Positions 1-64,000 of a stretch of DNA of 64,000 nucleotides are shown here, one piece after another; the first letter of the stretch is position 1; the number at the start of each line of letters is the position of its first letter. Origin of the DNA: Acidovorax sp. SRB_14 (GTDB lineage: Bacteria; Pseudomonadota; Gammaproteobacteria; Burkholderiales; Burkholderiaceae_C). A program made the position numbers and the translations under genes. Location: positions 124,001-188,000 of the forward strand of contig NZ_MWOK01000002.1 in NCBI RefSeq assembly GCF_012932145.1. Direction: 5' to 3'. Under the pieces are notes generated by a model. It searched no databases. It saw only the letters and a list, made by a program, of their open reading frames with translations, and was not told the DNA's origin.

Positions 1-171
1 GCGGAGCGCGTGCTCGAAGTCAACGGCCTGTACCGGCACGGCTTCATGATCGCGCCCGCCCTGCTCGACGTGGTGCTGGAGCTGCTGCAGACCGGACAAT
101 CGCCCCTGGCCAGCGCCTTCGACCTGGCCGTGGATTTGCACAGCGCGACGAGCGCCCTCTCTTTGCCATGA
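1..171 (+). CDS. thiO: Glycine oxidase ThiO, C-terminal fragment (5' end outside window)
   Basis: The first 56 codons read through from the window edge to a TGA and give the tail of an FAD-dependent glycine oxidase. The segment NGLYRHGFMIAPAL resembles the end of ThiO/DadA-type oxidoreductases, where a glycine-histidine-glycine-like stretch and an IAPA motif close the FAD pocket. ThiO makes dehydroglycine (2-iminoacetate) for thiazole synthesis by ThiG. The stop overlaps the thiS start (ATGA), so the two genes are translationally coupled, and the thiS and thiG neighbours support the call strongly. The FAD-binding GxGxxG motif cannot be seen because it lies upstream of the window. Confidence 0.8.
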   Translation, partial: AERVLEVNGLYRHGFMIAPALLDVVLELLQTGQSPLASAFDLAVDLHSATSALSLP

Positions 172-365
172 ACATCACCATCAACCAGACACCGCACCAG
201 CTGCCCGACGGCGCCACGGTGGCCGACGCCCTGGCCGCCGTCACGGCGCGGCCGCCGTTCGCGGTCGCCGTCAACACCGTCTTCGTGCCCAGCACCGAGC
301 ACGCACGCCACCTGCTGCAGGCGGGCGACCGCGTGGAAGTCATTTCTCCCGTCACCGGCGGCTAG
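168..365 (+). CDS. thiS: Sulfur carrier protein ThiS
   Basis: This 65-residue protein has the ubiquitin-like ThiS features: a short beta-grasp sequence beginning MNITINQTPHQLPDG, a hydrophobic core segment FAVAVNTVFVP, and the essential C-terminal Gly-Gly (SPVTGG). The terminal glycine is adenylated and converted to a thiocarboxylate that donates sulfur to the thiazole ring. It starts inside the thiO stop codon and ends 14 nt before thiG. There is no clear Shine-Dalgarno sequence, so translation probably depends on coupling to thiO. Confidence 0.95.
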   Translation: MNITINQTPHQLPDGATVADALAAVTARPPFAVAVNTVFVPSTEHARHLLQAGDRVEVISPVTGG

Positions 366-379
366 CGCCGCGCATTGCC

Positions 380-1198
380 ATGAACACCACCCCTTCTGAC
401 GACGCCCTGGTCCTGTACGGCCAGTCCTTCTCCAGCCGCCTGCTGCTGGGCACGGCTCGCTACCCGTCGCCGGCCACGCTCAAGGCCGCGGTGCAGCGCG
501 CCCGCCCGGCCATGGTCACGGCCTCGCTGCGCCGCCAGGGCAGCGGCGATGCGGACGCAGGCCACAACAGCTTTTGGGAGCTGCTGCGCGAGCTCGACGT
601 GCCGGTGCTGCCCAACACCGCGGGCTGCCACAGCGTGCAGGAGGCCATCACCACCTCGCACATGGCGCGCGAGGTGTTCAACACGCCGTGGATCAAGCTC
701 GAAGTGATCGGCGACGACTACACGCTGCAGCCCGACACGCTGAACCTGGTCGCCGCGGCCGAGCAGCTCATCCGCGACGGGTTCTACGTGCTGCCCTACT
801 GCACCGAAGACCTGGTGCTGTGCCAGCGCCTGGTCGACGTCGGCTGCCAGGCCGTCATGCCCTGGGCGGCGCCGATCGGCACCGGGCGCGGCCCCGTCAA
901 CCCCTATGCGCTGCAGGTGCTGCGCGAGCGGCTGGCCGTGCCGCTGCTGGTCGATGCGGGCCTGGGCCTGCCCTCGCATGCCTGCCAGGTGATGGAATGG
1001 GGCTACGACGGCGTGCTGCTGAATACCGCCGTGGCGCTGGCGCAGGACCCGGTCGCGATGGCCGGCGCCTTTGCCGACGCCGTGCAGGCCGGCCGCAGCG
1101 CACGCCGCGCCGGCGCCATGCAGCCACAGCACAGTGCCCAGCCCAGCACGCCGGTGCTGGGCACGCCGTTCTGGCACCACGAGCAGCCCTCGGCCTGA
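380..1198 (+). CDS. thiG: Thiazole synthase ThiG
   Basis: ThiG condenses deoxyxylulose 5-phosphate, dehydroglycine and ThiS thiocarboxylate into the thiazole phosphate of thiamine in the cytoplasm. The 272-residue protein shows the TIM-barrel signatures of the family: [10 protein letters not shown] near residue 20, the [10 protein letters not shown] segment, PNTAGCHS, the WIKLEVIGD stretch containing the lysine expected to form the imine with the sugar, and [13 protein letters not shown] followed by [13 protein letters not shown] for phosphate binding. It lies between thiS and thiE on the same strand with short gaps, so it is part of one operon. The tail after about residue 250 is rich in Pro, Ser and His and looks unconserved. 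Confidence 0.97.
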
Positions 1199-1208
1199 GA
1201 CCCCAGCC

Positions 1209-2114
1209 ATGATCGACACCGACACCCTGGCCCAGGACATCGTGCGCCACCACACGGGCACGTTCACGCCGAGCACGCCACAGCCAGTCCCGGCATCCGA
1301 GGGCACCTCTCCGGTGTACCGCGCGGCGCTGGCGGCCTGCAGCGCTCTCGGCTTCATCGCCGCCGATGCCCGCTGCCTGGCGCGCGCCTGGCAGGCCCGC
1401 GCCGAGCGCACAGACGCTGTCAATGCCGCAACCTGGCCCGATGAGCCCCAAGACTTCGGCCTGCAGGCGCTGCCACAGCAAAACGCCTTCGCCGCGTGCC
1501 CGCGGGCGCTCGGCCTGTACGCGGTGCTGCCCGACGCCGCCTGGGTCGGCCGCATGGCGCGCGCCGGCGTGCCGACGGTGCAGCTGCGCTTCAAGAGCGA
1601 GGACGCCGCCGCCATCGCGCACGAGGTGCAGGCCGCTGTGCACGCGGTGCAGGGCACGGGCGCGCTGCTGTTCATCAACGACCACTGGCAGGCCGCCCTG
1701 GCCGCGGGCGCCTATGGCCTGCACCTGGGCCAGGAGGACCTCGACGCGATGCGCCCCGACGACCTGGCCACGCTGCGCCGCGCCGGCCTGCGCCTGGGCG
1801 TGAGCACGCATGGCTATGCCGAAATGCTGCGCGCCGATGCCGTGGGGCCGAGCTATGTCGCCATGGGGGCGGTGTTCCCGACCACGCTCAAGCGCATGGC
1901 CACGGCCCCGCAGGGCCTGGGCCGGCTCGCCGCCTATGCGCGCCTGATGCAAAGCTACCCGCTGGTGGCGATCGGTGGCATTGGTGCCGAGCATTTCGCG
2001 CAGGTGCGGGCCACGAGCGTGGGCTCGATTGCGGTGGTGCGCGCCCTGGTCAATGCGCCCGACCCGGAGGCGGCAGCGGCGCAGCTGCAACGGGCGCTGC
2101 ACGCGCCGCATTGA
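1209..2114 (+). CDS. thiE: Thiamine-phosphate synthase ThiE, long form
   Basis: ThiE joins the thiazole and pyrimidine moieties to give thiamine phosphate. The catalytic barrel begins around residue 95 ([10 protein letters not shown]) and contains VQLRFKSED, the FINDHWQAA segment, [30 protein letters not shown] with APQGL, and [10 protein letters not shown]. The ATG at 1209 was chosen because it lies just after the thiG stop; an upstream in-frame start would lie inside thiG. The protein is 301 residues, about 90 longer than the usual ThiE of about 210, because of an N-terminal extension with no motif I recognise. The usual Asn-Asp-Arg around the pyrimidine site reads Asn-Asp-His here. The downstream palindromic repeat may act as a terminator. 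Confidence 0.9.
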
Positions 2115-2120
2115 ATACCC

Positions 2121-2176
2121 ATGAAAACAGCCTCAAACGCTGATCTGGCAAGCGCTTGAAGCTACCAAAAACATAG
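2121..2176 (-). repeat. Dispersed palindromic repeat, copy 1 (between thiE and fimV-like gene)
   Basis: Read on the minus strand this intergenic stretch has the family layout: T-rich start, GGTAGCTTC, then AGCGCTTGCC, an 8-nt spacer, CAGCGTTTGAGGC and a T-rich end. It closely matches the copy at 10134. It lies between two convergent genes, where its stem-loop could also serve as a transcription terminator. Family membership rests on my own alignment of copies in this window. Confidence 0.7.
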
Positions 2177-2210
2177 TCCGCGCTGCAGTGCCGCGATGCG
2201 CTCATCCGGG

Positions 2211-4328
2211 CTAGCGGTCGCCGAGGTCGAAGCGCGCTTCCACGCGGTCGCTGTGGGCGCCAAAGCCGCGCGGCTGCTCGCGCTGGGGCGGCGGCGTCAC
2301 CGGCATCGCGGGCAGCTCGCTGCCGGTCAGCGGCGGCAGCGCCCAGTCGTTGGCGCCGGCCGGCTCGCTCAAATCGAGGTCCAAGTCCAGGTCGAGCGGG
2401 TCCGGCTGCGGCGCTGCCAGGGGCGCATCCAGGCCGAGGGCGGCATAGCCCGAATCGGACACCAGCTCCAGGTCGTAGTCCATCAGACTGGCGGGCACCG
2501 ATGGCACGAAGAGCGCCGCAGCCGCGGCCGCCTGCGGAGTCAACCCGTGCGGTTCGGGCGCCGGCAGCGGCTCGGGGGCCGACACCGGCGTAGTGCGGGC
2601 CCTTGGCGGCGGCGCGCCGCGGGCCCTCGGTGGCGTGGTGCGGGCAATGGCGTACAGCAGCAGCAGATCGTCGTAGGCGGCCAGGTCGAAGCGCGCGGTG
2701 TCGGTGCCCTCGTGGCAAAACAGCAGGCCATCGAGCAGCGCCAGCACGGCGGCATCGCTCCACAGCGCCTCGATCTGCGCCAGTGCCTCGGGCCAGTCCA
2801 GCAGCGTGCGGCTGGCGCGGTGGAACACGCCGAACTCGGGAATCTGCGCGTTGAAATAGCGGTGGAACTGGTCACGCAGGCTGTTGAAATCGCCCACGCG
2901 GCTGAGCGAGTGGTAGAGCCGCAACAGCTCCAGATAGGCCAGCGGCGAGCTGCGCTCGTTGTCGGCGATGTGCCGCTTCATGACGCCGATGGCCTGGTCG
3001 TGCTCGCCCACCGAGACAAAGAACTCGGCCTGCTGCTGCAGGTCGAACAGGTCTTCGGGGTTGACCACCTCCGCCGGCGCCGCCGGGGCGCTGGCGGCCG
3101 GCAGCGGCCACGCCCCGGACGAGCCGGTCGCCGCGACCATGCTGCGCGCCAGGCCCATGCGCTCACGGGCCACCGGCGCAGGTTCGGCGGCTGGCGATGC
3201 CGGCTCCGGTGCCGCGGACAGGAGCGGCGGCGGCGGTGGCGGTGCGGTGGGCACGGCCCAATCGGCTTCGGCGGCGCTGGCGCTGGACGTCACCAGGCCG
3301 CGCCACGCCTGCTCGGCCCGCTGCGCCTGCGCGCGCGCGCGGGTCCACAACAGCCCCAGCACGGCCAGCGCGGCGGCCAGCAGGGCCACGAGGGCGTACA
3401 CCACACTGGCAGAAAATCGCTCGTCCTGATCGCGGGCCAGACGCTGCTGCAACTCGGCCGCAGCAGCCTGCGCTGCGGCGGCGCGGGTGCGCGCAGCGTC
3501 CGCCTCGCCCTGCTGCTGGCGCAGGCGTGCGTTCGCCTCCTGCACCTCGGACACCGGTGTATTCAAGGCCTTCCAGAGCGCGGCAGCCTGGGCGCGCTGG
3601 GCGTCCGTCACCTCTGGCGGCGGCGCCGACAGCTGCGGCGACAAGCGCAGCGGCAAGGGGCCGGGCTCGCCGTTGTCGAGCCAACTGCCCAGCGGCTCCA
3701 TCACCAGGCGCGACCGGGGCGCGGCCACGGGCGCTGGTGGTCGCGCGGCACTGCGTGCCGCGGGCTTGGCGGGCGCTGCCACGGCCTTGCGCGGCGCCTG
3801 GGCCCCCGGCGCGGCAGCGCGCCGCGGCGCGGCGACGGGCGCCGTTGCGGCCTCGGCGGCCTGGGGTGCACTGCGTTGGGGGTCGCGGGCCGCAGCCACA
3901 GCGGGCTGCGGTGTGACCGAGGGAATGGCGACCGGCGCCGTGCCGGCAGCCACGCTGGCCGGCAGCTCGGCAAAGAAGTGGTAGGTGCGCGCGATGGCGC
4001 CCGAGCAGCCGGCGGTCAGGCGCACCGTCAATACCGGTTCATTGACCACGACCGATGAGCGCACGCGCACCGTGGGCGCCTGTCCAGCCACAACGGGCTG
4101 GAATGCCAGGCGCAGGCGCGCGCTGTCGATTTGGGTTTCGCCCTGCAGGGCATCGGCGGCGAAACAGGCCGCATCGAGGCCGACACCGGGATCGGTGCGG
4201 ACTTCGAAGACGAGATCGATCGGCTGGCCCAGCACCACCCGGCCCTGGGCAGGGCCCAGCGACAGCGCAGACGCATGACCTGCCGCCAGACCCCAACCAA
4301 TCCCGATTAATGCGTTACTAAATTTCAC
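2211..4328 (-). CDS. FimV-like inner-membrane/peptidoglycan-associated protein
   Basis: The 705-residue product starts at a GTG (VKFSNALIG) with a hydrophobic leader ending near GHASA. It then has a FimV-type N-terminal domain (ALSLGPAQGRVVLGQPIDL, one beta-rich unit to about residue 115), a long Ala/Pro-rich region, a coiled coil (about 300-350: EVQEANARLRQQQGEADAA), and one membrane helix (VVYALVALLAAALAVLGLL). The cytoplasmic tail has helical repeat units (EDLFDLQQQAEFFVSVGEHD, with VMKRHIADNE following). This order matches FimV/HubP proteins, which organise the pole and type IV pilus assembly. It lacks a visible LysM motif, so this may be a divergent paralogue. The GTG start is inferred from the signal sequence; an ATG-like codon two bases upstream is out of frame. 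It is a single gene, convergent with thiE and divergent from the dehydrogenase gene. Confidence 0.7.
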   Translation of the reverse strand: MKFSNALIGIGWGLAAGHASALSLGPAQGRVVLGQPIDLVFEVRTDPGVGLDAACFAADALQGETQIDSARLRLAFQPVVAGQAPTVRVRSSVVVNEPVLTVRLTAGCSGAIARTYHFFAELPASVAAGTAPVAIPSVTPQPAVAAARDPQRSAPQAAEAATAPVAAPRRAAAPGAQAPRKAVAAPAKPAARSAARPPAPVAAPRSRLVMEPLGSWLDNGEPGPLPLRLSPQLSAPPPEVTDAQRAQAAALWKALNTPVSEVQEANARLRQQQGEADAARTRAAAAQAAAAELQQRLARDQDERFSASVVYALVALLAAALAVLGLLWTRARAQAQRAEQAWRGLVTSSASAAEADWAVPTAPPPPPPLLSAAPEPASPAAEPAPVARERMGLARSMVAATGSSGAWPLPAASAPAAPAEVVNPEDLFDLQQQAEFFVSVGEHDQAIGVMKRHIADNERSSPLAYLELLRLYHSLSRVGDFNSLRDQFHRYFNAQIPEFGVFHRASRTLLDWPEALAQIEALWSDAAVLALLDGLLFCHEGTDTARFDLAAYDDLLLLYAIARTTPPRARGAPPPRARTTPVSAPEPLPAPEPHGLTPQAAAAAALFVPSVPASLMDYDLELVSDSGYAALGLDAPLAAPQPDPLDLDLDLDLSEPAGANDWALPPLTGSELPAMPVTPPPQREQPRGFGAHSDRVEARFDLGDR

Positions 4329-4398
4329 ATTTATTTCTGATATTTCGTCAGCATTCTTGCATACGTCGATTGGCGCGGGCCACAGAGATAATGCCGCC

Positions 4399-5919
4399 AT
4401 GACTATCGAATTTTCCACCGTAGGCGTCGTTGGCTCTGGGGCCATGGGACGCGGCATCGCCCAGATCGCAGCCCAGGCGGGCAGCCAGGTCTGGTTGCAC
4501 GACGTGTCTCCCGGCGCCGCCGAGGCCGCGCGCAGCAGCATCCAGGCCCAGTGGCAGCGGCTTGCAGACAAAGGCCGGATGGAGGCCGCCCAGGTGGCCG
4601 AGCTGGGCCAGCGGCTGCACATCGCCGGCGGCATGGCCGACTTGGCGCCGTGCACGCTGGTGGTCGAGGCCATCGTCGAGCGGCTGGACGCCAAGCAGGC
4701 CCTGTTTGCCGCGCTGGAGGGCGTGCTGGCCCCCGGCGCCGTGCTCGCCACCAACACCTCTTCGCTGTCGGTCACCGCCATCGGCGCCGGCCTGAAGCGC
4801 CCCGAGCGCCTAGCGGGCTTTCACTTCTTCAACCCCGTGCCCCTGATGAAGGTGGTCGAAGTGGTGGCTGGCCTGCAGACCGACCCGGCCGTCTGCACCG
4901 CATTGGCGCGCTTTGCGCAGCAAATGGGCCACACGCCCGTGCAGGCGCAGGACACGCCGGGCTTCATCGTCAACCACGCGGGCCGCGGCTTTGGCACCGA
5001 GGCGCTGCGCATCGTCAGCGAAGGCGTGGCGGACTTCGCCACCATCGACCGCATCCTGCGCGACCAGGCCGGCTTCAAGCTCGGCCCGTTCGAACTGATG
5101 GACCTGACCGCGCTCGACGTGTCGCACCCGGTCATGGAGTCGATCTACCGCCAGTACTACGACGAGCCGCGCTTTCGCCCCAGCCCCATCACCGCCCAGC
5201 GGCTGGCCGGCGGCATGCTGGGCAAGAAGACCGGCGCCGGGTTTTACCGCTACGCCGATGGCGTGGCGCAGCTGCCCGCGGAGCCGGCCACCCCGGTCGT
5301 GGCAGAGATCCCGCCCATCTGGGTGTCGCCGCGCGCGGCGCGCCGTGCCGAGCTCTACCATCTGCTCAAGGACCTGGGCGCGCCCATCGAGACCGGCACC
5401 TCGCCCTCGCCCACGGCACTGACCCTGGTGGCGCCGCTCGGGTTTGACGTGACCACCGTGGCCGTGGTCGAACGGCTCGACCCGGCGCGCACCATCGGCA
5501 TCGACATGCTGATCGACGACGCCAGCACGCGCCGGCGCGTGCTGGCGACAAACCCGGCCACGCGCGTGGACATCCGCGACGCCGCGCACGCGCTGTTCGC
5601 GCGCGACGGCAAGGCCGTGAGCGTCATTCGCGACAGCGGCGGCTTCGTCACGCAGCGCGTGGTGGCGACTATCGTCAACATCGCCAGCGACATCTGCCAG
5701 CAAGGCATCTGCAGCCCCAAGGACCTCGAAACCGCCGTCACGCTGGGCCTGGGCTACCCGATGGGGCCGCTGGCGATGGGCAACCGTTGGGGGCCGACCA
5801 ACATCCTCGAAGTGCTGTTCAACCTGCAGACCGTCTACGGCGACCCGCGCTACCGCCCCAGCCCCTGGCTGCGCCGGCGCGGCGCCATCGGCCTGAGCCT
5901 GCTGCACGAAGAAGAGTGA
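4399..5919 (+). CDS. 3-hydroxyacyl-CoA dehydrogenase (two-domain, PaaH-like)
   Basis: This enzyme oxidises 3-hydroxyacyl-CoA to 3-ketoacyl-CoA with NAD+. The 506-residue protein has an N-terminal Rossmann fold (VGVVGSGAMGRGIAQIAAQA), the family signature HFFNPVPLMKVVEVV near residue 140, the domain-closing PGFIVNHAGRGFGTEAL, and a second C-terminal HADH domain with GGFVTQRVVATIVNIASDI and LGLGYPMGPLAMGNRWG. Size and the two-domain layout match PaaH/PaaC-type dehydrogenases rather than the multifunctional FadB. The ATG at 4399 fits the start of the Rossmann strand; an alternative start at 4357 would add 14 unconserved residues. It begins the co-directional run that continues to 10056. Confidence 0.9.
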   Translation: MTIEFSTVGVVGSGAMGRGIAQIAAQAGSQVWLHDVSPGAAEAARSSIQAQWQRLADKGRMEAAQVAELGQRLHIAGGMADLAPCTLVVEAIVERLDAKQALFAALEGVLAPGAVLATNTSSLSVTAIGAGLKRPERLAGFHFFNPVPLMKVVEVVAGLQTDPAVCTALARFAQQMGHTPVQAQDTPGFIVNHAGRGFGTEALRIVSEGVADFATIDRILRDQAGFKLGPFELMDLTALDVSHPVMESIYRQYYDEPRFRPSPITAQRLAGGMLGKKTGAGFYRYADGVAQLPAEPATPVVAEIPPIWVSPRAARRAELYHLLKDLGAPIETGTSPSPTALTLVAPLGFDVTTVAVVERLDPARTIGIDMLIDDASTRRRVLATNPATRVDIRDAAHALFARDGKAVSVIRDSGGFVTQRVVATIVNIASDICQQGICSPKDLETAVTLGLGYPMGPLAMGNRWGPTNILEVLFNLQTVYGDPRYRPSPWLRRRGAIGLSLLHEEE

Positions 5920-5962
5920 TCCGCGCCGAAGCACCGCGCCCACCCCACCGCCCACCCCGCCC

Positions 5963-6739
5963 ATGCCCGCAGAACTCCACAGCACCAGCGAGGGCCAGAC
6001 CCTCGTCCTGACCCTGAGCAACCCGGGCCTGCGCAACGCGCTCGACCCGGCCCTGTACGCCGCCGGCGTCGAGGCGCTCAACGGCTGCGAGCGCAGCGCC
6101 GACGTGCGCTGCGTGGTCATCACCGGCGCAGGCGGCATGTTCAGCGCGGGCGACGACCTGCACCGCCTGCAGGCCCACCGCGCGCTGGGCGCCGAGGTGC
6201 CGGCGCAAAGCCTCGACGGGCTGAACCACTGGATCGAAACCCTGCGCACCTACCCCAAGCCCGTGATTGCAGCGGTCGAGGGCGCGGCGGCGGGAGCGGC
6301 CTTCTCGCTCGCGCTGGCCTGCGACCTGATCGTGGCCGGGCGCGACGCGGTGTTTTCGACGGCCTACAGCCGCGTGGGCCTGTCGCCCGACGGCGGCGCG
6401 AGCTGGAGCCTGGCGCAGGCGCTGCCGCGCCAGCTCGCGGCCGAGCTGCTGCTGTGCGGCGACGGCATCGCGGCCGAGCGGCTGCACGCGCTCGGCGTGG
6501 TCAACCGCATGGCCGCGCCCGGCCAGGCCCTGGCCGCAGCCCTGGCCCTGGCGCACGAACTCAACGCCCGCGCGCCCAACGCGCTGGCCAGCGCCAAGGA
6601 GCTGCTGGCCGAGGCGCCGCAGCAGACCCTGGCCGAGCAGCTGGCGGCCGAGCGCGCGCACTTTCTGCGCAATCTCTACCACCCGCATGCCGGCGAAGGC
6701 ATCGCCGCGTTCCTCGAAAAGCGCGCTGCGCGCTACTGA
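5963..6739 (+). CDS. Enoyl-CoA hydratase/isomerase family protein
   Basis: This 258-residue crotonase-fold protein has both halves of the oxyanion hole: GGMFSAGDDLHRL around residues 55-68 and VEGAAAGAAFSLALACDLI around 108-126. The following STAYSRVGLSPDGGAS segment has Asp rather than the typical hydratase Glu pattern, which is closer to PaaG-type isomerases. The reaction could therefore be hydration or double-bond shift. It starts 43 nt after the dehydrogenase gene, and the pair would carry out two successive steps of acyl-CoA breakdown. A palindromic repeat begins at its stop codon. Confidence 0.85.
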   Translation: MPAELHSTSEGQTLVLTLSNPGLRNALDPALYAAGVEALNGCERSADVRCVVITGAGGMFSAGDDLHRLQAHRALGAEVPAQSLDGLNHWIETLRTYPKPVIAAVEGAAAGAAFSLALACDLIVAGRDAVFSTAYSRVGLSPDGGASWSLAQALPRQLAAELLLCGDGIAAERLHALGVVNRMAAPGQALAAALALAHELNARAPNALASAKELLAEAPQQTLAEQLAAERAHFLRNLYHPHAGEGIAAFLEKRAARY

Positions 6740-6788
6740 ATAAATAGCTCCTCGCGCTTACACCATAAGCGCCAGAGGCCTATTCATT
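6739..6788 (+). repeat. Dispersed palindromic repeat, copy 2 (after enoyl-CoA hydratase gene)
   Basis: The copy reads AATAGCTCCTCGCGCTTA, an 8-nt spacer, then TAAGCGCCAGAGGCC. The GCGCTTA/TAAGCGC arms are perfect inverted repeats, so RNA from it would fold into a stem-loop. It starts on the hydratase stop codon and lies 150 nt before the regulator gene, so it may mark the end of a transcript. Confidence 0.8.
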
Positions 6789-6934
6789 CAAACTCCGGAA
6801 AACCTGGCCGGCACCGCCCACGCGGCGCGGCGGGCCGGCAGGGCGCGCCAGGCACGCTGGCGACAGGCCGCGCCACGCCGCGCCGGTCCCCCGCGTGACA
6901 ATGAAGCCCTCCCCAGTCACCCACAAGACAGCCC

Positions 6935-7654
6935 ATGGACGACCCGATTCTTACCATCGATGAACGTGAAGCGATCAACTCCGGTCGCTGGTTTTCTTCC
7001 CTCTCCCCCTCCCTACGCCACGACATACTGCGATGCGCCTACGTCAAACGCCACAAGGATGGCAGCCTCATCGCTGCACGCGGCGACCCGCCCGAGGAGT
7101 GGGTGGCCTGCGCCAAGGGCGCGGTGCGCGTGAGCTCGACCTCGATCTCGGGCAAGCAGATCACGCTGACCTATGTCGAGCCGGGCATCTGGTTTGGCGA
7201 CGTCTCGATCTTCGACGGCGACCGGCGCACGCACGATGCCTATGCGCACGGCGACACGACCACGCTGTGCGTTGCCAAGGCCGACTTCAAGAAGATCCTC
7301 GACACGCATGTCGAGCTCTACGACGCACTCTTGCGCCTGCATGCGCGGCGCATCCGCCAGCTCTACGGCCTGGTCGAAGACCTCAACACGCTGCCGCTGC
7401 GCGCGCGCCTGGCCAAGCAGCTGCTGCACCTGGTGCGCAGCTACGGCATTCCCAGCCTGGCGCACGGCGACGAGGTGCGCATCGGCCTGCAGCTGGCGCA
7501 GGAAGAGCTGGCGCAGTTGCTGGGCGCCTCGCGCCAGCGCGTTAACCAGGAACTCAAGGCCATGGAGCGCGAGGACACCATCCGCATCGAGCCGGGCGGC
7601 CTGGTGGTGCGCGACCGCAGCGCCCTGATGCGCATCACTGAAATGGAGCACTGA
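6935..7654 (+). CDS. Crp/Fnr family transcriptional regulator
   Basis: The 239-residue protein has a cyclic-nucleotide-binding beta-barrel fold (about 20-135; VEPGIWFGDVSIFDGDRRTH is the phosphate-binding-cassette region), a dimerisation helix, and a C-terminal winged helix-turn-helix (QEELAQLLGASRQRVNQELK, about 188-207). It lacks the N-terminal cysteine cluster of FNR, so it is not an iron-sulfur oxygen sensor by that mechanism. It ends 6 nt before the APH-type kinase gene and is clearly co-transcribed with it. The most direct reading is a local regulator of the acyl-CoA genes around it, though its effector is unknown. Confidence 0.9.
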   Translation: MDDPILTIDEREAINSGRWFSSLSPSLRHDILRCAYVKRHKDGSLIAARGDPPEEWVACAKGAVRVSSTSISGKQITLTYVEPGIWFGDVSIFDGDRRTHDAYAHGDTTTLCVAKADFKKILDTHVELYDALLRLHARRIRQLYGLVEDLNTLPLRARLAKQLLHLVRSYGIPSLAHGDEVRIGLQLAQEELAQLLGASRQRVNQELKAMEREDTIRIEPGGLVVRDRSALMRITEMEH

Positions 7655-7660
7655 ATCCCC

Positions 7661-8746
7661 ATGGGCAATTTCGACCACTTCATCGGCACCCGGGCGGTCT
7701 CGGGATCGCACGCGTTTGACACCGCCGCCCTGAGCGCCTGGCTCGCGCAGCACCTCGAAGGCTTTGCCGGCCCGCTGGAGGTCGAGATGTTCAAGGGCGG
7801 GCAGTCCAACCCGACCTACAAGCTCAACACGCCGGGCAAGAGCTATGTGATGCGCTCCAAGCCCGGCCCGGTGGCCAAGCTGCTGCCCTCGGCGCACGCG
7901 GTCGAGCGCGAATTTGCCGTGATGCGCGGCCTGCACGGCACCGGCGTGCCCGTGCCGCAGATGCATGTGCTGTGCGAGGACGAGACCGTGATCGGGCGCG
8001 CCTTCTACATCATGGAGTTCATGCAGGGCCGCGTGCTCTGGGACCAGGCCCTGCCGGGCATGGCGCCGGCCGAGCGCGGCGCCATCTACGACGAGATGAA
8101 CCGCGTCATCGCCGCGCTGCACACCGTGCCGTTTGCCGAGCGCGGCCTGGCCGGCTACGGCAAGCCGGGCAACTACTTCGATCGCCAGATCGGGCGCTGG
8201 AGCAAGCAATACCTCGCCTCGGTCACCCAGCCCATCCCCGAGATGGACCGGCTGATGGAATGGCTGCCCGCGCACATGCCGGCGAGCGCGCGCGATGAAA
8301 GCAAGGTGTCCATCGTGCACGGCGACTACCGCCTCGACAACCTCATGTTCCACGCAACCGAGCCGCGCGTGATCGCCGTGCTCGACTGGGAGCTGTCCAC
8401 GCTGGGCCACCCGCTGGCCGACTTCAGCTACCACTGCATGGCCTGGAACATCCCGACCGGCATGTTCCGCGGCATCGGCGGGCTGGACCTGGCGTCGCTG
8501 GGCATTCCGAGCGAGGACGACTACATCGCGCGCTACTGCGAGCGCACGGGCCTGGCCACGCCGCGGGAGCTGCGCGCCGACTGGAACTTCTACATGGCCT
8601 ACAACATGTTCCGCATCGCCGCCATCCTGCAGGGCATCGCCAAGCGCGTGGAGGCGGGTACGGCGTCGAGCGCGCAGGCCAAGGCCTCGGGCGAAGGCGC
8701 GCGGCCCATGGCCGAGCTGGCCTGGGCCTTTGCGCAGCGCGGCTGA
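7661..8746 (+). CDS. APH-type phosphotransferase (ACAD10/11 N-domain / LvaA-like)
   Basis: The 361-residue protein has the aminoglycoside-phosphotransferase kinase fold: the glycine-rich start [15 protein letters not shown], the nucleotide lysine region [10 protein letters not shown], the catalytic loop [13 protein letters not shown] (near 218-230), and the metal site [16 protein letters not shown] (near 240-255). This subfamily corresponds to the kinase domain that in animals is fused to acyl-CoA dehydrogenase as ACAD10/11, and to LvaA of the levulinate pathway, which phosphorylates 4-hydroxyacyl-CoA. Antibiotic resistance is not implied. The next gene encodes the matching dehydrogenase-like partner, which makes a 4-hydroxyacyl-CoA kinase the best guess. 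The substrate is inferred, not shown. Confidence 0.85.
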
Positions 8747-8781
8747 GCCGCAGGCCACCCATTTTTTTCACGGAGGACCCC

Positions 8782-10056
<1,275 letters not shown>

Positions 10057-10133
10057 GCCTTCCCGCCGCACCCGGCCCCGGCCGGGCGGCCCGGCAAAAA
10101 CCCCTGGCGCTGCCACAGCCCCACGGGTTTTCA

Positions 10134-10182
10134 TTTTTGATAGCTGCCAGCGCTTGCCAGTCCAGCGTTTGAAGCACTTTTC
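10134..10182 (+). repeat. Dispersed palindromic repeat, copy 3 (convergent intergenic)
   Basis: One of the clearest copies: TTTTTGATAGCTGCCAGCGC then TTGCCAGTCCAGCGTTTGAA and a T-rich end. It sits between the convergent dehydrogenase and phospholipase-D-type genes, a usual place for a terminator. It is nearly the reverse complement of copy 1. Confidence 0.85.
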
Positions 10183-10191
10183 GCTCATATT

Positions 10192-11607
10192 TCAGAGCCA
10201 GTATTCCCACAGCCGCGCAAAGCCCTCCTGGAAGCGCAGGTGCAGCGGTCGGCGCTCCCACTGCTCCAGCGTCACCGCGTCCGACGCCGCCAGGTCCTTG
10301 CGGAACATCGCGTCCACCTGCTGGCCGAACTCCGTGCCCAGCACCACGGCATTGAGCTCGTGGTTGTGCAGGAAGCTGCGCCAGTCGAGGTTGGTCGAAC
10401 CCACCGTGGCCCACACACCATCGACCAGCGCGGTCTTGGAATGCAGCACGCGCCCGCGCCGCTCGTAGATTTTCACGCCCGCGCGCAGCAGTTGGCCGTA
10501 GTAGTTGCGCCCGGCATGGAACACCAGCCACGAGTCGGTCTGGCTCGGCAGGATCAGTGTCACCTCGACGCCGCGCCGCGCCGCCCCTTCAAGCGCCGCG
10601 AGCAGCTGCGGGTCGGGTGCGAAATAGGCATTGGTGATCTGTATGCGGGTTTCGGCACTGTCAATGGCCGACAGCAGCGTGGCGTAGATCAGGCTGAAAG
10701 GCTCCTCGGGCGAGCTGCCAATGGCGCGCACGACGTCGTGCCCGACACGCTGGGGCTCCGGAAACCACTGCCGCACCTCAAGCGGATCCCCGCCCTGCTG
10801 CACCCAGGTCGCCAGGAACAGCTTTTGCAGCTCGGCCACGACCGGCCCCTCCAGCTGCAGATCGGTGTCGCGCCAGGCGAGCTGGCCATTGGGGCGCGCA
10901 GGCCTGAGCCCCTTGAACGAACCGCTCGAATACACGCCGCTGATATTGATGCCGCCGAGGAACGCGGTCCGGCCGTCCACGACCAGCAGTTTGCGGTGGT
11001 CGCGCTGGTTCAGCTCCCACTGCTTGCGCGCCATCAGCGGATTGATCGGGTTGAATTCGAGCACGCGCACGCCAGCGTCGGCCATTTGCGCAAAGAAGTC
11101 CGTGGGCGTGCGTATGGTGCCGACGCTGTCGCGGATCAGGTTGACCTGCACACCCTCGCGCTGCTTGGCCACCAGCGCGCTGGCAAACCGCTGGCCAACC
11201 TCGTCGTCGTCGAAGATGTAGGTCTCCATGTGGATGTGGTCGCGCGCGCCCTCGATGGCGGCGAGCATCGCGGTGTAGGTCGCGGGTCCATCGCGCAGCA
11301 GCTGCACGCGGTTGCCGGTGGTGAGCGGGCTGCCGACGATGGCCTCTTCGAGCGCCAGGTGGCGTTCGAAGATGTCGGTGTTCGGGCTGCGGCTGCGCAG
11401 GCGATCGAGCACGGCCTTGCTTTGCGCGGCCGACAGCGGGCCCTGCACGCCCTCAAGCAGCACAGTCTTGGCGGGCCGGGCCAGGTCTGGCACGACCCTG
11501 GGCAGGCTGCTGCAGGCGCTCACGCCCAGCAGGCAGCAGGCCGCCAGGGCACGCAGCGCGCGCCATGCGGCTGGCAGCTGTGCGCGAATCGGGAAAGAAG
11601 GCAACAT
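10192..11607 (-). CDS. Phospholipase D / cardiolipin synthase-like lipoprotein
   Basis: The 471-residue protein has two complete HKD catalytic motifs: HRKLLVVDGRTAFLGG (about 210-225) and HSKTALVDGVWATVGSTNLD (about 393-412). That pair defines the PLD superfamily and the bacterial cardiolipin synthase B/C group. It starts with a hydrophobic leader and a lipobox-like VSAC (LLGVSACSSLP), so it is probably a lipoprotein exposed to the periplasm. The start at 11607 is preceded by AAGGA at a good distance; an upstream ATG at 11640 would add 11 residues. Likely substrate is phosphatidylglycerol or phosphatidylethanolamine, making cardiolipin. It is a single gene on the minus strand. Confidence 0.88.
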   Translation of the reverse strand: MLPSFPIRAQLPAAWRALRALAACCLLGVSACSSLPRVVPDLARPAKTVLLEGVQGPLSAAQSKAVLDRLRSRSPNTDIFERHLALEEAIVGSPLTTGNRVQLLRDGPATYTAMLAAIEGARDHIHMETYIFDDDEVGQRFASALVAKQREGVQVNLIRDSVGTIRTPTDFFAQMADAGVRVLEFNPINPLMARKQWELNQRDHRKLLVVDGRTAFLGGINISGVYSSGSFKGLRPARPNGQLAWRDTDLQLEGPVVAELQKLFLATWVQQGGDPLEVRQWFPEPQRVGHDVVRAIGSSPEEPFSLIYATLLSAIDSAETRIQITNAYFAPDPQLLAALEGAARRGVEVTLILPSQTDSWLVFHAGRNYYGQLLRAGVKIYERRGRVLHSKTALVDGVWATVGSTNLDWRSFLHNHELNAVVLGTEFGQQVDAMFRKDLAASDAVTLEQWERRPLHLRFQEGFARLWEYWL

Positions 11608-11824
11608 GCGCAGTCCTTGTCGAAGCGGTCCGGAAAGCAAAAAACTTTCGTCCCGAGATGCATCTTAGGACGTGCGCAGGGCCTTTTCAGCAGGGCACTC
11701 CCAAGCCGGGCACACGCGCTTGCCCGGCAGCCCAGCCACGGCCCGCGGCACGCCTTGCATTTCGCTCTTGGCGCGCTGCCTGAACACGCCCACCGCTTTC
11801 AAGCGGCCCGGTCCTGCCGCCGCG
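11608..11824. other. Intergenic region, no gene seen
   Basis: This 217-nt stretch separates the upstream flavoprotein gene from the phospholipase-D-type gene, both on the minus strand. It probably contains the promoter of the latter. I see no convincing promoter hexamers, repeat or small gene. Confidence 0.5.
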
Positions 11825-13186
11825 TCAGGCGTCCCCTGCGCCGCGCTGTGCCTGCAGCCAGTGCGCCGCGCCCTGCCCGGCCTTCCACCCTGTGGCCATG
11901 CAGGCGGTGAGCAGGTAGCCGCCTGTGGGTGCCTCCCAGTCGATCATTTCTCCGGCGCAGAACACGCCGGGCAGCGCGTCCAGCATGAGCTGTTCATCGA
12001 GCGCCTCGAAGGCCACACCGCCGGCCGTGCTGATGGCTTCGTCGAGCGGGCGGGCGGCCACCACGGTGACCGGCAGCGCCTTGATGGCGGCGGCCAGGCG
12101 CGCTGCATCGGCCACCCCCTCCTTGCCCAGCTGCTCGTAGAGGATCGCCATCTTGATCCCGTCGAGCCCCAGGCGGCTCTTGAGATGGCTGGACAGCGAG
12201 CGGGTGCCGCGCGGATGGCGCACCTCGGCCAACACGCGCTCGGGCGAGTGGTCGGGCAGCAGGTCCAGCGCGAAGGTGGCGCTGCCGTGGGCCTCTATTT
12301 CATCGCGCAGCAGCGCCGACACGGCATAGATGAGGCTGCCTTCCACGCCCGTAGCAGTGGCCACGAATTCGCCGCGCCGGCTGAAATGGCGCCCCGCGCT
12401 GTCCGTGAACGCAAGGGCCACCGACTTGAAGGGCTGCCCCGCAAAGCGCTCGGTGAAGTGCGGCGTCCATCCGACGGCCGGGGCCATGCCCTGGCCCACG
12501 AGCTCCTTGAGAAACGCGCGGCGGGTCTCGCCCGCGGGTTCCAGGCCCTGCCCGAACACGTCAAAGCCGCAGTTGGCCGGCCGCAAGGCGGACACCGCAA
12601 TGGCACGCGCCGCCAGCCAGGGCACCCAGGCGCCGTCCGAGCCCAGGCGTGCCCAGCTCGCGCCCCCGAGCGCCAGCACCGTGGTGCGTGCGGTCACCCG
12701 CACGCTGCCGGCGGGCGCCGTGAATTGCAGTGCGCCGCTGTCGTCCCATCCCGTCCAGCGGTGGCGCATGTGAAAGCGCACGCCCAGGCCGCGCAGGCGC
12801 TGCAGCCAGGCCCGCAGCAGGGGGGCGGCCTTCAGGTCGGCAGGGAAGACGCGGCCCGAGGTCCCGACGAAGGTGTCGATGCCCAGCCCGTGGGCCCAGG
12901 CGCGCACCTGCGGCGCGCCGAAATGCTCCAGCAACGGTGCAATCCAGGCCTGCCGCTCGCCATAGCGCGTGGCAAAGGCGTCCTGGGGTTCTGCGTGCGT
13001 GAGGTTCAGGCCGCCCTTGCCCGCCAGCAGAAATTTGCGTCCCACGGTGGGCATGGCATCAAACAGGTGCACCGCCAGGCCGGCTTGCGCCAGCGTCTCT
13101 GCGGCCATCAGCCCGGCGGGCCCGGCGCCGATGACGGCCGCCTCGCAGGTGAAGGGGGTGGATTCGGAGGAAATTAGGGTATTCAT
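11825..13186 (-). CDS. NAD(P)/FAD-dependent oxidoreductase (BaiN/HI0933-type flavoprotein)
   Basis: The 453-residue flavoprotein begins with an FAD-binding Rossmann motif [20 protein letters not shown], has [14 protein letters not shown] in the second FAD contact region (about 50-63), and ends with [16 protein letters not shown] and [13 protein letters not shown]. This pattern is typical of the HI0933/TIGR03862 group. These are widespread flavoproteins of uncertain physiological role; a gut homologue (BaiN) acts on bile acids, but that function should not be transferred here. The ATG at 13186 was chosen because the upstream extension lies in repeat-like intergenic sequence. Confidence 0.88.
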
Positions 13187-13212
13187 GGTTGGATGTGCGC
13201 CTGCGCCACGGG

Positions 13213-13250
13213 CATTTTTTGCTATCACGCTCATAGCGCTCAGCCCTAGG
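13213..13250 (+). repeat. Possible degenerate palindromic repeat, copy 4
   Basis: The sequence ATTTTTTGCTATCACGCTCA followed by TAGCGCTCAGCCC resembles the repeat family (T-run, GATAGC-like box, AGCGCT box), but the first GCGCTT arm is poorly preserved. It lies in the divergent region between the flavoprotein gene and trxA. Confidence 0.4.
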
Positions 13251-13328
13251 GCCACTGCGGTGCAGACGCTGGTTTCTGTCACAATGACCGCACTTTATCC
13301 CGACCGCCCCCCATCTAAGGAAAGCGCC

Positions 13329-13661
13329 ATGGCAAGCGAACTGATCAAACACCTTTCTGACACCAGCTTTGAAGCCGACGTGCTGCAAGCCGCCACCCCC
13401 GTGCTGGTGGATTACTGGGCCGAATGGTGCGGCCCGTGCAAGATGATCGCGCCGATCCTCGACGAAGTCGCGGGCGCCTACCAGGGCAAGCTCACGATCG
13501 CCAAGATGAACGTCGACGAGAACCGCGAAATCCCCGCCAAGTTCGGCATTCGCGGCATTCCCACGCTGATGCTGTTCAAGGACGGCCAGCTCGCAGCGAC
13601 CAAGGTCGGCGCCATGAGCAAGGCGCAACTGACGGCCTTCATCGACCAGCAATTGGCCTGA
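13329..13661 (+). CDS. trxA: Thioredoxin 1
   Basis: Thioredoxin reduces protein disulfides in the cytoplasm with electrons from thioredoxin reductase. The 110-residue protein has the canonical active site WCGPCK (near residues 35-40, AEWCGPCKM), the buried Asp region VLVDYWAEW, the cis-proline loop [14 protein letters not shown] and the C-terminal helix [12 protein letters not shown]. Length is standard. The ATG is preceded by AAGGAAAG. It lies 264 nt upstream of rho in the same direction, an arrangement also known from E. coli. Confidence 0.98.
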
Positions 13662-13925
13662 TACCGCGTCCTTGCTGTCCGCTGCGCCCCTGCCGGTGCA
13701 GTGGATGCCCAGCCCCATCCCTCCCGCACTCCCCAGCATTTACGGTGCATCGTCCCAGCGGCAACCCAGGCCCACCACTTTTCCTGTCATAATCTGCGCT
13801 GATCACGGGCTCGCACGCATTGGCAGCCCTTTCGAGATCCCAGGCATGCCGGGGCTGCAAACAGCAGCCACTCCAGCACCTCGCCTTCCCCCTGATTCAC
13901 ACCAGCTCCGCCAAGGAGTCACCCC
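13662..13925 (+). other. Long trxA-rho intergenic / rho leader
   Basis: No gene is visible in these 264 nt. A CATAAT hexamer near 13788-13793 could be a -10 element for rho, but I see no good -35. Rho leaders in other bacteria carry sites for autogenous termination, and the length here would allow this. That is an inference only. Confidence 0.4.
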
Positions 13926-15188
13926 ATGCACCTCAACGAACTCAAGGCACTGCACGTGTCTGAAGTCCTCAAGCAGGCCGAAGAGCTTGAAATCGAAAAC
14001 GGCGGCCGCATGCGCAAGCAGGAATTGATGTTTGCCATCATCAAGAAGCGCGCCAAGGCGGGGGAGCAGATCTTTGCCGACGGCGTGCTCGAAATCCTGC
14101 CCGACGGCTTTGGATTCTTGCGCAGCCCCGACACCAGCTACACCGCCAGCACCGACGACATCTACATCTCGCCCAGCCAGGTGCGCCGATTCAATCTGCA
14201 CACGGGCGACATGATCGAAGGCGAAGTGCGCACGCCCAAGGACGGCGAGCGCTACTTCGCCCTGACCAAGCTCGACAAGGTCAACGACGGCCCGCCCGAG
14301 CAGAACAAGCACAAGGTGATGTTCGAAAACCTGACGCCGCTGTTCCCCAAGGAGCAGATGCGCCTGGAGCGCGAAGTCAAGAGCGAAGAGAACATCACCG
14401 GCCGCATCATCGACATCATTGCGCCCATCGGCCGCGGCCAGCGTGCCCTGATCGTCGCCCCGCCCAAGAGCGGCAAGACGGTGATGATGCAACACATCGC
14501 CCACGCCATCACGGCCAACAACCCCGACGTGCACCTGATGGTGCTGCTGGTGGACGAGCGCCCTGAAGAAGTGACCGAAATGCAGCGCACGGTCAAGGGC
14601 GAGATCATCGCCTCAACATTCGACGAGCCCGCCGCGCGCCACGTGCACGTGGCCGAGATGGTGATCGAGCGCGCCAAGCGCCTGGTCGAACTCAAGAAGG
14701 ACGTGGTGATCCTGCTGGACTCGATCACCCGCCTGGCCCGTGCCTACAACAACGTGGTGCCCTCGTCGGGCAAGGTACTCTCGGGCGGTGTCGATGCTGC
14801 AGCGCTGCAGCGCCCCAAGCGCTTCTTCGGCGCCGCGCGCAAGGTCGAGGAAGGCGGTTCGCTGACCATCATCGCCACGGCGCTGGTCGACACCGGCAGC
14901 CGCATGGACGAGGTGATCTTTGAAGAGTTCAAGGGCACCGGCAACTGCGAGATCCACCTGAACCGCCGCCTGTACGAAAAGCGCGTATTCCCCGCCATCG
15001 AGCTCAACAAGAGCGGCACGCGCCGCGAAGAGTTGCTGCTGGCGCCCGAGATCCTGCAGAAGACACGCATCCTGCGCCAGTTCATGTACAACATGGACGA
15101 GATCGAGTCGATGGAACTGATGATCAAGAACATGAAATCCACCAAGAGCAATGTGGAGTTCTTCGACATGATGCGCCGCGGTGGCTGA
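13926..15188 (+). CDS. rho: Transcription termination factor Rho
   Basis: Rho is the hexameric RNA-dependent ATPase that ends transcription of untranslated RNA. The 420-residue protein has the N-terminal helical start [18 protein letters not shown], the RNA-binding cold-shock-like domain ([13 protein letters not shown], about 60-72), the Walker A loop [11 protein letters not shown] (about 177-187), Walker [16 protein letters not shown], the Q-loop/R-loop region and [20 protein letters not shown]. Length and motifs are standard. It has its own long leader and is followed by rpmE. Confidence 0.99.
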
Positions 15189-15309
15189 GCCTTGCTCAGG
15201 TGTGCAATAATCGAGGGCTTTTTCTGCGGAAAGTACGCACAATGCTCACCGGCGCAAGGGTTGCACCGGGTTGTGCACGGCTACCGCACTTGACCCATAA
15301 GGATTGATC

Positions 15310-15567
15310 ATGAAAGAAGGCATTCACCCCAACTACCGCGAAGTTTGCTTCCAGGACATGTCCAACGGCTTCAAGTTCGTGACCCGTTCTTGCGTGAACA
15401 GCAAGGAAATGATCAAGATGGAAGACGGTCGCGAACTGCCGCTGTTCAAGCTGGATACCACCAGCGAATCGCACCCCTTCTACACCGGCACGCAAAAGTC
15501 GGTGGACAACATGGGTGGCCGCGTGGAACGCTTCCGCAACCGCTTCGGCAAGACCGCGGCGAAGTAA
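15310..15567 (+). CDS. rpmE2: 50S ribosomal protein L31, type B
   Basis: The 85-residue protein begins [17 protein letters not shown] and contains [13 protein letters not shown] and [14 protein letters not shown], matching the long, zinc-free (type B) form of L31. The two CxxC pairs of the zinc-binding form are absent; only two isolated cysteines remain. L31 bridges the two ribosomal subunits. The ATG at 15310 is preceded by AAGGA; an earlier in-frame TTG is less likely. A strong terminator follows directly. Confidence 0.95.
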
Positions 15568-15584
15568 ACCCCGCTTCTCCCGCC

Positions 15585-15618
15585 AAAAAGGCAGCCCGGG
15601 CAACCGCGCTGCCTTTTT
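15585..15618 (+). terminator. Rho-independent terminator of rpmE
   Basis: An 11-bp near-perfect stem (AAAAAGGCAGC pairing with GCTGCCTTTTT) with a 12-nt loop and ending in a T-run lies 17 nt after the rpmE stop. The A-run on the other side would let it work in both directions. Confidence 0.9.
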
Positions 15619-15664
15619 GTTTGCGTTTATTCTCGACCGGACCTCCATTTGCCCCTTTGAGCGC

Positions 15665-17368
15665 GTGAACCTGCCTACCCCTGCCATCGTCCCCCAAAGC
15701 GCCGTGCGCCGGCTGCCGCGCTGGGCACTGCTGCTGCTGTGCCTGGCCTACATCGTTCCCGGCTTCGTCGGGCGCGATCCCTGGCGTGGTGCCGACATGG
15801 CCGCCACGGGCTACATGCTGGAGCTGGCGCAGGAGCGCAGCAGCTGGTGGGCACCGCTGCTGGGCGGCATGCCCCCCGACACCGACGGCCTGCTGCCCTA
15901 CTGGATGGGCGCCTGGGCCATGCAGCTCGCCCCGTCAGGCATTTCGCCAGAACTGGCGGCGCGACTGCCGTTTGCCGCCTTGCTCGCGCTGACGCTGGTG
16001 GCGACCTGGTACGGCGTGTACTGCCTGGCGCGCAGCCCGGGAGCGCAGCCCGTGGCCTTCGCGTTTGGCGGCGAAGCCCAGCCCCGAGACTACGCACGCG
16101 CCATGGCCGACGGCGGCCTGCTGGCGCTGCTGGCCTGCCTGGGTCTGGCGCAGCCCTCGCACGAAGCCACGTCCTACCTGACCCAGCTGTGCTGCACGGC
16201 GCTGGTGTTCTTTGCGCTCGCGGCTGCGCCGTACCGCACCGCCGCCCCGCTGCTGGCGCTGGTGGCGGGCCTGGCGGGCCTGGTGCTCAGCGGCGCGCCG
16301 GCGCTGGCGCTGCTGTATGCGCTGGGCGGCGCGGCGCTGTGCCTGTGCTCGCCCGCCAGCAGCGGCCAGCCCCAGCGGCACCTGCGCGCCATGGGCCTGG
16401 TTTTGCTGGCAGCGGCACTGGCAGCGGCCGTCCTGGCGTGGTCGCTGCAGCTGTGGCGCTGGCGCATCGACAGCGCCTATGACGACCCCAGCGAGTGGGC
16501 CAGTTTTGCGCGCTTGCTGCTGTGGTTTTGCTGGCCCGCCTGGCCACTGGCGCTGTGGACGCTGTGGCGCTGGCGCAAACAGATTGCCAGCCGCCAGCTC
16601 CACCGCCACCTTCTGCTGCCGCTGTGGTTCGCCCTGGTGGCCGTGGCCGCGGCGTTCACCACGCAGCCATCGGACCGCGCGCTGCTGCTCGGTCTGCCTG
16701 CCATGGCGACCCTGGCGGCGTTTGCGCTGCCCACGCTGCGCCGCAGCGTGGCGGCGCTGATCGACTGGTTCACCCTGCTGTTCTTCTCTGCCTCGGCCAT
16801 TGCCATCTGGGTGGTCTGGACTTCCACGCAAACCGGCGTGCCGGCCCAGCCTGCGGCCAACGTGGCCAAGCTCGCGCCGGGCTTTGTACCGGAATTTTCG
16901 GCCTTCACGCTGGCCGTGGCCCTTGCGGCCACCGCGGCCTGGTGTGCGCTGGTGGCCTGGCGTACCGGCCGCCACCGCGCCGCGATCTGGAAGAGCCTGG
17001 TGCTGCCTGCCGCCGGCGCCACGCTGGGGTGGCTGCTGCTGCTGACGCTGTGGCTGCCCATGCTCAACTATGCCCGCAGCGATGCGCCGCAGGTCCAGAG
17101 CATCCTGCAGGTGGTCGGACAGCCGCCCTGCGTGCTCGGCGCAGGGCTCAACCGCAGCCAGATCGCAGCGCTGCGCTACCACGGCAAGCTCATCGTGCAG
17201 CCGGCCGAAGGCACGGCGCACTGCCCCTGGCTGCTGGTGGCGGACCGCCGTACCCCCAGCGCGCCATCAGCCGGTGTGGATGGGCAGCAGTGGACACTGG
17301 CGGCCCAGCTCGCGCGCCCGACCGACAGGAGCGACTTCATCTGGGTGTACCGGCGCAGCAGCCCCTGA
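15665..17368 (+). CDS. Large polytopic membrane protein, possibly ArnT/PMT-like glycosyltransferase
   Basis: The 567-residue protein is very hydrophobic with about 11-13 predicted membrane segments (for example LPRWALLLLCLAYIVPGF and LLALVAGLAGLVLSGAPALA). The first periplasmic loop GRDPWRGADMAATGYMLELA contains acidic residues near a Trp-Arg, as in GT-C lipid-linked sugar transferases such as ArnT, and the soluble C-terminus begins near LPMLNYARSDAPQVQSI. The family assignment is tentative, and no acceptor or donor can be named. The start is a GTG chosen to follow the rpmE terminator region; the true start could be slightly downstream. It abuts the MATE gene with no gap, so the two are co-expressed. 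Confidence 0.6.
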   Translation: MNLPTPAIVPQSAVRRLPRWALLLLCLAYIVPGFVGRDPWRGADMAATGYMLELAQERSSWWAPLLGGMPPDTDGLLPYWMGAWAMQLAPSGISPELAARLPFAALLALTLVATWYGVYCLARSPGAQPVAFAFGGEAQPRDYARAMADGGLLALLACLGLAQPSHEATSYLTQLCCTALVFFALAAAPYRTAAPLLALVAGLAGLVLSGAPALALLYALGGAALCLCSPASSGQPQRHLRAMGLVLLAAALAAAVLAWSLQLWRWRIDSAYDDPSEWASFARLLLWFCWPAWPLALWTLWRWRKQIASRQLHRHLLLPLWFALVAVAAAFTTQPSDRALLLGLPAMATLAAFALPTLRRSVAALIDWFTLLFFSASAIAIWVVWTSTQTGVPAQPAANVAKLAPGFVPEFSAFTLAVALAATAAWCALVAWRTGRHRAAIWKSLVLPAAGATLGWLLLLTLWLPMLNYARSDAPQVQSILQVVGQPPCVLGAGLNRSQIAALRYHGKLIVQPAEGTAHCPWLLVADRRTPSAPSAGVDGQQWTLAAQLARPTDRSDFIWVYRRSSP

Positions 17369-18709
17369 ATGTCCGAGCGCGGCACCCTCATCCGCCACGC
17401 GCTCACCGTGCTGGCTGGGCAACTGGCCGTCATGGCGTTCGGCGTCACCGACACCATCGTGGCGGGCCGGCATTCCGAGGCTTCGCTGGCGGCGCTGTCC
17501 ATCGGTTCGGCCATTTTCGTGAGCGTCTATGTCGCCCTGATGGGCGTGCTGCAGGCCCTGCTGCCGGTGTGGGCCGAGCAGCGCGGTGCCAAGGCGCCCG
17601 CCCGCATGGGCGCGTCTTTCCGCCAGGCCCTGTACCTGTGCGCGATGGCGTCGGCGCTGGGCATGGCCCTCCTGCTCTCTCCCGCTGCCGTGCTCGAATG
17701 GACCAGCGTGCCGCCTGCCCTGCGCACGCCGGTGACCCAGTACCTGGCCGTGCTGGCGCTGGCCCTGCCGCCGGCCTTGCTGTTCCGCATGTTCAGCACA
17801 CTCACCCAGGCGCTGGGCCACCCGCAGCTGGTCACCTGGCTGCAATTGGCCTCGCTGTTCATCAAGCTGCCGCTCTCGGTCTGGTTCACGTTTGGCGGTG
17901 CCGGCGTGCCGTCGCTGGGCGCCGTCGGCTGTGCCTGGGCCACGCTGGCGGTCAATTACGCCATGCTGGGCCTGGGGGTGTGGCTGCTGCGCACGCAGGA
18001 GCTGTATGGCCCGCTGCGCATCTGGCAGCGCATGGAGCGCCCCGACTGGCGGCAGATCGGTGCGCTGGCGCGGCTGGGCATACCGGCAGGCCTGGCGGTC
18101 ACGGTCGAGGTCACCTCGTTCACGCTGATGGCGCTGTTCATCGCACGCCAGGGCATGCTGGCATCGGCAAGCCACCAGATCGCGGCCAACCTGGCCGCCG
18201 TGCTCTACATGGTGCCGCTGTCGCTGGCGATTGCGGCCAGCGCGCGCGTGGGGTTTTGGCGCGGCGCGGGCGACGACGACCGGGCACGCGCCGCAGCCTG
18301 GATGGGATTTCGGCTTGCAGCGCTGATGGGCATTGGGCTCTCAGCTCTGTTATTCATAGCAAGAGGCCGCATTGCAGCGGTCTATTCGCCACAGGCAGAG
18401 GTGATTGCGCTCACGGCACAGCTGCTGGTGTGGGTGGCGCTGTACCACCTGGCCGACGCCGTGCAGACGGTGTGCGTGTTTGTGCTGCGCTGCTACCGCA
18501 TCACGGTGGCGCCCCTGTTGGTGTATGGCGTCTTGCTGTGGGGCGGTGGCCTGGGCCTGGGGTATGTGCTCGCCTACCGGGGCCTGGGCGCCTGGGCGCC
18601 GCGGCCCTCGCCCGCGCCGTTCTGGGCTACCAGCGCGTTGGCGCTGGCGGTCACGGCGGTGTTCTTCACGGGAATGCTGCGGCGCGCGGTCAGGCCGCAG
18701 CCGCGCTGA
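17369..18709 (+). CDS. MATE family efflux transporter
   Basis: The 446-residue protein has twelve hydrophobic segments in two similar halves. Family features are visible: GVTDTIVAGRHSEASLAALSIG in helix 1-2, the MFSTLTQALGHPQLVTWLQL stretch in the first half, and SHQIAANLAAVLYMVPLSLA with ASARVGFWRGAG in the second half. MATE pumps export cationic compounds or drugs in exchange for H+ or Na+. The start codon follows the previous stop directly. The last 20 nt overlap the 3' end of phoR, which is convergent. Confidence 0.92.
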   Translation: MSERGTLIRHALTVLAGQLAVMAFGVTDTIVAGRHSEASLAALSIGSAIFVSVYVALMGVLQALLPVWAEQRGAKAPARMGASFRQALYLCAMASALGMALLLSPAAVLEWTSVPPALRTPVTQYLAVLALALPPALLFRMFSTLTQALGHPQLVTWLQLASLFIKLPLSVWFTFGGAGVPSLGAVGCAWATLAVNYAMLGLGVWLLRTQELYGPLRIWQRMERPDWRQIGALARLGIPAGLAVTVEVTSFTLMALFIARQGMLASASHQIAANLAAVLYMVPLSLAIAASARVGFWRGAGDDDRARAAAWMGFRLAALMGIGLSALLFIARGRIAAVYSPQAEVIALTAQLLVWVALYHLADAVQTVCVFVLRCYRITVAPLLVYGVLLWGGGLGLGYVLAYRGLGAWAPRPSPAPFWATSALALAVTAVFFTGMLRRAVRPQPR

Positions 18710-20054
18710 CGACACCCGGTAGTTGGGGAACGCGCAGCCGGTTGGCCGGGAAATGCACGGAAAAGGTCGCGCCCTTTCCGGGCACGCTGTCGATCTGCAA
18801 CGAAGCGCCATGGCGCTGCAGCACATGCTTGACGATGGCCAGCCCCAAACCCGTGCCGCCGGTCTCGCGCGAGCGGCTGCGGTCCACACGATAAAAGCGC
18901 TCGGTCAGGCGCGGGATGTGCACGGGATCGATGCCCGGGCCGGTGTCGGCCACCGAAAACACCGCCCCGCCATCGGGCGCCCGGGTCCACGACACCCGGA
19001 TCGTGCCGGGGGTCGGTGTGTAGCGCACCGCATTGCCGACCAGGTTCGACAGCGCGCTTTGCAGCTCGGCCGGAACACCTGCGATCTCTCCGAGGCTCTG
19101 CAGCACCTGCGGCGGCGGAAACTCGAGTGCATGCACGCGCCGGGGTTCGGGCGCCACCAGGGCCGACAGCGCGCGCGCCTCGTCCTCGCAGGCCCGCAGC
19201 AGCTGTGCCACAGGCGTCCACTCGGCCAGACCGGGCAACGGGCTGCCTTCCAGGCGCGAGAGCGCCAGCAGGCCACTGACCACGCTTTGCATGCGCGCCG
19301 CCTGCTGCGCCATCAGTGCCAGGTAGCGCTGCTGCTCCTCGGACGGCAGGGCCAGTGTCTGCAATGTTTCGACAAAGCCGCTGAGCACGGTCAGCGGGGT
19401 GCGGATCTCGTGCGAGACGTTGGCGACAAAATCGCGCCGCATGGCGTCGGCCTGCTCCAGCGTCGTCACATCGCGCGACAGCAGCAGGCTGCGTCCCTGG
19501 CCATAGGGGTGCAGCTGCACCGACAGGCGCACCGGGCGCGAGGGCGTGCTTTGCCGGCCCGCGATCACCACGGCCGAGGCGAAGTCACGTCCGGCGTAGT
19601 AGGCGCTGAAATCGGGGTGGCGCACCAGGTTGCCAATCGACTGCAGCAGATCGCGCTCGGCATCGATGCCGAAATGCGCGGCTGCGATCTGGTTGCACCA
19701 CTCGATGCAGCCTTCGGCGTTGAGCAAAATCACGCCGTTGGGCGAAGCCTGCAGCGCAGACAGCACTTCCTGCAGGCGCTGCTCGCTTTCTTGCACCTGG
19801 CCCTGCATCTGCCGCAGCAGGCGGCGCACCCGGTCGCTTGCCTCACCCCACAGGCCGTAAAGGCGGGGTGCCTGCGCCAGGTCACCATGGCGCAGCCAGC
19901 GCAAGACGCGCCCACCGCGCACCATGTCCCAGACAAACCAGATCCACGCCGCCGCCGCTGCGCCCACGGCCGCGCCCCATGGCCCCGCCTTCCACCAGCC
20001 CACCAGCCCACCCGCGAGTTGCCACGACAAGAAAACCACAAAGCGAAAGAACAT
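18690..20054 (-). CDS. phoR: Phosphate regulon sensor histidine kinase PhoR
   Basis: PhoR phosphorylates PhoB when phosphate is scarce. The 454-residue protein has an N-terminal membrane hairpin (FFRFVVFLSWQLAGGLVGWW and GAAVGAAAAAWIWFVWDMV), no large periplasmic domain, a PAS domain (about 95-200: SALQASPNGVILLNAEGCIE), the HisKA box VSHEIRTPLTVLSGF (about 217-231), and the ATPase domain with NLVGNAVRYTP, VADTGPGIDP and GTGLGLAIVKHVL. The lack of a periplasmic sensor fits the PhoR model in which the signal comes through PstSCAB and PhoU. It is the last gene of the pst-pho operon. The upstream extension to 20150 is not conserved-looking. Confidence 0.96.
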   Translation of the reverse strand: MFFRFVVFLSWQLAGGLVGWWKAGPWGAAVGAAAAAWIWFVWDMVRGGRVLRWLRHGDLAQAPRLYGLWGEASDRVRRLLRQMQGQVQESEQRLQEVLSALQASPNGVILLNAEGCIEWCNQIAAAHFGIDAERDLLQSIGNLVRHPDFSAYYAGRDFASAVVIAGRQSTPSRPVRLSVQLHPYGQGRSLLLSRDVTTLEQADAMRRDFVANVSHEIRTPLTVLSGFVETLQTLALPSEEQQRYLALMAQQAARMQSVVSGLLALSRLEGSPLPGLAEWTPVAQLLRACEDEARALSALVAPEPRRVHALEFPPPQVLQSLGEIAGVPAELQSALSNLVGNAVRYTPTPGTIRVSWTRAPDGGAVFSVADTGPGIDPVHIPRLTERFYRVDRSRSRETGGTGLGLAIVKHVLQRHGASLQIDSVPGKGATFSVHFPANRLRVPQLPGVVSAAAA

Positions 20055-20097
20055 AGAGGCCTGGACGGATAGAAAAAACGGCGGCAGGCCCAGCCGT

Positions 20098-20805
20098 TCA
20101 GGCCCGCGCCAGCGCCTGCGGCTGCGCCGTGAGGCGGTAGCCTGCGCCACGCACCGTCTCGACCATCACACTGCCCCCACCCAGAGACTCGCGCAGGCGC
20201 TTGACGTGCACATCCACGGTGCGTTCCTCGATGAACACATGGTCGCCCCACACCTTGTCGAGCAGCTGCGAGCGGCTGTGCACGCGCTCGGCATGCTTCA
20301 TCAGGAAGTGCAGCAGCTTGAATTCGGTCGGCCCGACCTTGAGCGCCTGGCCCTCGAACGTGACGCGGTGCGTGGCCGCATCGAGCGCCAGGGCGCCGAT
20401 GGCCACGCTGTCGGCCACCTGCTCGGGCGCACGCCGGCGCAGCACGGCGCGGATGCGCGCCAGCAGCTCCTGGGTGGAAAACGGCTTGGTGATGTAGTCG
20501 TCCGCGCCAGCGTCCAGGCCTGCCACCTTGTCGGGTTCGTCGCCGCGCGCGGTCAGCATCAGGATGGGCACGGCCTTGGTGCGGCCATCCGCGCGCCACT
20601 TGCGCGCCAGCTGCAGGCCGCTCTGGCCCGGCAGCATCCAGTCGAGCAGGATCACGTCGGGCAGCACGGCATCGAGCTCGCGCTGCGCCGACTCGCCGTC
20701 CTCCGACCAGATGGGGGAAAAACCGTTGTGGCGCAGGTTGACGGCGATCAGCTCGGCAATCGCGGGCTCGTCTTCGACGATCAGGACGCGGGGCAACTTT
20801 TTCAT
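20098..20805 (-). CDS. phoB: Phosphate regulon response regulator PhoB
   Basis: The 235-residue OmpR-class regulator has a receiver domain with the acidic pocket (VEDEPAIAE), the phosphoacceptor Asp in VILLDWMLPGQSGL (near 55), the Thr/Lys switch residues (MLTARGDEPDK and DDYITKPFSTQELL), and a C-terminal winged helix (VGPTEFKLLHFLMKH, TVDVHVKRLRESL). DNA binding would be to the Pho boxes noted upstream of pstS and ppk. It lies 16 nt after phoU and 43 nt before phoR on the same strand. Confidence 0.98.
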   Translation of the reverse strand: MKKLPRVLIVEDEPAIAELIAVNLRHNGFSPIWSEDGESAQRELDAVLPDVILLDWMLPGQSGLQLARKWRADGRTKAVPILMLTARGDEPDKVAGLDAGADDYITKPFSTQELLARIRAVLRRRAPEQVADSVAIGALALDAATHRVTFEGQALKVGPTEFKLLHFLMKHAERVHSRSQLLDKVWGDHVFIEERTVDVHVKRLRESLGGGSVMVETVRGAGYRLTAQPQALARA

Positions 20806-20821
20806 GGGTGTCGGCCGACCT

Positions 20822-21523
20822 TCACAGTACGGCCGATTCGATCTGGTCGAGCGAGGTGTGGCGCACGTCCTTGCCCTCGACCAGGTAAATGATCAGCTCG
20901 GCCATGTTCTTGGAATGGTCGCCGATGCGCTCGATGGCCTTGGCCAGGAACAGCAGGTCAAGGCTGGCCGAAATGGTGCGCGGGTCTTCCATCATGTAGG
21001 TGATGAGCTTGCGCACGAAGCCGTCGAATTCTTCGTCGATCAGGTCGTCTTCCCGCAGAATCGCCACCGCCGCCTTGGTATCGAGGCGCGCAAAGGCATC
21101 GAGCGCCTTGCGCAGCAGGCCCGAGGCCAGATCGGCCGCCACGCGCAGGTCCATGGTGGGCAGCGAGCGCGGTGCGCCACCCTCGATGATGGACTGCACC
21201 ATGCGCCCCATCTTGTGCGCCTCGTCGCCCATGCGCTCGAGGTTGGCCGTGGCCTTGGAGAACGCCATCAACAGGCGCAAATCGCGCGCCGTCGGTTGGC
21301 GCCGGGCGATGATGGTGGAGAGTTCATGGTCGATCTCGACCTCCATGGCGTTGACGCGGCTCTCCAGCGCCACCACCTGCTGCACGGCCTCGAGGCTGAA
21401 GTGCGACAGCGCATAGATCGCGTGCTGGATCTGCGACTCCACCAGACCGCCGAGCTCCATGACCCGCGCCGAGATGTTCTTGAGTTCGCTGTCGAACTGC
21501 GATGAGAGGTGTTTTTCAGCCAT
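20822..21523 (-). CDS. phoU: Phosphate signalling complex protein PhoU
   Basis: PhoU links the PstSCAB transporter to PhoR and limits phosphate uptake. The 233-residue all-helical protein has the two repeated PhoU motifs with metal-binding acidic clusters: NLERMGDEAHKMGRM (about 87-101) and AIERIGDHSKNMAEL (about 195-209). Size is standard. It follows pstB by 11 nt. Only the ATG at 21523 fits the family N-terminus. Confidence 0.98.
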   Translation of the reverse strand: MAEKHLSSQFDSELKNISARVMELGGLVESQIQHAIYALSHFSLEAVQQVVALESRVNAMEVEIDHELSTIIARRQPTARDLRLLMAFSKATANLERMGDEAHKMGRMVQSIIEGGAPRSLPTMDLRVAADLASGLLRKALDAFARLDTKAAVAILREDDLIDEEFDGFVRKLITYMMEDPRTISASLDLLFLAKAIERIGDHSKNMAELIIYLVEGKDVRHTSLDQIESAVL

Positions 21524-21534
21524 GCCAATCCCTT

Positions 21535-22314
21535 TCAGCCAAAACGGCCGGTAATGTAGTCCTCGGTCTCCTTGCGCTGGGGCTTGAAGAACATCTGCTC
21601 GGTTTCGCCGAACTCCATCAGGTCGCCCAGGTACATGTAGGCCGTGTAGTCGCTGCAGCGCGCCGCCTGCTGCATGTTGTGCGTCACGATCACCACTGTG
21701 TACTCGCTCTTGAGCTCGGCGATCAGTTCCTCGATCTTGGCGGTGGAAATCGGGTCCAGCGCCGAGCACGGCTCGTCGAGCAGCAGCACCTCGGGCTTGA
21801 TGGCAATGCCGCGCGCAATGCACAGGCGCTGCTGCTGCCCGCCCGACAGGCCCGAGCCGCTCTGGGCCAGCTTGTCCTTGACTTCGTTCCACAGCGCGGC
21901 CTTGCGCAGGGCCCACTCGACGCGGTCGTCCATGTCGGTGGCGTTGAGGTTCTCGAACAGCTTCACGCCAAAGGCGATGTTGTCGTAGATCGACATCGGA
22001 AACGGCGTGGGCTTCTGAAACACCATGCCGATCTTGGCGCGGATCAGCGCCACATCCTGCTTGCTGGTTAGCAGGTTTTCGCCGTCCAGCACGATCTGGC
22101 CTTCGGCGCGCTGCTCGGGATAGAGCTCGAACATGCGGTTGAAGGTGCGCAGCAGCGTGGACTTGCCGCAGCCCGAGGGCCCGATGAACGCGGTCACCTT
22201 GTTCTCGGGAATATCGAGGTTGATGCCCTTCAAGGCATGGAACTTGCCGTAGTAGAAATTGAGGTCGCGCACCGTGATCTTAGGGGCGCTTGTCGCTTTG
22301 GGGCTGGGGGACAT
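21535..22314 (-). CDS. pstB: Phosphate ABC transporter ATP-binding protein PstB
   Basis: The 259-residue ATPase has Walker A ([19 protein letters not shown], about 45-63), the phosphate-family Q-loop [16 protein letters not shown], the signature [16 protein letters not shown], Walker [14 protein letters not shown] and the switch His ([15 protein letters not shown]). It energises phosphate import by PstA/PstC. The short N-terminal stretch before the first strand is unconserved. Gaps to pstA (15 nt) and phoU (11 nt) show one transcript. Confidence 0.99.
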
Positions 22315-22329
22315 GGAAGCTTCCTTGTT

Positions 22330-23214
22330 TTATTTCTGGCGCGTGAGAACGCGCGCCAGAATGTTGAGCCCGAGCACGGTCACGGTGATCAGGAACACGC
22401 CCGCCCATGCCAATTGCTGCCAGTTTTCGTAGGGGCTCATCGCAAATTTGAAGATGGTCACCGGCAGGCTGGCCATGGGCTTGGACAGGTCGGAGTTCCA
22501 GAACTGGTTGTTCAGCGCGGTAAACAGCAGCGGCGCGGTTTCACCCGCAATGCGCGCCACGGCCAGCAGCACACCCGTGATCACGCCGGCCCGCGCCGCG
22601 CGCAGGGTCACCAGCGTGATCACCCTCCACTTGGGCGCGCCCAGCGCATAGGCGGCCTCGCGCAAGCTGGCCGGCACCAGCACGAGCATGTTCTCGGTGG
22701 TGCGAATGACCACCGGAATCACGATCAGCGCCAGGGCCACGATGCCCGCATAGCCCGAGAAGCTGCGAAAGCGCGCCACCACCACGGCGTAGACGAACAG
22801 GCCGATCACGATGCTGGGCGCCGACAGCAGGATGTCGTTGACGAAGCGCGTGACCGACGCGAGCCAGCCGCGGGGGTCGTATTCCGCCAGGTACACACCG
22901 GCCATGATGCCGATCGGCGTGCCGATGAAAGTCGCCATCAGCACCATGACGAACGAGCCAAAAATGGCGTTCGAGATGCCGCCGACCTCGTTGGGCGGAG
23001 GCGTCATCTCGGTGAACAGGGCCAGGCTCAGGCCGCCCAGGCCCAGGCGCACGGTTTCCCACAGGATCCAGACGAGCCAGAACACGCCGAACACCATGGC
23101 CGCCAGCGACAACGCCAGGGCGACGCGGTTGACGCGCTTGCGCCGCGCATACATGGCCTGCCGCGCGCGGGTCTGCTCGGCGGCGGAGATCAGCTTCTGT
23201 GCCGTGCCGGTCAT
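22330..23214 (-). CDS. pstA: Phosphate ABC transporter permease PstA
   Basis: The 294-residue permease has six hydrophobic helices and the cytoplasmic coupling loop around [20 protein letters not shown], the EAA motif that docks on PstB, followed by [20 protein letters not shown], a PstA hallmark. The start ATG overlaps the pstC stop (ATGA), so the two permease genes are translationally coupled. The cytoplasmic N-terminus is rich in Arg. Confidence 0.98.
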
Positions 23215-24239
23215 GCGCGCGCTCCTTCGTTCTTTTGCAGGCGGGCCAGCAGCACCTTGGACAGGGCGAGCACCACAAAGGTGATGAAAAACAGCACCAG
23301 GCCCAGGTAGATCAGCGACGCCTGGTGCAGGCCCTCGGCCGCCTCGGCAAACTCGTTGGCCAGCGCCGATGTGATGCTGTTGGCGGCCTCGAACACCGAC
23401 AGCGAATTGAGCTGGTTCATGTTGCCGATGACAAACGTCACCGCCATGGTCTCGCCCAGCGCGCGCCCGAGCCCGAGCATGATGCCGCCCAGCACCCCCG
23501 TCTTGGTATAGGGCAGCACCACCTTCCACACCACCTCCCAGGTGGTCGAGCCCAGCCCGTAGGCCGATTCCTTGAGCAGCGGCGGCGTCACCTCGAACAC
23601 GTCGCGCATCACGGCGGCGATGAACGGGATGATCATGATCGCGAGGATGATGCCCGCCGACAGCACGCCGATGCCCACCGGCGGACCCGACACGAAGGCC
23701 CCAAGGAAGGGCACGCCCGACAGCAGGCTCTGCAGGGGCTGCTGCACAAAACGCGCCAAGATGGGGCCGAATACCATCAGGCCCCACATGCCGTACACGA
23801 TCGACGGCACCGCCGCCAGCAGTTCGATGGCGGTCCCCAGGGGACGCTTGAGCCAGGCCGGCGACAGCTCGGTCAGAAACAGGGCGATGCCGAAACTCAC
23901 CGGCACCGCGATCAACAAGGCAATGAACGACGTGACCAGCGTGCCATAAATCATGACCAGGCCGCCATAGTCGTTCTGCACAGGGTCCCACACGCTGCGC
24001 GTGAGAAAGCCCAGGCCATACTTTTCGATGGAGGGCCAGGCACCGATGACCAGCGACGTGAGGATGCCCAGCAGCAGCGCCAGCGTCAGCAGCGCCGCGC
24101 ACCGGGCCAACAGACCGAACAGCTTGTCTGCCAGCCCGCCCGAAATGAGCGGCCGCGGCCGGGGAGGCGCGGTCTTCACCGCGCCTGTCCCGGCGATGTC
24201 GGGAGGCGGAATCTGGTGGGCGGGCAGTGGTGTGGACAC
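23211..24239 (-). CDS. pstC: Phosphate ABC transporter permease PstC
   Basis: The 342-residue permease has an extended Pro-rich cytoplasmic N-terminus (about 45 residues), then six helices. The family motifs [37 protein letters not shown], the EAA loop [20 protein letters not shown] and [20 protein letters not shown] are clear. It pairs with PstA to form the phosphate channel. It is 58 nt downstream of pstS in the same operon. Confidence 0.98.
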
Positions 24240-24297
24240 GTCGGTGCCTTGAAAGAATGCAATGGAACACAGGCCGGCACCAGGCCGGCCCGGGGAA

Positions 24298-25338
24298 TCA
24301 CTTCAGCGCAATGGCCTTGCCCGAAGTGTCCTTGATATCGCCCCAGGACTTCATGATCTGGGTCTTTACGACATCGGGCATGGGCACGTAGTCCAGGCTG
24401 GAAGCCGTCGCATCACCCGATTTGTACGCCCACTCGAAGAACTTCAACGCCGTGGCGGCCTGCGCGGGCTTGTCCTGCGATTTTTGCATCAGGATGAACG
24501 TGGCCGACGTGATGGGCCACGATTCCTTGCCGGGCTGGTTGGTCAGGATCTGGTAGAAGCTCTTGGCCCAGTCGGCACCGGCCGCGGCAGCCTTGAAGGA
24601 GCCTTCGGTGGGCGATGCGAAGGTGCCGGCGCTGTTTTGCAGCAGGGCATAGGTCATCTTGTTTTGCTTGACGTACGCATACTCCACATAGCCGATCGAG
24701 TTGGGCAGGCGGCCCACGAAAGCGGCGACGCCTTCGTTGCCCTTTCCGCCCGCACCCGTGGGCCAGTTCACGGCCGTGCCTTCACCAACCTTGGACTTCC
24801 ATTCGGCATTGACCTTGCTCAGGTAGTTGGTGAAGCCAAAGGTCGTGCCCGAGCCGTCGGCGCGGCGCACGGGAGCGATGGCCGCGTCGGGCAGGGCCAG
24901 GCTGGGGTTCAGGGCCTTGATGGCCGCATCGTTCCACTGGGTGATCTTGCCCAGATAGATGTCGCCCAGCACCTGGCCGCTGAGCTTGAGCTGGCCGGGT
25001 TCGATGCCCTTGATGTTGACCACGGGCACGATGCCACCGATCACCGTGGGGAACTGCACCAGGCCCTTCTTGCTCAGCTCGTCGTCCTTGAGGGGCGCAT
25101 CCGAAGCGCCGAAGTCCACCGTCTTGGCTTCGATCTGGCGCAGACCCGCGCCCGAGCCCACCGACTGGTAGTTGATCTTGACGCCCGTGGCCTTGTAGTA
25201 ATCGGACGCCCACTTGGAGTACAGCGGCGCCGGGAAGCTCGCACCGGCGCCCGTGGCCTCTTGCTGCGCCCAGGCGCCAGAGAATGCACCGGCGGACACC
25301 ACGCCAGCCACCAGAATTCGAATCGCGGACATTTTCAT
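24298..25338 (-). CDS. pstS: Phosphate-binding periplasmic protein PstS
   Basis: PstS captures phosphate in the periplasm for PstCAB. The 346-residue protein has a Sec signal peptide ([18 protein letters not shown]), then the phosphate-site motifs [15 protein letters not shown] (about 30-44), [20 protein letters not shown] (about 60-80), [14 protein letters not shown] and [19 protein letters not shown]. The Arg/Ser/Thr contacts of PstS are in these loops. The ATG at 25338 gives a good signal peptide. Transcription begins at the Pho-box promoter just upstream, and it heads the operon pstSCAB-phoUBR. Confidence 0.99.
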
Positions 25339-25375
25339 GAAAAGACCTTTGGGTTGAGAAAGTGGGGTTGAGGCG

Positions 25376-25409
25376 ACTCTAAAAGGCCTGTGTGACATTG
25401 TTGTGACAC
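25376..25409 (-). promoter_or_regulatory. Pho box and -10 element of pstS
   Basis: On the minus strand, positions 25409-25392 read GTGTCAC-AACA-ATGTCAC: two heptamers 11 bp apart, the PhoB-box layout (consensus CTGTCAT-N4-CTGTCAC). Exactly 10 nt further lies TAGAGT (25381-25376), a plausible -10. This is the spacing known for PhoB-activated promoters, where the box replaces the -35. It is 54 nt from the pstS ATG. Confidence 0.88.
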
Positions 25410-25442
25410 ACGGAAATGCCGTCATATCCCCGGATGAAACAG

Positions 25443-25460
25443 ATGTCACAGCCCTGTCAC
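25443..25460 (+). promoter_or_regulatory. Second Pho box, oriented toward the binding-protein gene
   Basis: Positions 25443-25460 read ATGTCAC-AGCC-CTGTCAC on the plus strand, another 7+4+7 PhoB-type direct repeat. A TAGGCT hexamer at 25471-25476 is again exactly 10 nt downstream. It points away from pstS, toward the gene at 25652, so it may be a divergent promoter. It could instead be an auxiliary PhoB site for pstS, 34 nt from the first box. Confidence 0.7.
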
Positions 25461-25520
25461 AGCACCTGCCTAGGCTGCCGCCACGGGCCGCTCCCGCAAA
25501 GGCCGGCCTGCAAGAAATTC

Positions 25521-25562
25521 AAAAACCATAGCTGAATGCGCTCGTTTTCATTGGTTTTCAGA
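25521..25562 (+). repeat. Possible palindromic repeat, copy 5
   Basis: AAAAACCATAGCTGAATGCG followed by CTCG and a T-rich segment ending in TTTTCAGAC resembles the first half of the repeat family. It is paired head to head with copy 6 in the pstS-binding-protein intergenic region. Confidence 0.5.
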
Positions 25563-25570
25563 CAAAAAAC

Positions 25571-25615
25571 TATCTGAAACACAGGAAAAACCAGCGCTGG
25601 TAGCTCACTTTTTTG
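25571..25615 (-). repeat. Possible palindromic repeat, copy 6 (inverted to copy 5)
   Basis: On the minus strand this reads AAAAAAGTGAGCTACCAGCG, then CTGG and a T-rich segment ending GTTTCAGATA. The AGCTACCAGCGC core fits the family. With copy 5 it forms an inverted pair filling the last part of the 313-nt gap between pstS and the next gene; I see no other gene in that gap. Confidence 0.5.
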
Positions 25616-25651
25616 AACCTTCCTATCCGGCCACCGCAGAAAGCGCCCACC

Positions 25652-26812
25652 GTGTTCACCCCCCCGCCACCGCCCTCCAAGCGCCCCACCCCACCCTCCC
25701 TGAGCCGCCGGCGCTGGCTGCAATGCACGGCGCTGGCCGGCGCGGCGCCCGCCGCCTGGTCCGCGCCGGCGCCGGCGGGCCGCGCCGTCACGATCGCCCA
25801 GATCGCCGACCTCTCGGCCGCGCAGCAAGACGTGAGCCGCGATTTTCTGACCGGCTCGCGCGCCGCCTGGCAAGAGCTCAATGCCCAGGGCGGCCTGGCC
25901 GGCCGGCCGGTGCAGCACCTGGTGCTGGAGACCGACGGCAGCGCCGCCGGCCTGCAGGCCGCATGGCACAAGGCCCAGACCACGGCGGACTGCGTGGCGC
26001 TGTCGGGCTGCGTGGGCAACGCCGCCGCCGCCGGCCTGGCCACCCTGCAAGCGCGCTCGGGCACCGGCACGCCGCTGGCCCAGGTGGCGCCGTGGCTGCA
26101 CGGCACCGAAGCCTGGCCAGACGACACGGTGTTCGACATCTTTCCGGGCTACCAGGCGCAGATCGCGCACGCCCTCAAGACGCTGGCCAGCATGGGCGTG
26201 CAGGACATGGGCGTGGCCTACGGCAGCGCCAGCATCCAGCAACAGTCGCAGGCCGAGATCGCGCGGGCGGCGCAAACCCTGTCGGTGCGCATGCAGCCCC
26301 TGCCGCTGGCACGCCGCGAGGCGGCCCGCGCCGCGCAGCGCCACGCCCTCATCCTGTTCGTCGGAGGCACGCCGGAGCTGCACGACTTCACGCGCCAGAT
26401 CCAGCTGCCGCCCGGGCGCCAGTGCTATGTGGTGGCGCTGGCCGATGTGAACCTGCAGGTGCTGGCACAAATGAAAGGCATGCCGCACAACACCTCGGTG
26501 ATTGCTACGCAGGCCGTGCCCCTGATCACGTCTCCCCTGCCAGTGGTGCGCGCCTACCGCAGCGCCCTGGCCCGCTTGTACGACGAACCGCCCACGCCGC
26601 TGGGACTGGCCGGCTTCATTGCAGCGCGCTACACCGCCGAGGCCCTGGCGCGCGCCGAAGGCCCTTTGACGCGTGCCAGCGCGCTGGCGGCCCTGCGCCG
26701 GCGCACCGACACCCACATCGGCGGCTTCACCGTCGCCTTCCAGGGCAAAAAGCGGGCCAACGCCTACGTCACGCAAACCATGCTGACCCCGGACGGCCGC
26801 ATCGTCGGCTGA
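25652..26812 (+). CDS. Lone ABC-type periplasmic binding protein (Leu/Ile/Val-binding family)
   Basis: The product (386 residues from GTG 25652; 399 from TTG 25613) has a twin-arginine-like leader SRRRWLQCTALAGAAPAAWS, then a type I periplasmic-binding fold: VTIAQIADLSAAQQDVSRDF, AWQELNAQGGLAGRPVQHLV, and FDIFPGYQAQIAHALKTLAS. The order matches the Peripla_BP_6 family that binds branched-chain amino acids, amides or aromatic acids. No permease or ATPase genes adjoin it, so it must serve a distant transporter or act as a sensor. Neither start has a strong ribosome site; I prefer GTG 25652. A Pho box points at it from 190 nt upstream. Ligand unknown. Confidence 0.75.
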   Translation: MFTPPPPPSKRPTPPSLSRRRWLQCTALAGAAPAAWSAPAPAGRAVTIAQIADLSAAQQDVSRDFLTGSRAAWQELNAQGGLAGRPVQHLVLETDGSAAGLQAAWHKAQTTADCVALSGCVGNAAAAGLATLQARSGTGTPLAQVAPWLHGTEAWPDDTVFDIFPGYQAQIAHALKTLASMGVQDMGVAYGSASIQQQSQAEIARAAQTLSVRMQPLPLARREAARAAQRHALILFVGGTPELHDFTRQIQLPPGRQCYVVALADVNLQVLAQMKGMPHNTSVIATQAVPLITSPLPVVRAYRSALARLYDEPPTPLGLAGFIAARYTAEALARAEGPLTRASALAALRRRTDTHIGGFTVAFQGKKRANAYVTQTMLTPDGRIVG

Positions 26813-26869
26813 CGCCCTCGGCGAATGCTATGCTGCGCCGCCACAAAGCCGGCACCCCAGGCACCCCCC

Positions 26870-28348
26870 ATGCACCACGGAACATTGCTCGCCGCTGTCG
26901 ATCTCGGATCGAACAGCTTTCGCCTTGAAATCGGCCGTTTCGAGCACGGCCACATCCAGCGCGTCGAATACCGCAAGGAAACGGTGCGCCAGGGCGCGGG
27001 GCTGGACGAGCAACTCAACCTCAGCGCGCAGGCCATGCAGCGCGGCTGGGACTGCCTGGCCCGCTTTGCCGAGCGCCTGGCCGGATTTGCCCCCGCGCAG
27101 GTGCGCGCCGTGGCCACGCAAACCCTGCGCGAGGCGCGCAACCGCGACGCGTTCCTGCAGCGCGGCAGCGAAATCCTCGGCCACCCCATCGAAGTGGTGT
27201 CGGGCCCCGAGGAGGCGCGCCTGATTTACCAGGGCGTGGCACGGCTGCTGCCACAGTCGGACGAACGGCGCCTGGTGGTGGACATCGGCGGACGCTCGAC
27301 CGAGCTGATCGTCGGCCAGCAATACCAGGCGCACGCCGTGGCGTCGTTCCCGGTGGGCAGCGTGGCCTGGTCCTCGCGCTACTTTGCCGATGGCGCTTTC
27401 ACCCCGCAGGCGTTCACCGCCGCCGAGGTCGCCGCCAAGGCCGTGCTGGACGAGGCACAGGAGAGCTTCTGCCGCGGCGCCTGGGACGTGGCCTATGGCT
27501 CCTCGGGCACGGTGGGCGCCGTCGGCGAGATCCTGGCCGCGGCCGGACAGCCCGCGGGGCGCATCCAGCGCGCCGACCTCGACTGGCTGCAGGAGCGCCT
27601 GCTGCGCGCCCAAAGCGCGGACCGCGTGCGCCTGGACGGCCTCAAGGAAGACCGCCGCCCCGTCATTGGCGGCGGCATCAGCGTGCTGCGGGCCGTGTTC
27701 GACCTGCTGGAGATCGACGAGATGCGGGTGGCGCAGGGCGCCCTGCGCCAGGGCGCGCTGTACGACCTGGTCGACCGCGAGCAGCCGGAGACCGACCTGC
27801 GCGCCGCCACCGTGCGCGCTTTGATGCTGCGCTTTGGCGTGGACGGCGCCCAGGCCGAGCGCGTGCGCCAGGTGGCCTGTGCGCTGTTTTCCCAGCTGTG
27901 CCCAGGCGACGCGAGCCCAGCGCTGCGCAAGCTGCAGTGGGCGGCGCAGTTGCACGAAGTGGGCTGCCGCATCGCCCACAGCGACTACCACCGGCACGGC
28001 GCCTACATCCTCGACAACACCGACGCCGCCGGCTTTGCCATGCCCGAAATGCACCGCCTGGCCCTGCTGGTGCTGGGCCACCGCGGCAAGCTCAAGAAAA
28101 TCGAAGCCGAGCTGGGCGATGCCGGCACGGCGCTGCCGCTGCTGTGCCTGCGCCTGGCCGTCGCGCTGTGCCACGCGCGGCGCGACCCCGATGTACAGGG
28201 ACTGGCGATCGCGCAACAAGGGCAGCGCATCGTGCTGAGCGCGCGCGCCGGATGGGCGGCGGCGTTTCCGCAGTCGGCCCACCTTCTGCGCGAAGAAGTG
28301 CTGGCCTGGCAGAAAACGCCGTGGGAGCTGGCCCTCACGGTGCCCTGA
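26870..28348 (+). CDS. ppx: Exopolyphosphatase
   Basis: Ppx removes terminal phosphates from polyphosphate. The 492-residue protein has the ASKHA phosphate loops LAAVDLGSNSFRLEIGRFEH (1st loop, near residue 8) and LVVDIGGRSTELIVG (about 140-154), the catalytic Glu region VVSGPEEARLIYQGVA (about 107-122), a GSSGTVGAVGEIL helix start, and a C-terminal HD-like helical domain (LHEVGCRIAHSDYHRHGAYI). Ppx and GppA are related, but the neighbouring ppk supports Ppx. The ATG at 26870 starts at the conserved strand. It converges with sixA. Confidence 0.93.
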   Translation: MHHGTLLAAVDLGSNSFRLEIGRFEHGHIQRVEYRKETVRQGAGLDEQLNLSAQAMQRGWDCLARFAERLAGFAPAQVRAVATQTLREARNRDAFLQRGSEILGHPIEVVSGPEEARLIYQGVARLLPQSDERRLVVDIGGRSTELIVGQQYQAHAVASFPVGSVAWSSRYFADGAFTPQAFTAAEVAAKAVLDEAQESFCRGAWDVAYGSSGTVGAVGEILAAAGQPAGRIQRADLDWLQERLLRAQSADRVRLDGLKEDRRPVIGGGISVLRAVFDLLEIDEMRVAQGALRQGALYDLVDREQPETDLRAATVRALMLRFGVDGAQAERVRQVACALFSQLCPGDASPALRKLQWAAQLHEVGCRIAHSDYHRHGAYILDNTDAAGFAMPEMHRLALLVLGHRGKLKKIEAELGDAGTALPLLCLRLAVALCHARRDPDVQGLAIAQQGQRIVLSARAGWAAAFPQSAHLLREEVLAWQKTPWELALTVP

Positions 28349-28421
28349 ACAAGGTCCTTGAACGCGGCCGCAGGCACCTTGCGCGCCACGGCGCGGCACA
28401 GCGGGCGGCGTTGGAACGTGG

Positions 28422-28886
28422 TTACAGGAAGTCGGCCGACTGCACGGCCAGCACCACGGTTTCGAGCTGGTCCATCCGCTGGCGCTGGCGCAGCCACCAC
28501 ACCGAGCCCTTGCGCACCGCGCACTCGCCGGACGTCTGACCCAGCAGCTGCGCAATCGTCTGCCCGAGCACCGGCTGGTGCCCCACCACGAGCACCGCGC
28601 CGCGCGCACGCGGCCACTGCGCGAGCTCCAGCAACTCCGCGGGGCTTGCGCCGGGCAGCAACTCGGCGCGCAGCTTGTATTTGCGGCCCAGGGCCTGGGC
28701 GGTCTGCTCGGTGCGACGCGCCGGGCTGCACAGCACGCGCAGGCCGTTGGGGAGTTGGCGGTCCAGCCATGCCGCCATGCGGGCGGCCTGCTTTTCACCG
28801 CGCGCGGTCAAGGTGCGTTGCAGGTCGTCCATGCCCTCGGGCGCATCCTGCGCTTCGGCGTGGCGCCACAGGATCAGGTCCATCAT
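28422..28886 (-). CDS. sixA: Histidine phosphatase family protein (SixA-like)
   Basis: The 154-residue protein has the phosphohistidine catalytic motif LILWRHAEAQD at the N-terminus, SPARRTEQTAQAL (about 54-66), and the second catalytic His in VLVVGHQPVLGQTIAQLL (about 98-115). This is the small SixA form of the family, known to remove phosphate from phosphohistidine proteins such as the NPr/Hpr phosphorelay. It starts 10 nt after ppk, so it is expressed from the same Pho-box promoter. That may link it to phosphate control, but its substrate here is unknown. Confidence 0.88.
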   Translation of the reverse strand: MMDLILWRHAEAQDAPEGMDDLQRTLTARGEKQAARMAAWLDRQLPNGLRVLCSPARRTEQTAQALGRKYKLRAELLPGASPAELLELAQWPRARGAVLVVGHQPVLGQTIAQLLGQTSGECAVRKGSVWWLRQRQRMDQLETVVLAVQSADFL

Positions 28887-28896
28887 GCGGGCCCCC

Positions 28897-31098
28897 TCAA
28901 TCCGCCTGCGCGGTGGAGCGCGACACGGGGCCGTAGCGTTGCATCAGGGCGTCCTGCGCCCCCGTGCCCCCGTCTGGCCCGTGGACGCGCTCATACCGGC
29001 CATCGGCCTGCAGACTCCAGGCATCGCGGTCATCGCAGAGGTAGGCCACCAGGCACTCGTCAATGATGCGCTGGCGCAGTTGCGGGTCGGTCACGGGCCA
29101 GGCAATCTCGACGCGGCGCAGCATGTTGCGGTTCATCCAGTCGGCGCTGGAGAGGTAGAGCTCTTCGTCTTCCCCGCAGCGGTAATAGAACACGCGCGAG
29201 TGTTCCAGGAAGCGGCCAATGATGGAGCGCACGCGGATGTTGTCGCTCAGCCCCGGCACCTGCGCCGGCAGGATGCAGGCGCCGCGCACGATCAGGTCGA
29301 TCTGCGCGCCGCGCTGGCCGGCCAGCAGCAGCGCATGCACCAGCGCCTCGTCGGTGAGCGCATTCATCTTCGCCACGATGCGCCCGCCCTGCCCCCGGCT
29401 GGCGGCCAGGCCGACCTGCTCGATTTTTTCGAGCGTGCGCCGGTGCAGGTGGAACGGCGCCACCAGCAGGCGGCGCATGCGCGGCAGGCGGTTCTGGCTG
29501 GCCAGGTGGTTGAACACGCTGTCCATGTCGGCCGTGGTGTCCTCGTCGGCCGTGAAGTAGCTCAGATCGGTGTACAGGCGCGCCGTGCTCGGGTTGTAGT
29601 TGCCGGTGGACAGGTGGCCGTAGCGGCGCAGGTGCCGGCCTTCGCGGCGCGTGGCCAGCAGCATCTTGGCGTGGGTCTTGAGGCCGACGACGCCATAGAC
29701 CACCTGCGCACCCACGGACTCGAGCGCCTCGGCCCAGTTGATGTTGGCCTCTTCGTCGAAGCGCGCCTTGAGCTCGACCACGGCCATGACCTCTTTCCCT
29801 CGGCGCACCGCTTCCCGCAGCAGTTCCATCATCTGCGGGTCGGACCCTGTGCGATAGATGGTCTGCTTGATGGCCACCACCTGCGGATCGTTGACCGCTT
29901 CGCGCAAGAATGCCAGCACGCCGTCGAAGCTCTCGAACGGCTGGTGGATCAGCACGTCGCGCCGGCGCATCTCGGCCATGATGGATTCGCCGGCCAGCAT
30001 GCGGCGCGGCGCGGCCGCCTGCCAGGGCGCAAACAGCAGCTCGGGTGCCTGCACCAAGTCGACCAGCTGCGCCAGGCGCACGAGGTTGACCGGCCCGTGC
30101 ACGCGGTACAGCGCGCCGGCCGGCAAACCGAACTGCTGCAGCAGGAAGTCCGACAAAAACCGGGAACAGCCGGACGAGACCTCCAGCCGCACGGCCTCGC
30201 CATAGTTGCGCTGCTGCAGGCCTTGGCGCAGCACGGTGCGCAGGCTGCGCACATCCTCTTCGTCCACCGCCAGATCGGAGTGGCGTGTGACGCGGAACTG
30301 CGAAAACTCCGTGACCTGCCGGCCAGGAAACAACTCCGCCAGGTGTGCGCGCACCACACTCGACAGGCTGACGAACTGCGCCCCTCGGGGCGCCACGCCG
30401 GCGGGCATGCGGATCAGGCGCGGCAAGACACGCGGCACGCGCACGATGGCAATCTCGTTCTCACGCCCAAAGGCGTCGCTGCCCTTGAGGCGCACGATGA
30501 AGTTCAGCGTCTTGTTGGCCACCTGCGGAAACGGGTGCGCCGGATCGAGCCCCACGGGCACCAGCAGAGGGCGCACTTCGCGGTGGAAATAGCCCCGCAC
30601 CCAGCGGCGCTGCGCCGCGCTGCGCGCGCCCTGCGAAACGATGCGGATGCCCTGCGCCTCGAACGCCGGCACCAGCACGTCGTTGTAGAGCGCGTACTGG
30701 CGGGTTACCAGGGCGTGCGCCTGGGCGGAGATGGCTTCGAACGAGACCGCAGTGCACGCCCCCTTGGTGTCGCCGTTGCGGGCCGCTGCCACATGCGGGG
30801 CTGCGCGCACCTCGAAAAACTCGTCCAGGTTGGACGACACGATGCACAGGTAGCGCAGGCGCTCCAACAGGGGCACATCGGGCCGCACGGCCCAGTCGAA
30901 CACGCGCTCGTTGAACGCCAGAATGCTGTGGTCCCGGTCCAGCAACGCAGCCGCAGGGCGATCTTCCGCCCCCTCGCTCACCGGCTCGGCCCATTCTGGC
31001 TCTGCCTCTGGCGTTCCAGCAGGCACGGCGTCCGGTGTGGATGGCGCATCGCCGGTGGAAAACGGCGGTTCGGTTCTTTGGGCGCAATCGACGGGCAT
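28897..31098 (-). CDS. ppk: Polyphosphate kinase 1
   Basis: Ppk1 reversibly transfers the ATP gamma-phosphate to polyphosphate at the membrane. The 733-residue protein has the family domain order: N-domain LLDRDHSILAFNERVFDW and IVSSNLDEFFEVR, head domain VPLLVP-like core, and the PLD-like catalytic domains with GLKTHAKMLLATRREG (catalytic-His region), YGHLSTGNYNPSTARLYTDL and IGRFLEHSRVFYY. About 45 unconserved Pro/Ala/Glu-rich residues precede the domain. The ATG at 31098 lies 47 nt downstream of a Pho box. It is followed by sixA. Confidence 0.98.
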   Translation of the reverse strand: MPVDCAQRTEPPFSTGDAPSTPDAVPAGTPEAEPEWAEPVSEGAEDRPAAALLDRDHSILAFNERVFDWAVRPDVPLLERLRYLCIVSSNLDEFFEVRAAPHVAAARNGDTKGACTAVSFEAISAQAHALVTRQYALYNDVLVPAFEAQGIRIVSQGARSAAQRRWVRGYFHREVRPLLVPVGLDPAHPFPQVANKTLNFIVRLKGSDAFGRENEIAIVRVPRVLPRLIRMPAGVAPRGAQFVSLSSVVRAHLAELFPGRQVTEFSQFRVTRHSDLAVDEEDVRSLRTVLRQGLQQRNYGEAVRLEVSSGCSRFLSDFLLQQFGLPAGALYRVHGPVNLVRLAQLVDLVQAPELLFAPWQAAAPRRMLAGESIMAEMRRRDVLIHQPFESFDGVLAFLREAVNDPQVVAIKQTIYRTGSDPQMMELLREAVRRGKEVMAVVELKARFDEEANINWAEALESVGAQVVYGVVGLKTHAKMLLATRREGRHLRRYGHLSTGNYNPSTARLYTDLSYFTADEDTTADMDSVFNHLASQNRLPRMRRLLVAPFHLHRRTLEKIEQVGLAASRGQGGRIVAKMNALTDEALVHALLLAGQRGAQIDLIVRGACILPAQVPGLSDNIRVRSIIGRFLEHSRVFYYRCGEDEELYLSSADWMNRNMLRRVEIAWPVTDPQLRQRIIDECLVAYLCDDRDAWSLQADGRYERVHGPDGGTGAQDALMQRYGPVSRSTAQAD

Positions 31099-31128
31099 GG
31101 ACACATTCCAGGACACTGACAAGCTGGA

Positions 31129-31162
31129 AGTATCAAAAGCAGATATGACAACTTCATGACAT
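31129..31162 (-). promoter_or_regulatory. Pho box and -10 element of ppk
   Basis: On the minus strand, positions 31162-31145 read ATGTCAT-GAAG-TTGTCAT, the 7+4+7 PhoB-box layout; a further TGTCA copy lies just upstream. Ten nt downstream is GATACT (31134-31129), four of six matches to the -10 consensus. Same geometry as at pstS, so ppk is probably induced at low phosphate. Confidence 0.85.
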
Positions 31163-31215
31163 GACATATGACACCCCTGCGGGCGCGGTGCGCCGCGGCG
31201 GACCGCCGCCCCCAA

Positions 31216-32055
31216 TCACTGAGCGCCCAGGAAATGCTTGCGGTAGCGCGGCGCCAGGTCGGCAATGCGCATCATCATCGGCAGGTCCGCCGTGTTGAAG
31301 TCGGGGTCCCACGCGGGCGCACCCAGCACCCGGGCGCCCAGGCGCAGGTAGCCCTTCAGGAGCGCGGGGGGCTCGATGCGCAGCGAGCCATCGAGCCGCT
31401 CCACCGGCAGCGCCAGGCGCGGCAGCACCTGGTGCTCGATCGGCGCCAGATGGGTCTGGCGCAGCTGCTCCCAGATGCTGGCTGCGGCATGGCCACTCAC
31501 CACCCCCTGGTGCAGCATGGGAATGCTGGCGCACCCCATCATCGTGTCGAGCCGGTTGCGCACCATGAAGTCCGCCAGCGCCCCCCACAGCGCCAAGATC
31601 ACGCCGCCTTGCCGGTGCCCGGGGTGCACGCAGCTGCGCCCCAGTTCCACCATGCGATCGCGCAGGCCCCGCAGGCGGGTCAGGTCGAACTCGGTGTCGC
31701 TGTAGGTGCAACCCACACGGCGCGCCTGGGCTGGCGTCAACACGCGGTAGGTGCCTATCACCTGCTGGCTGCGCGCATCGCGCACCAGCAGGTGCTCGCA
31801 AAAGTCGTCAAACAGATCGATGTCGTGGCCCGGCTCGGGGCTGCTCAAGCGCGCGCCCATCTCGGTGGCAAAGACATCGAACCTCAGGCGCTGGGCCTCG
31901 CGCACTTCGTCCTGGTGCCGCGCCCAAGCCACCGCATATTCCGTGCGGCCCTCGGCGGGCGCCGGCACGCCCGCCACTCTGGGCAGCGGATGAAGCGCCT
32001 CCCGCACGGCAGGTGCCAAAGGCAACGGCCCGGCGGGGTGGGGTAAATCGTCCAT
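31216..32055 (-). CDS. OlsB-like N-acyltransferase (GNAT, hemolysin family)
   Basis: The 279-residue protein belongs to the acetyltransferase group that includes OlsB, which adds a 3-hydroxyacyl chain to ornithine as the first step of ornithine lipids. Features: AQRLRFDVFATEMGARL (about 55-71), the DIDLFDDFCEHLLVRDA block, VIGTYRVLTPAQARR, the FDLTRLRGLRDRMVELGRSC core, and RNRLDTMMGCASIPMLHQG. The ATG at 32055 has an excellent AGGAGA site. It lies upstream of ppk on the same strand, separated by the ppk promoter. No olsA partner is in the window, so full ornithine lipid synthesis cannot be claimed. Confidence 0.78.
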   Translation of the reverse strand: MDDLPHPAGPLPLAPAVREALHPLPRVAGVPAPAEGRTEYAVAWARHQDEVREAQRLRFDVFATEMGARLSSPEPGHDIDLFDDFCEHLLVRDARSQQVIGTYRVLTPAQARRVGCTYSDTEFDLTRLRGLRDRMVELGRSCVHPGHRQGGVILALWGALADFMVRNRLDTMMGCASIPMLHQGVVSGHAAASIWEQLRQTHLAPIEHQVLPRLALPVERLDGSLRIEPPALLKGYLRLGARVLGAPAWDPDFNTADLPMMMRIADLAPRYRKHFLGAQ

Positions 32056-32350
32056 CAGGTTCTCCTGTTCTGCCGGACGCCTGCTGCGGCATCCGCCGTG
32101 TGACCCACAGCCCGGCACCACGCCCGGCCTCTCGAGCAACAGTCTGAAAGACGGTCATGACGCGCCCATGTCCGTTGCGCGGCAAATTCATGACACCCAT
32201 AACACTTCGGTGCGGCACCCAGCGGCTCCAACACAAGGCGAAAAACCCGGGCCATGCCTGCGTAACAATTGCATGCGCCTAGCCCAAAATCCCCCTGCGC
32301 TGATACACTTTCGTACACTTTCCAGCCCACTTGCGACCGCCAGCGGCGAC
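32056..32350. other. Divergent intergenic region (olsB-like / GGDEF-EAL)
   Basis: This 295-nt region contains the promoters for two divergent genes. A GTGTCAT half-site at 32196-32190 on the minus strand is followed by a poor second heptamer and does not make a convincing Pho box. I see no small gene. Confidence 0.5.
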
Positions 32351-34567
32351 ATGTCCTTTTTGCACGACGCACCCGTTTTTTCGGAAGTTATCGACCCTGT
32401 CGACGCCCCCTTGCAACGCGCGCTGCGCGAGCAGCAAGTGCTGCTCGACAGCGCGGGCGCCGGTATCGTTTTCATCCGCAAGCGCCGGGTGGTCCGCTGC
32501 AATCCGCGTTACGCAGAGATTTTTGGCTACCGCTCGCAGAATGAGCTCGTCGGCTACAACAGCGAAGGCTTCCACCCCCACCGCGCCGCGTTCCAGGAGC
32601 TGGGTCGCGCGGCCTACCCGGTGCTGTCGGGCGGACAAACCTACCGCACCGAGCGCACCATGCGCCGGCGCGACGGCGCGCTGTTCTGGGCACGGCTCAC
32701 GGGCAGCCTCATCAACCCGCAGGACACATCCGAGGGCTCCATCTGGATCATCGACGACATCGATGACCAGCGCAGCGCCCAGGCCCTGCTGGACGCAGCC
32801 CTGTGGGAAAAGCAGGCACTGTTCGACAACGCCATGGTCGGCATCGTATTTCTGCGCGAGCGCCGCCTGACGCGCTGCAACCAGCATTTCGAGCAAATGC
32901 TTGGCTACAGCCCGGGCGAACTGCTGGGCAGCCTCTCGCGCCGCTGGTACACCAGCGACGCCGAGTGGGAGCATGTCGGGCAGCGCTGCTATGGCCCGCT
33001 GTCGCAGGGGCTGTCGTTCGAGGGCGAACTCACGCTGCGCAAAAAGGACGGCTCGATCGTGGTGTGCGAGGTGCGCAGCAAGGCCGTGGACCCCGCGCAC
33101 CCGCAACGCGGCACGGTGTGGATCACCATGGATATCACCGAGCGCCAGCGCTCACAGGCCGCATTGGCGCGTGTCCACGAGGAACTTGAGCAACTGGTGC
33201 TGGAGCGCACCCGCCAGCTCAGTGAAACGGTCGACAACCTGCACCGCGAAATCAACGACCGCCGCCAGGACCAGGAGCGCATCTATTGGCTGGCCCATTA
33301 CGACGCCCTGACCGGACTGCCCAACCGCGCGCTGCTGGCCGAGCGCAGCCAGCATGCCATCCACGCGGCGCAGCAGAGCCAGACCCCGCTGGCGGTCATC
33401 TTTCTGGACCTGGACCACTTCAAGCATGTGAACGACTCGCTGGGCCACCGTGTGGGCGACGCGCTGCTCGTGGCCATTGCCAAGCGCCTGCGCTCGGTCG
33501 TGCGCGACAAGGACACGGTGTGCCGGCTCGGGGGCGATGAGTTCATCCTGCTGTTGCCCGGCGCCAATGCCCGGGGCGCGGCGCGCGTCGCCGACAAGCT
33601 GCTGCAGGCCTCGCGCCTGCCCTACCAAATCGACCACCACGAACTGACGATGGCGCCTTCGATGGGCATCGCACTGTTTCCTGATGATGGCGCGGACTTC
33701 GACACGCTGAGCCAGTGCGCCGACGTGGCCATGTACCGCGCCAAACTCGACGGGCGCAACACCTACAGTTTTTTCACGCCGCAGATGCGCGCGCTGTCGG
33801 TGCGTGCGCTGCAGCTGGAGAATGCGCTGCGCCGCGCCCTGGAGCGCGGACAGTTCACGCTGGTCTACCAACCGCAGATTTGCCTGGACTCGGGTGTTAT
33901 CACGGGCGTCGAAGCGCTCCTGCGCTGGCACCATCCCGAGTTGGGGCCCATCGCGCCGTCCGAGTTCATTCCGATCGCCGAAGATTGCGGCCAGATTCTC
34001 CCGATTGGCGAGTGGGTGCTGCGCACGGCGCTGGCGCAATTGCAGGCCTGGCGCGGGCAAGGCGTCGAGCTCAAGACCATGGCGGTCAACCTCTCTGCGG
34101 TGCAGTTCCGCCAGCCCCAGCTGCCCGAGCTCATCACGCGCATCCTGGAAGAAACCGGACTGCCCGCCGACTCGCTGGAGCTGGAGCTGACCGAGGGCGT
34201 GGCCGTGGACGACCCGCGCGCCGCCATCGACACCATGGACCGCCTGCACGCGCGTGGCGTGCGCATGTCCATGGACGACTTCGGCACCGGCTATTCCTCG
34301 CTGAGCCAACTCAAGCGCTTCCCGATCTACAAGCTCAAGATCGATCAGTCGTTCGTGCGCGATTTGGGCGAGGACAACAACGACCGCGCCATCGTCAGCG
34401 CCATCATCCGCATGGCGCAGGCCCTGGGCATGCAGACGACCGCAGAAGGCGTCGAGACACACGAGCAGCTGAGTTTCCTGCGCGAGCAAGGCTGCACCGA
34501 AGCACAAGGCTATTACCACGGCCGCCCCCTGCCTGCCGCCCAGCTGCTGGAGAGGCTGCGCCGCTAG
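32351..34567 (+). CDS. PAS-PAS-GGDEF-EAL cyclic-di-GMP signalling protein
   Basis: The 738-residue protein has two PAS sensor domains (about 20-135: DSAGAGIVFIRKRRVVRCNP; and 150-265: DNAMVGIVFLRERRLTRCNQ), a coiled-coil linker (HEELEQLVLERTRQLSE), a GGDEF diguanylate cyclase domain with intact RLGGDEF (near 392-398), and an EAL phosphodiesterase domain with GVEALLRWHH (near 518-527) and DDFGTGYSSL (near 641-650). Both active sites look intact, so it could make and degrade c-di-GMP. No membrane segment is seen; it is cytoplasmic. The ATG at 32351 begins just before the first PAS domain; an earlier in-frame ATG at 32168 would add 61 residues of low complexity. Confidence 0.92.
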   Translation: MSFLHDAPVFSEVIDPVDAPLQRALREQQVLLDSAGAGIVFIRKRRVVRCNPRYAEIFGYRSQNELVGYNSEGFHPHRAAFQELGRAAYPVLSGGQTYRTERTMRRRDGALFWARLTGSLINPQDTSEGSIWIIDDIDDQRSAQALLDAALWEKQALFDNAMVGIVFLRERRLTRCNQHFEQMLGYSPGELLGSLSRRWYTSDAEWEHVGQRCYGPLSQGLSFEGELTLRKKDGSIVVCEVRSKAVDPAHPQRGTVWITMDITERQRSQAALARVHEELEQLVLERTRQLSETVDNLHREINDRRQDQERIYWLAHYDALTGLPNRALLAERSQHAIHAAQQSQTPLAVIFLDLDHFKHVNDSLGHRVGDALLVAIAKRLRSVVRDKDTVCRLGGDEFILLLPGANARGAARVADKLLQASRLPYQIDHHELTMAPSMGIALFPDDGADFDTLSQCADVAMYRAKLDGRNTYSFFTPQMRALSVRALQLENALRRALERGQFTLVYQPQICLDSGVITGVEALLRWHHPELGPIAPSEFIPIAEDCGQILPIGEWVLRTALAQLQAWRGQGVELKTMAVNLSAVQFRQPQLPELITRILEETGLPADSLELELTEGVAVDDPRAAIDTMDRLHARGVRMSMDDFGTGYSSLSQLKRFPIYKLKIDQSFVRDLGEDNNDRAIVSAIIRMAQALGMQTTAEGVETHEQLSFLREQGCTEAQGYYHGRPLPAAQLLERLRR

Positions 34568-34599
34568 CCTGCGCGCAGGTCCCCAGCCGGGATAGGCGT

Positions 34600-35349
34600 T
34601 CAGTGCCCCAGGATCTTGGACAGGAAGTCGCGGCTGCGTTCGTTTTCGGGGTGGTTGAAAAATGCCTCGGGCGTGTTCTGCTCGACGATCTGCCCCTGGT
34701 CCATGAAGATCACCCGGTCGGCCACGGCCTTGGCAAAGCCCATTTCGTGCGTGACGCAAATCATGGTGATGCCTTGGTTGGCCAGCTCGATCATCACGTC
34801 GAGCACTTCCTTGATCATTTCCGGGTCCAGCGCCGAGGTGGGCTCATCGAACAGCATGATTTTGGGGGTCAGGCACAGCGCGCGCGCAATGGCCACGCGC
34901 TGCTGCTGCCCGCCCGACAGCTGCAGCGGGTACTTTGCGGCCTGCTCGGCGATGCGCACACGCTCCAATTGCTGCATGGCGCGCGCCTCGGCCTCCTTCT
35001 TGGGCAGCTTGCCCACCCACATGGGCGAGAGCGTGAGGTTTTCCAGCACGGTGAGGTGCGGAAACAGGTTGAACTGCTGGAACACCATGCCGACCTTTTT
35101 GCGCACATCGTCAATGGCACGCACGTCGTCGCTCAGCTCCACGCCATCGACCACCAGCCGGCCCTGCTGATGCTCTTCGAGGCGGTTGATGCAACGGATC
35201 AGCGTGGACTTGCCCGAGCCCGATGGCCCGCAGACGACGATGCGTTCGCCGCGCGCCACATCTAGGTCGATATCGCGCAACACATGGAAGCTGTTGCCGT
35301 ACCACTTGTTGACTTTGTCGAAGGTGATGATGGATTCAGGCATGGGCAT
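34600..35349 (-). CDS. aapP: Polar amino acid ABC transporter ATP-binding protein (AapP/BztD type)
   Basis: The 249-residue ATPase has Walker [21 protein letters not shown] (about 38-57), the polar-amino-acid family Q-loop [18 protein letters not shown], signature [16 protein letters not shown], Walker [16 protein letters not shown] and the switch His in [15 protein letters not shown]. It drives import through AapQ/AapM. It is the last gene of the aapJQMP operon, 12 nt after aapM. A second start two codons in (35343) is equally possible. Confidence 0.93.
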
Positions 35350-35361
35350 TGGTGGCGGGGC

Positions 35362-36465
35362 TCAGCGTTGCCGGCCCTTGTTGGCCTGCTTTTCCACCCA
35401 GCGGCTGTAGCGCGACATGGAGAAGCAGAAAATGAAATAGATCAGCGCAATGAACAGGTAGCCTTCGATCTTGAAAGGCCGCCAGTTCGCGTCGGAGTTC
35501 AGCGCCAGGTCCAGCGCGCCGGTCAACTCGTACAGGCTCACGATGGCCACCAGCGACGTGTCCTTGAAAATGGAGATGAAGCTGTTCATGATGCCCGGCA
35601 CCACCAGCGCCAGCGCCTGCGGCAGCACGACCTTGCGCTGGGTCTGCCAGTACGACAGCCCCAGCGTGGCCGCGGCCTCCACCTGGCCCTTTGGAATGGC
35701 CTGCAGCCCGCCGCGAATCACCTCGGCCAGATAGGCCGCGGCAAACAGCGTGATGCCCACCAGCACGCGCACCAGAACATTGACCGTGAGCCCTTGCGGC
35801 ATGAACAGTGGAAACATGAACGAGGCCATGAACAGCACCGAGATCAGCGGCACACCGCGCACCAGTTCGACGTAAATGGTGCAGGCGCTGCGAATGGCAG
35901 GCAAGGACGACACCCGCCCCAACGCCACGAGCAGCGCGATCGGAAACGCCAGCGCAATCGACAGCGTGGACAGCAGGATGGTCAGCGGCAGCCCCCCCCA
36001 GCGGTCGGTCTCGACACGCGACAACCCGGCCACGCTGCCATGCATCAAGGCAAAAAACACCGCCAGCACCAGCACCCACAGCACCGGCAGCCAGGGCCGC
36101 CAGAACGCGCGTGTGCAGCTGGCCACCAGCAGCGCCATCACCAGCAGCGTGGCCACCAGAGGACGCCATTGCTCTTCGTACGGATAGCGGCCAAAGAGGA
36201 TCAGGCGGTATTTTTCGGCGATCACGCCCCAGCAGGCGCCCGCACCCGGTGCGCGGCAGGCCTCGACCTGGGGCAGCCAGACCGCCTTGACCAGCGCCCA
36301 GTACAAGACTTGCGGCACATACCACAGCAGCAGGCCACCGACCAGCACGGTGGCCAGTGAGGTCTGCCAGTCTCCCAGCAGATTGGTGCGCACCCAGGCC
36401 AGCGCTCCCTCCGTTTTGATGGGGGCTGGACGCGGTGGAATCGGGACAAAGGTTTGGGCGGCCAT
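35362..36465 (-). CDS. aapM: Amino acid ABC transporter permease (AapM/BztC type)
   Basis: The 367-residue permease has an N-terminal helix, a ~90-residue loop with CRAPGAGACWGVIAEKYRLI, and the typical HisM-type domain: GGLPLTILLSTLSIALAFPI, RGVPLISVLFMASFMFPLFM, and the EAA loop GQVEAAATLGLSYWQTQRKV. The extended N-terminal part with an extra periplasmic loop is typical of AapM/BztC rather than the short HisM proteins. Its partner aapQ ends 3 nt upstream. Confidence 0.93.
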   Translation of the reverse strand: MAAQTFVPIPPRPAPIKTEGALAWVRTNLLGDWQTSLATVLVGGLLLWYVPQVLYWALVKAVWLPQVEACRAPGAGACWGVIAEKYRLILFGRYPYEEQWRPLVATLLVMALLVASCTRAFWRPWLPVLWVLVLAVFFALMHGSVAGLSRVETDRWGGLPLTILLSTLSIALAFPIALLVALGRVSSLPAIRSACTIYVELVRGVPLISVLFMASFMFPLFMPQGLTVNVLVRVLVGITLFAAAYLAEVIRGGLQAIPKGQVEAAATLGLSYWQTQRKVVLPQALALVVPGIMNSFISIFKDTSLVAIVSLYELTGALDLALNSDANWRPFKIEGYLFIALIYFIFCFSMSRYSRWVEKQANKGRQR

Positions 36466-36468
36466 GGT

Positions 36469-37644
36469 TCAGCGCTCCCGGATGGCGGCGCGCGCGTTGT
36501 ACCAGCCCATCAGCAGCGAGGTGAGCAGCGAAGTGCTCAGATACACCGCCATGACGATGGTGATGCACTCCACCGCCCGGCCCGTCTGGTTCATGGCGGT
36601 GTTGGCGATCGACACCACGTCGGGGTAGCCGATGGCCACGGCGAGCGAGGAATTCTTGGTCAGGTTGAGGTACTGGTTGGTGAGCGGCGGGATGATCACG
36701 CGCAGCGCCTGCGGCAGCGTGACCAGGCGCACCTCCTGCCCCCGGCTCAGGCCCAGCGCAGCAGCCGCCTCCCCCTGCCCGCCCGGCACCGACATGATGC
36801 CGGCACGCACCACCTCGGCAATGAAGGCCGTGGTGTAGACCGTCAGGCCGAGCAGCACGGCTGTGAATTCGGGGGTGACGGCACCACCGTTTTCGATCGA
36901 AAAATCGCCCTTGAACGGCACGTCGAATGCCGCCGGCGCCCCGCCCAGCCACCATCCCAGCAGCGTCGCCAGCAGCACGATGGCCACAGGCGCAAGCCAC
37001 AGGCTGGGCGGCTGGCCCGTGGCCTCGAAGCGCCGCAGGGCCCAGCGCCTGTACCCCGAGGCCAGCACGACGCCCCCCACCAGCCCGCCCGCCGCCCAGC
37101 CATGCCCGGCAGACCAGACAGGAATCGGAAAGTTGAATCCGCCCTTGCTCAGGAAGAACGGTCCGAGCTTCCAGGCGTCGACCGTGGAAGGCAGAATTTC
37201 GGTGAGCAGCAGGTACCACATCAGCAACTGCAGCAGCACCGGAATGTTGCGAAAGCACTCTACATAGGCGGTGCACAGCCCGCGCACCAAGGCGTTGCGG
37301 GAAAACCGCCCGACGCCGATGAGCGTGCCCAGCAGCGTGGCCAGGACGATGCCCACCACGGCCACGCGCAAGGTGTTGGTGATGCCCACGCCGAAGGCGC
37401 GCCAATACGACTCGGCGGAGTCGAACGGGTACAGGCTCTCGCCGATGGAGAACCCCGCAGGCTGGCTCAGGAAGTCAAAACCGCTCTGGATGCCCCGCAC
37501 CCGCATGTTGAGCAGGGTGTTGTGCGCCAAAAACCAGATTCCAAGGCCGATCAGCACTACGGCCAGAAGCTGGTACACCGCGCCCCGGAAGGCTTGGCTG
37601 CGCCAGGACCATGTGCGCTTTTTGGGCGGGGCAGTTGGAAACAT
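36469..37644 (-). CDS. aapQ: Amino acid ABC transporter permease (AapQ/BztB type)
   Basis: The 391-residue permease has helix 1 AVYQLLAVVLIGLGIWFLAH, a signature loop NMRVRGIQSGFDFLSQPAGF, and the C-terminal permease domain with FRNIPVLLQLLMWYLLLTEI, LSRGQEVRLVTLPQALRVII (EAA region) and NSSLAVAIGYPDVVSIAN. The first periplasmic segment with RGIQSGFDFL is a hallmark of the AapQ/BztB group, which imports a wide range of L-amino acids or glutamate/aspartate. The ATG at 37644 is preceded by no strong ribosome site. Confidence 0.93.
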   Translation of the reverse strand: MFPTAPPKKRTWSWRSQAFRGAVYQLLAVVLIGLGIWFLAHNTLLNMRVRGIQSGFDFLSQPAGFSIGESLYPFDSAESYWRAFGVGITNTLRVAVVGIVLATLLGTLIGVGRFSRNALVRGLCTAYVECFRNIPVLLQLLMWYLLLTEILPSTVDAWKLGPFFLSKGGFNFPIPVWSAGHGWAAGGLVGGVVLASGYRRWALRRFEATGQPPSLWLAPVAIVLLATLLGWWLGGAPAAFDVPFKGDFSIENGGAVTPEFTAVLLGLTVYTTAFIAEVVRAGIMSVPGGQGEAAAALGLSRGQEVRLVTLPQALRVIIPPLTNQYLNLTKNSSLAVAIGYPDVVSIANTAMNQTGRAVECITIVMAVYLSTSLLTSLLMGWYNARAAIRER

Positions 37645-37752
37645 GGGCACCAGATCTCGTTGAGAGCAACAGCGCTGCAGAGCCTGCAGCACCCTCCGTG
37701 GCCTGGGCTGCGCCGGCGCACACCGGCTGGCCAAGGCCCGCTGTATGCGCGC
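37645..37752. other. aapJ-aapQ spacer
   Basis: The 108-nt GC-rich gap between the binding protein gene and the permease genes could form a stem that lowers downstream expression, as is common after binding-protein genes. A clear single hairpin was not identified. Confidence 0.35.
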
Positions 37753-38787
37753 TCAGCGCACGGGATCGGCGTACATCAGGCCGCCGTTGTTCCACTGGTT
37801 GTTGAGGCCGCGCGGCAAGCCCAGGGCCGATTTGGGCCCGACATTGCGCTCGAAGATCTCGCCGTAGTTGCCCGTCGCCTTGAGTGCGTTGGCCATCCAG
37901 TCCTTGCCCAGGCCAAGGAGCTTGCCCATGTCTTCCGTCACGCCCAGGATGCGCAACACCACCGGGTCCTTGCTGGTGGTTTTCATCTGCTCCACATTGG
38001 CCTGGGTGATGCCGTATTCCTCGGACTCGATCAGGCCGTAGATCACCCACTTGACGATGGCGAACCACTCATCGTCCCCGCGGCGCACCATCGGTCCCAG
38101 GGGCTCCTTGGAGATCAGGTCGGGCAGGATGGTGTGGTCCGCCGGGGTGGCGGCCTGCTTGTTGCGGATCGACGCCAGGCCCGAGGCGTCGGTGGTGTAC
38201 GAGATGCATCGGCCCGAGAAATAGGCCGCCACGGCGGCCTCCTCCTTCTCGAACACCACGGTCTTGATGTTGAGGCTGTGGGCCTTGGAGTAGTCGGTCA
38301 GGTTCTTTTCGGTGGTGGTGCCGGACTGCACGCACACCGTCTGGTTCTTGAACTGCTTGGCGCTCTTGATGCCACTCTTGACTGGCACGATGAAGCCCTG
38401 GCCGTCGTAGTACGTGACGACCGTCTGGTTCAGGCCCAGCGATGCATCGCGCGTGAGCGTGAAGGTCGTGTTGCGCGAGAGCACATCGATCTCGCCCGAT
38501 TGCAGCGCCGTGAAGCGCTGCTGCGCCGTCAGCGGCACGTATTTCACCTTCTCTGCATCTCCAAGCACCGCCGCGGCCGTCGCGCGGCAGATGTCCACGT
38601 CCAGCCCCGACCATTTGCCCGTGGAGTCGGCCGCCGAAAAACCCGCCAAACCCGTGTGGACGCCACAGACCACCTGCCCGCGCGACTTGATGCCGTCGAG
38701 CGTTTTGCCCGCATGGGCGGGCAAGGCAAGCAGCGTGCTGGCCGCTGCCAAGGTGATTGCTGCCCACTTGAATTCGCTGATTTTCAT
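37753..38787 (-). CDS. aapJ: Amino acid ABC transporter substrate-binding protein (AapJ/BztA type)
   Basis: The 344-residue protein has a Sec signal peptide (AAITLAAASTLLALPAHA) and the general amino-acid-binding fold: LDGIKSRGQVVCGVHTGLAG, FSAADSTGKWSGLDVDICRA, QRFTALQSGEIDVLSRNTTF, and CVQSGTTTEKNLTDY. The CGV and C residues at the two hinges match the AapJ/BztA disulfide-containing group. It heads the aapJQMP operon. A short inverted repeat overlaps its leader (38802-38815). Confidence 0.95.
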   Translation of the reverse strand: MKISEFKWAAITLAAASTLLALPAHAGKTLDGIKSRGQVVCGVHTGLAGFSAADSTGKWSGLDVDICRATAAAVLGDAEKVKYVPLTAQQRFTALQSGEIDVLSRNTTFTLTRDASLGLNQTVVTYYDGQGFIVPVKSGIKSAKQFKNQTVCVQSGTTTEKNLTDYSKAHSLNIKTVVFEKEEAAVAAYFSGRCISYTTDASGLASIRNKQAATPADHTILPDLISKEPLGPMVRRGDDEWFAIVKWVIYGLIESEEYGITQANVEQMKTTSKDPVVLRILGVTEDMGKLLGLGKDWMANALKATGNYGEIFERNVGPKSALGLPRGLNNQWNNGGLMYADPVR

Positions 38788-38801
38788 GGCGGTCTCCGAT
38801 G

Positions 38802-38815
38802 TGTGAAATGTCACA
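38802..38815. promoter_or_regulatory. Possible operator TGTGA-N4-TCACA before aapJ
   Basis: TGTGAAATGTCACA is a near-perfect 14-bp inverted repeat 15 nt upstream of the aapJ ATG. The half-sites resemble Crp/Fnr-type recognition boxes but with a 4-nt instead of 6-nt spacer. It may also be a coincidence in an AT-rich leader. Confidence 0.3.
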
Positions 38816-39006
38816 AAAAGCCGCCGCGGTGCGCGGCAGCCCTGGAGTCGCACCTTAACGAAAGCACTCTGTTACTTGCATCGGGGTTTACACGCGCGCC
38901 GGTGCAAACCCGCACAGCCGACGCTTTGAACCCTTGACCAGGGTGAGGATGCCAGGCCCGCCATGCGCGCCCGCGCATCCACCGCTGCGCCGGCAGAATC
39001 CAAGTC

Positions 39007-39053
39007 AAATGGGCCTCAAACGCTTATGGATAAATCGTTGATAGCTATCAATA
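39007..39053 (-). repeat. Dispersed palindromic repeat, copy 7 (downstream of glmM)
   Basis: On the minus strand this reads TATTGATAGCTATCAACGAT, then TTATCCATAAGCGTTTGAGG and CCC. GATAGCTATC is itself a 10-bp perfect palindrome. It begins just 9 nt after the glmM stop and probably folds to end that transcript. The rest of the 275-nt gap to aapJ holds no gene I can see. Confidence 0.75.
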
Positions 39054-39062
39054 TGATGGCAA

Positions 39063-40397
39063 TCAACCGCGCCGGGCGGCGTCGGCCAGCCGCTCTGCGC
39101 AGGCGCTGGCCTGGGCTGCGTCGCGCGCCTCCACCATCACGCGCAGCAGCGGCTCGGTGCCACTGGCGCGGATGAGAATGCGGCCTGAGCGGCCTAGCTC
39201 GGCCTCGACGGCCCGGGTTTCTTCGGCCAGCAGGGCATTGCATTTCCAGTCCTGGTCCGGCGGCAGGCGCACGTTCAACAGCACCTGCGGGAACAGCACC
39301 AGATCGGCCAGCGCCTGTGCCAGGCTCTGGCCCGTGCGCACGCAGGTCTGCAGCACCTGCAAGGCGCTGACCAGGCCATCACCGGTAGTGTGCTTGTCGA
39401 GCACCAGCAAGTGGCCCGAGCCCTCTCCGCCCAACATCCAGTGGTGCTGGGCCAGCGCTTCGAGCACGTAGCGGTCGCCGACCTTGGCGCGCACGAACTT
39501 CACGCCGCGCGCCTGCAGGGCCAGCTCCACCGCCATGTTGGTCATCAGCGTGCCCACCACCCCGGGCACATGCTCATCGCGCCCCATGCGCTCGCACACC
39601 ATCAGGAACAGCAACTCATCGCCGTTGTACAGGCGGCCATCCGCGTCAACCATCTGCAGCCGGTCGGCATCGCCGTCGAGGGCGATGCCGAAGTCGGCGC
39701 GGTGCGCACGCACCGCCTGCACCAGCGCGGCCGGGTGCGTGGCGCCCACGCCGTCGTTGATGTTGACGCCATCGGGGGTGCAGCCGATGGCAATGACCTC
39801 GGCGCCCAGCTCATGGAACACCATGGGCGCAATCTGGTAGGCCGCGCCATGGGCCGCGTCCACCACGACCTTGAGGCCGCGCAGCGTGAGGTCGTGGGAA
39901 AAGGTGCTCTTGCAGAACTCGATGTAGCGGCCTGCGGCATCGTCGAGCCGGCGCGTCTTGCCCAGCGAAGCCGAATCGGCCCACACCGGGGGCTCGTCCA
40001 GCGCGGCCTCGACCGCCAGCTCCCAGGCGTCGGGCAGCTTGGTGCCCTGGGCGCTGAAAAACTTGATGCCATTGTCGGGAAAGGCATTGTGGCTGGCAGA
40101 GATCACCACCCCGAGGCTCGCGCGCTGGGCGCGGGTGAGGTAGGCCACGCCGGGTGTGGGCAAGGGTCCGAGCAGCACCACATCGACGCCGGCGGAGTTG
40201 AAGCCGGATTCGAGCGCGCTCTCCAGCATGTAGCCCGAAATGCGCGTGTCCTTGCCGATCAGCACCGTGGGGCGCTCTTCGGTCCGCTTCAGTACGCGGC
40301 CGACGGCATGCGCCAGGCGCAGCACAAAATCGGGGGTGATGGGCGCCTGGCCGACGGTGCCCCGAATGCCGTCGGTGCCAAAGTATTTTTGAGTCAT
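39063..40397 (-). CDS. glmM: Phosphoglucosamine mutase
   Basis: GlmM interconverts glucosamine 6-phosphate and 1-phosphate for peptidoglycan and lipopolysaccharide precursors. The 444-residue protein has the start [20 protein letters not shown], the phosphoserine loop [19 protein letters not shown] (Ser near 105), the metal loop [16 protein letters not shown] (about 243-258), and the sugar-recognition segment [19 protein letters not shown]-terminal phosphate-binding [15 protein letters not shown] is present. Length is standard. Usually the next gene is folP; here a molybdoenzyme gene lies in between. Confidence 0.98.
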
Positions 40398-40490
40398 GGA
40401 GTCGGTGTGACGCTGCTGTTTTGTCGCATTTGAGTCTAGCGCACGGCGCGGCCGCCCATGTCCCTCTCGGCCCGCAGTGCCCACAAAGCT

Positions 40491-40526
40491 AAAAATCCCC
40501 GCGAGGCCGTGGCCGGCATCGCGGGG
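40491..40526 (-). terminator. Rho-independent terminator of the molybdoenzyme gene
   Basis: On the minus strand a CCCCGCGA stem arm pairs with TCGCGGGG, with further GC pairs in the loop (GGCC/GGCC), and is followed by ATTTTTAG. It lies 25 nt after the molybdoenzyme stop. This separates that gene from glmM, which needs its own promoter. Confidence 0.85.
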
Positions 40527-40551
40527 CTGCGCAGGGGGCCAAGGGCCGGGG

Positions 40552-43248
40552 TCAGGGCTTGGCGTTCTTGAGCAGGAACTCCAGCACCAGCTTGCGCTCG
40601 CCGTCGTCCAGGCCGGCCCGCGGGAACATGCTTTGCGTGATGCCCAGCCACTGCGTGCCGTTGAACTGGCCAGGGTCGCGCGGGCCATGGCAGACCGTGC
40701 AGCGCTGGTAGAAGATCTTCTCGCCCGGGCTCAGCGACGCCATCGACTTTTCCTTGAGCGCCACCGCGCGGTCCAGGCCATAGAACTTCTCGTCGAATTG
40801 GACCGTCCGCTTGACCGACTTGGAAGGCTCGAAGGCGCGCGTCGGGCTTTCCGGGTCCTTGCACTTGCGCAGCTTGGCCAGGCAGGTGTCTGCCGTGGTG
40901 GCCTGGCTCAGCGCGCTGGCACGCCGGCTGCTGGTCAGGAAGTTGACCAGGCCGTTGTTGCAGCGCCCCTTGCTGTCGAGTTGCGGCCAGCCGCCTTCGT
41001 AGATGCTGACCACGCCGGGCATGATCTTGTCGGACAGCACGGCCCCGACGACGATGGAGCCGCGGTCGTTGTAGAGCTCGACCAGGTCACCATTCTTGAT
41101 GCCGCGCTCGCGGGCATCCTGCGTGTTCACGACCAGCGGCTCGCGCCCCTGCACCGCATACAGCTTGCGCAGCGGCTCGGCGTTGGCCATTTGCGAGTGC
41201 AGGCGGTAGAAGGGGTGCGGGCTCACCACATGCAGCTCGCCCTTTTTCGCGTTGCCCAGGTACTCGGCAGGTTCGAGGAACTTGGGCATGGGCGGGCAAT
41301 CGTCGAGCTGGAGCTTGTCGATGGTGGCGGAATACATCTCGATCTTGCCGGTGGGGGTGTGCAGCGGGTTCTTCACCGGGTCGGTGCGGAAATCGCCGTG
41401 GCGCACCCACTTGCGCGCCTCCTCGGGCACCTTGATCTCGGCCACGCCGGCCTCCCAGAACTTCTCCCACGGCAGTTGCGCCGCGGCCGAGCTGCCCTCG
41501 TAGGCCAGTTTGACGTAATCGAGCGAGGTGAGGCCTTCGGTGAAGGCGTATTCGACGCCGCACAGCGCCGACAGGCGGCGGAAGATTTCAAAGTCGTCGA
41601 GCGCATCGCCCACCGGCGCAATCACCTGCTTCATGGCAAAGATCTTGTCGATGCCATAGGTGCCGCCCGAAGAGATGTCGTTGCGCTCGAGTGTGGTGGT
41701 CGCCGGCAGCACGATGTCAGCCCAGCGCGTCGAAGCCGTCCACCAGCAGTCTTGCACCACGATCGTGTCCACCGTCTTGAAGGCACGGATCAGCTCGTTG
41801 ATGTCCTGCTGGTGCGACAGCAGGTTGTTGCCGGCGTTGTAGATCATTCCGACATGGTCGGGATACTGGTAGGTCGTGCCGTTGTAGGTGAACGATTTGC
41901 CGGGGTTGTTCAGCATCTCGCTGATGCGGGAGGCAGGGCAGATTTTCTTGACCGGGTTGCGGCCCTGCGACATGCCGCGCGGGCCCGTGCCACCCGACTG
42001 CGGCATGCCGCCGCCGCCGTAGTGCCAGCTGAAGCCCACGCCCTGACCAGGCAGGCCGATGTTGCCGACCATGCAGGCGAAGTTGACGATGGCCCAGTAC
42101 GGCATTTCACCGTGGTGCGCGCGCTGGATGGCCCAGGAGCCCGCGAACTGCGTGCGCTTGCTGGAAAACAGGTCGGCCAGTTCGCGGATCTTGGCGGCGG
42201 GAATGCCGGTGATCGCGGCGGCCCACTCGGGCGTCTTCGCTGGCGTGCCATCGGCGTCCTTGCCCAGCAGGTACGCCAGGAAGCGGTCAAAGCCCACCGT
42301 GTATTTGTCGATGAACGCCTGCTTGTGCTTGCCTGTCGTGTAGACGTGGTAGCCCATCGCCAGGAACAGTGCGGTGTCGGTGTTGGGAACGATCTTGACC
42401 CACTCCGAACCCATTTTCTCGTCGGTGGTGGTGACCTGCGGGTTGATCGACACAAATTTCACCCCCGCCTTCTTGATCGCGTCCCAGTGGTCGTACATCT
42501 CATGGTCGGCCACGGTGTATTCAATGCGGTTGTTCTTGTTCGGGTCGCAGCCGATGAACACAAACACTTCGGTGTTGTCGCGCACCTGCTCCCAGGCGGT
42601 CTGGGCCGAATACACCTCCATGTCGCCGATCACATACGGCATGATGATTTGCGCCGCACCCCCCGAATAATCGCCCGTGGTGACCGAGCAGCCGCCCAGC
42701 AGGTTGAAAAATCGGCCCTGCAGCACGTTGGGGCGAAAAATGCCGGCATGCGACCAGCCGCCATACGAGCTGCTGAACACGCCCTCGTTGCCGTGTTTTT
42801 CGATGGTGTCGAGAATGGCCTTGGCGGTCAGGCCCAGTGCGACGTCCCAACTCACCTCGACGAACTCTTCCTTGCCGCGCAGCTCGGGCTTGCGGTTGCC
42901 CTGCAGTCCGTCCAGGTAGGACTTGCGCACCATCGGTGCCTTGATCCGGGTCTTGTCATAGGTGCGGCCCAGCACCCCCAAGGTCAGCATCTCGGTCGGG
43001 CGGGCGTCGGCGCGCGTGGGGGTCACTTTTTCCAGTCGGCCATTTTTCACCGATGCGATGAAGGGGCCGTAATGGGTGGCATGCGCCACTGTGCCCGTCC
43101 AGGTGGCGTAGGCAATGCCAGGCGCCGAGGTCGCAGGCGTTTGCGCAAAAGCCCGGGCAAAAGGCCCCACCGGAAACAGGCTGGCAGCCAGACCTGCCGT
43201 GCCGACCGCGCCAGCAGCGCCGAGTAGATTGCGTCGAGACAATGCCAT
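40552..43248 (-). CDS. TorA/DMSO-reductase-like molybdoenzyme with C-terminal cytochrome c domain
   Basis: The 898-residue protein has a twin-arginine leader ([20 protein letters not shown]), a TorA/DorA-type molybdopterin body lacking the N-terminal iron-sulfur cysteines ([19 protein letters not shown]), the conserved [14 protein letters not shown] block, and GDYSGGAAQ (near 195), where Ser is the expected molybdenum ligand. Guanine-dinucleotide binding regions follow ([16 protein letters not shown] and [15 protein letters not shown]). The last ~60 residues form a monohaem cytochrome c: CTVCH at about 850-854, a Trp and a distal Met ([10 protein letters not shown]). This tail resembles the C-terminal haem domain of TorC. 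Predicted: periplasmic reductase of S- or N-oxides that carries its own electron-entry haem. No torC, torD or regulator genes are adjacent. The ATG at 43248 sits at the Tat signal. Confidence 0.88.
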
Positions 43249-43279
43249 TTGCAACTTTCTAAGTCCTTGAAGTGGTCTT

Positions 43280-43308
43280 AGGGTAACCCCTGAGACATTT
43301 AATGACAA
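43280..43308 (-). promoter_or_regulatory. Candidate promoter of the molybdoenzyme gene
   Basis: On the minus strand, TTGTCA (43308-43303) and TACCCT (43285-43280) are 17 nt apart, 32 nt before the start codon. The -35 is good (5/6), the -10 weak (3/6). The rest of the 279-nt gap to folP has no gene I can see. Confidence 0.4.
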
Positions 43309-43527
43309 GAATCAAGGGACCAGTTGCCAACACCAATGAACTCGGCATGCGCCAGGTCAACATCCCGTCACATTGGCTGCGCAAAAAACCGCAACAGCGC
43401 CACCAGACCACAGGCACGGGCACGGGCACGTTGTCACGCCCGACGCGGTACCAGACGCCGCCAGGGAAAAGACGCGGTGCTCGTCACGGCGCACCCTGCT
43501 TGGAGGGTCCTGGGTCGGACAGTCGTT

Positions 43528-44391
43528 CTATGGGCGCTGCGGCACAGGGCTTGCAGCCGCTGCCGTGCCCGATTCCATAGCGCGCCAGACCGCCAGGGCC
43601 TGCACCGTTTCGCGCACGTCATGCACGCGCACGATGCGCGCACCGCGCTCCACGGCGAGCAGCGCAGCGGCCACGCTGGGCTGCAGCCGCTGGTCCACGT
43701 CCAGCCCCGTGACAGCGCCCAGCGATGATTTGCGCGACCAGCCTGCCAGCACCGGATAGCCCAGCGCCAGCAGCTCCCGCTGGCGTGCCAGCAGCGCGAA
43801 GTTCTGTTCCACGGTTTTGCCGAACCCAATGCCGGGGTCGAGCACAATGCGGGTCTTTTCGACCCCTAGCGCTTGCAGGGCATGCGCTGATTGCTCTAAA
43901 AACAGGAGCACTTGCGGCAGCACATCGCCCACCATGGGCGCAAGCTGCATGGTCTGGGGGTCGCCGTGCATGTGCATCAGGCAGACACCGCAGCGCGGGT
44001 GCCGTGCCACCACCTGCGCCGCACCGGGCTGGCGCAGCGCCCAGATGTCGTTGACGATGTCGGCACCCAGGTCGAGCGCCGCCTGCATGACCTCGGGCTT
44101 GTAGGTGTCGATGGAGATCGGCGCACCCAGGCCGACCGCGCCGCGCACCAGCGGCAGCACACGCGCCAGTTCCTCGTCCAGGCCCACGGCCGGGCTGCCG
44201 GGGCGGGTGGATTCACCGCCGATGTCGAGGATGTCGGCACCGTCCTTGAGAAGCTGCTCGCAGTGGCGCAGCGCCGCAGCAGTCGAACCATGGCGCCCCC
44301 CATCAGAGAAGGAGTCCGGGGTCACATTGACGATGCCCATGGTGAGCGGGCGTGTCAGGTCCAGGGTGAAACGGGTGGTTTGCCAGAGCAT
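43528..44391 (-). CDS. folP: Dihydropteroate synthase
   Basis: FolP joins pterin pyrophosphate and p-aminobenzoate in folate synthesis and is the sulfonamide target. The 287-residue TIM barrel has GIVNVTPDSFSDGG (about 18-31), DILDIGGESTRPGSPAV, ISIDTYKPEV, the ND in DIVNDIWAL, MHMHGDPQTMQ, LDPGIGFGKTVEQN, and GWSRKSSLGAVTG. The ATG at 44391 is chosen because a terminator for ftsH ends just upstream. A palindromic repeat copy lies inside the gene (43863-43904). Confidence 0.98.
   Translation of the reverse strand: MLWQTTRFTLDLTRPLTMGIVNVTPDSFSDGGRHGSTAAALRHCEQLLKDGADILDIGGESTRPGSPAVGLDEELARVLPLVRGAVGLGAPISIDTYKPEVMQAALDLGADIVNDIWALRQPGAAQVVARHPRCGVCLMHMHGDPQTMQLAPMVGDVLPQVLLFLEQSAHALQALGVEKTRIVLDPGIGFGKTVEQNFALLARQRELLALGYPVLAGWSRKSSLGAVTGLDVDQRLQPSVAAALLAVERGARIVRVHDVRETVQALAVWRAMESGTAAAASPVPQRP
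43863..43904 (-). repeat. Dispersed palindromic repeat, copy 8, inside folP
   Basis: In the sense direction of folP the stretch reads TTTTTAGAGCAATCAGCGCA, then TGCCCTGCAAGCGCTAG. The T-run, AGCGC box and AAGCGCTAG box fit the family. It encodes LFLEQSAHALQALG in frame, in a variable helix of dihydropteroate synthase, without an obvious change in protein length. Confidence 0.55.
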
Positions 44392-44400
44392 GGGGATCCA

Positions 44401-44436
44401 GAAAAAAGAAAACAAAAACGGGGCTGCAAGCCCCGT
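44401..44436 (-). terminator. Rho-independent terminator of ftsH
   Basis: An 8-bp perfect stem (ACGGGGCT/AGCCCCGT, loop TGC) is followed on the minus strand by TTTTTGTTTTC and another T-run. It lies 27 nt after the ftsH stop, and folP starts 10 nt further on, so folP must have its own promoter or rely on readthrough. Confidence 0.92.
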
Positions 44437-44462
44437 TGTGGTGGTGAAAAGGCGCCTTGGCG

Positions 44463-46385
<1,923 letters not shown>

Positions 46386-46542
46386 GCGGGACTCCAGAGA
46401 GAGTGGCGGGAAACAGGCATGACCTATGTGGACCCGATTTTAGGCGTTTCAACCCGAGGCCCTTGGGCAATGCCCCCTCGCGGCCATGGGCGGAATGCGG
46501 ACTTTAGGGGCCAGCGACGGTGTTGTTGACCTGCGGCAAGCT
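46386..46542 (-). other. rlmE-ftsH intergenic region
   Basis: The 157 nt hold no gene I can support. In other proteobacteria a heat-shock promoter for ftsH lies in this position; I cannot identify a convincing one here. Confidence 0.35.
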
Positions 46543-47205
46543 TCAGGCCGTGCTTTTGAGACCGATGCCCACCAGAAAGGTTTCCGAGGATTTGTCACGC
46601 GATGCCTTGGGCTTGACCGGCTTGACCACGCGAAAGGTGTCCTTGAACAGTTGCACCAGCGGCGCATAGGCGCCGCCATGGAACAGCTTGACCACCAGCG
46701 CACCCTCGGGCTTCAGGTGCTGGCAGGCGAAGTCCACCGCCAGCTCGACCAGGTGCGCAATGCGTGCGGCGTCGGTCGATCCGATACCCGAGAGGTTGGG
46801 CGCCATGTCCGAGACCACCACGTCCACCTGGCGGCCCTGCAGCGCCTGCTCGAGCTGCTGCAGCACCTCGGGCTCGCGGAAATCGCCCTGCAGGAACAGC
46901 ACACCCTCGATGGGTTCCATGGGCAGGATGTCCAGGGAAATGATGCTGCCGTTGAGCCCCCCCGCGGCCGCGCCCGTCGGCGAGAGGCGGCGGCGCACAT
47001 ACTGGCTCCAGGCACCCGGCGTGCTGCCCAGGTCGACCACGGTGTGGCCGGGACGGATCAGTCCGAACTGTTCGTCGATTTCCTTGAGCTTGTAGGCGGC
47101 GCGCGCGCGAAAGCCCTCCTTGTGGGCCAGTTTGACGTAGGTGTCGTTGACATGGTCGTTGAGCCACGCCTTGTTCACCTTCTTGCTTTGGGTTTTGACT
47201 TTCAT
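46543..47205 (-). CDS. rlmE: 23S rRNA 2'-O-methyltransferase RlmE (FtsJ)
   Basis: RlmE methylates U2552 in the large ribosomal subunit. The 220-residue SAM-dependent enzyme shows [20 protein letters not shown], the SAM motif [15 protein letters not shown] (about 57-71), [16 protein letters not shown] with the catalytic Asp and [20 protein letters not shown] with the catalytic Lys. The fourth catalytic residue, a Glu, follows near FLVGIG. Its start faces yhbY 32 nt away, so the two are divergently transcribed. Confidence 0.98.
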
Positions 47206-47237
47206 GCTTCTTTCATCCTGCCTCGATAATACGGCCC

Positions 47238-47714
47238 ATGCCCCAAATTGAACTCACTCCGGCCGAGCGCCGGGAACAACGCGCCCAAGCCCACCACCTG
47301 GCCCCCGTGGTCCTGATCGGCGGCGATGGCCTCACCCCTGGCGTGCGCAAGGAAATCGATGCCGCGCTGAACGCCCACGGCCTCATCAAGGTGCGCGTCT
47401 TCAACGATGACCGCGCCGCGCGCGAGCTGATGTACCAGGAACTGGCCGCCGACCTGAACGCCGCTCCCATCCAGCACATCGGCAAGCTGCTCGTGCTGTG
47501 GCGCCCGCAGCCCGAAAAAGAGCGCGCCGCCGCCGACGAGGACCGCATGCCCGGCCCGCGCGACGTGAAGGTCATGAAATACAGCAAGCGCGGCGGCCAG
47601 CGCCCCGAGATCAAGACCCTGCGCGTGCTCGGCAACCAGCGCCTGACCTCGGGTGGCCAGATCAAGCGCGCCAAGCCGAAGAAGAAATCCATCAAGAAGC
47701 GCCAGGCCGACTGA
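47238..47714 (+). CDS. yhbY: YhbY family RNA-binding (CRM domain) protein
   Basis: The 158-residue protein has the CRM RNA-binding fold: [40 protein letters not shown] (GxxG loop), [15 protein letters not shown] and [13 protein letters not shown]. It associates with pre-50S ribosomal subunits in E. coli. The long C-terminal extension (about 100-158) is Lys/Arg-rich and ends [13 protein letters not shown]. It is divergent from rlmE, a known arrangement. The next gene begins 5 nt after its stop. Confidence 0.92.
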
Positions 47715-47718
47715 CGAC

Positions 47719-48474
47719 ATGAGCGCGACCGCCCCTGCCGCCACGGCCGCCCAGCGCCATGTGATCTGCATGAAATGGGGCCGCAAGTACGGCCCCGAGT
47801 ACGTCAACCGCCTATATGCGATGGTGCGCCGCCACCTGAGCGGCGACTTCCACTTCGTCTGCCTGACCGACGACAGCGCCGGCATCCGCAGCGAAGTGCA
47901 GTGCCTGCCGATTCCCCCACTGGACCTGCCTGCGGGCATTCCCGAGCGCGGCTGGAACAAGCTGGCGACCTTCCAAGCCGACCTGCACGGTCTGCGCGGC
48001 ACCGCGCTGTTCCTGGACGTGGATGTGGTCGTCACCGGCAGCCTGGACGACTTTTTCACGCAGCCCGGTGAATTTCTCATCATCCACGACTACAAGCGGC
48101 CCTGGCGCATCACCGGCAACTCGTCGGTCTACCGCTTCGAGCTGGGCGCGCATCCGGACGTGCTGGCGTATTTCCGCGGCCACTTTGCCGAGATCCGTCG
48201 GCAGTACCGCAACGAGCAGGCCTACCTGTCGGATTTCCTGCACAAACAGGGCAAGCTGGCCTACTGGCCCAAGGACTGGTGCCCCAGCTTCAAGTACGAC
48301 GGCATTCCGGCCTGGCCGACCAATTACTGGAAAGCCCCGTTCGTGCCCCCGGGCGCGCGCATCGTCATTTTTCATGGGGAATGCAACCCGCCCGACGCGC
48401 TCGCGGGCCGGCGCAACCGGCGTTTTCGCTTCATCCAGCCCGCCACCTGGGTGGCCGAGCACTGGCACGAATAG
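47719..48474 (+). CDS. Glycosyltransferase-like protein
   Basis: The 251-residue protein has a GT-A-like core: ICMKWGRKYGPEYVNRLYAM, FHFVCLTDDSAGIRSEV, GWNKLATFQADLHGL, the FLDVDVVVTGSLDDFF stretch whose DVD could be the DxD metal-nucleotide motif, and SSVYRFELGAHPDVL. These match proteins annotated as family 8-like or DUF-type glycosyltransferases. The donor and acceptor are unknown. It overlaps no gene and converges with the DUF4149 gene 18 nt later. Confidence 0.7.
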   Translation: MSATAPAATAAQRHVICMKWGRKYGPEYVNRLYAMVRRHLSGDFHFVCLTDDSAGIRSEVQCLPIPPLDLPAGIPERGWNKLATFQADLHGLRGTALFLDVDVVVTGSLDDFFTQPGEFLIIHDYKRPWRITGNSSVYRFELGAHPDVLAYFRGHFAEIRRQYRNEQAYLSDFLHKQGKLAYWPKDWCPSFKYDGIPAWPTNYWKAPFVPPGARIVIFHGECNPPDALAGRRNRRFRFIQPATWVAEHWHE

Positions 48475-48492
48475 ACGGGCGGCGTGCCGGGA

Positions 48493-48918
48493 TCAGGCCG
48501 CCTGTTTTGCAGGGCTGCGCAGCGTGTGCCACAGCACCGTGAACGCGCAGGCCCATTGCGCCAGGTACAGCACGCTGCCCACGCTGTGCCACAGCCGCAG
48601 GTCCTGGCGCGCCACGATGCGCGGCGCCACGCCGAACTGCGACAGCAGCGCCAGCAACAAGCCACCGACTATAAAAACAATAGCTGCTTTCGCCCATGGG
48701 TATTGGGTTACAGAGCCTTTTGGCCTTGAAACAAGCAGTAAAAGCATGCAGCACACCACCGACACCCAGGTCTGCGCGGCAAACAGGCGCGCGGCCATTC
48801 CGCCCGCCAAGGCGGGCGTGGGCAGGTGGGCGAACAGCAGCGGCACGACCAGGAATCCCACGGTGCTGAGGCTGCCCCACCACAGGGCGGCAATGAGCGC
48901 TGGCAATCGGGCACGCAT
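48493..48918 (-). CDS. DUF4149 domain membrane protein
   Basis: The 141-residue protein has four hydrophobic helices: LPALIAALWWGSLSTVGFLV, WVSVVCCMLLLLV, AAIVFIVGGLLLALLSQF and LAQWACAFTVLWHTL, and the family block APRIVARQDLRLWHSVGSVL. It matches the DUF4149 (TMEM205-like) family, whose role in bacteria is unknown. It follows greA on the same strand, 24 nt away. Helix 3 and the loop before it overlap a palindromic repeat (48671-48725). Confidence 0.8.
   Translation of the reverse strand: MRARLPALIAALWWGSLSTVGFLVVPLLFAHLPTPALAGGMAARLFAAQTWVSVVCCMLLLLVSRPKGSVTQYPWAKAAIVFIVGGLLLALLSQFGVAPRIVARQDLRLWHSVGSVLYLAQWACAFTVLWHTLRSPAKQAA
48671..48725 (+). repeat. Dispersed palindromic repeat, copy 9, inside the DUF4149 gene
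   Basis: The plus strand reads ATAAAAACAATAGCTGCTTT, then CGCCCATGGGTATTGGGTTA and CAGAGCC. The TAGCTGCT and AGAGCC boxes fit the family, while the central arm is diverged. It encodes part of GSVTQYPWAKAAIVF on the opposite strand, in frame. The local base composition is visibly more AT-rich than the rest of the gene. Confidence 0.6.
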
Positions 48919-48942
48919 GACCGGGATTCGCCTTGCCGCGCC

Positions 48943-49419
48943 TCAGGCGTAGCTGACGCCGACGATCTCGTAGCGGCGGATGCCGCCCGGCGCCTGCACT
49001 TCGGCGGTGTCGCCGGACTCCTTGCCGATCAGCGCGCGCGCGATCGGGCTGGAGATGTTGATCAGGCCCAGCTTCAGGTCGGCCTCGTCTTCGCCGACGA
49101 TCTGGTACTTCACGGCGTCGCCCGTGTCCTCGTCTTCCAGCTCGACGGTGGCGCCAAACACCACGCGCCCGCCGGCGTCCAGCGTGGCCGGGTCGATGAC
49201 CTGGGCCACGGAGAGCTTGCCCTCGACCTCCTGGATGCGGCCTTCGATGAAGCCCTGGCGGTCCTTGGCGGCCTCGTACTCGGCGTTCTCGCTCAGGTCG
49301 CCCTGGGCGCGCGCCTCGGCGATGGCGGCAATCACCGCGGGTCGGTCCACGGTCTTGAGGCGGTGCAACTCGGTCTTGAGCTTTTCAGCACCGCGCTTGG
49401 TAATCGGAATGGTGGCCAT
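48943..49419 (-). CDS. greA: Transcription elongation factor GreA
   Basis: GreA rescues stalled RNA polymerase by stimulating transcript cleavage. The 158-residue protein has the N-terminal coiled-coil [20 protein letters not shown], the tip acidic residues in [20 protein letters not shown] (about 41-60), and the C-terminal FKBP-like domain ([34 protein letters not shown]). Length is standard. It is downstream of carB on the same strand after a terminator-like hairpin. Confidence 0.98.
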
Positions 49420-49500
49420 GTCTTGAGTCTCCACATACTTGATGCGCCGCACAGGGCGCGGCGAAATCCGCGTCGGGCATACATGCCATTGCGACGCCCC

Positions 49501-49534
49501 AAAAGCAAACCGCCGCACGTTGCCGCGCGGCGGT
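49501..49534 (-). terminator. Terminator-like hairpin after carB
   Basis: On the minus strand ACCGCCGC pairs perfectly with GCGGCGGT and is followed by TTTGCTTTTGG. It lies 39 nt after the carB stop and 82 nt before greA. The T-run is interrupted, so termination may be partial. Confidence 0.75.
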
Positions 49535-49572
49535 GTTGGTTCAGGCGGCCATTATGCCGCTTTTGGAAATGC

Positions 49573-52834
<3,262 letters not shown>

Positions 52835-52842
<8 letters not shown>

Positions 52843-54007
52843 TCTTGTGTGTCTCCATCAGGTCCGTGAAGCGGTCAAACAGGGTGTCGATGTCCGACGA
52901 GCCAGGCGAGGCCTCGGGATGGCCCTGGAAGCTGAATGCTGGGCGGTCGGTGTGCTCCAGGCCTTGCAAGGTGCCATCGAAAAGGCTCAGGTGCGTGGCC
53001 CGCAAGTGGGAGGGCAGCGCGTCCAGCTCGACCGCAAACCCGTGGTTCTGGCTGGTGATGCTGACGCGGCCGGTGGCCAGCTCTTTCACCGGGTGGTTGG
53101 CGCCGTGGTGGCTGTGGACCATCTTGAACGTCCTGGCGCCGGCGGCCAGGGCCATGATCTGGTGTCCCAGGCAGATACCGAACGTGGGAACGCCGCTGTC
53201 CACGATGGTGCGCACTGCCTCGATGGCGTAGGTGCAGGGTGCCGGGTCGCCCGGGCCGTTGGACAGGAACACGCCGTCGGGCTGCAGCGCCAGCACATCG
53301 GCCGCCGGCGTTTGCGCCGGCACCACCGTCACCTTGCAGCCGCGCTCGGCCAGCATGCGCAGGATGTTGCGCTTGACACCGAAGTCATAGGCAACGACAT
53401 GGAACCGGGGTGCGGTCTGCGTGCCGTAGCCCTGGCCCAGCGTCCATTCGGTTTCTGTCCAATCGTAGGAGGTGCCGGTCGTCACCACCTTGGCCAGGTC
53501 CAGGCCGGCCATGCTGGGCGCGGCCTGCGCAGCGGCAATCGCCTGGTCGATGTGTGCCTGCGTCACGGCTTCGCCCACGGCCAGGCCAACGATGGCGCCG
53601 TTTTGCGCGCCTTGGCTGCGCAGCAGACGGGTGAGCTGGCGGGTGTCGATGTTGGCGATGGCCACGGTCCCCTCGCGCACCAGGTAGGCGGACAGGGTTT
53701 CGGTGGAACGAAAGTTGCTGGCCAGCAAGGGCAGGTCTTTGATGACGAGGCCTGCGGCTTGGACTTTATGGGATTCGACGTCCTCGGCATTGACCCCATA
53801 GTTGCCGATGTGCGGATACGTGAGCGTCACGATCTGCTGGCAGTAGCTGGGGTCGGTGAGGACTTCCTGGTAGCCGGTCATGGAGGTGTTGAACACCACC
53901 TCGCCGACGGTGGTGCCAGTGGCACCAATCGAATTGCCGATAAAGACCGTGCCGTCTGCGAGCGCCAGGATGGCGGGCGGGAAGGTTCCCTGTAGAGACA
54001 AAAGCAC
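52835..54007 (-). CDS. carA: Carbamoyl-phosphate synthase small subunit
   Basis: CarA hydrolyses glutamine and channels ammonia to CarB. The 390-residue protein has the N-terminal synthase-interaction domain ([20 protein letters not shown]) and a class I amidotransferase domain with [18 protein letters not shown] (catalytic Cys near 270) and [14 protein letters not shown]; His and Glu of the triad lie in [10 protein letters not shown]. The start is the GTG at 54007, preceded by CGGAG at 8 nt; an upstream TTG is in frame but inside a hairpin. carA and carB overlap by 8 nt. Confidence 0.97.
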
Positions 54008-54044
54008 TGGGTACTCCGGTTTGGTTACGGTTACGCCCAGCGGC

Positions 54045-54064
54045 GCAAGAGACAAGTCTCTTGC
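54045..54064 (-). other. Perfect hairpin in the carA leader
   Basis: GCAAGAGAC and GTCTCTTGC form a 9-bp perfect inverted repeat around a 2-nt centre, 37 nt upstream of the carA GTG. It would be part of the leader RNA, or a dyad binding site for a regulator. No T-run follows, so it is not an ordinary terminator. Confidence 0.6.
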
Positions 54065-54129
54065 AAAAGCTTTTGTGGGGGTCGGCTAAGAAGCTGCGCT
54101 AGGCGTATGTGGGTGCGGAAAAGCCGCCC

Positions 54130-54135
54130 ATTATA
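54130..54135 (-). promoter_or_regulatory. -10 element of the carAB promoter
   Basis: A perfect TATAAT lies 122 nt upstream of the carA start. No good -35 hexamer is found at 15-18 nt, so an activator or other contacts may be needed. The implied leader of about 115 nt contains the hairpin at 54045-54064. Confidence 0.6.
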
Positions 54136-54184
54136 GCCAGCGCAATGCCGCCAATGCCGGCCGAACGCAGGAAAACCCGGCCTC

Positions 54185-54982
54185 TTACCGGGTTTGCGCG
54201 GACGCCGCGAAGGCGCCGACCGCGCTGGCGTGCAGGCAGATCGCGGCCGCGGCGGCCACGTTGAGCGACTCCTCGCCGCCCGGCTGGCCGATGCGCACCG
54301 ACAGCGCCGCGCGCGCCGCGACGGCCTCGCCCACGCCCTGCCCTTCATGGCCCAGGGCCCAGGCGCAGGGCCAGGGCAGGTGCTGCTGCTGTATCAGCGC
54401 GCCTTCGTGCGAGCTGGTCACGATGAGCGGCATCTGCAGGGCCTCGAGCGCATCGGGCTCCAGTGCCTCGACCAGGCGCAGACCGAAATGCGCGCCCATG
54501 CCGGCGCGCAGCACCTTGGGCGCCCACAGCGCTGCCGTGCCCTTGAGCGCCAGCACCTGGCCAAAGCCGAAAGCGGCGGCGCTGCGCAGGATGGAGCCGA
54601 CGTTACCGGCGTCCTGCACGCGGTCCAGCACCACGGTGGCGGTCGAGGGCGCCAGCGCGGGCGCGGCGGGAACGTCCATCAGGTAGCCCATCTGCGCGGG
54701 CGACTCCAAGCCGCTGATGTCGGCAAACAGCGCATCCGCGAGGACTATTATTTTGATAGCTGTTTGCGCATACTGGGCGGGCGCCAAAGGCCAAAAAGAC
54801 TCCGAAAACACGGCGACGGCGGGCGCCAGGCCGCGGGCCAGCGCCGCGCGGCACAGGTGGTCCCCCTCCAGCCAGACGCGGCCCTGCTTGCGGTAGGCCG
54901 TGCTGTCCTGCGCCAGGCGCCGCAGGTCCTTGACGAAGGCGTTGTCGCGCGACTGGATGTGGGTGACCTGGGCGGACGTCAT
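54185..54982 (-). CDS. TrmH/SpoU family RNA 2'-O-methyltransferase
   Basis: The 265-residue protein has a substrate-binding N-domain ([38 protein letters not shown]) and the SPOUT catalytic domain with the three SpoU motifs: [20 protein letters not shown] (Asn/Arg, about 135-154), ALGHEGQGV (about 216-224) and [17 protein letters not shown] (about 239-255). It modifies rRNA or tRNA ribose; the target is not clear. Its start overlaps rnhB stop (ATGA). A palindromic repeat lies inside the linker (54747-54799). Confidence 0.92.
54747..54799 (+). repeat. Dispersed palindromic repeat, copy 10, inside the TrmH-type gene
   Basis: The plus strand reads TTATTTTGATAGCTGTTTGC, then GCATACTGGGCGGGCGCCAA and AGGCC. 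TTTTGATAGCTG and the GCGCC/AGGCC end fit the family. On the gene strand it encodes [14 protein letters not shown] in frame, in the linker between the two domains. Confidence 0.75.
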
Positions 54983-55608
54983 GCAGGGCTCCGGTGCAAA
55001 AGCTGCGCCACGGGCGCGAACGAGCTGCGGTGCAGCGGGCTGGCGCCGTGCGCGCGCAGCGCCGCCAGGTGGGCCGCCGTGCCATAGCCCTTGTGGCCGG
55101 CGAAGCCGTACTCGGGGTACTGGCCATGCACCTGCGCACACCAGCGGTCGCGGTGCACCTTGGCCAGGATGGACGCGGCCGAAATGGCTTGGACCAGGGC
55201 GTCGCCCTTGACGATGGCCTCGGCGGGCACGTCGAGCACCGGCAGGCGGTTGCCGTCGACCAGCACCATCACGGGCTTGAGGCGCAGGCCGAGCACGGCG
55301 CGGCGCATGGCCAGCAGGGTGGCCTGCAGGATGTTCAGGCGGTCGATTTCTTCGACGCTGGCCTCGGCAATGCTGCAGCACAGCGCCTTGGCGCGGATCT
55401 CGTCGAACAGCGCTTCGCGCCGCGCGGCGGTGAGCTTCTTGGAATCGGCCAGGCCCGCGATGGGGCGCAGGTCGTCGAGGATGACGGCCGCCGCCACCAC
55501 CGGCCCGGCCAGCGGGCCGCGGCCGGCCTCGTCCACCCCGGCCATCAGGCCGGGTGGGTGCCACTGCAGGCAGTGCTGCTCAGGGGTGGAGGATTTTGCG
55601 GATCGCAT
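54979..55608 (-). CDS. rnhB: Ribonuclease HII
   Basis: RNase HII removes single ribonucleotides from DNA. The 209-residue protein has the catalytic motif [20 protein letters not shown] (DE pair near residues 24-25), [39 protein letters not shown] with the third Asp, and [19 protein letters not shown]. The ATG at 55608 lies inside the end of lpxB (29-nt overlap). A start at 55545 (MAGVDEAG) is possible but would be unusually short at the N-terminus. It ends overlapping the methyltransferase start. Confidence 0.95.
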
Positions 55609-56740
55609 CGGCGGCCAATTGGGGAGTGTTGCGCTGCAGGCTGTGGTGCAGCGCGGTGAAGCGCTGCGCCAGCGCAGCCATGCGTTGGGGGTTGTCATGG
55701 CGGTCGTCGAACCACTGCAGCACGGCCGCGGCCAGAGCCTGCGGCGTGGCGGCGTCCTGGATCAGCTCGGGCACGACGAAGTCGCCACACAGAATATTGG
55801 GCAGGCCCACCCATGGCTGCAACTGCTTGCGCCGCATCAGGCGCCAGCTCAGGGGGTGCATGCGGTAGCCGATGACCATGGGGCGCTTGAACAGCGCAGC
55901 CTCCAGCGTGGCCGTGCCGCTGGCGATCAAGGTCACATCGCAGGCGGCCAGCACCGTGTGCGACTGGCCGGTGACGATGTGCACAGCGTCGCCGAGGCCG
56001 CACTCCTGCGCCATGCGCGCGATCCGATCGCGCAGCGCGGGCACCGCCGGCACTACCATTTTGATAGCTGGATGCGTTTGCCTGATAAGCGCTGCAGCCT
56101 GAAAGAACGCCGGAGTGATGTACTGCACCTCGGCCCGCCGGCTGCCCGGCAGGATGGCCAGGACCGCGTCGTCCAGGCCCAGTCCGAGCCGCGCGCGCGC
56201 GGCCGCGCGGTCGGGCTCCATCGGGATGACGGCGGCCAGCGGGTGCCCCACGTAGGTGGCGGCAATGCCGTGGCGCGCCAGCAGTTCGGGCTCGAACGGG
56301 AAGATGCACAGCACATGGTCGGTGCTGCGGCGGATTTTCTCGACCCGCTCGGCCCGCCAGGCCCAGATCGACGGACAGACGAAATGCACGGTCTTGACGC
56401 CGGCGGCGCGCAGGTCGGCCTCCAGGCCCAGGTTGAAGTCGGGCGCGTCGACACCGATGAACACGTCGGGCTTGTGCTGCAGCAGGCGCGCGCGCAGCTG
56501 CTTGCGAATGCCGATGATTTCGGCCAGGCGGCGCAGCACCTCGAAGCTGTAGCCGTGCACGGCCAGCTTCTCGCTCGGCCACCAGGCATCAAAGCCGCGC
56601 TGCGCCATCTGCGGTCCGCCGATGCCCTGGCTGGGCAGGTCGGGCCACAGGCTGCGCAGGCCATCGAGCAGCAGGCCGGCGAGCAGGTCGCCAGACGTCT
56701 CGCCCGCCACCATCGCGACGCGAGGTACTGGATGGGTCAT
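55580..56740 (-). CDS. lpxB: Lipid-A-disaccharide synthase
   Basis: LpxB joins UDP-diacylglucosamine and lipid X into the lipid A disaccharide at the inner membrane. The 386-residue GT-B enzyme has [20 protein letters not shown] (about 8-27), [66 protein letters not shown], and [20 protein letters not shown]. Length is standard. Its gene starts 4 nt after the lpxA stop. A palindromic repeat copy lies inside it at 56057-56106. Confidence 0.98.
56057..56106 (+). repeat. Dispersed palindromic repeat, copy 11, inside lpxB
   Basis: The plus strand reads CATTTTGATAGCTGGATGCG, then TTTGCCTGATAAGCGCTGCA and GCC, among the best copies in the window. On the gene strand it encodes [13 protein letters not shown] in frame. 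From memory of E. coli LpxB the corresponding segment is the same length, so the repeat seems to replace rather than lengthen the coding sequence. Confidence 0.85.
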
Positions 56741-56744
56741 GGGG

Positions 56745-57533
56745 TCAACGCGCGATGCCGCGCGCGGAGGTGTCAAGAAAGGCCAGCAGGAGCGCGATGT
56801 CGCCCTCTGCCTCCGGGTGCATGCCGGGCAGTTCGGCAATGGCGCTGCGCGCGGCCTCGAAGGTCAGGCCCTGGCGGTACAGCAAGCGGTGCATCTGCTT
56901 GATGGCGGCGATGCGGGCGGGCGAGAAACCACGCCGGCGCAGGCCTTCGAGGTTGAGCCCGCGCACGGCCAGCGGGTTGCCGTCGACCATCATGAAGGGC
57001 GGCACGTCCTGCGAAATGTGGCTGGCAAAACCGGCCATCACGTGCGCGCCGACCTGGGTGAACTGGTGCACCCCGGTCAGGCCGCCAATGATGGCGCGGT
57101 CGCCCACGTGCACGTGGCCGGCCAGCGTCGCGTTGTTGGCCAGGATGGTCTGGTCGCCCACCACGCAGTCGTGCGCGATGTGCACGTAGGCCATGATCCA
57201 GTTGTCGTTGCCGATGGTGGTCACGCCCCGGTCCTGCGCGGTGCCGGTATTGAAGGTGCAGAACTCGCGGATGGTATTGCGGTCGCCAATCACCAGGCGC
57301 GTGGGTTCGCCTGCGTACTTCTTGTCCTGCGGCGCGGCGCCGAGCGAGGCGAACTGGAAAATGCGGTTGTCGCGGCCGATGGTGGTGTGTCCCTCGATCA
57401 CGCAATGTGCGCCCACGGTGGTACCCGCACCGATGGTGACCTGGGGACCGATCACGCAGTACGGGCCAATGTGGACCGAGCTGTCGATGCGCGCCTGCGC
57501 GTCAACCACAGCGGTGGGATGGATGCTGCTCAC
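56745..57533 (-). CDS. lpxA: UDP-N-acetylglucosamine acyltransferase
   Basis: LpxA adds the first 3-hydroxyacyl chain to UDP-GlcNAc in lipid A synthesis. The 262-residue protein is a left-handed beta-helix of hexapeptide repeats starting [20 protein letters not shown], contains the catalytic His region [15 protein letters not shown] (His near 125), and [20 protein letters not shown], and ends with the helical C-domain ([20 protein letters not shown]). Size is standard. It follows fabZ after 21 nt. Confidence 0.98.
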
Positions 57534-57554
57534 GGAAAATTCACCTCAGAAGCA

Positions 57555-57995
57555 TCAGGCCACGGAGCGCATGGTGCACATGAGTTCGGCTTCGCAAGCC
57601 ACTTCGTCACCCACGCTGGCCACACCCTTGAACTTCCAGATGCCACCACGCACGCGGTCGATGGTGATGGACAGGATCAGCTGGTCGCCCGGCTCTACCG
57701 GGCGCTTGAAACGCGCGCCGTCGATACCGACGAAATAGTAGATGTTGTTTTCATCTGGCACCTTGCCCATGGCATCAAAAGCCAACAGGCCCGCCGCCTG
57801 TGCCAACGCTTCGAGGATCAATACACCAGGCATCACAGGGCGACCGGGGAAATGCCCCATGAAATACGGCTCATTGAACGTGACGTTCTTGATGGCCTTG
57901 ATGCGGGTGTTGCTCTCAAGCTCGATCACCTTGTCCACCAACAGAAACGGGTAACGGTGGGGCAGTTGCTTGAGAATTGCGTGGATATCCATCAT
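57555..57995 (-). CDS. fabZ: 3-hydroxyacyl-[ACP] dehydratase FabZ
   Basis: FabZ dehydrates 3-hydroxyacyl-ACP in fatty acid elongation and competes with LpxA for the same substrate. The 146-residue hot-dog protein has [20 protein letters not shown], the catalytic His in [20 protein letters not shown] (His near 54) with the catalytic Glu nearby, and [19 protein letters not shown]. The start at 57995 is supported by GGAAG; the next ATG (57992) is equally in frame. Confidence 0.98.
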
Positions 57996-58011
57996 CGAGT
58001 TGTTCTTCCGT

Positions 58012-58989
58012 TCATGCTGCCTTGAGGGCCTGCTCCAGCGCCTTGATGCGCTCGCGCAAGCTGTGCAGTTGTTTGAGTGTCGCAGCGTTCTTTTCCCAGC
58101 GCGCATTGTCGTCGATGGGGAACATGCCGGTGTACTGCCCAGGCCGGGTGAGCGAGCGGGTGACCACTGTGGCCGCAGAGATGTGCACGTTGTCCGCCAG
58201 CGTCAGATGCCCGAGCACGATGGCGCCGCCGCCGACCGTGCAATGCGCGCCGATGGTGGCGCTTCCGGCCACACCCACGCAGCCGGCCATGGCCGTGTGG
58301 CGGCCCACGCGCACGTTGTGGCCAATCTGCACGAGGTTGTCGAGCTTGACACCATCCTCGATCACGGTGTCCAGCAGTGCGCCGCGGTCGATGCAGGTGT
58401 TCGCGCCGATCTCGACATCGTCGCCAATGCGCACGGCGCCCAGCTGCTCGATCTTCACCCAGGCGCCGCCTTCGCTGGCAAAGCCAAAGCCATCAGCACC
58501 AATGACCACGCCCGCATGCACGATGCAGCGCGCGCCGATGTGGCAGTCCTCGCCCACGGTGACGCGCGACTTGAGCACGGTGCCCGCGCCCACGTGGGCG
58601 CCACGCTCCACGACGCACAAAGGGCCTATCGATGCACTGGGATGCACGAGGGCCGCGCTATCGACCACCGCGCTGGCATGCACTCCCGCCACCGGGGGCG
58701 GCGCGTGGTGTTTCTTCCAGAGCTGCGTGGCACGGGCGAAATACACATAGGGATCGTCCGCAACAATGCACGCGCCCCGCGCCAGCGCGGCATCTCGCAG
58801 CGCGGGCGCCACAATGACACAGGCCGCCTTGGAGGCGGCCAGTTGCTGCTGGTAGCGCGGGTTGCTCAGGAAGCTCAGGTCCCGGAGCCCCGCCACATCG
58901 AGCGGCGCAAGCCGATCGATGGGTAGGTCGGGGTCGGCTTCGAGGGTTCCGCCCAGTGCCTCGACGAACTGCGCAAGACGCAGGCTCAC
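58012..58989 (-). CDS. lpxD: UDP-3-O-acylglucosamine N-acyltransferase
   Basis: LpxD adds the second 3-hydroxyacyl chain. The 325-residue protein has the N-terminal uridine-binding domain ([32 protein letters not shown]), and a hexapeptide-repeat helix with the catalytic His region in [20 protein letters not shown] (near 235-254), [20 protein letters not shown] and [18 protein letters not shown] at the C-terminus. It starts 27 nt after skp and ends 16 nt before fabZ. Confidence 0.98.
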
Positions 58990-59016
58990 TGGGCCCCCAC
59001 CGCACGCAGCCCGTGC

Positions 59017-59535
59017 TTACTTGCCGGACGCCGCATTGAGTGCCTTGAGCACCTTCTCGGTGATGTCGTGCTTGGGGTTGATGTACACGGCCTCTTGCAG
59101 GATCACGTCGTACTTTTCAGCTTCGGCCACCTGCTTGACCACCTTGTTGGCGCGCTCCAGCACCTGGCTGAGCTCTTCGTTCTTGCGCGCGTTCAGGTCT
59201 TCCTGGAACTCGCGGCGCTTGCGCTGGAAGTCGCGGTCCTGGTCCACCAGCTGGCGCTGGCGCGCGGTGCGCTGGCTCTCGGCCATGGTCGGGGCATCAC
59301 GCTCGAACTTCTCGGTCGCAGCCTTCAGCGTGTTGCCTTGGTCGATCAGTTCCTTTTCGCGGCGGGAGAATTCCTGCTCCAGCTTGGCCTGCGCGGCCTT
59401 GGCGCTGTTGGCTTCCCGGAAGATGCGGTCGGTGTTGACAAAGCCAGCCTTGAACTCCTGCGCATGTGCCGGCGCAGCGGCCACCAGGGAACCCAAAAGC
59501 AGGGCCAGGGAAAAATGGCGAGAAAGAGATTTCAT
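59017..59535 (-). CDS. skp: OmpH/Skp family periplasmic chaperone
   Basis: The 172-residue protein has a Sec signal peptide (FSLALLLGSLVAAAPAHAQE), a short start GFVNTDRIFREANSAKAAQA, and long alpha-helical, charged coiled-coil segments (KELIDQGNTLKAATEKFERD, QLVDQDRDFQRKRREFQEDL), ending in a return strand DVILQEAVYINPKHDIT. This is the trimeric jellyfish-like chaperone that holds outer membrane proteins for BamA. The start ATG overlaps the bamA stop by one nucleotide (TAATG). Confidence 0.95.
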   Translation of the reverse strand: MKSLSRHFSLALLLGSLVAAAPAHAQEFKAGFVNTDRIFREANSAKAAQAKLEQEFSRREKELIDQGNTLKAATEKFERDAPTMAESQRTARQRQLVDQDRDFQRKRREFQEDLNARKNEELSQVLERANKVVKQVAEAEKYDVILQEAVYINPKHDITEKVLKALNAASGK

Positions 59536-61832
59536 TAGAAGGACGTTCCAATCTGGAATTGCAGTTTCTGGATTCTATCGCCGGCGAACTTGCGCACCGG
59601 CTGGGCAAAGGCAATGCGCAACGGGCCCAGCGGGGATATCCAGCTCAAGCCGATTCCCGCGGACGCACGCATTTCACTGAAATTTACTTTCTCATGGTCG
59701 CCGTACACGTTGCCCACGTCGACGAAGGTGAACACGCGCAGCGTGCGATCATTGCCCGCGCCGGGGAAAGGCGCAATCAGTTCCGCATTGAGCGTGACTT
59801 TTTTCGGCCCACCCAGCGACGAGCCTGTCACGTCGCGCGGCCCCAGGGTGCCCTGGTCAAAACCCCGCACCGAACCCAGGCCGCCCGAATAGAAGTTCTT
59901 GAACACCGGGAAAGGACGGCCATTCATGCCCTTGCCCAGACCCAGCTCACCATTGAAGGCCAGGGTGAACTTCTTGTTCAGGGGGACATATTGCTGGTAC
60001 TGGTAGTTGGCGCGCACATAGCGAGCGTCGCCAGCCACCGACCATTCGGAATTGAGGCGCTGGTAGCGGCCTGAATTGGGTGCCAGAGCACTGTCGCGGT
60101 CGTCGCGCGTCCAGCCAATGGTGAGCGGCACAGACGCGCTGGTGAAGCCAAAGCGGTCTGCATAGTCCAGGTAAGCGGCTGGGATGTTGGTACCTGGCTT
60201 GATTTGGGTCTGCTCCAGGCCACCACCGAAGAACACGGTATCGGTTTCGCTGAATGGGACGCCGAAACGCATGCTGGCGCCCGTGGTGACCAATTCGTAA
60301 TTTCCGCCTTGGTCCTGGTACGGCTTGTCGGTGCGGTAATACAGGTCCAGCGTGCGCGAGACGCCATCCGGCGTGAAATACGGGTTGGTGGTGCTGAGCA
60401 CCAGGGTGCGCCGGTACTTGCTGGTGTTGACTTCCACACCCAGGAAGTTGCCGGAGCCGAAGGCGTTTTCCTGCTTGATCGCAAAAGACAGGGCAATCTT
60501 TTCGGCGCTGGAGAAACCTGCGCCCAGTTGCAGGGAACCCGTGGGCTTTTCGGCCACGGTGATCAGCAAGTCCACCTGGTCGGGGGCGCCGGGCACTTCC
60601 TGCGTCTCCACATTGACCTCGGTGAAATAGCCCAGGCGGTCCACGCGGTCGCGCGAGAGCTTGATCTTGTCGCCGTCGTACCACGACGCCTCGAACTGGC
60701 GGAATTCGCGCCGCACCACTTCGTCGCGCGTGCGGTTGTTGCCAGCCACATTGATGCGCCTGACGTAAGCACGGCGCGCTGGCTCGGCCTGCAGCACGAA
60801 GGCGACGCGGTTGTTGGCGCGGTCGACCTCGGGCACGGCTTCGACCCGCGCGAACGCAAAGCCGAAATTGGCGAAATAGTCGGTGAAAGCTTTGGTGGTG
60901 GCCGCCACTTCGTCGGCGTTGTACGGCTCGCCCGGCCGGATGGTGACCAGCGACTTGAACTCGTCTTCGCGGTCGAGGTAGTTGCCTTCGAGCTTGACGC
61001 CCGAGACCACATAGCGCTGGCCTTCGGTGACATTCACGGTGACCGAGATATCCTGCTTGTCGGGCGAAATGGCCACCTGGGTGGAATCGATGCGGAACTC
61101 CAGATAGCCGCGCTGCAGGTAGTAGGAGCGCAGGGTTTCCAGGTCGGCATTGAGTTTGGTGCGTGCGTAGCGGTCGGACTTGGTGTACCAGCTCAGCCAG
61201 CCGCCGGTGTCCTGCTCGAACAGGCCCTTGAGCGTGGATTCGCTGAACGCCTGGTTGCCGACGATGCGGATGTCCTTGATGCGCGCCGGCTCGCCCTCGA
61301 CCACGGTGAAGGTGAGGTTGACGCGGTTGCGCTCGATCGGTGTCACGGTCGTCACCACGTCGACTGCATAAAAACTCTTGTTCAGGTACTGGCGCTTGAG
61401 TTCCTGCTCGGCCCGGTCGGCCAGCGCCTTGTCGAACGGGCGCCCCTCGGCCAGACCGACGTCGCGCATGCTCTTCTTGAGCGCTTCCTTGTCGAATTCG
61501 CGCGCACCCGCAAAGTCCACATCGGCGATGGTGGGGCGCTCTTCGACCACCACCACGAGCACGTTGCCACTGGCTTCCAGCCGCACGTCCTTGAACAGCC
61601 CCAGCGCAAACAGCGCACGGATCGCTGCAGCGCCTTTTTCGTCGTTGTATTCATCGCCCACGCGCACCGGCATGGAGGCAAAGACGGTTCCCGGCTCGAC
61701 GCGCTGCAGGCCCTCGACCCGGATGTCCTGGACCTTGAACGGCTCCAGGGCCCATGCCGCCTGGGCGGCAAAAATCATGGCGGCAACGGCTGACGCGGTG
61801 CGCACGCCAAAGCGATGGATGTGTTTTTTCAT
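59535..61832 (-). CDS. bamA: Outer membrane protein assembly factor BamA
   Basis: BamA inserts beta-barrel proteins into the outer membrane. The 765-residue protein has a signal peptide (TASAVAAMIFAAQAAWALEP), five POTRA domains (IRVEGLQRVEPGTVFASMPV begins POTRA1; PTIADVDFAGAREFDKEALK starts POTRA2), and a 16-strand barrel from about residue 420. The lid-loop motif VRGFDQGTLGPRD and the C-terminal barrel signature LRIAFAQPVRKF plus final Phe are visible. The ATG at 61832 gives the best signal peptide. Confidence 0.98.
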   Translation of the reverse strand: MKKHIHRFGVRTASAVAAMIFAAQAAWALEPFKVQDIRVEGLQRVEPGTVFASMPVRVGDEYNDEKGAAAIRALFALGLFKDVRLEASGNVLVVVVEERPTIADVDFAGAREFDKEALKKSMRDVGLAEGRPFDKALADRAEQELKRQYLNKSFYAVDVVTTVTPIERNRVNLTFTVVEGEPARIKDIRIVGNQAFSESTLKGLFEQDTGGWLSWYTKSDRYARTKLNADLETLRSYYLQRGYLEFRIDSTQVAISPDKQDISVTVNVTEGQRYVVSGVKLEGNYLDREDEFKSLVTIRPGEPYNADEVAATTKAFTDYFANFGFAFARVEAVPEVDRANNRVAFVLQAEPARRAYVRRINVAGNNRTRDEVVRREFRQFEASWYDGDKIKLSRDRVDRLGYFTEVNVETQEVPGAPDQVDLLITVAEKPTGSLQLGAGFSSAEKIALSFAIKQENAFGSGNFLGVEVNTSKYRRTLVLSTTNPYFTPDGVSRTLDLYYRTDKPYQDQGGNYELVTTGASMRFGVPFSETDTVFFGGGLEQTQIKPGTNIPAAYLDYADRFGFTSASVPLTIGWTRDDRDSALAPNSGRYQRLNSEWSVAGDARYVRANYQYQQYVPLNKKFTLAFNGELGLGKGMNGRPFPVFKNFYSGGLGSVRGFDQGTLGPRDVTGSSLGGPKKVTLNAELIAPFPGAGNDRTLRVFTFVDVGNVYGDHEKVNFSEMRASAGIGLSWISPLGPLRIAFAQPVRKFAGDRIQKLQFQIGTSF

Positions 61833-61877
61833 GAATGAAGCCGGTGCCGCCAAGGCCACACACTGGCGGACAGAAGA

Positions 61878-63239
61878 TTAGCCAAAGAGCCGGGTGATAT
61901 CGTTGAACAAGGCGATGGACATCATGAGCAGCAGCACCGCAATGCCGCCGCGCTGCAAGCGCTCCATCCAGGCGTCGGACACGGCCTTGCCGGTCACGCC
62001 TTCCCAAAGATAATACATCAGGTGCCCTCCGTCGAGGACGGGCAAGGGCAGCAGGTTCAGCACCCCCAGGCTGACGCTGATGAGCGCCAGAAACACCAGG
62101 TACTGCGTCAGCCCCATGCTGGCCGAGCGACCTGCGTAGTCGGCAATCGTCAGCGGTCCGCTCAGGTTCTTGAGCGATGCCTCGCCTACCACCATGCGGC
62201 CCATCATGCGCACGGTGAGCAAGGACACCTCCCAGGTGCGCGTGACCCCGCCCCACAGGCCCTCAAGCGGCCCATACTGCACCGTGGTGAATTGCGGCGC
62301 CGCGCCGACATAGGCGCCGATGCGGCCTATGGCGCCGGTGGCCTCCTGCAGCACATCGGGAGTGACCTCCAGGTCCAGCGCCTGCCCGCCGCGCTCCACG
62401 CGCCATGCCTGGGACAGGGGCTGCGCGCCGCGCACCGAAGCGCGTATCAGCTCGCGCAATTGCTGCCCATCCACCACGCTGGTGGCGCCGATGCGCAGCA
62501 CGAGGTCTCCGGCGCGCAGGCCGGCACGCTGTGCCGCCCCCCCCTGCACCACCTCGCCGATGACCGGGCGCGTCCAAGGCCCCAGGATGCCGACCTTGCG
62601 CAGGAGTTGCGCGTCGGCCTGGCTCGCGTCGACCTGGTCCAACGGCAGCACCACCGAACGCAGCGCGGCGCCCGGCCGGGGCTCCAGCTCCAGCCGCACG
62701 GGCACGCCGTCGAGCGTGGCACGGGTGAGCAGCCAGCGCAGGTCCTCGAACGAGCGCACGGGGCGCGCATCGTCTGCGCCCAGAGCGGCGCTGCGCACCA
62801 GTTCGCCGCCGTGCAGTCCCGCCGATTGCGCGACCGAGCCTTCGACGGGGCTGGCCAGGTAGGCCATGGGCTCCTCGACTCCGCTCCAGTTGACGGCGGC
62901 ATAGAGCACGATGGCCAGCAGCAGGTTGGCTGCCGGCCCGGCCGCGACGATGGCGGCGCGCGCGCGCAGCGGCTGGGCATTGAAAGCCAAGTGCCGCTCC
63001 TCGGGCGGCACCGGGGCCTCGCGTTCGTCGAGCATGCGCACATACCCGCCGAGCGGGAACGCACCGAGCACGAATTCGGTGGGCGAGTTCGGGGGCTGCC
63101 AGCGCAGCACCGACGGGCCGAAACCCACCGAAAAACGCAGCACCTTGACACCACAGGCCACGGCCACGCGGTAGTGGCCGTATTCGTGCACCGCGATCAA
63201 CACCCCCAGTGCAACGATGAAAGCAACAGCGGTCAGCAT
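61878..63239 (-). CDS. rseP: RIP metalloprotease RseP (site-2 protease)
   Basis: RseP cleaves anti-sigma factor RseA within the membrane in the envelope stress response. The 453-residue protein has the zinc motif VHEYGHYRVAVACGVKVLRF near residues 17-36, the PLGGYVRMLDERE segment, two PDZ domains (about 115-290: APVEGSVAQSAGLHGGELVR and QGGAAQRAGLRAGDLVLRIG), and the second metal-ligand segment NLLPLPVLDGGHLMYYLWEG near 400. The spacing to bamA is 45 nt. Confidence 0.97.
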   Translation of the reverse strand: MLTAVAFIVALGVLIAVHEYGHYRVAVACGVKVLRFSVGFGPSVLRWQPPNSPTEFVLGAFPLGGYVRMLDEREAPVPPEERHLAFNAQPLRARAAIVAAGPAANLLLAIVLYAAVNWSGVEEPMAYLASPVEGSVAQSAGLHGGELVRSAALGADDARPVRSFEDLRWLLTRATLDGVPVRLELEPRPGAALRSVVLPLDQVDASQADAQLLRKVGILGPWTRPVIGEVVQGGAAQRAGLRAGDLVLRIGATSVVDGQQLRELIRASVRGAQPLSQAWRVERGGQALDLEVTPDVLQEATGAIGRIGAYVGAAPQFTTVQYGPLEGLWGGVTRTWEVSLLTVRMMGRMVVGEASLKNLSGPLTIADYAGRSASMGLTQYLVFLALISVSLGVLNLLPLPVLDGGHLMYYLWEGVTGKAVSDAWMERLQRGGIAVLLLMMSIALFNDITRLFG

Positions 63240-63268
63240 GGTGGGCGCTCCAGGGTCAGGACCGGGAT

Positions 63269-64000
63269 TCAGGTTGCCATGCGGCCCGCGCTGCGCAGCG
63301 CCGCAGCGCGCGCGCGCGCATCGAGGGCCAGCAAGGCTTCCAGGGAATCCGGATTGGACGGCTGCACAGCCTCCAAAGTTGCAAGGTTGACGGCGTGGAT
63401 CTGGTCAAAGCGGATGCGTTGCTCCAGGAACTCGGCCACGGCCACCTCGTTGGCGGCATTGAGCACCGCCGTCGTGCCCGCCGGTGCGGCGAGCACCTCC
63501 CACGCCAGGCGCAGGCCCGGGAAGCGCTCGGGGTGGCCATGGTCGTCGATGGCCTCGAACGTCATGGCGCTGAGCGCATGAAAGTCCAGCGCCGCAGCCC
63601 CAGAGGCCACGCGCTCGGGCCAGGCCAGGCCGTACGCGATCGGCACGCGCATGTCGGGCGTGCCCAGTTGCGCGACGACCGACATGTCGCGGTACTGCAC
63701 CATCGAATGGATGGTGCTTTGCGGGTGGATCACCACATCAAACTGCGCGGGCGCCAGGCCGAACAGGTAGCGCGCCTCGATCACCTCCAGCGCCTTGTTC
63801 ATCATGGTGGCCGAGTCGATCGATATCTTGCGCCCCATGACCCAGTTGGGGTGGGCGCAGGCTTCGCTGGGCGTGACGTCGCGCAGGCTGCCCGACGCGC
63901 GCTGGCGAAACGGTCCGCCGGACGCCGTCAGGATGATCTTGTCCACGCGCTGCGCCCACATGGCGGGGTCTTCGGGCAGCGACTGGAAAATGGCCGAATG
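63269..64000 (-). CDS. dxr: 1-deoxy-D-xylulose 5-phosphate reductoisomerase, C-terminal part (5' end outside window)
   Basis: About 243 codons of Dxr are present, reading in from the window edge. It contains VDKIILTASGGPFRQRASGS, ACAHPNWVMGRKISIDSATMMN, KALEVIEARYLFGL and the helical C-domain VLNAANEVAVAEFLEQRIRF. The metal and substrate Ser/Asn/Lys ligands of the SASGGPF- and NPxWxMG-like motifs are visible. Dxr makes methylerythritol 4-phosphate in isoprenoid synthesis. The N-terminal NADPH-binding domain is not in the window. It precedes rseP by 29 nt, as in related genomes. Confidence 0.97.
   Translation of the reverse strand, partial: HSAIFQSLPEDPAMWAQRVDKIILTASGGPFRQRASGSLRDVTPSEACAHPNWVMGRKISIDSATMMNKALEVIEARYLFGLAPAQFDVVIHPQSTIHSMVQYRDMSVVAQLGTPDMRVPIAYGLAWPERVASGAAALDFHALSAMTFEAIDDHGHPERFPGLRLAWEVLAAPAGTTAVLNAANEVAVAEFLEQRIRFDQIHAVNLATLEAVQPSNPDSLEALLALDARARAAALRSAGRMAT

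Follow-up and report, generated by a model that had tools for sequence, protein, structure and literature searches.

The window, that is the whole stretch of 64,000 nucleotides of Acidovorax sp. SRB_14 DNA that was analysed, carries at 40552..43248, on the minus strand (ATG at 43248-43246, stop at 40554-40552), a gene for a TorA/DMSO-reductase-type S/N-oxide reductase of 898 residues that ends in a cytochrome c domain similar to the tail of TorC, as assigned from the open reading frame and from Pfam and NCBIfam matches. The position of this single protein had been given exactly, with no strand, in an earlier sequence-only reading, and the combination described there, a Tat leader, a molybdopterin body with a serine motif and a C-terminal haem domain in one chain, was confirmed by the sequence and by the Pfam and NCBIfam matches. 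The leader occupies residues 1-36 (43141..43248), with SRRNLLG, a hydrophobic stretch and AFA before a glutamine, and its type was assigned by eye; the twin arginine is found in all 35 rows of a 51-row alignment that have letters at that point, the other 16 rows, which are references, starting later.

The gene is flanked by folP on one side and glmM on the other, all three on the same strand. The upstream neighbour is a folP (dihydropteroate synthase) frame at 43528..44415 with a Pfam Pterin_bind match, the true start of which is probably an internal ATG, and the downstream one, after a gap of 154 nt, is glmM at 39063..40397 with Pfam PGM_PMM domains; both were named by recognition and are considered to lie outside the system. 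Both neighbours are within 500 nt of the fusion gene in 5 of 80 loci of relatives, which were obtained by scanning GTDB genomes with patterns taken from fused proteins and fetching the best 80 of the 233 returned, so that counts among them are not frequencies. A plus-strand frame of 916 codons at 40477-43227 was rejected as a gene, being an antisense shadow of the reductase gene in high-GC coding DNA. Elsewhere in the window, a 1347-aa plus-strand frame at 48826-52869, antisense to a carB-like frame at 49573-52842 (named by recognition), is likewise a high-GC shadow and not a gene.

An FNR-like box, TTGATTCTTGTCAT, which agrees in 8 of 10 bases with the consensus, lies at 43302..43315, 67 nt upstream of the ATG. 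Boxes with at least 8 of 10 bases were found in 38 of 74 upstream regions (the window and 73 loci) against 5.0 expected from base shuffles, the regions including related loci and thus being less independent than they appear.

Catalytic body and candidate substrates

The molybdopterin body spans about residues 55-800 (40849..43086), as defined by Pfam PF18364, PF00384 and PF01568 (E values of 2.1e-47 for Molybdopterin, 1.2e-21 for Molydop_binding and 9.4e-12 for Molybdopterin_N) and by phmmer, with which DMSO reductase chains match the body (best E value, 9.9e-192) and are its best solved relatives. With respect to the bisC_fam model of S/N-oxide reductases (NCBIfam TIGR00509), the window protein has the expected molybdopterin body with a serine ligand and scores 871 bits over residues 57-810, below the curated cut-off of 1017.55. 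This cut-off was passed in only 19 of the 398 genomes of an even sample of Pseudomonadota, while 65 genomes, the host counted, match the enzyme family at E <= 1e-120, so that many relatives fall under it. The scores against the TorA equivalog models TIGR02164 and NF011682 are also below their cut-offs (640 versus 1465 bits and 679 versus 909 bits, respectively).

The motif GDYSGGAAQ (residues 192-200; 42649..42675) contains S195, which is invariant across the 51-row alignment and is, by alignment with DMSO reductase and TorA, the predicted molybdenum ligand; in TorA the corresponding role belongs to Ser191, according to the available text of PMC11727998. The residue that precedes the serine varies among the relatives (L054-L133), being Trp (GDWS) in 44 of 80, Tyr in 28 and Phe in five, with three unmatched by the pattern.

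Y162 (42763..42765), also invariant in the 51 rows, aligns with the active-site Tyr114 of DMSO reductase. A tyrosine is found at this position in 79 of the 80 relatives, the exception (L084) being a truncated frame, and the alignment shows it to be absent in E. coli TorA. This pattern, together with DMSO reductases being the best solved relatives of the body and with a search of the host genome in which TorT was not found, would agree with a sulfoxide reductase acting on methionine sulfoxide, DMSO or biotin sulfoxide (compare H. influenzae MtsZ), at least in the Burkholderiales branch; such a specificity is a matter of substrate and does not conflict with the fused-haem mechanism proposed below. 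However, E. coli TorZ, which is annotated as a TMAO reductase, has the same tyrosine, and TorS, TorT and TorR are encoded beside 37 of the 80 fusion genes, so that sulfoxides as the main substrates are regarded as a serious possibility, albeit one that we would not bet on.

These counts of regulators were made with identity limits and amount to 40, 37 and 37 of 80 loci for TorR, TorT and TorS, respectively; 37 loci have all three together, and 40 have one or more of them. The assignments were examined with NCBIfam models: the TorT representative exceeds the cut-off of one model (305 versus 200 bits) and is below that of another (238 versus 310); one TorS representative exceeds its cut-off (715 versus 676.5) and another, at 392, is below the same value; the TorR representative, at 272.8 bits, is just under 275. 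Candidates for TorR about 4 kb downstream in L067 and L069 (32-34% identity) were excluded as weak relatives. The three genes accompany the fusion in many alpha- and some gammaproteobacteria, while none of them was found in 22 of the 24 loci L054-L077, which by their titles are mostly from Burkholderiales and several of which have short flanks, the exceptions being the Azospirillum loci L068 and L070. In the lineages that have them, the Tor neighbours appear to be pointing to TMAO, which is the ancestral substrate preferred here. MoaA and MoeA are encoded in 21 and 20 of the 80 loci, respectively. In E. coli, apo-TorC has been reported to bind TorS and to block signalling (available text of PMC11727998); where TorS occurs with no TorC (for instance in L082 and L083, whose genomes, G076 and G077, lack PF03264 matches), the sensor may respond to the immature fused reductase.

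The C-terminal haem domain

The last approximately 72 residues (40555..40770) form the haem domain, as delimited by a match to the torC model, by the alignment with TorC and TorY and by the domain model. It contains a single haem-attachment motif, CTVCH, at residues 850-854 (40687..40701), and M874 (40627..40629), which from the alignments is the probable sixth haem ligand. In the match to the NCBIfam torC model, which has 387 positions, residues 842-897 align with positions 325-380 (E value, 3.7e-6), and the CxxCH motif, a Trp, a Met and an Asn-Ala pair are invariant between 15 fusions and the tails of E. coli TorC and TorY. The resemblance to the TorC tail noted at the outset was thus borne out, and the fused tail is, as judged from these alignments, homologous to the fifth-haem module of TorC.

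A chance occurrence of CxxCH was considered and rejected: the motif, followed by the Met motif, lies within the last 75 residues of all 80 fetched relatives (the best 80 of 233, 58-91% identical over the best segment), it aligns with the TorC and TorY tails, and both haem cysteines, the histidine, W867 and M874 are invariant in the 51 rows. The same conservation weighs against a vestigial or cleaved domain that would take no part in electron transfer. Such a fate could be imagined by taking into account that Tat exports folded proteins and that c-type haem is attached in the periplasm, so that maturation might be inefficient, and that the haem loop is modelled in part with low confidence, its residues 853-856 having pLDDT values below 50 in the full-length model; with the motifs retained throughout the 80 relatives and the 51 rows, loss of function is judged highly improbable.

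Modelled alone, the domain reached a mean pLDDT of 90.4. Foldseek returned 28 matches at E <= 10 and none at E <= 0.001, with c-type cytochromes on top, each of them individually weak, and the two best structural Z scores, both against dihaem cytochromes c, are 7.9 (rmsd of 2.1 Å over 59 residues) and 7.3 (1.8 Å over 56 residues) and sit under the caution line of 8 of the tool used. Among the weak matches is chain B of sulfite dehydrogenase, itself a Mo enzyme of which this chain is the cytochrome subunit. Although all matches are weak, they suggest a cytochrome c fold for the modelled tail. At the border between body and linker, C796 (window 40861-40863) is a cysteine in 42 of 44 fused and in none of 37 unfused rows; a disulfide between C796 and C763 might position the haem domain.

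Distribution of the fusion, partner proteins and electron donor

The search for other TorA-haem fusions, which had been suggested as a check, revealed a large group, all 80 fetched relatives (the best 80 of 233) being fused. The fusion recurs across proteobacteria and is commoner than had been supposed; its presence in separate assemblies from alpha-, beta- and gammaproteobacteria rejects an assembly artefact. Of 25 other genomes in the host's genus, some of them incomplete, six gave an orthologue, and the haem domain is kept in all five orthologues that reach the C-terminus, the sixth being cut before it. One fused copy, at 61% identity, stands on a contig titled Saprospiraceae (Bacteroidota; L103), the sole such title among the 80 loci, and may reflect transfer or a mis-binned contig. 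Of six plasmid-borne fusions, five are annotated only as 'molybdopterin-dependent oxidoreductase' and the sixth has no annotation; with such names, the haem domain is easily overlooked.

Among the 60 genomes of the even sample that were followed (out of the 65 with the enzyme family), the haem module is fused to the reductase in three (G129, G173 and G279) and unfused in 22, G173 counting in both groups; in 20 of the 22 its frame contains PF03264 as well and thus corresponds to TorC; two further genomes gave weak module matches only, and in the remaining 34 no module was found at E <= 0.001. Other arrangements were also observed. In G359 (L187), a frame of 586 aa (581 in the locus, where it runs from base 1) with three CxxCH motifs, the TorC-tail module at its end and no PF03264 match lies upstream of an unfused torA. 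In G459 (L171, 1087-1707, plus strand), a monohaem protein of 206 residues with a leader-like start, which carries the TorC-tail module with no tetrahaem half, is encoded directly upstream of an unfused torA. The module is therefore a movable part, as it is found fused, within TorC, in the three-CxxCH frame of G359 and alone in G459. On contig C1 of G173, a fused copy (about 266558-269080) occurs in addition to a torC-torA pair (about 369810-373406), which offers a natural comparison within one strain.

In a tree of the bodies with the haem domain left out (positions 55-795, 81 rows, quick search, no bootstrap, midpoint root), a single branch with an SH-aLRT of 100 separates the 44 fused rows from all others, E. 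coli TorA, TorZ and BisC among them, so that one origin of the fusion suffices for this sample.

With respect to partners, the earlier observation that no torC adjoins the gene holds, and a profile search with PF03264 (NapC/NrfH/TorC family), which found the E. coli control, gave no match in the whole host genome (3.85 Mb, given as 100% complete), so that a distant TorC in the host was rejected as well. The corresponding observation on torD holds too. No TorD gene adjoins the fusion gene, and with a home-made TorD profile, which does detect E. coli TorD and both host proteins of the TorD/NarJ family, there was no TorD-family match among 6,279 frames of the 80 loci (flanks of up to 9 kb, many shorter). 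The host does hold two PF02613 proteins, one being NarJ (107 bits; cut-off, 59), beside NarG, and the other a TorD-like protein (54 bits versus the TorD cut-off of 132) with a formate dehydrogenase-like protein (455 bits, against a cut-off of 666) encoded some 3 kb away; this TorD-like protein might serve the fusion. The TorD family is absent in 10 of 47 fusion genomes searched. Of all frames in the 80 loci, only one has at least four CxxCH motifs, a 608-residue frame with five near the fusion gene of L111 (374-2200, minus strand).

PF03264 is absent in 33 of the 47 fusion genomes (the titled set) and present in 14, in some of them in TorC-sized frames; since it is also missing in 25 of the 60 even-sample genomes with the enzyme family, chosen regardless of fusion (and present in 35), its absence is only moderately telling. 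From the presence of PF03264 in the 14 genomes, and of both TorC and a fusion in G173, it follows that the fusion is not a strict substitute for TorC. Cytochrome c1, the only subunit by which the bc1 complex was searched, is present in the host and in all 47 fusion genomes, and carries little weight alone as it is common in proteobacteria.

The architecture suggests a respiratory wiring that dispenses with the textbook TorC partner. By taking into account the leader, the two homologous halves and the complement of cytochromes, we infer, with a probability of about 0.6, that the protein is exported by Tat, acquires haem and acts as a periplasmic S/N-oxide reductase with a built-in haem for the entry of electrons. 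The fused domain would take electrons singly from a periplasmic donor, most likely the cytochrome bc1 complex, with or without a soluble cytochrome c in between, and would hand them on to the Mo centre within its own chain, the role that has been proposed for C. jejuni TorB; the ancestral substrate would most likely be TMAO. Because the module is tethered, the membrane-bound tetrahaem half of TorC would not be needed.

The donor deserves particular caution, any quinol-linked cytochrome c reductase being the candidate put forward in the sequence-only reading. Burkholderiales and Rhodobacterales mainly use ubiquinone. According to the available text of PMC6195509, ubiquinol (+90 mV) hardly drives TMAO reduction (+130 mV) through such a complex when the proton-motive force has to be overcome. 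Given these poor energetics of the ubiquinol-bc1 route with TMAO, the same enzyme could be served by another donor, namely some other quinol dehydrogenase of the membrane or a dehydrogenase in the periplasm by way of a soluble cytochrome, and the 14 genomes that keep NapC/NrfH/TorC-family proteins are consistent with such a route. It is nevertheless considered rather unlikely, the known alternative family of quinol dehydrogenases being missing in the host and in the other 33 fusion genomes, and feeding from bc1 remains the preferred route.

The Tat leader also implies, as a consequence of the architecture rather than a result, that the body, already folded, would cross the membrane together with a tail still lacking its haem. 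As a broader proposal, which we advance tentatively and at slightly worse than even odds, the fused proteins would form a large lineage of proteobacterial S/N-oxide reductases, undescribed in the literature searched, in which the fifth haem of TorC has become a domain of the enzyme and respiration has been freed from TorC and TorD; the Mo enzyme would fold and be loaded in the cytoplasm before leaving by Tat with an apo-cytochrome tail, to which haem would be added only once the tail is in the periplasm. Oxide reduction would be coupled to bc1 outside Campylobacterota. No description of a TorA-cytochrome fusion was found in that literature, a search within which few subscription journals fell, and the available portions of PMC6134056, PMC2147049, PMC3305326, PMC2824531, PMC6472588 and PMC5537630 do not mention one.

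The fusion unites in one chain two proteins the contact of which is hard to study; because both partners form a single polypeptide, structure, potentials and electron transfer become directly measurable. The lineage also makes it possible to test bc1-linked oxide respiration, demonstrated for C. jejuni, in other proteobacteria, where the energetics of the quinone are harder. Finally, it raises the question of how a single polypeptide can combine export by Tat with haem attachment in the periplasm.

Comparison with known systems

The arrangement is a conserved one of known parts, undescribed in the literature searched, and has a closer precedent, that of C. jejuni, than the sequence-only reading had at hand. 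The premise that known TMAO reductases use TorC and TorD does not hold in general. In C. jejuni, as far as described in the available parts of PMC6195509 and PMC4148689, the proposed partner of TorA (Cj0264) is a separate monohaem protein, TorB (Cj0265), homologous to the C-terminal domain of TorC, with no TorC; TMAO reduction depends on QcrABC, and losing the TorD homologue FdhM leaves the TMAO reductase activity unchanged. The likeness to the window protein extends to the host, which has no TorC/NapC-family protein and has cytochrome c1, to the lack of a dedicated TorD, and, in the C. jejuni description available, to the association of the TorD-like protein with formate dehydrogenase. The two systems differ in that TorB is a soluble protein, likened here through the description of Cj0265, while the window module is the C-terminal domain of the reductase, and in that menaquinol drives the route in C. 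jejuni (PMC6195509, available text). By this analogy, we read the fusion as a probable covalent form of a TorA-TorB-type pair.

The E. coli TorCAD and TorYZ systems share with the fusion the TorA-type body, the fifth-haem module of TorC and TorY and, in many relatives, the TorSTR neighbours. They differ in having the module on a multihaem membrane cytochrome and a dedicated TorD, neither of which belongs to the window fusion, and E. coli TorA and TorZ fall outside the fused group in the tree. The available text of PMC11727998 reports that the isolated fifth-haem module of E. coli TorC feeds TorA with no significant binding of its own, the tetrahaem half holding the module, and that in models its haem is 17 to 35 Å from the molybdenum. 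Rhodobacter DMSO reductase (DorA) is the best solved relative of the body, with the serine ligand and the tyrosine at the position of residue 162, but its matched chain has no fused haem domain and its partner, DorC, is a pentahaem cytochrome (PMC11727998, available text).

Structures 7l5i and 7l5s also matched the body, the match on the query stopping at residue 800, before the haem domain, and are presumably those of H. influenzae MtsZ. The latter is an S/N-oxide reductase of the same family (PMC5122715, available text).

Outside the family, sulfite oxidase and sulfite dehydrogenase also pair a Mo centre with a cytochrome domain or subunit. They belong to another Mo family. The available text of the review PMC6472588, which describes this pairing, names them as two classes, and they are oxidases or dehydrogenases, not S/N-oxide reductases. 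The same principle of a terminal reductase fused to an electron-carrying cytochrome c domain is found in cNosZ of Wolinella succinogenes, with the difference that cNosZ is a nitrous oxide reductase exported by Sec, according to the available text of PMC8139620, while the window protein is a Mo enzyme with a Tat leader.
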